6,158 nt of DNA, taken from a bacterium (GTDB lineage Bacteria > BMS3Abin14). The translations under genes and the position numbers were made by a program. Positions 1 through 6,158 of this stretch are shown here, piece after piece. The notes under the pieces were generated by a model. The model was not told where the DNA came from, ran no database searches, and was given only the letters and a program-made list of their open reading frames with translations. Each line of letters opens with the position of its first letter. Position 1 is the stretch's first letter. The stretch is taken from positions 1 through 6,158 of the forward strand of contig JARGFV010000131.1 in the NCBI GenBank assembly GCA_029210545.1, given 5' to 3'.

Positions 1-124
1 GGAGGAAGGATAAGGAAGTTGGCCTTCACGAGGGGGAGGAAGGATAAGGAAGTTGGCCTTCACGAGGGGGAGGAAGGGTAAGGAAGTAAGCCTGCATGAG
101 GGGAAGAAGAATATGGAAAGTAGC
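1..124. repeat. 34-bp tandem repeat array, at least three copies
   Basis: Positions 1-34 and 35-68 are identical 34-bp units that begin GGAGGAAGGATAAGG and end TTCACGAGGG. Positions 69-102 are a third unit with five substitutions (unit positions 10, 20, 21, 26 and 29). A fourth, strongly degenerate unit can be followed from about 102 to 124. The unit length is not a multiple of three and no ribosome binding site or reading frame runs through it, so it is not a coding repeat. There are no spacers, so it is not a CRISPR. The array reaches the window edge and probably continues to the left. The pattern (identical copies outside, decayed copies inside) fits a minisatellite growing by slippage. 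Confidence 0.9.
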
Positions 125-394
125 TGCTTTATGCTCCCAATGACCCGTCTTCGTCCTACGGACTACGCCATGGCAGGCAAGTGTGGGCGTCCCCTATCGA
201 CTATCCCCAATTGCCCCTCGCCTAGCGTCTGCTCTTCTCCCACGCTCCCATGCCGTTCCCATGGCCGCTCTTCCCCCGTATCACCGCGTCTCCTTATCAG
301 GGCTTCCCGGTTGTTCGCTCAGTCGCTTCGTCGCCTCGTCGAAAGTTCACCTCTGGACTCTGGACTCCCTGTCCGCCGTAGTTAAGCCAAAGGC
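125..394. other. Gene-free, repeat-rich region downstream of iorB
   Basis: No credible gene is present. Open frames across this stretch have no ribosome binding site and their translations are low-complexity Ser/Pro/Arg sequence. The plus strand is pyrimidine-rich at about 185-300 (runs such as CTCTTCTCCC and TCTTCCCCC). Around 188-210, read on the minus strand, are GGGGATAGTC and AGGGGACGCCC. From memory these resemble words found near REP/IS200-like transposase remnants in related genomes, but no transposase is here. Two hairpin repeat copies (149-167 and 351-418) lie inside it. No rho-independent terminator with a T-run is visible for iorB. Confidence 0.6.
149..167 (-). repeat. Short hairpin repeat, copy A
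   Basis: On the minus strand the sequence is CGTAG, TCC, GTA, GGA, CGAAG. This is a small stem-loop (AGTCC against GGAC with a 3-nt loop) framed by CGTAG and CGAAG. The same frame, CGWAG then a hairpin then CGAAG(G), recurs at 377-404, 4832-4849 and 5928-5945. Membership in the family rests on that short core, so this copy is the least certain after the 4832 one. Confidence 0.5.
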
Positions 395-418
395 TTAACG
401 AAGGAGGATGGCCTCTGG
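351..418 (+). repeat. Dispersed hairpin repeat, copy B, overlapping the iorB 3' end
   Basis: The element starts with a 7-bp tandem word (CTCTGGACTCTGGACTC). It continues with CCTGTCCGCCGTAG, a perfect hairpin (GTTAAGCC at 381-388, loop AAA, GGCTTAAC at 392-399), then CGAAGGAGGATGGCCTCTGG. The outer bases 371-374 and 406-409 can also pair, giving a longer imperfect stem. The copy at 5914-5970 shares the TGGACT tandem, CCTGTCCGCCG and the CGAAGG-GGATGG tail in the opposite orientation. The iorB stop codon (395-397) lies inside the hairpin. There is no T-run after the stem, so a classical terminator is not supported. Confidence 0.8.
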
Positions 419-1009
419 ACTGATTTGTTCCCATCCCAGGGAGAAAGCTTTGAGATTCACATCCACAAATTTCGCAGGCATGTTCCTGCGTATGGTCTCC
501 TCCCATACCTCCCGCTGGACCGGCAGGTATCTGGCCAGGAGCCCCATGAGAACGACGTTGGCCGTTTTCTTTTCCCCAGCCTTTGCGGCCAGGGCCTCCC
601 CCTCCACGACATCGAGTTGGAAACCGGCAGAACGGATCCGGTCAAGGGCATCGAAGGGATACGGCTCCTGCCCCACCTGGGAAGTGTAGGACAGGATGGC
701 CCGGTTATCAGCCAGGACCCGTGCCCCGTGTATCATCCAATCCAGGCTCCTGAGAGTCTCCGCCATTTCGAATCCCACGAGGATGTCGGCCTCTCCCTTG
801 GCGATGAGGGGGGAATACACCTTTTCACCGAACCGGACGTGGGAGACCACCCGGCCTCCCCGCTGGGCCATCCCGTGCACCTCGCTCTTTTTCACCTCGT
901 ACCCTGCCTCGAGGAGAACGCGGGACATCAGTTCGCTGGCCAGGATGGTCCCCTGCCCTCCCACACCCACCATGAGGATGTTCGCGGGCCGATCCGAACC
1001 GCCGATCAT
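395..1009 (-). CDS. iorB: Indolepyruvate:ferredoxin oxidoreductase, beta (gamma-domain) subunit
   Basis: 204 residues, the usual size of IorB. It is the small subunit of indolepyruvate:ferredoxin oxidoreductase, which with IorA oxidatively decarboxylates aryl pyruvates to aryl-acetyl-CoA in the cytoplasm and reduces ferredoxin. The family's N-terminal glycine motif GVGGQG is at residues 15-20, and the conserved SEVHGMAQRGG at 42-52 is characteristic of the 2-oxoacid oxidoreductase gamma domain. I chose the ATG at 1009: it overlaps the iorA stop as ATGA, and GGGAG sits 6 nt upstream. A GTG at 1039 would add ten Arg-rich residues and is less likely. The last eight or so residues (SPEAILLR) and the stop codon are read from a dispersed repeat element, so the natural C-terminus may have been altered. 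It is the last gene of the operon. Confidence 0.95.
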   Translation of the reverse strand: MIGGSDRPANILMVGVGGQGTILASELMSRVLLEAGYEVKKSEVHGMAQRGGRVVSHVRFGEKVYSPLIAKGEADILVGFEMAETLRSLDWMIHGARVLADNRAILSYTSQVGQEPYPFDALDRIRSAGFQLDVVEGEALAAKAGEKKTANVVLMGLLARYLPVQREVWEETIRRNMPAKFVDVNLKAFSLGWEQISPEAILLR

Positions 1010-2772
1010 TTCGCTCTCCCGACGGCGTCGAACTTGCACACCTGGAAACAGAGGTCACAGCCCGTGCACTCACCGGTGTCGATAACCGGTTTGTTATCCG
1101 GTGAGGCGTCTTTCCTGGCAATGGCCGGGCACCCCAACCTCAGGCACATCCCGCAATCGGTGCACTTCTCCCCGTCGATGCAGTACGGGTCCTCCCGCTT
1201 GACCGGCCTGTTTGTCATGAGCATGCACGCGCCCTGGACCACGATGACCGATGGTGCATCCTTGTGAAGCTCCTCATCGAGGACGGTGCGGATCTCATCC
1301 AGGTCATAGGCGTCCACGAAACGCGGCTCCGGTATTCCCAGACCTCCGAGGAGCTGTTTCCAGTCCACCTGTTTAGTCCGGTTTCCGCCGGCGTCGAACC
1401 CGCTGCCCGGGTGGTCCTGACGTCCTGTCATGGCTGTCGTGTAGTTGTCCAGGATCAGGATGGTGGCCGGGATGTTGTTAAAGGCCATATTGAGGACACC
1501 GCCCATTCCGCTGTGCAGGAAGGTGGAATCCCCGATCACTGCCACGACCTTGCCGTGTTCTTCCGGCATGACCGCCTCGATGCCCACCGCCTGGTTGACT
1601 CCGGCACCCATGCACAAGGTCGTGTGGATCGCCGCAAGGGGTTGTGAAACGGCGAGGGTATAACATCCGATGTCACCTGCCACGAAGGTTTTTTTCCTGC
1701 TCAGGATGTGAAAGATGCCCCGGTGCGGGCAGCCGACGCACATGACCGGCGGGCGTGTCGGAACATGGGGCAGGTGGTCCATCTCCCGGGACAGGGCGGC
1801 CCCTTCCATCCCGAGGGCCCTCTTAACCGTCCCCGCGTCGATCTCCCCGAACCTGGGGATGAGAGATTTGCCTTCGCACTCGATCCCCAGGAACCGTACC
1901 CACTCCTCCAGGTGCGGTTCGAGTTCCTCGACGATGACGATACGGTCACAGCCGGCCGCGAAATCCCTGATGAGCTTTTCCGGAAGGGGGAATACCAGGC
2001 CGAGCTTGAGGATCGATGCGCCAGGCACCGCTTCCTTGACATAGTTGTAGGAGATTCCCGAGGTGATGATCCCCAGTTCCCGGCTCCCCTTCTCCACCGT
2101 GTTGAAGGAACAGCTCTCCGCGTAACCGGCTATCAGGCCGATCTTTTTTTCGAGTTCACGGTGCTTGATCCTGGCGTTGGCGGGAACCATGACGTATTTT
2201 GAGGGGTCCTTGATCAGCCCCGGTTCGACGGGGCTCTTTTCCCCGGGTTGTTCAGAAAGCTCCACGAGAGACTTGCCGTGGGATATCCGGGTCGTGGTCC
2301 TGACGAAAAACGGGATGTCGAACCGCTCGCTCAAGGCGAAGGCCTCACGGGTATAATCCATGGCCTCCTGGCTGTCCGCGGGCTCGAGCATGGGGACCCG
2401 GGTAAATGACGCGTACCGCCTGTTGTCCTGCTCGTTCTGTGACGAATGAAGCTCGGGATCATCAGCGGTGATGATCACCATCCCTCCCCTTATACCGGTA
2501 TAGGCCAGGGTAAAGATGGGATCGGCGGCCACGTTGACCCCCACGTGCTTCATGGCGGCGAGGGTCCGGTGCCCGGCATAGGAAACTCCGCTGGCCAGTT
2601 CCACTGCGATCTTCTCGTTGGGGGCCCAGAGTGCTTTCGTCAAGCCTGTCTTTGCGATGTTCTCAAAAATTTCCGTGCTGGGAGTGCCCGGGTATGCGGT
2701 GGCGAGGGAGATCCCCGCTTTGATGGCGCCTTTCGCGATCGCTTCGTTACCGGAGAGCAGAACGCGGCTCAA
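1006..2772 (-). CDS. iorA: Indolepyruvate:ferredoxin oxidoreductase, alpha subunit
   Basis: 588 residues, full length for IorA. It is the catalytic thiamine diphosphate and iron-sulfur subunit. The order is an N-terminal pyrimidine-binding domain (LLSGNEAIAKGA at 5-16, AYPGTPSTE at 26-34), a middle domain, the signature CVGCPHRG at 345-352, and the diphosphate/Mg-binding region GDSTFLHSG (414-422) with DNYTTAMTG (442-450). The C-terminal 2x[4Fe-4S] ferredoxin domain has Cys 537, 540, 543, 548 and 569, 572, 575, 579. The start is a TTG at 2772-2770. No nearby ATG fits, the protein begins as family members do, and AGGA lies 6 nt upstream. TTG overlaps the TGA stop of the TPR gene (TTGA), and the iorA stop overlaps iorB (ATGA), so translation is probably coupled. 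Known IorA acts on transaminated Phe, Tyr and Trp; the substrate here is inferred. Confidence 0.96.
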   Translation of the reverse strand: MSRVLLSGNEAIAKGAIKAGISLATAYPGTPSTEIFENIAKTGLTKALWAPNEKIAVELASGVSYAGHRTLAAMKHVGVNVAADPIFTLAYTGIRGGMVIITADDPELHSSQNEQDNRRYASFTRVPMLEPADSQEAMDYTREAFALSERFDIPFFVRTTTRISHGKSLVELSEQPGEKSPVEPGLIKDPSKYVMVPANARIKHRELEKKIGLIAGYAESCSFNTVEKGSRELGIITSGISYNYVKEAVPGASILKLGLVFPLPEKLIRDFAAGCDRIVIVEELEPHLEEWVRFLGIECEGKSLIPRFGEIDAGTVKRALGMEGAALSREMDHLPHVPTRPPVMCVGCPHRGIFHILSRKKTFVAGDIGCYTLAVSQPLAAIHTTLCMGAGVNQAVGIEAVMPEEHGKVVAVIGDSTFLHSGMGGVLNMAFNNIPATILILDNYTTAMTGRQDHPGSGFDAGGNRTKQVDWKQLLGGLGIPEPRFVDAYDLDEIRTVLDEELHKDAPSVIVVQGACMLMTNRPVKREDPYCIDGEKCTDCGMCLRLGCPAIARKDASPDNKPVIDTGECTGCDLCFQVCKFDAVGRAK

Positions 2773-3500
2773 AGCGTTTCCTTGTCGATGACACCCAAAG
2801 TTGCCAGCTTCTTTACTGCCCGCAGGCCGAAAACCGAATCAGGGTATTCGGACAGGATCTCCCGGTAAAGGTTCACTGCGGCCTCCTTGTTGCCGGAGAT
2901 CTCCTGGCACCTGGCGATATCGATCGCCAGCACGGCCTTCATGTCACCGCTGATCCGGTCCCTCAACTGGGAATAGACCCCGATGGCCTGGTTGTACTCC
3001 TCCATGGCCTCGTAGCTGCTGGCCAGCAGGTATGATCCGTTGACCTCGCTCACCAGATCCGGGTTCCTGGTTCGAAGCTCCTCGACTGCGGTGGCGGCCT
3101 CCGTATACCTTCCCAGCTTGTACAGCACGCTGGCCTTGTAAAGAGAGGCCGATTGACCCTGCGCCATGTCGGCGTACCCGGATGCCACCTCGTCGAACCC
3201 TTCCAGGAGCTGTCCGAGGTTCATCTTGTCCAGTTCGGGATCCTCGGAAGGTATCTGGTAGATCGTATTCTGGTATAAAACCAGCGCCATCGATAAAGCC
3301 TTGTTGGCAGCTTCCTCCCTCTCCGATCTCATCCACATGATGCCGAGGACCATGATGAGGATAAACAGTGCCGCGCCGGCAGTGTATACGATCGTGTTGA
3401 CACGTTCCGTTAACCAGTTGGCCAGGGTTTTCTGGTCGGCGATGATCTCCTGGGGTGTAGGCCCCTGTTTGCCTGCCTTCCTGCGCTTGATGTAGCTCAT
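2769..3500 (-). CDS. Membrane-anchored tetratricopeptide-repeat protein
   Basis: 243 residues. A basic N-terminus (MSYIKRRKAGK) and a short helix precede one hydrophobic segment at about 37-57, which looks like a signal anchor. The rest is helical with TPR-like repeats at roughly 118-150, 155-186 and 190-223 (LYKLGRYTEAATAVEELR, YEAMEEYNQAIGVYSQL and EISGNKEAAVNLYREIL are typical). The layout resembles the YfgM-like Tpr_21 group of periplasmic, translocon-associated proteins, but I cannot assign it to that group from sequence alone. The start at 3500 has GGAGGGG 4 nt upstream. The frame stays open to 3818, but that extension runs antiparallel-free through the PHP gene in another frame and has no support. 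The stop overlaps the iorA TTG, which is notable because TPR proteins are not a standard part of IorAB. Confidence 0.85.
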   Translation of the reverse strand: MSYIKRRKAGKQGPTPQEIIADQKTLANWLTERVNTIVYTAGAALFILIMVLGIMWMRSEREEAANKALSMALVLYQNTIYQIPSEDPELDKMNLGQLLEGFDEVASGYADMAQGQSASLYKASVLYKLGRYTEAATAVEELRTRNPDLVSEVNGSYLLASSYEAMEEYNQAIGVYSQLRDRISGDMKAVLAIDIARCQEISGNKEAAVNLYREILSEYPDSVFGLRAVKKLATLGVIDKETL

Positions 3501-3525
3501 TTTACCCCTCCGAAGTTGATTGAAT

Positions 3526-3562
3526 CTAGGAGTCTGAGTGTGGTTCCCAGACAGACTCCTAG
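3526..3562 (-). other. 11-bp perfect stem-loop between PHP gene and TPR gene
   Basis: CTAGGAGTCTG at 3526-3536 is the exact reverse complement of CAGACTCCTAG at 3552-3562, with a 15-nt loop. The PHP stop codon (TAG, 3561-3559) is in the first arm of the transcript, and the TPR ribosome binding site begins 15 nt after the second arm. No T-run follows, so a full terminator is unlikely. It may act as an mRNA stability element, a partial attenuator or a processing site within the operon. Confidence 0.7.
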
Positions 3563-4215
3563 CCGGTGATCTCTTCGAGCAGTTTTTTTCCATTGTTAAA
3601 AACGTCGTCGATCTCATTGGCGACAATTCCCGCTCCCATGAGGACAGCCCGTGCATACTGAACGGTGACCAGGTCTCCAGGACCGTGGGCATCGGTCCCG
3701 AACAGGAGCCGCGCACCCGCCTGGAGCGCCATCCTGGCCACATGACCGTTGGCCGATGAGTGCCCTTTTCGGGCGGTGATCTCAAGGTGGACCCCGTTCT
3801 GAGCGGCCGCGGCGGCATCCTCTTCGGTCAACAAACCTGGATGGGCAAGGATATCGACATCCGGACACCGGACTGCCGCGGCGTTGGTGCCGGGTGCCAC
3901 CGGTTCGGTGATCGTCTCACCGTGCACGATGACGAGACGGGCACCTGTTTCCCTGGCCCTCGCAGCCACACCGGGAATCCGGCCAGGCGGGACGTGGGTG
4001 ATCTCCACCCCTGGGATAACGATGATCCCCATCTCGTCAGCCCAGGACGCGGCAGCCGTAACTGCCCTGCGAATCAGGTCCTCGAGGTTGGACTCGTCAC
4101 CGTGGTCGGTGATACCGATGGCCCTGTAGCCGGCCGCCTGTGCCCGCCTTATGAGTTCAGAGGGAAGGAGAACTCCATCGCTGGCAAAGGTGTGGGTATG
4201 CAGGTCGATGATCAT
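3559..4215 (-). CDS. PHP-domain metal-dependent phosphoesterase
   Basis: 218 residues, a stand-alone PHP (polymerase and histidinol phosphatase) domain. The family's metal-binding motifs appear in order: HTHT at residues 6-9, TDHG at 36-39, GVEI at 69-72, His98 (VHGE), HPG at 125-127 and GTDAH at 173-177. These residues are expected to bind a two- or three-metal centre that hydrolyses phosphoesters. No polymerase, helix-hairpin-helix or other domain is attached, so it is not DNA polymerase X or III alpha. The length is near that of YcdX-like or histidinol-phosphatase-like proteins, but the substrate cannot be told. The start MIIDLHTHT is standard; AGGAA lies a rather long 10 nt upstream, directly after a 10-bp stem-loop. 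It is 58 nt upstream of the TPR gene and is probably the first gene of the ior operon. Confidence 0.9.
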   Translation of the reverse strand: MIIDLHTHTFASDGVLLPSELIRRAQAAGYRAIGITDHGDESNLEDLIRRAVTAAASWADEMGIIVIPGVEITHVPPGRIPGVAARARETGARLVIVHGETITEPVAPGTNAAAVRCPDVDILAHPGLLTEEDAAAAAQNGVHLEITARKGHSSANGHVARMALQAGARLLFGTDAHGPGDLVTVQYARAVLMGAGIVANEIDDVFNNGKKLLEEITG

Positions 4216-4231
4216 GATTTACGAGTTCCTG

Positions 4232-4261
4232 GCAGCGTGTCGGGAAACCGTGACACGCTGC
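4232..4261 (-). promoter_or_regulatory. 10-bp stem-loop abutting the PHP ribosome binding site
   Basis: GCAGCGTGTC at 4232-4241 is the exact reverse complement of GACACGCTGC at 4252-4261, with a 10-nt loop. In the minus-strand transcript it lies in the 5' leader, and its second arm ends 1 nt before the AGGAA ribosome binding site (4230-4226). No T-run follows on either strand, so it is not a simple terminator. The position suggests a 5'-end stabiliser, a protein-binding site or control of translation. It could also be a DNA operator. The function is inferred from position only. Confidence 0.6.
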
Positions 4262-4371
4262 GTAAAAGTTTGTCGGAAAAACGCTTATAATATTTTTTCT
4301 TAATATCAACCGATGATAAAGTAGTCGTTGAAGATGGTAAGTCACTGTTAACACATAGAATCGAATTTTCC

Positions 4372-4400
4372 TAAATATCACAAAGGGTTGGATGTTACAA
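4372..4400 (-). promoter_or_regulatory. Weak candidate promoter for the PHP-TPR-iorAB block
   Basis: On the minus strand, TTGTAA (4400-4395) and TATTTA (4377-4372) are separated by 17 nt, within the AT-rich gap upstream of the PHP gene. The hexamers match the sigma-70 consensus only partly (about 4/6 and 3/6). In AT-rich DNA such a pair can arise by chance. It is the best-spaced pair I could find there. Confidence 0.22.
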
Positions 4401-4504
4401 GCGGAGCCCGAAATCCGCGTATTCAGTTGGCAGTAGCCAGATAAAGCTTCCACCCCATATCGGTCCAGGGCGGGATCTTAATATCATCTGCACTGATGTT
4501 TTTT

Positions 4505-4529
4505 CTGATCACTGATTACTGAATTACTG
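4505..4529. repeat. Short degenerate ACTG-spaced repeat
   Basis: The word ACTG recurs at 4511, 4518 and 4526 with similar AT-rich linkers (GATT, AATT), a period of 7-8 nt. The stop codon of the 84-residue gene (4524-4526) lies within it. It looks like a small slippage-derived repeat similar in character to other low-complexity tracts in this window. Confidence 0.4.
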
Positions 4530-4778
4530 TTCCTCCGGTATCACACAGATGATGCTGGATTTGTTGATCGCAACAAAAGGAACCTTAAGCGGGGGGCGCT
4601 CCCTGGTCCGTATCTCCACCTGGGTGAGGTGTATAAACGGTTTTTCGTCGTTGAGAACGTCCGTTTCCCTCTGGTTGGCGCTCATCCTGTGTATAAAACC
4701 GGCGAACTCCCTTTGCTCTGTGACGACGAGGACCCTGGATCTGGTTCCTTCCATGGGATTCTGACTGCTATTCTCCAC
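4524..4778 (-). CDS. Small conserved-looking protein of unknown function (84 residues)
   Basis: 84 residues starting with GTG at 4778-4776; AAGGGGG lies about 7 nt upstream, a strong ribosome binding site. An ATG at residue 9 (4754) is a weaker alternative without such a site. The protein has no signal peptide or membrane segment. After a polar N-terminus it alternates short hydrophobic strands: SRVLVVT (14-20), EFAGFIHRM (24-32), DVLNDEKPFIHLTQVEI (40-56), then VPFVAINKSSIICVIPEE (66-83). This suggests a compact beta-rich fold. The pattern, including FIHLTQVEI and VPFVAINK, reminds me of small uncharacterised proteins (DUF6812-like), but that is recollection, not a search result. It stands alone between the epimerase and the PHP operon and could share the epimerase transcript (147 nt apart). 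Confidence 0.7.
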   Translation of the reverse strand: MENSSQNPMEGTRSRVLVVTEQREFAGFIHRMSANQRETDVLNDEKPFIHLTQVEIRTRERPPLKVPFVAINKSSIICVIPEEQ

Positions 4779-4821
4779 TTTTACACCCCCTTCATAAATT
4801 TTTCTTCTCTGTTAAACCCTG

Positions 4822-4895
4822 CTTGCCAGGCCGAAGCTTTATGCGAAGGCTGGTGGAGCGGCCTTAAACCGGCGGCACTGTGGTTAATCAGCCTT
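4822..4895. repeat. Structured spacer with hairpin repeat-like core, copy C
   Basis: The core CGAAGCTTTATGCGAAGG (4832-4849) has the same frame as the core at 5928-5945 read on its other strand (CGAAG, short spacer, CGAAGG), followed by a similar GGTGG-type tail. A second layer of structure overlaps it. AAGGCTG at 4846-4852 pairs with CAGCCTT at 4889-4895. Inside, TTAA and CC (4864-4870, one bulged A) pair with GGTTAA (4882-4887). This lies between the epimerase stop and the small gene, so in the transcript it is a long structured leader or spacer. I tested it by eye against common riboswitch consensus words and found no convincing match. Confidence 0.5.
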
Positions 4896-4925
4896 TGTCG
4901 CTCTTATCTGGACTGTCCTTTATCA

Positions 4926-5882
4926 TCACGGCGCGGTTTCATTTAACCAACTGGTGAAAAGCCGGATCCCCTCTTCCATGGGGACCGTCGGGTCGTATCC
5001 CAACATGTTGCGCGCTTTTTCTATATCCGCATAGGTGACCGGTACATCACCGGGCTGATCGGGCCTGTGAACCTTTTCAACCGGACGACCGAGGTTTCCC
5101 TCGAGCATGGATATCATTTCTAAAAGCGCGACTGTTCTTGATTCACCAAGGTTGAAGATCTCATAGCCATGCGGCTTGTCGAGAGCCAGGCAGATCCCGT
5201 CCACGATGTCTGAAACGTAAGTATAATCCCGCCGGCTCGATCCGTCGCCGTAAACCGTGATCGGTTCCCCGCGGAGTATCTTCCGGGCGAACAGGTGGAT
5301 GGCCATTTCAGGCCTCTGCCGGGGACCATAGACGGTGAAGAACCTCAAGCATGAAAACGGTATCCCGTACAGGTGGTGATAGGTGAAACAGATCTGCTCA
5401 CCGGCAAGTTTGGTAGCCGCATAGGGGCTGACCGGGCGGTTCAGGACGTCCTTCTCGGAAAAGGGCACCTTGTCGTGGACACCGTAGACCGACGAGGAAC
5501 TGCCGAAAAGGAAGTTCCCCACAGGGTGATCTTTCACAGCTTCGAGAAGGACGGTGGTCCCTTTGATGTTCACGTCGTTGTACTGGTTGGGATATTGCAG
5601 AGATGGCCGTACCCCGGCCATGGCAGCGAGGTGGATCACGGCATGGGGTTTGAACCTGGAAAATATCTCCTTTACCAGTTCCTCGTCACGGATATCCCCT
5701 TCCACAAGGGTATAGTCGGGATTATCCAGAACCGCCTTTATGTTCCCTCGTTTAATGGAAGGGTCGTAGAAATCGTTGAAGTTGTCCAGGGCCAGGACCT
5801 CACGCCCCTGGTCCACCAGCCTTTCACAAAGGTTAGAGCCGATGAATCCGGCGCCTCCCGTCACAAGAATCCGGTCAGGCAT
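4926..5882 (-). CDS. NAD-dependent sugar-nucleotide epimerase (UDP-glucuronate 4-epimerase-like)
   Basis: 318 residues from the ATG at 5882, full length for the extended short-chain dehydrogenase/reductase family. The NAD-binding Rossmann motif GGAGFIG is at 9-15, with Asp33 placed to bind the adenosine ribose. The catalytic set is Ser at 128-131 (SSSSVYG), Tyr154 and Lys158 (YAATK). FNDFYDPSIKR (35-45), LAAMAGVRPSL (85-95) and LRFFTVYGPRQRPEMA (179-194) resemble UDP-glucuronate 4-epimerases (CapI/LpsL type). A UDP-glucose or other UDP-sugar 4-epimerase remains possible. The likely role is supplying UDP-galacturonate or a related sugar for surface polysaccharide. The start is set by GGAGGGG 5 nt upstream and by the conserved N-terminus; the frame stays open to an ATG at 5924, but those 14 codons come from repeat DNA and an inverted copy of the gene's own start. 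The start codon sits in the loop of a perfect 22-bp inverted repeat. Confidence 0.92.
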   Translation of the reverse strand: MPDRILVTGGAGFIGSNLCERLVDQGREVLALDNFNDFYDPSIKRGNIKAVLDNPDYTLVEGDIRDEELVKEIFSRFKPHAVIHLAAMAGVRPSLQYPNQYNDVNIKGTTVLLEAVKDHPVGNFLFGSSSSVYGVHDKVPFSEKDVLNRPVSPYAATKLAGEQICFTYHHLYGIPFSCLRFFTVYGPRQRPEMAIHLFARKILRGEPITVYGDGSSRRDYTYVSDIVDGICLALDKPHGYEIFNLGESRTVALLEMISMLEGNLGRPVEKVHRPDQPGDVPVTYADIEKARNMLGYDPTVPMEEGIRLFTSWLNETAP

Positions 5883-5914
5883 GGATTCCCCTCCGGATTC
5901 TTGTGACGGGAGGC
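5853..5914 (-). promoter_or_regulatory. Perfect 22-bp inverted repeat enclosing the epimerase start codon
   Basis: The arm at 5893-5914 is the exact reverse complement of the arm at 5853-5874; the loop is 18 nt (5875-5892). In the transcript the loop carries AGGGG of the ribosome binding site and the AUG, while the GG that completes the GGAGG core is in the stem. The downstream arm encodes the last base of codon 3 through codon 10 (RILVTGG). Those codons are conserved in the family, so the upstream arm must be the derived, copied one. The matching stops sharply at both ends. Such a stem should strongly limit initiation unless melted. It may be regulatory, a recent template-switch event, or an assembly artefact. 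Confidence 0.9.
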
Positions 5915-5970
5915 CAAAGACCATCCACCTTCGCCAGGGCTTCGGCGGACAGGAAGTCCAAAGTCCAAAG
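5914..5970 (-). repeat. Dispersed hairpin repeat, copy D, upstream of the epimerase
   Basis: Read on the minus strand: CTTTGGACTTTGGACTTC, CCTGTCCGCCGAAG, a short core, GCGAAGGTGGATGG, then TCTTTGG. It matches copy B (351-418) in the tandem TGGACT words, CCTGTCCGCCG and the CGAAGG-GGATGG-CTyTGG tail, but has a shorter central hairpin. TCCACC (5924-5929) can pair with GGCGGA (5944-5949) with one mismatch. The copies lie in opposite orientation, about 5.5 kb apart, on either side of the whole gene block. The element ends right where the 22-bp inverted repeat begins. Confidence 0.8.
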
Positions 5971-6010
5971 TTTAAAAACCGCTGACAGGATCAAGTTTAG
6001 AACCTTTCGA

Positions 6011-6055
6011 TGATGGACTCGTAAAAAGTCCATCAACGCGCCCCGCGCGGGGCGC
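6011..6055. repeat. Stem-loop plus GC-rich palindrome, REP-like
   Basis: TGATGGACT (6011-6019) pairs perfectly with AGTCCATCA (6027-6035) around a 7-nt loop CGTAAAA. Two bases later comes the perfect 18-nt palindrome GCGCCCCGCGCGGGGCGC (6038-6055). The combination, a GATGGACT hairpin followed by a CGCGCCCCGCG block, is one I recall as a repeated intergenic element in deltaproteobacterial genomes; that link is memory, not a search. It is non-coding and lies upstream of the epimerase with no gene to its right within the window. Confidence 0.7.
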
Positions 6056-6158
6056 CCAAATCAATGACCGGCAAATGACTAGCCGCGCCTGGGAAGGGCG
6101 CCCGGATCGAGTGCCAATGGCTGTGTGTTCGATCCGTGAGGGAACCGAAAACCACGCT
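6056..6158. other. Right-edge non-coding DNA with an 8-bp inverted repeat
   Basis: No open frame with a ribosome binding site is visible. CGGATCGA (6103-6110) is the exact reverse complement of TCGATCCG (6129-6136), with an 18-nt spacer. A smaller stem, GCGCC (6085-6089) with GGCGC (6097-6101), lies just before it. They may belong to the same repeat element as 6011-6055 or to a gene signal beyond the window. No tRNA fold was found. Confidence 0.4.

Follow-up and report, generated by a model that had tools for sequence, protein, structure and literature searches.

The epimerase locus

The window, that is the whole stretch of DNA analysed, is the complete 6158-bp contig C131 of a 2.72-Mb genome bin in 241 contigs (G000), and carries on its minus strand an intact gene for an NAD-dependent nucleotide-sugar epimerase that starts within a hairpin (Table 1). 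Our inverted-repeat search of the window recovered the two arms as 22/22 Watson-Crick pairs around an 18-nt loop, situated 245 bp from the contig end. With the arm set at 14 nt or longer and the loop at 60 or shorter, the window has no other perfect inverted repeat. The ATG (5882-5880) falls entirely inside the loop, whereas the Shine-Dalgarno sequence GGAGGGG (5894-5888) lies mostly there and takes its remaining two bases from the end of the leader arm. RNA folding of 5840-5930, performed on the plus strand, gave -51.2 kcal/mol (z = -7.0), a value equalled by none of 200 shuffles, and the gene-strand hairpin alone gave -52.0 kcal/mol. The start-codon hairpin is real, and the original prediction of two perfect 22-nt arms around an 18-nt loop holding the AUG and most of the ribosome binding site, with an inner arm made of codons 3-10 and a leader arm that repeats the beginning of the gene in inverse orientation, is borne out, as is its judgement that such a stem lies far beyond chance.

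Table 1. Features of the window at and upstream of the epimerase start
Feature	Position	Strand	Basis or remark
NAD-dependent nucleotide-sugar epimerase, intact, 318 aa	4926..5882	-	PF01370, E 3.2e-68; orthologues 64-73% identical
Hairpin gene-side arm	5853..5874	-	Epimerase codons 3-10, R-I-L-V-T-G-G, start of NAD-binding motif
Hairpin loop AGGGGAATCCATGCCTGA	5875..5892	-	18 nt; start codon and most of the Shine-Dalgarno sequence
Epimerase ATG start codon	5880..5882	-	ORF and alignment with orthologues
Hairpin leader-side arm	5893..5914	-	Exact reverse complement of codons 3-10
In-frame upstream ATG, outside the hairpin	5922..5924	-	Possible alternative start letting the ribosome open the stem
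Upstream repeat block	5925..5975	-	TTTGGACTTTGGACTT, heptamer-like, with a small GC-rich hairpin; related inverse copy at 346-381
Dispersed repeat	6011..6158		Ends the contig; about 40 further copies in the genome, many at contig ends

Genome-wide, the start hairpin of 5853-5914 has no second copy. An intrinsic terminator or REP element was considered for this site and rejected, because one arm is coding and the hairpin is single-copy in the genome. A search of Rfam 15 with the hairpin returned nothing above gathering score, microRNA hairpins appearing only below threshold. The in-frame upstream ATG has no conserved counterpart in the related genomes G002 or G003. The contig breaks at the window end because of the dispersed repeat there. 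Elsewhere in the window, 340-381 and 5940-5975 are two inversely oriented copies of a composite repeat that joins a heptamer array to a TGTCCGCCG hairpin, and the left contig end (1-102) holds three tandem copies of a 34-nt unit.

Inverted copies at gene starts and stops in the lineage

An orthologue of the epimerase is present in 8 of the 12 genomes that make up our lineage sample. The nearest, in G003 (73% identical) and G002 (72%), belong to other genera, and both have a start hairpin at the same place, that of G002 on a single chromosome-length contig (CP070682.1). In G003, CTCCTCCTGTAACAAGAACACGG pairs with CCGTGTTCTTGTAACAGGAGGGG with one mismatch and one G-U (19 net over 23 positions), and in G002 CGTCACCAGCATGCG pairs with CGCGTGCTGGTGACG over 15 bp including one G-U; the loops measure 18, 18 and 23 nt in G000, G003 and G002, which together form one clade (tree support 87/98). 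The G010 orthologue has a decayed hairpin with a 9 bp core. The original prediction had made a regulatory reading depend on whether close relatives possess the leader arm: the closest relatives do, and orthologues at 64-65% identity mostly do not. In G000, G003, G002 and G010 alike, the duplex energy between leader and gene is best with the genome's own gene. When the arms of G000 and G003 are paired by register, the gene arm differs at 6 sites, 4 of which are double (compensated) changes, and the 19 unchanged sites show 0 leader-only changes. The arms therefore stay matched as their sequence changes, a pattern that selection for pairing would give identically. In relatives, a UDP-glucose dehydrogenase-like gene lies directly upstream of the epimerase (loci L007-L013), at a short spacing where the hairpin is lacking (G004, G007, G009) and at a long one where it is present (G002, G003).

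Hairpins of this kind occur at other gene starts as well. A survey that required the start codon in the loop covered 62 epimerase-family genes in the 12 genomes (our own count of distinct genes) and found a start hairpin scoring at least 13 in 7, among them paralogues in three relatives: one galE-like gene each in G003 and G010, and a second epimerase each in G010 and G001. In these hairpins the register is always R-[IV]-L-V, the loop always contains the start codon, and the Shine-Dalgarno sequence lies within the loop or beside it. The remaining genes of four genomes gave 9/1397, array-like and doubtful ORFs included (Fisher p 1.5e-6), and none of 152 epimerase motif sites at 77 loci from other phyla reached 13, the maximum being 9. 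Most epimerase genes of the lineage have no start hairpin. Outside the epimerase family, thiD of G000 (PF08543; L217:2793-2853) starts within a 17/20 bp hairpin whose arm abuts a CTTCGTA array. This hairpin is absent from all ten orthologues with readable starts, and we dropped thiD as a conserved second case since its hairpin is seen in G000 alone. Two further G000 genes, named by eye from their protein sequences and presumably phosphoesterase-like and G6PD-like, carry respectively a 16/16 inverted copy of codons 2-7 upstream with the ATG in a 39-nt loop (L206:207-277) and a 14/14 start hairpin with a loop of 42. The status of another start candidate, at L328, is uncertain, since this is also where an antisense frame terminates.

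The same arrangement is found at 3' ends. With the stop codon required in the loop and a coding arm of at least 10 nt, inverted copies of gene 3' ends were detected at 16 of the 1796 genes surveyed across five lineage members (11/796 in G000, 3/300 in G003, 2/194 in G010, 0/311 in G002 and 0/195 in G001), gene calls being simple ORFs and the surveys covering about 38% of G000 and 9-19% of each of the other four. Stop counterparts are at least as common as start hairpins, and inverted copies at mid-gene sites number only 3/5388 (p 1e-7 against the stops). Control genes from other phyla and E. coli, a small set, gave 0/506 (p 0.03). A T-run follows only 1 of the 16, indicating that these stop hairpins are not ordinary terminators, and every or almost every direct copy at a stop proved to be a tandem array, which implies that the inversion is specific. 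The largest stop case, at L346 of G010, has a 25-nt arm (score 23) and a loop of 20 and is followed by a tandem array.

At starts and stops, the non-coding arms often run directly into degenerate 7-8-nt tandem arrays (CTCTGGACTCTGGACTC, CTGGAACCTGGAAC, ACTTCGTACTTCG). A flanking array score of at least 12 was obtained for 5/16 stop cases against a background of about 5%, and fewer than half of the cases lie clearly next to an array. In the window the array is not flush with the leader arm, from which it is separated by other repeat sequence of about 25 nt. Intergenic hairpins formed by opposed heptamer arrays, e.g. ATCTCAAATCTCA with TGAGATCTGAGAT, were also seen (L161 and L177 in G003, L180 in G002).

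Origin of the inverted copies

The epimerase hairpin is one of a series of inverted gene-end copies, at starts and stops, in this lineage. We propose, with a probability of roughly 60%, that fold-back (intrastrand) template switching, acting near repeats at the borders of genes, produced its leader arm by inverted copying. DNA synthesis leaving a gene toward repeat-rich intergenic DNA would fold back (the replication step and its direction are our inference), copy the last ~20 nt of the gene as their reverse complement and then rejoin the template. At starts the product would be repeat array, inverted copy, start codon and gene in that order, and at 3' ends the order would be mirrored, with the end of the gene first, then a loop containing the stop codon, the inverted copy and lastly the array. 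The arrays would serve as stall-prone repeats at gene borders. Later switches would re-match an imperfect palindrome while protein selection holds the gene arm, resulting in concerted evolution of the two arms. The near absence of inverted copies inside genes would follow, because a copy there would destroy the protein. The hairpin, with its 22/22 pairs and 18-nt loop, has the form of a near-perfect reverse-complement copy of adjacent sequence across a short spacer, and template switching is described as creating perfect stems in one event and fixing existing ones, as proposed for RNA genes (PMC8794818). Of the explanations offered by the original prediction, a template switch beside a repeat element has the best support, as this signature recurs at other starts and stops and often next to arrays. 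It also best accounts for the perfection and the inversion of the copies, their occurrence at either end of genes, their concerted change and the existence of lineage-specific examples like thiD. Several observations fit template switching less well: the excess in NDP-sugar epimerases, in the same register, needs an added seed, 2 of the 5 genomes (G002 and G001) have no stop hairpins, the link to arrays is incomplete as described above, and the evidence comes from comparing diverged genomes. The seed could be a partial complementarity of the RVLVTGG codons to common arrays such as CTGGAACCTGGAAC.

The pattern at the epimerase starts can also be read as a selected translational gate, a reading that we consider possible but doubtful, in which the start codon and Shine-Dalgarno sequence are held in a small loop and the epimerase is kept low or conditional. 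In such a gate the 30S subunit could load only during transcription, as long as the gene arm has yet to be made, or once the stem has been actively opened, and compensatory change would preserve the pairing; both the retention of the hairpin with compensated changes in the G000-G003-G002 clade and the epimerase excess within the lineage, set against the epimerase sites of other phyla, are consistent with this, and a stable structure does occupy the start site. The constant placing of the start codon in the loop and of the Shine-Dalgarno sequence in or next to it points the same way, although the start survey itself demanded the former. However, the hairpins are not confined to translation starts as a gate would be, since the same genomes carry equivalents across stop codons, so initiation control is not needed to explain them; moreover, thiD and other unrelated genes carry hairpins, most epimerase genes of the lineage do without one, and no Rfam family matches above gathering score. 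A perfect 22-bp stem is also stronger than gates are known to need. Mutation and selection may act together: hairpins made by mutation could be retained because they lower or condition epimerase synthesis. The wider proposal, in which NDP-sugar epimerase genes are under the control of self-complementary leaders derived from their own first codons and template switching maintains the match, appears rather unlikely to us. Three other sources of control or likeness were discarded or judged improbable: a common operator or trans-acting site, given that the arms differ among paralogues of one genome and follow their own gene, a short upstream ORF as a ribosome-driven opener, given that reading frames and upstream starts are not conserved, and, as an unlikely case, the remnant of a divergent paralogue, identity extending over only ~20 nt and the loops being alike.

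Perfect arms would also suit a reversible switch in which arm exchange flips the 18-nt spacer and turns the gene off, and the sequence shows that flipping the spacer TCAGGCATGGATTCCCCT would abolish the Shine-Dalgarno sequence and put the ATG out of frame; one yeast study (PMC8604942) reports inverted-repeat spacers inverted by template switching. We give this switch little weight, as no inverted form was seen and the 6-kb window has no recombinase gene. To our knowledge, a spacer of 18 nt is too short for known invertases. The remaining alternative is a chimera that arose in a single metagenome bin during sequencing, amplification or assembly. The small contig and the nearness of the hairpin to its end suggest it, and amplification is known to yield inverted chimeras. 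The original prediction had raised it too, but the two other-genus orthologues have different yet self-matching arms in independent assemblies, one of them a single contig, and similar features lie well inside contigs; a chimera is therefore very unlikely, with next to no chance of explaining the hairpin.

Whatever its function, a helix of about -50 kcal/mol around the start likely lowers translation, either as a by-product of template switching or as an exploited side effect, and may be a target for RNase III. That the epimerase frame is intact and conserved suggests some continuing expression, perhaps through cotranscriptional loading or, in G000, from the in-frame ATG that lies beyond the stem at 5922-5924. 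The findings point to a mutational habit across the lineage whereby gene ends are copied backwards into flanking DNA at starts and stops. If true, strong mRNA hairpins would arise instantly at initiation sites, without stepwise selection, and the lineage would supply naturally occurring cases in which to test how template switching makes and maintains structure, as well as how a gene survives with its start codon locked in a 22-bp stem. A start-codon hairpin, even one with compensatory changes, should not automatically be taken as a regulator.

Relation to known systems

Hairpins at gene ends are familiar from intrinsic terminators and inverted repeats after stops, whose terminator repeats peak 50-80 bp past the stop in one survey (PMC13155455), whereas the structures described here have the stop codon in the loop, one coding arm and a T-run after 1/16. 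RNA thermometers and similar start-site structures likewise place structure around the Shine-Dalgarno sequence or start codon, where it is expected to hinder initiation, but the present case has a perfect 22-bp stem built out of codons of the gene itself, a loop that contains the start, and counterparts at stop codons. The TAACTGA repeats of Beggiatoaceae (PMC4679880) are also short tandem heptamers just upstream of start codons; here the units are other and degenerate (CTCTGGA, CTGGAAC, CTTCGTA) and an inverted gene-end copy is added. Hairpins made or corrected by template switching (quasipalindrome correction; Monttinen and Loytynoja, PMC8794818) share the one-step perfect inverted copy, the matched arms and the multi-base compensation. 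Unlike in that work, the source here is coding sequence at gene borders, at the 5' and 3' ends of several genes in one bacterial lineage, and the copies stand next to tandem arrays and recur on homologous genes.
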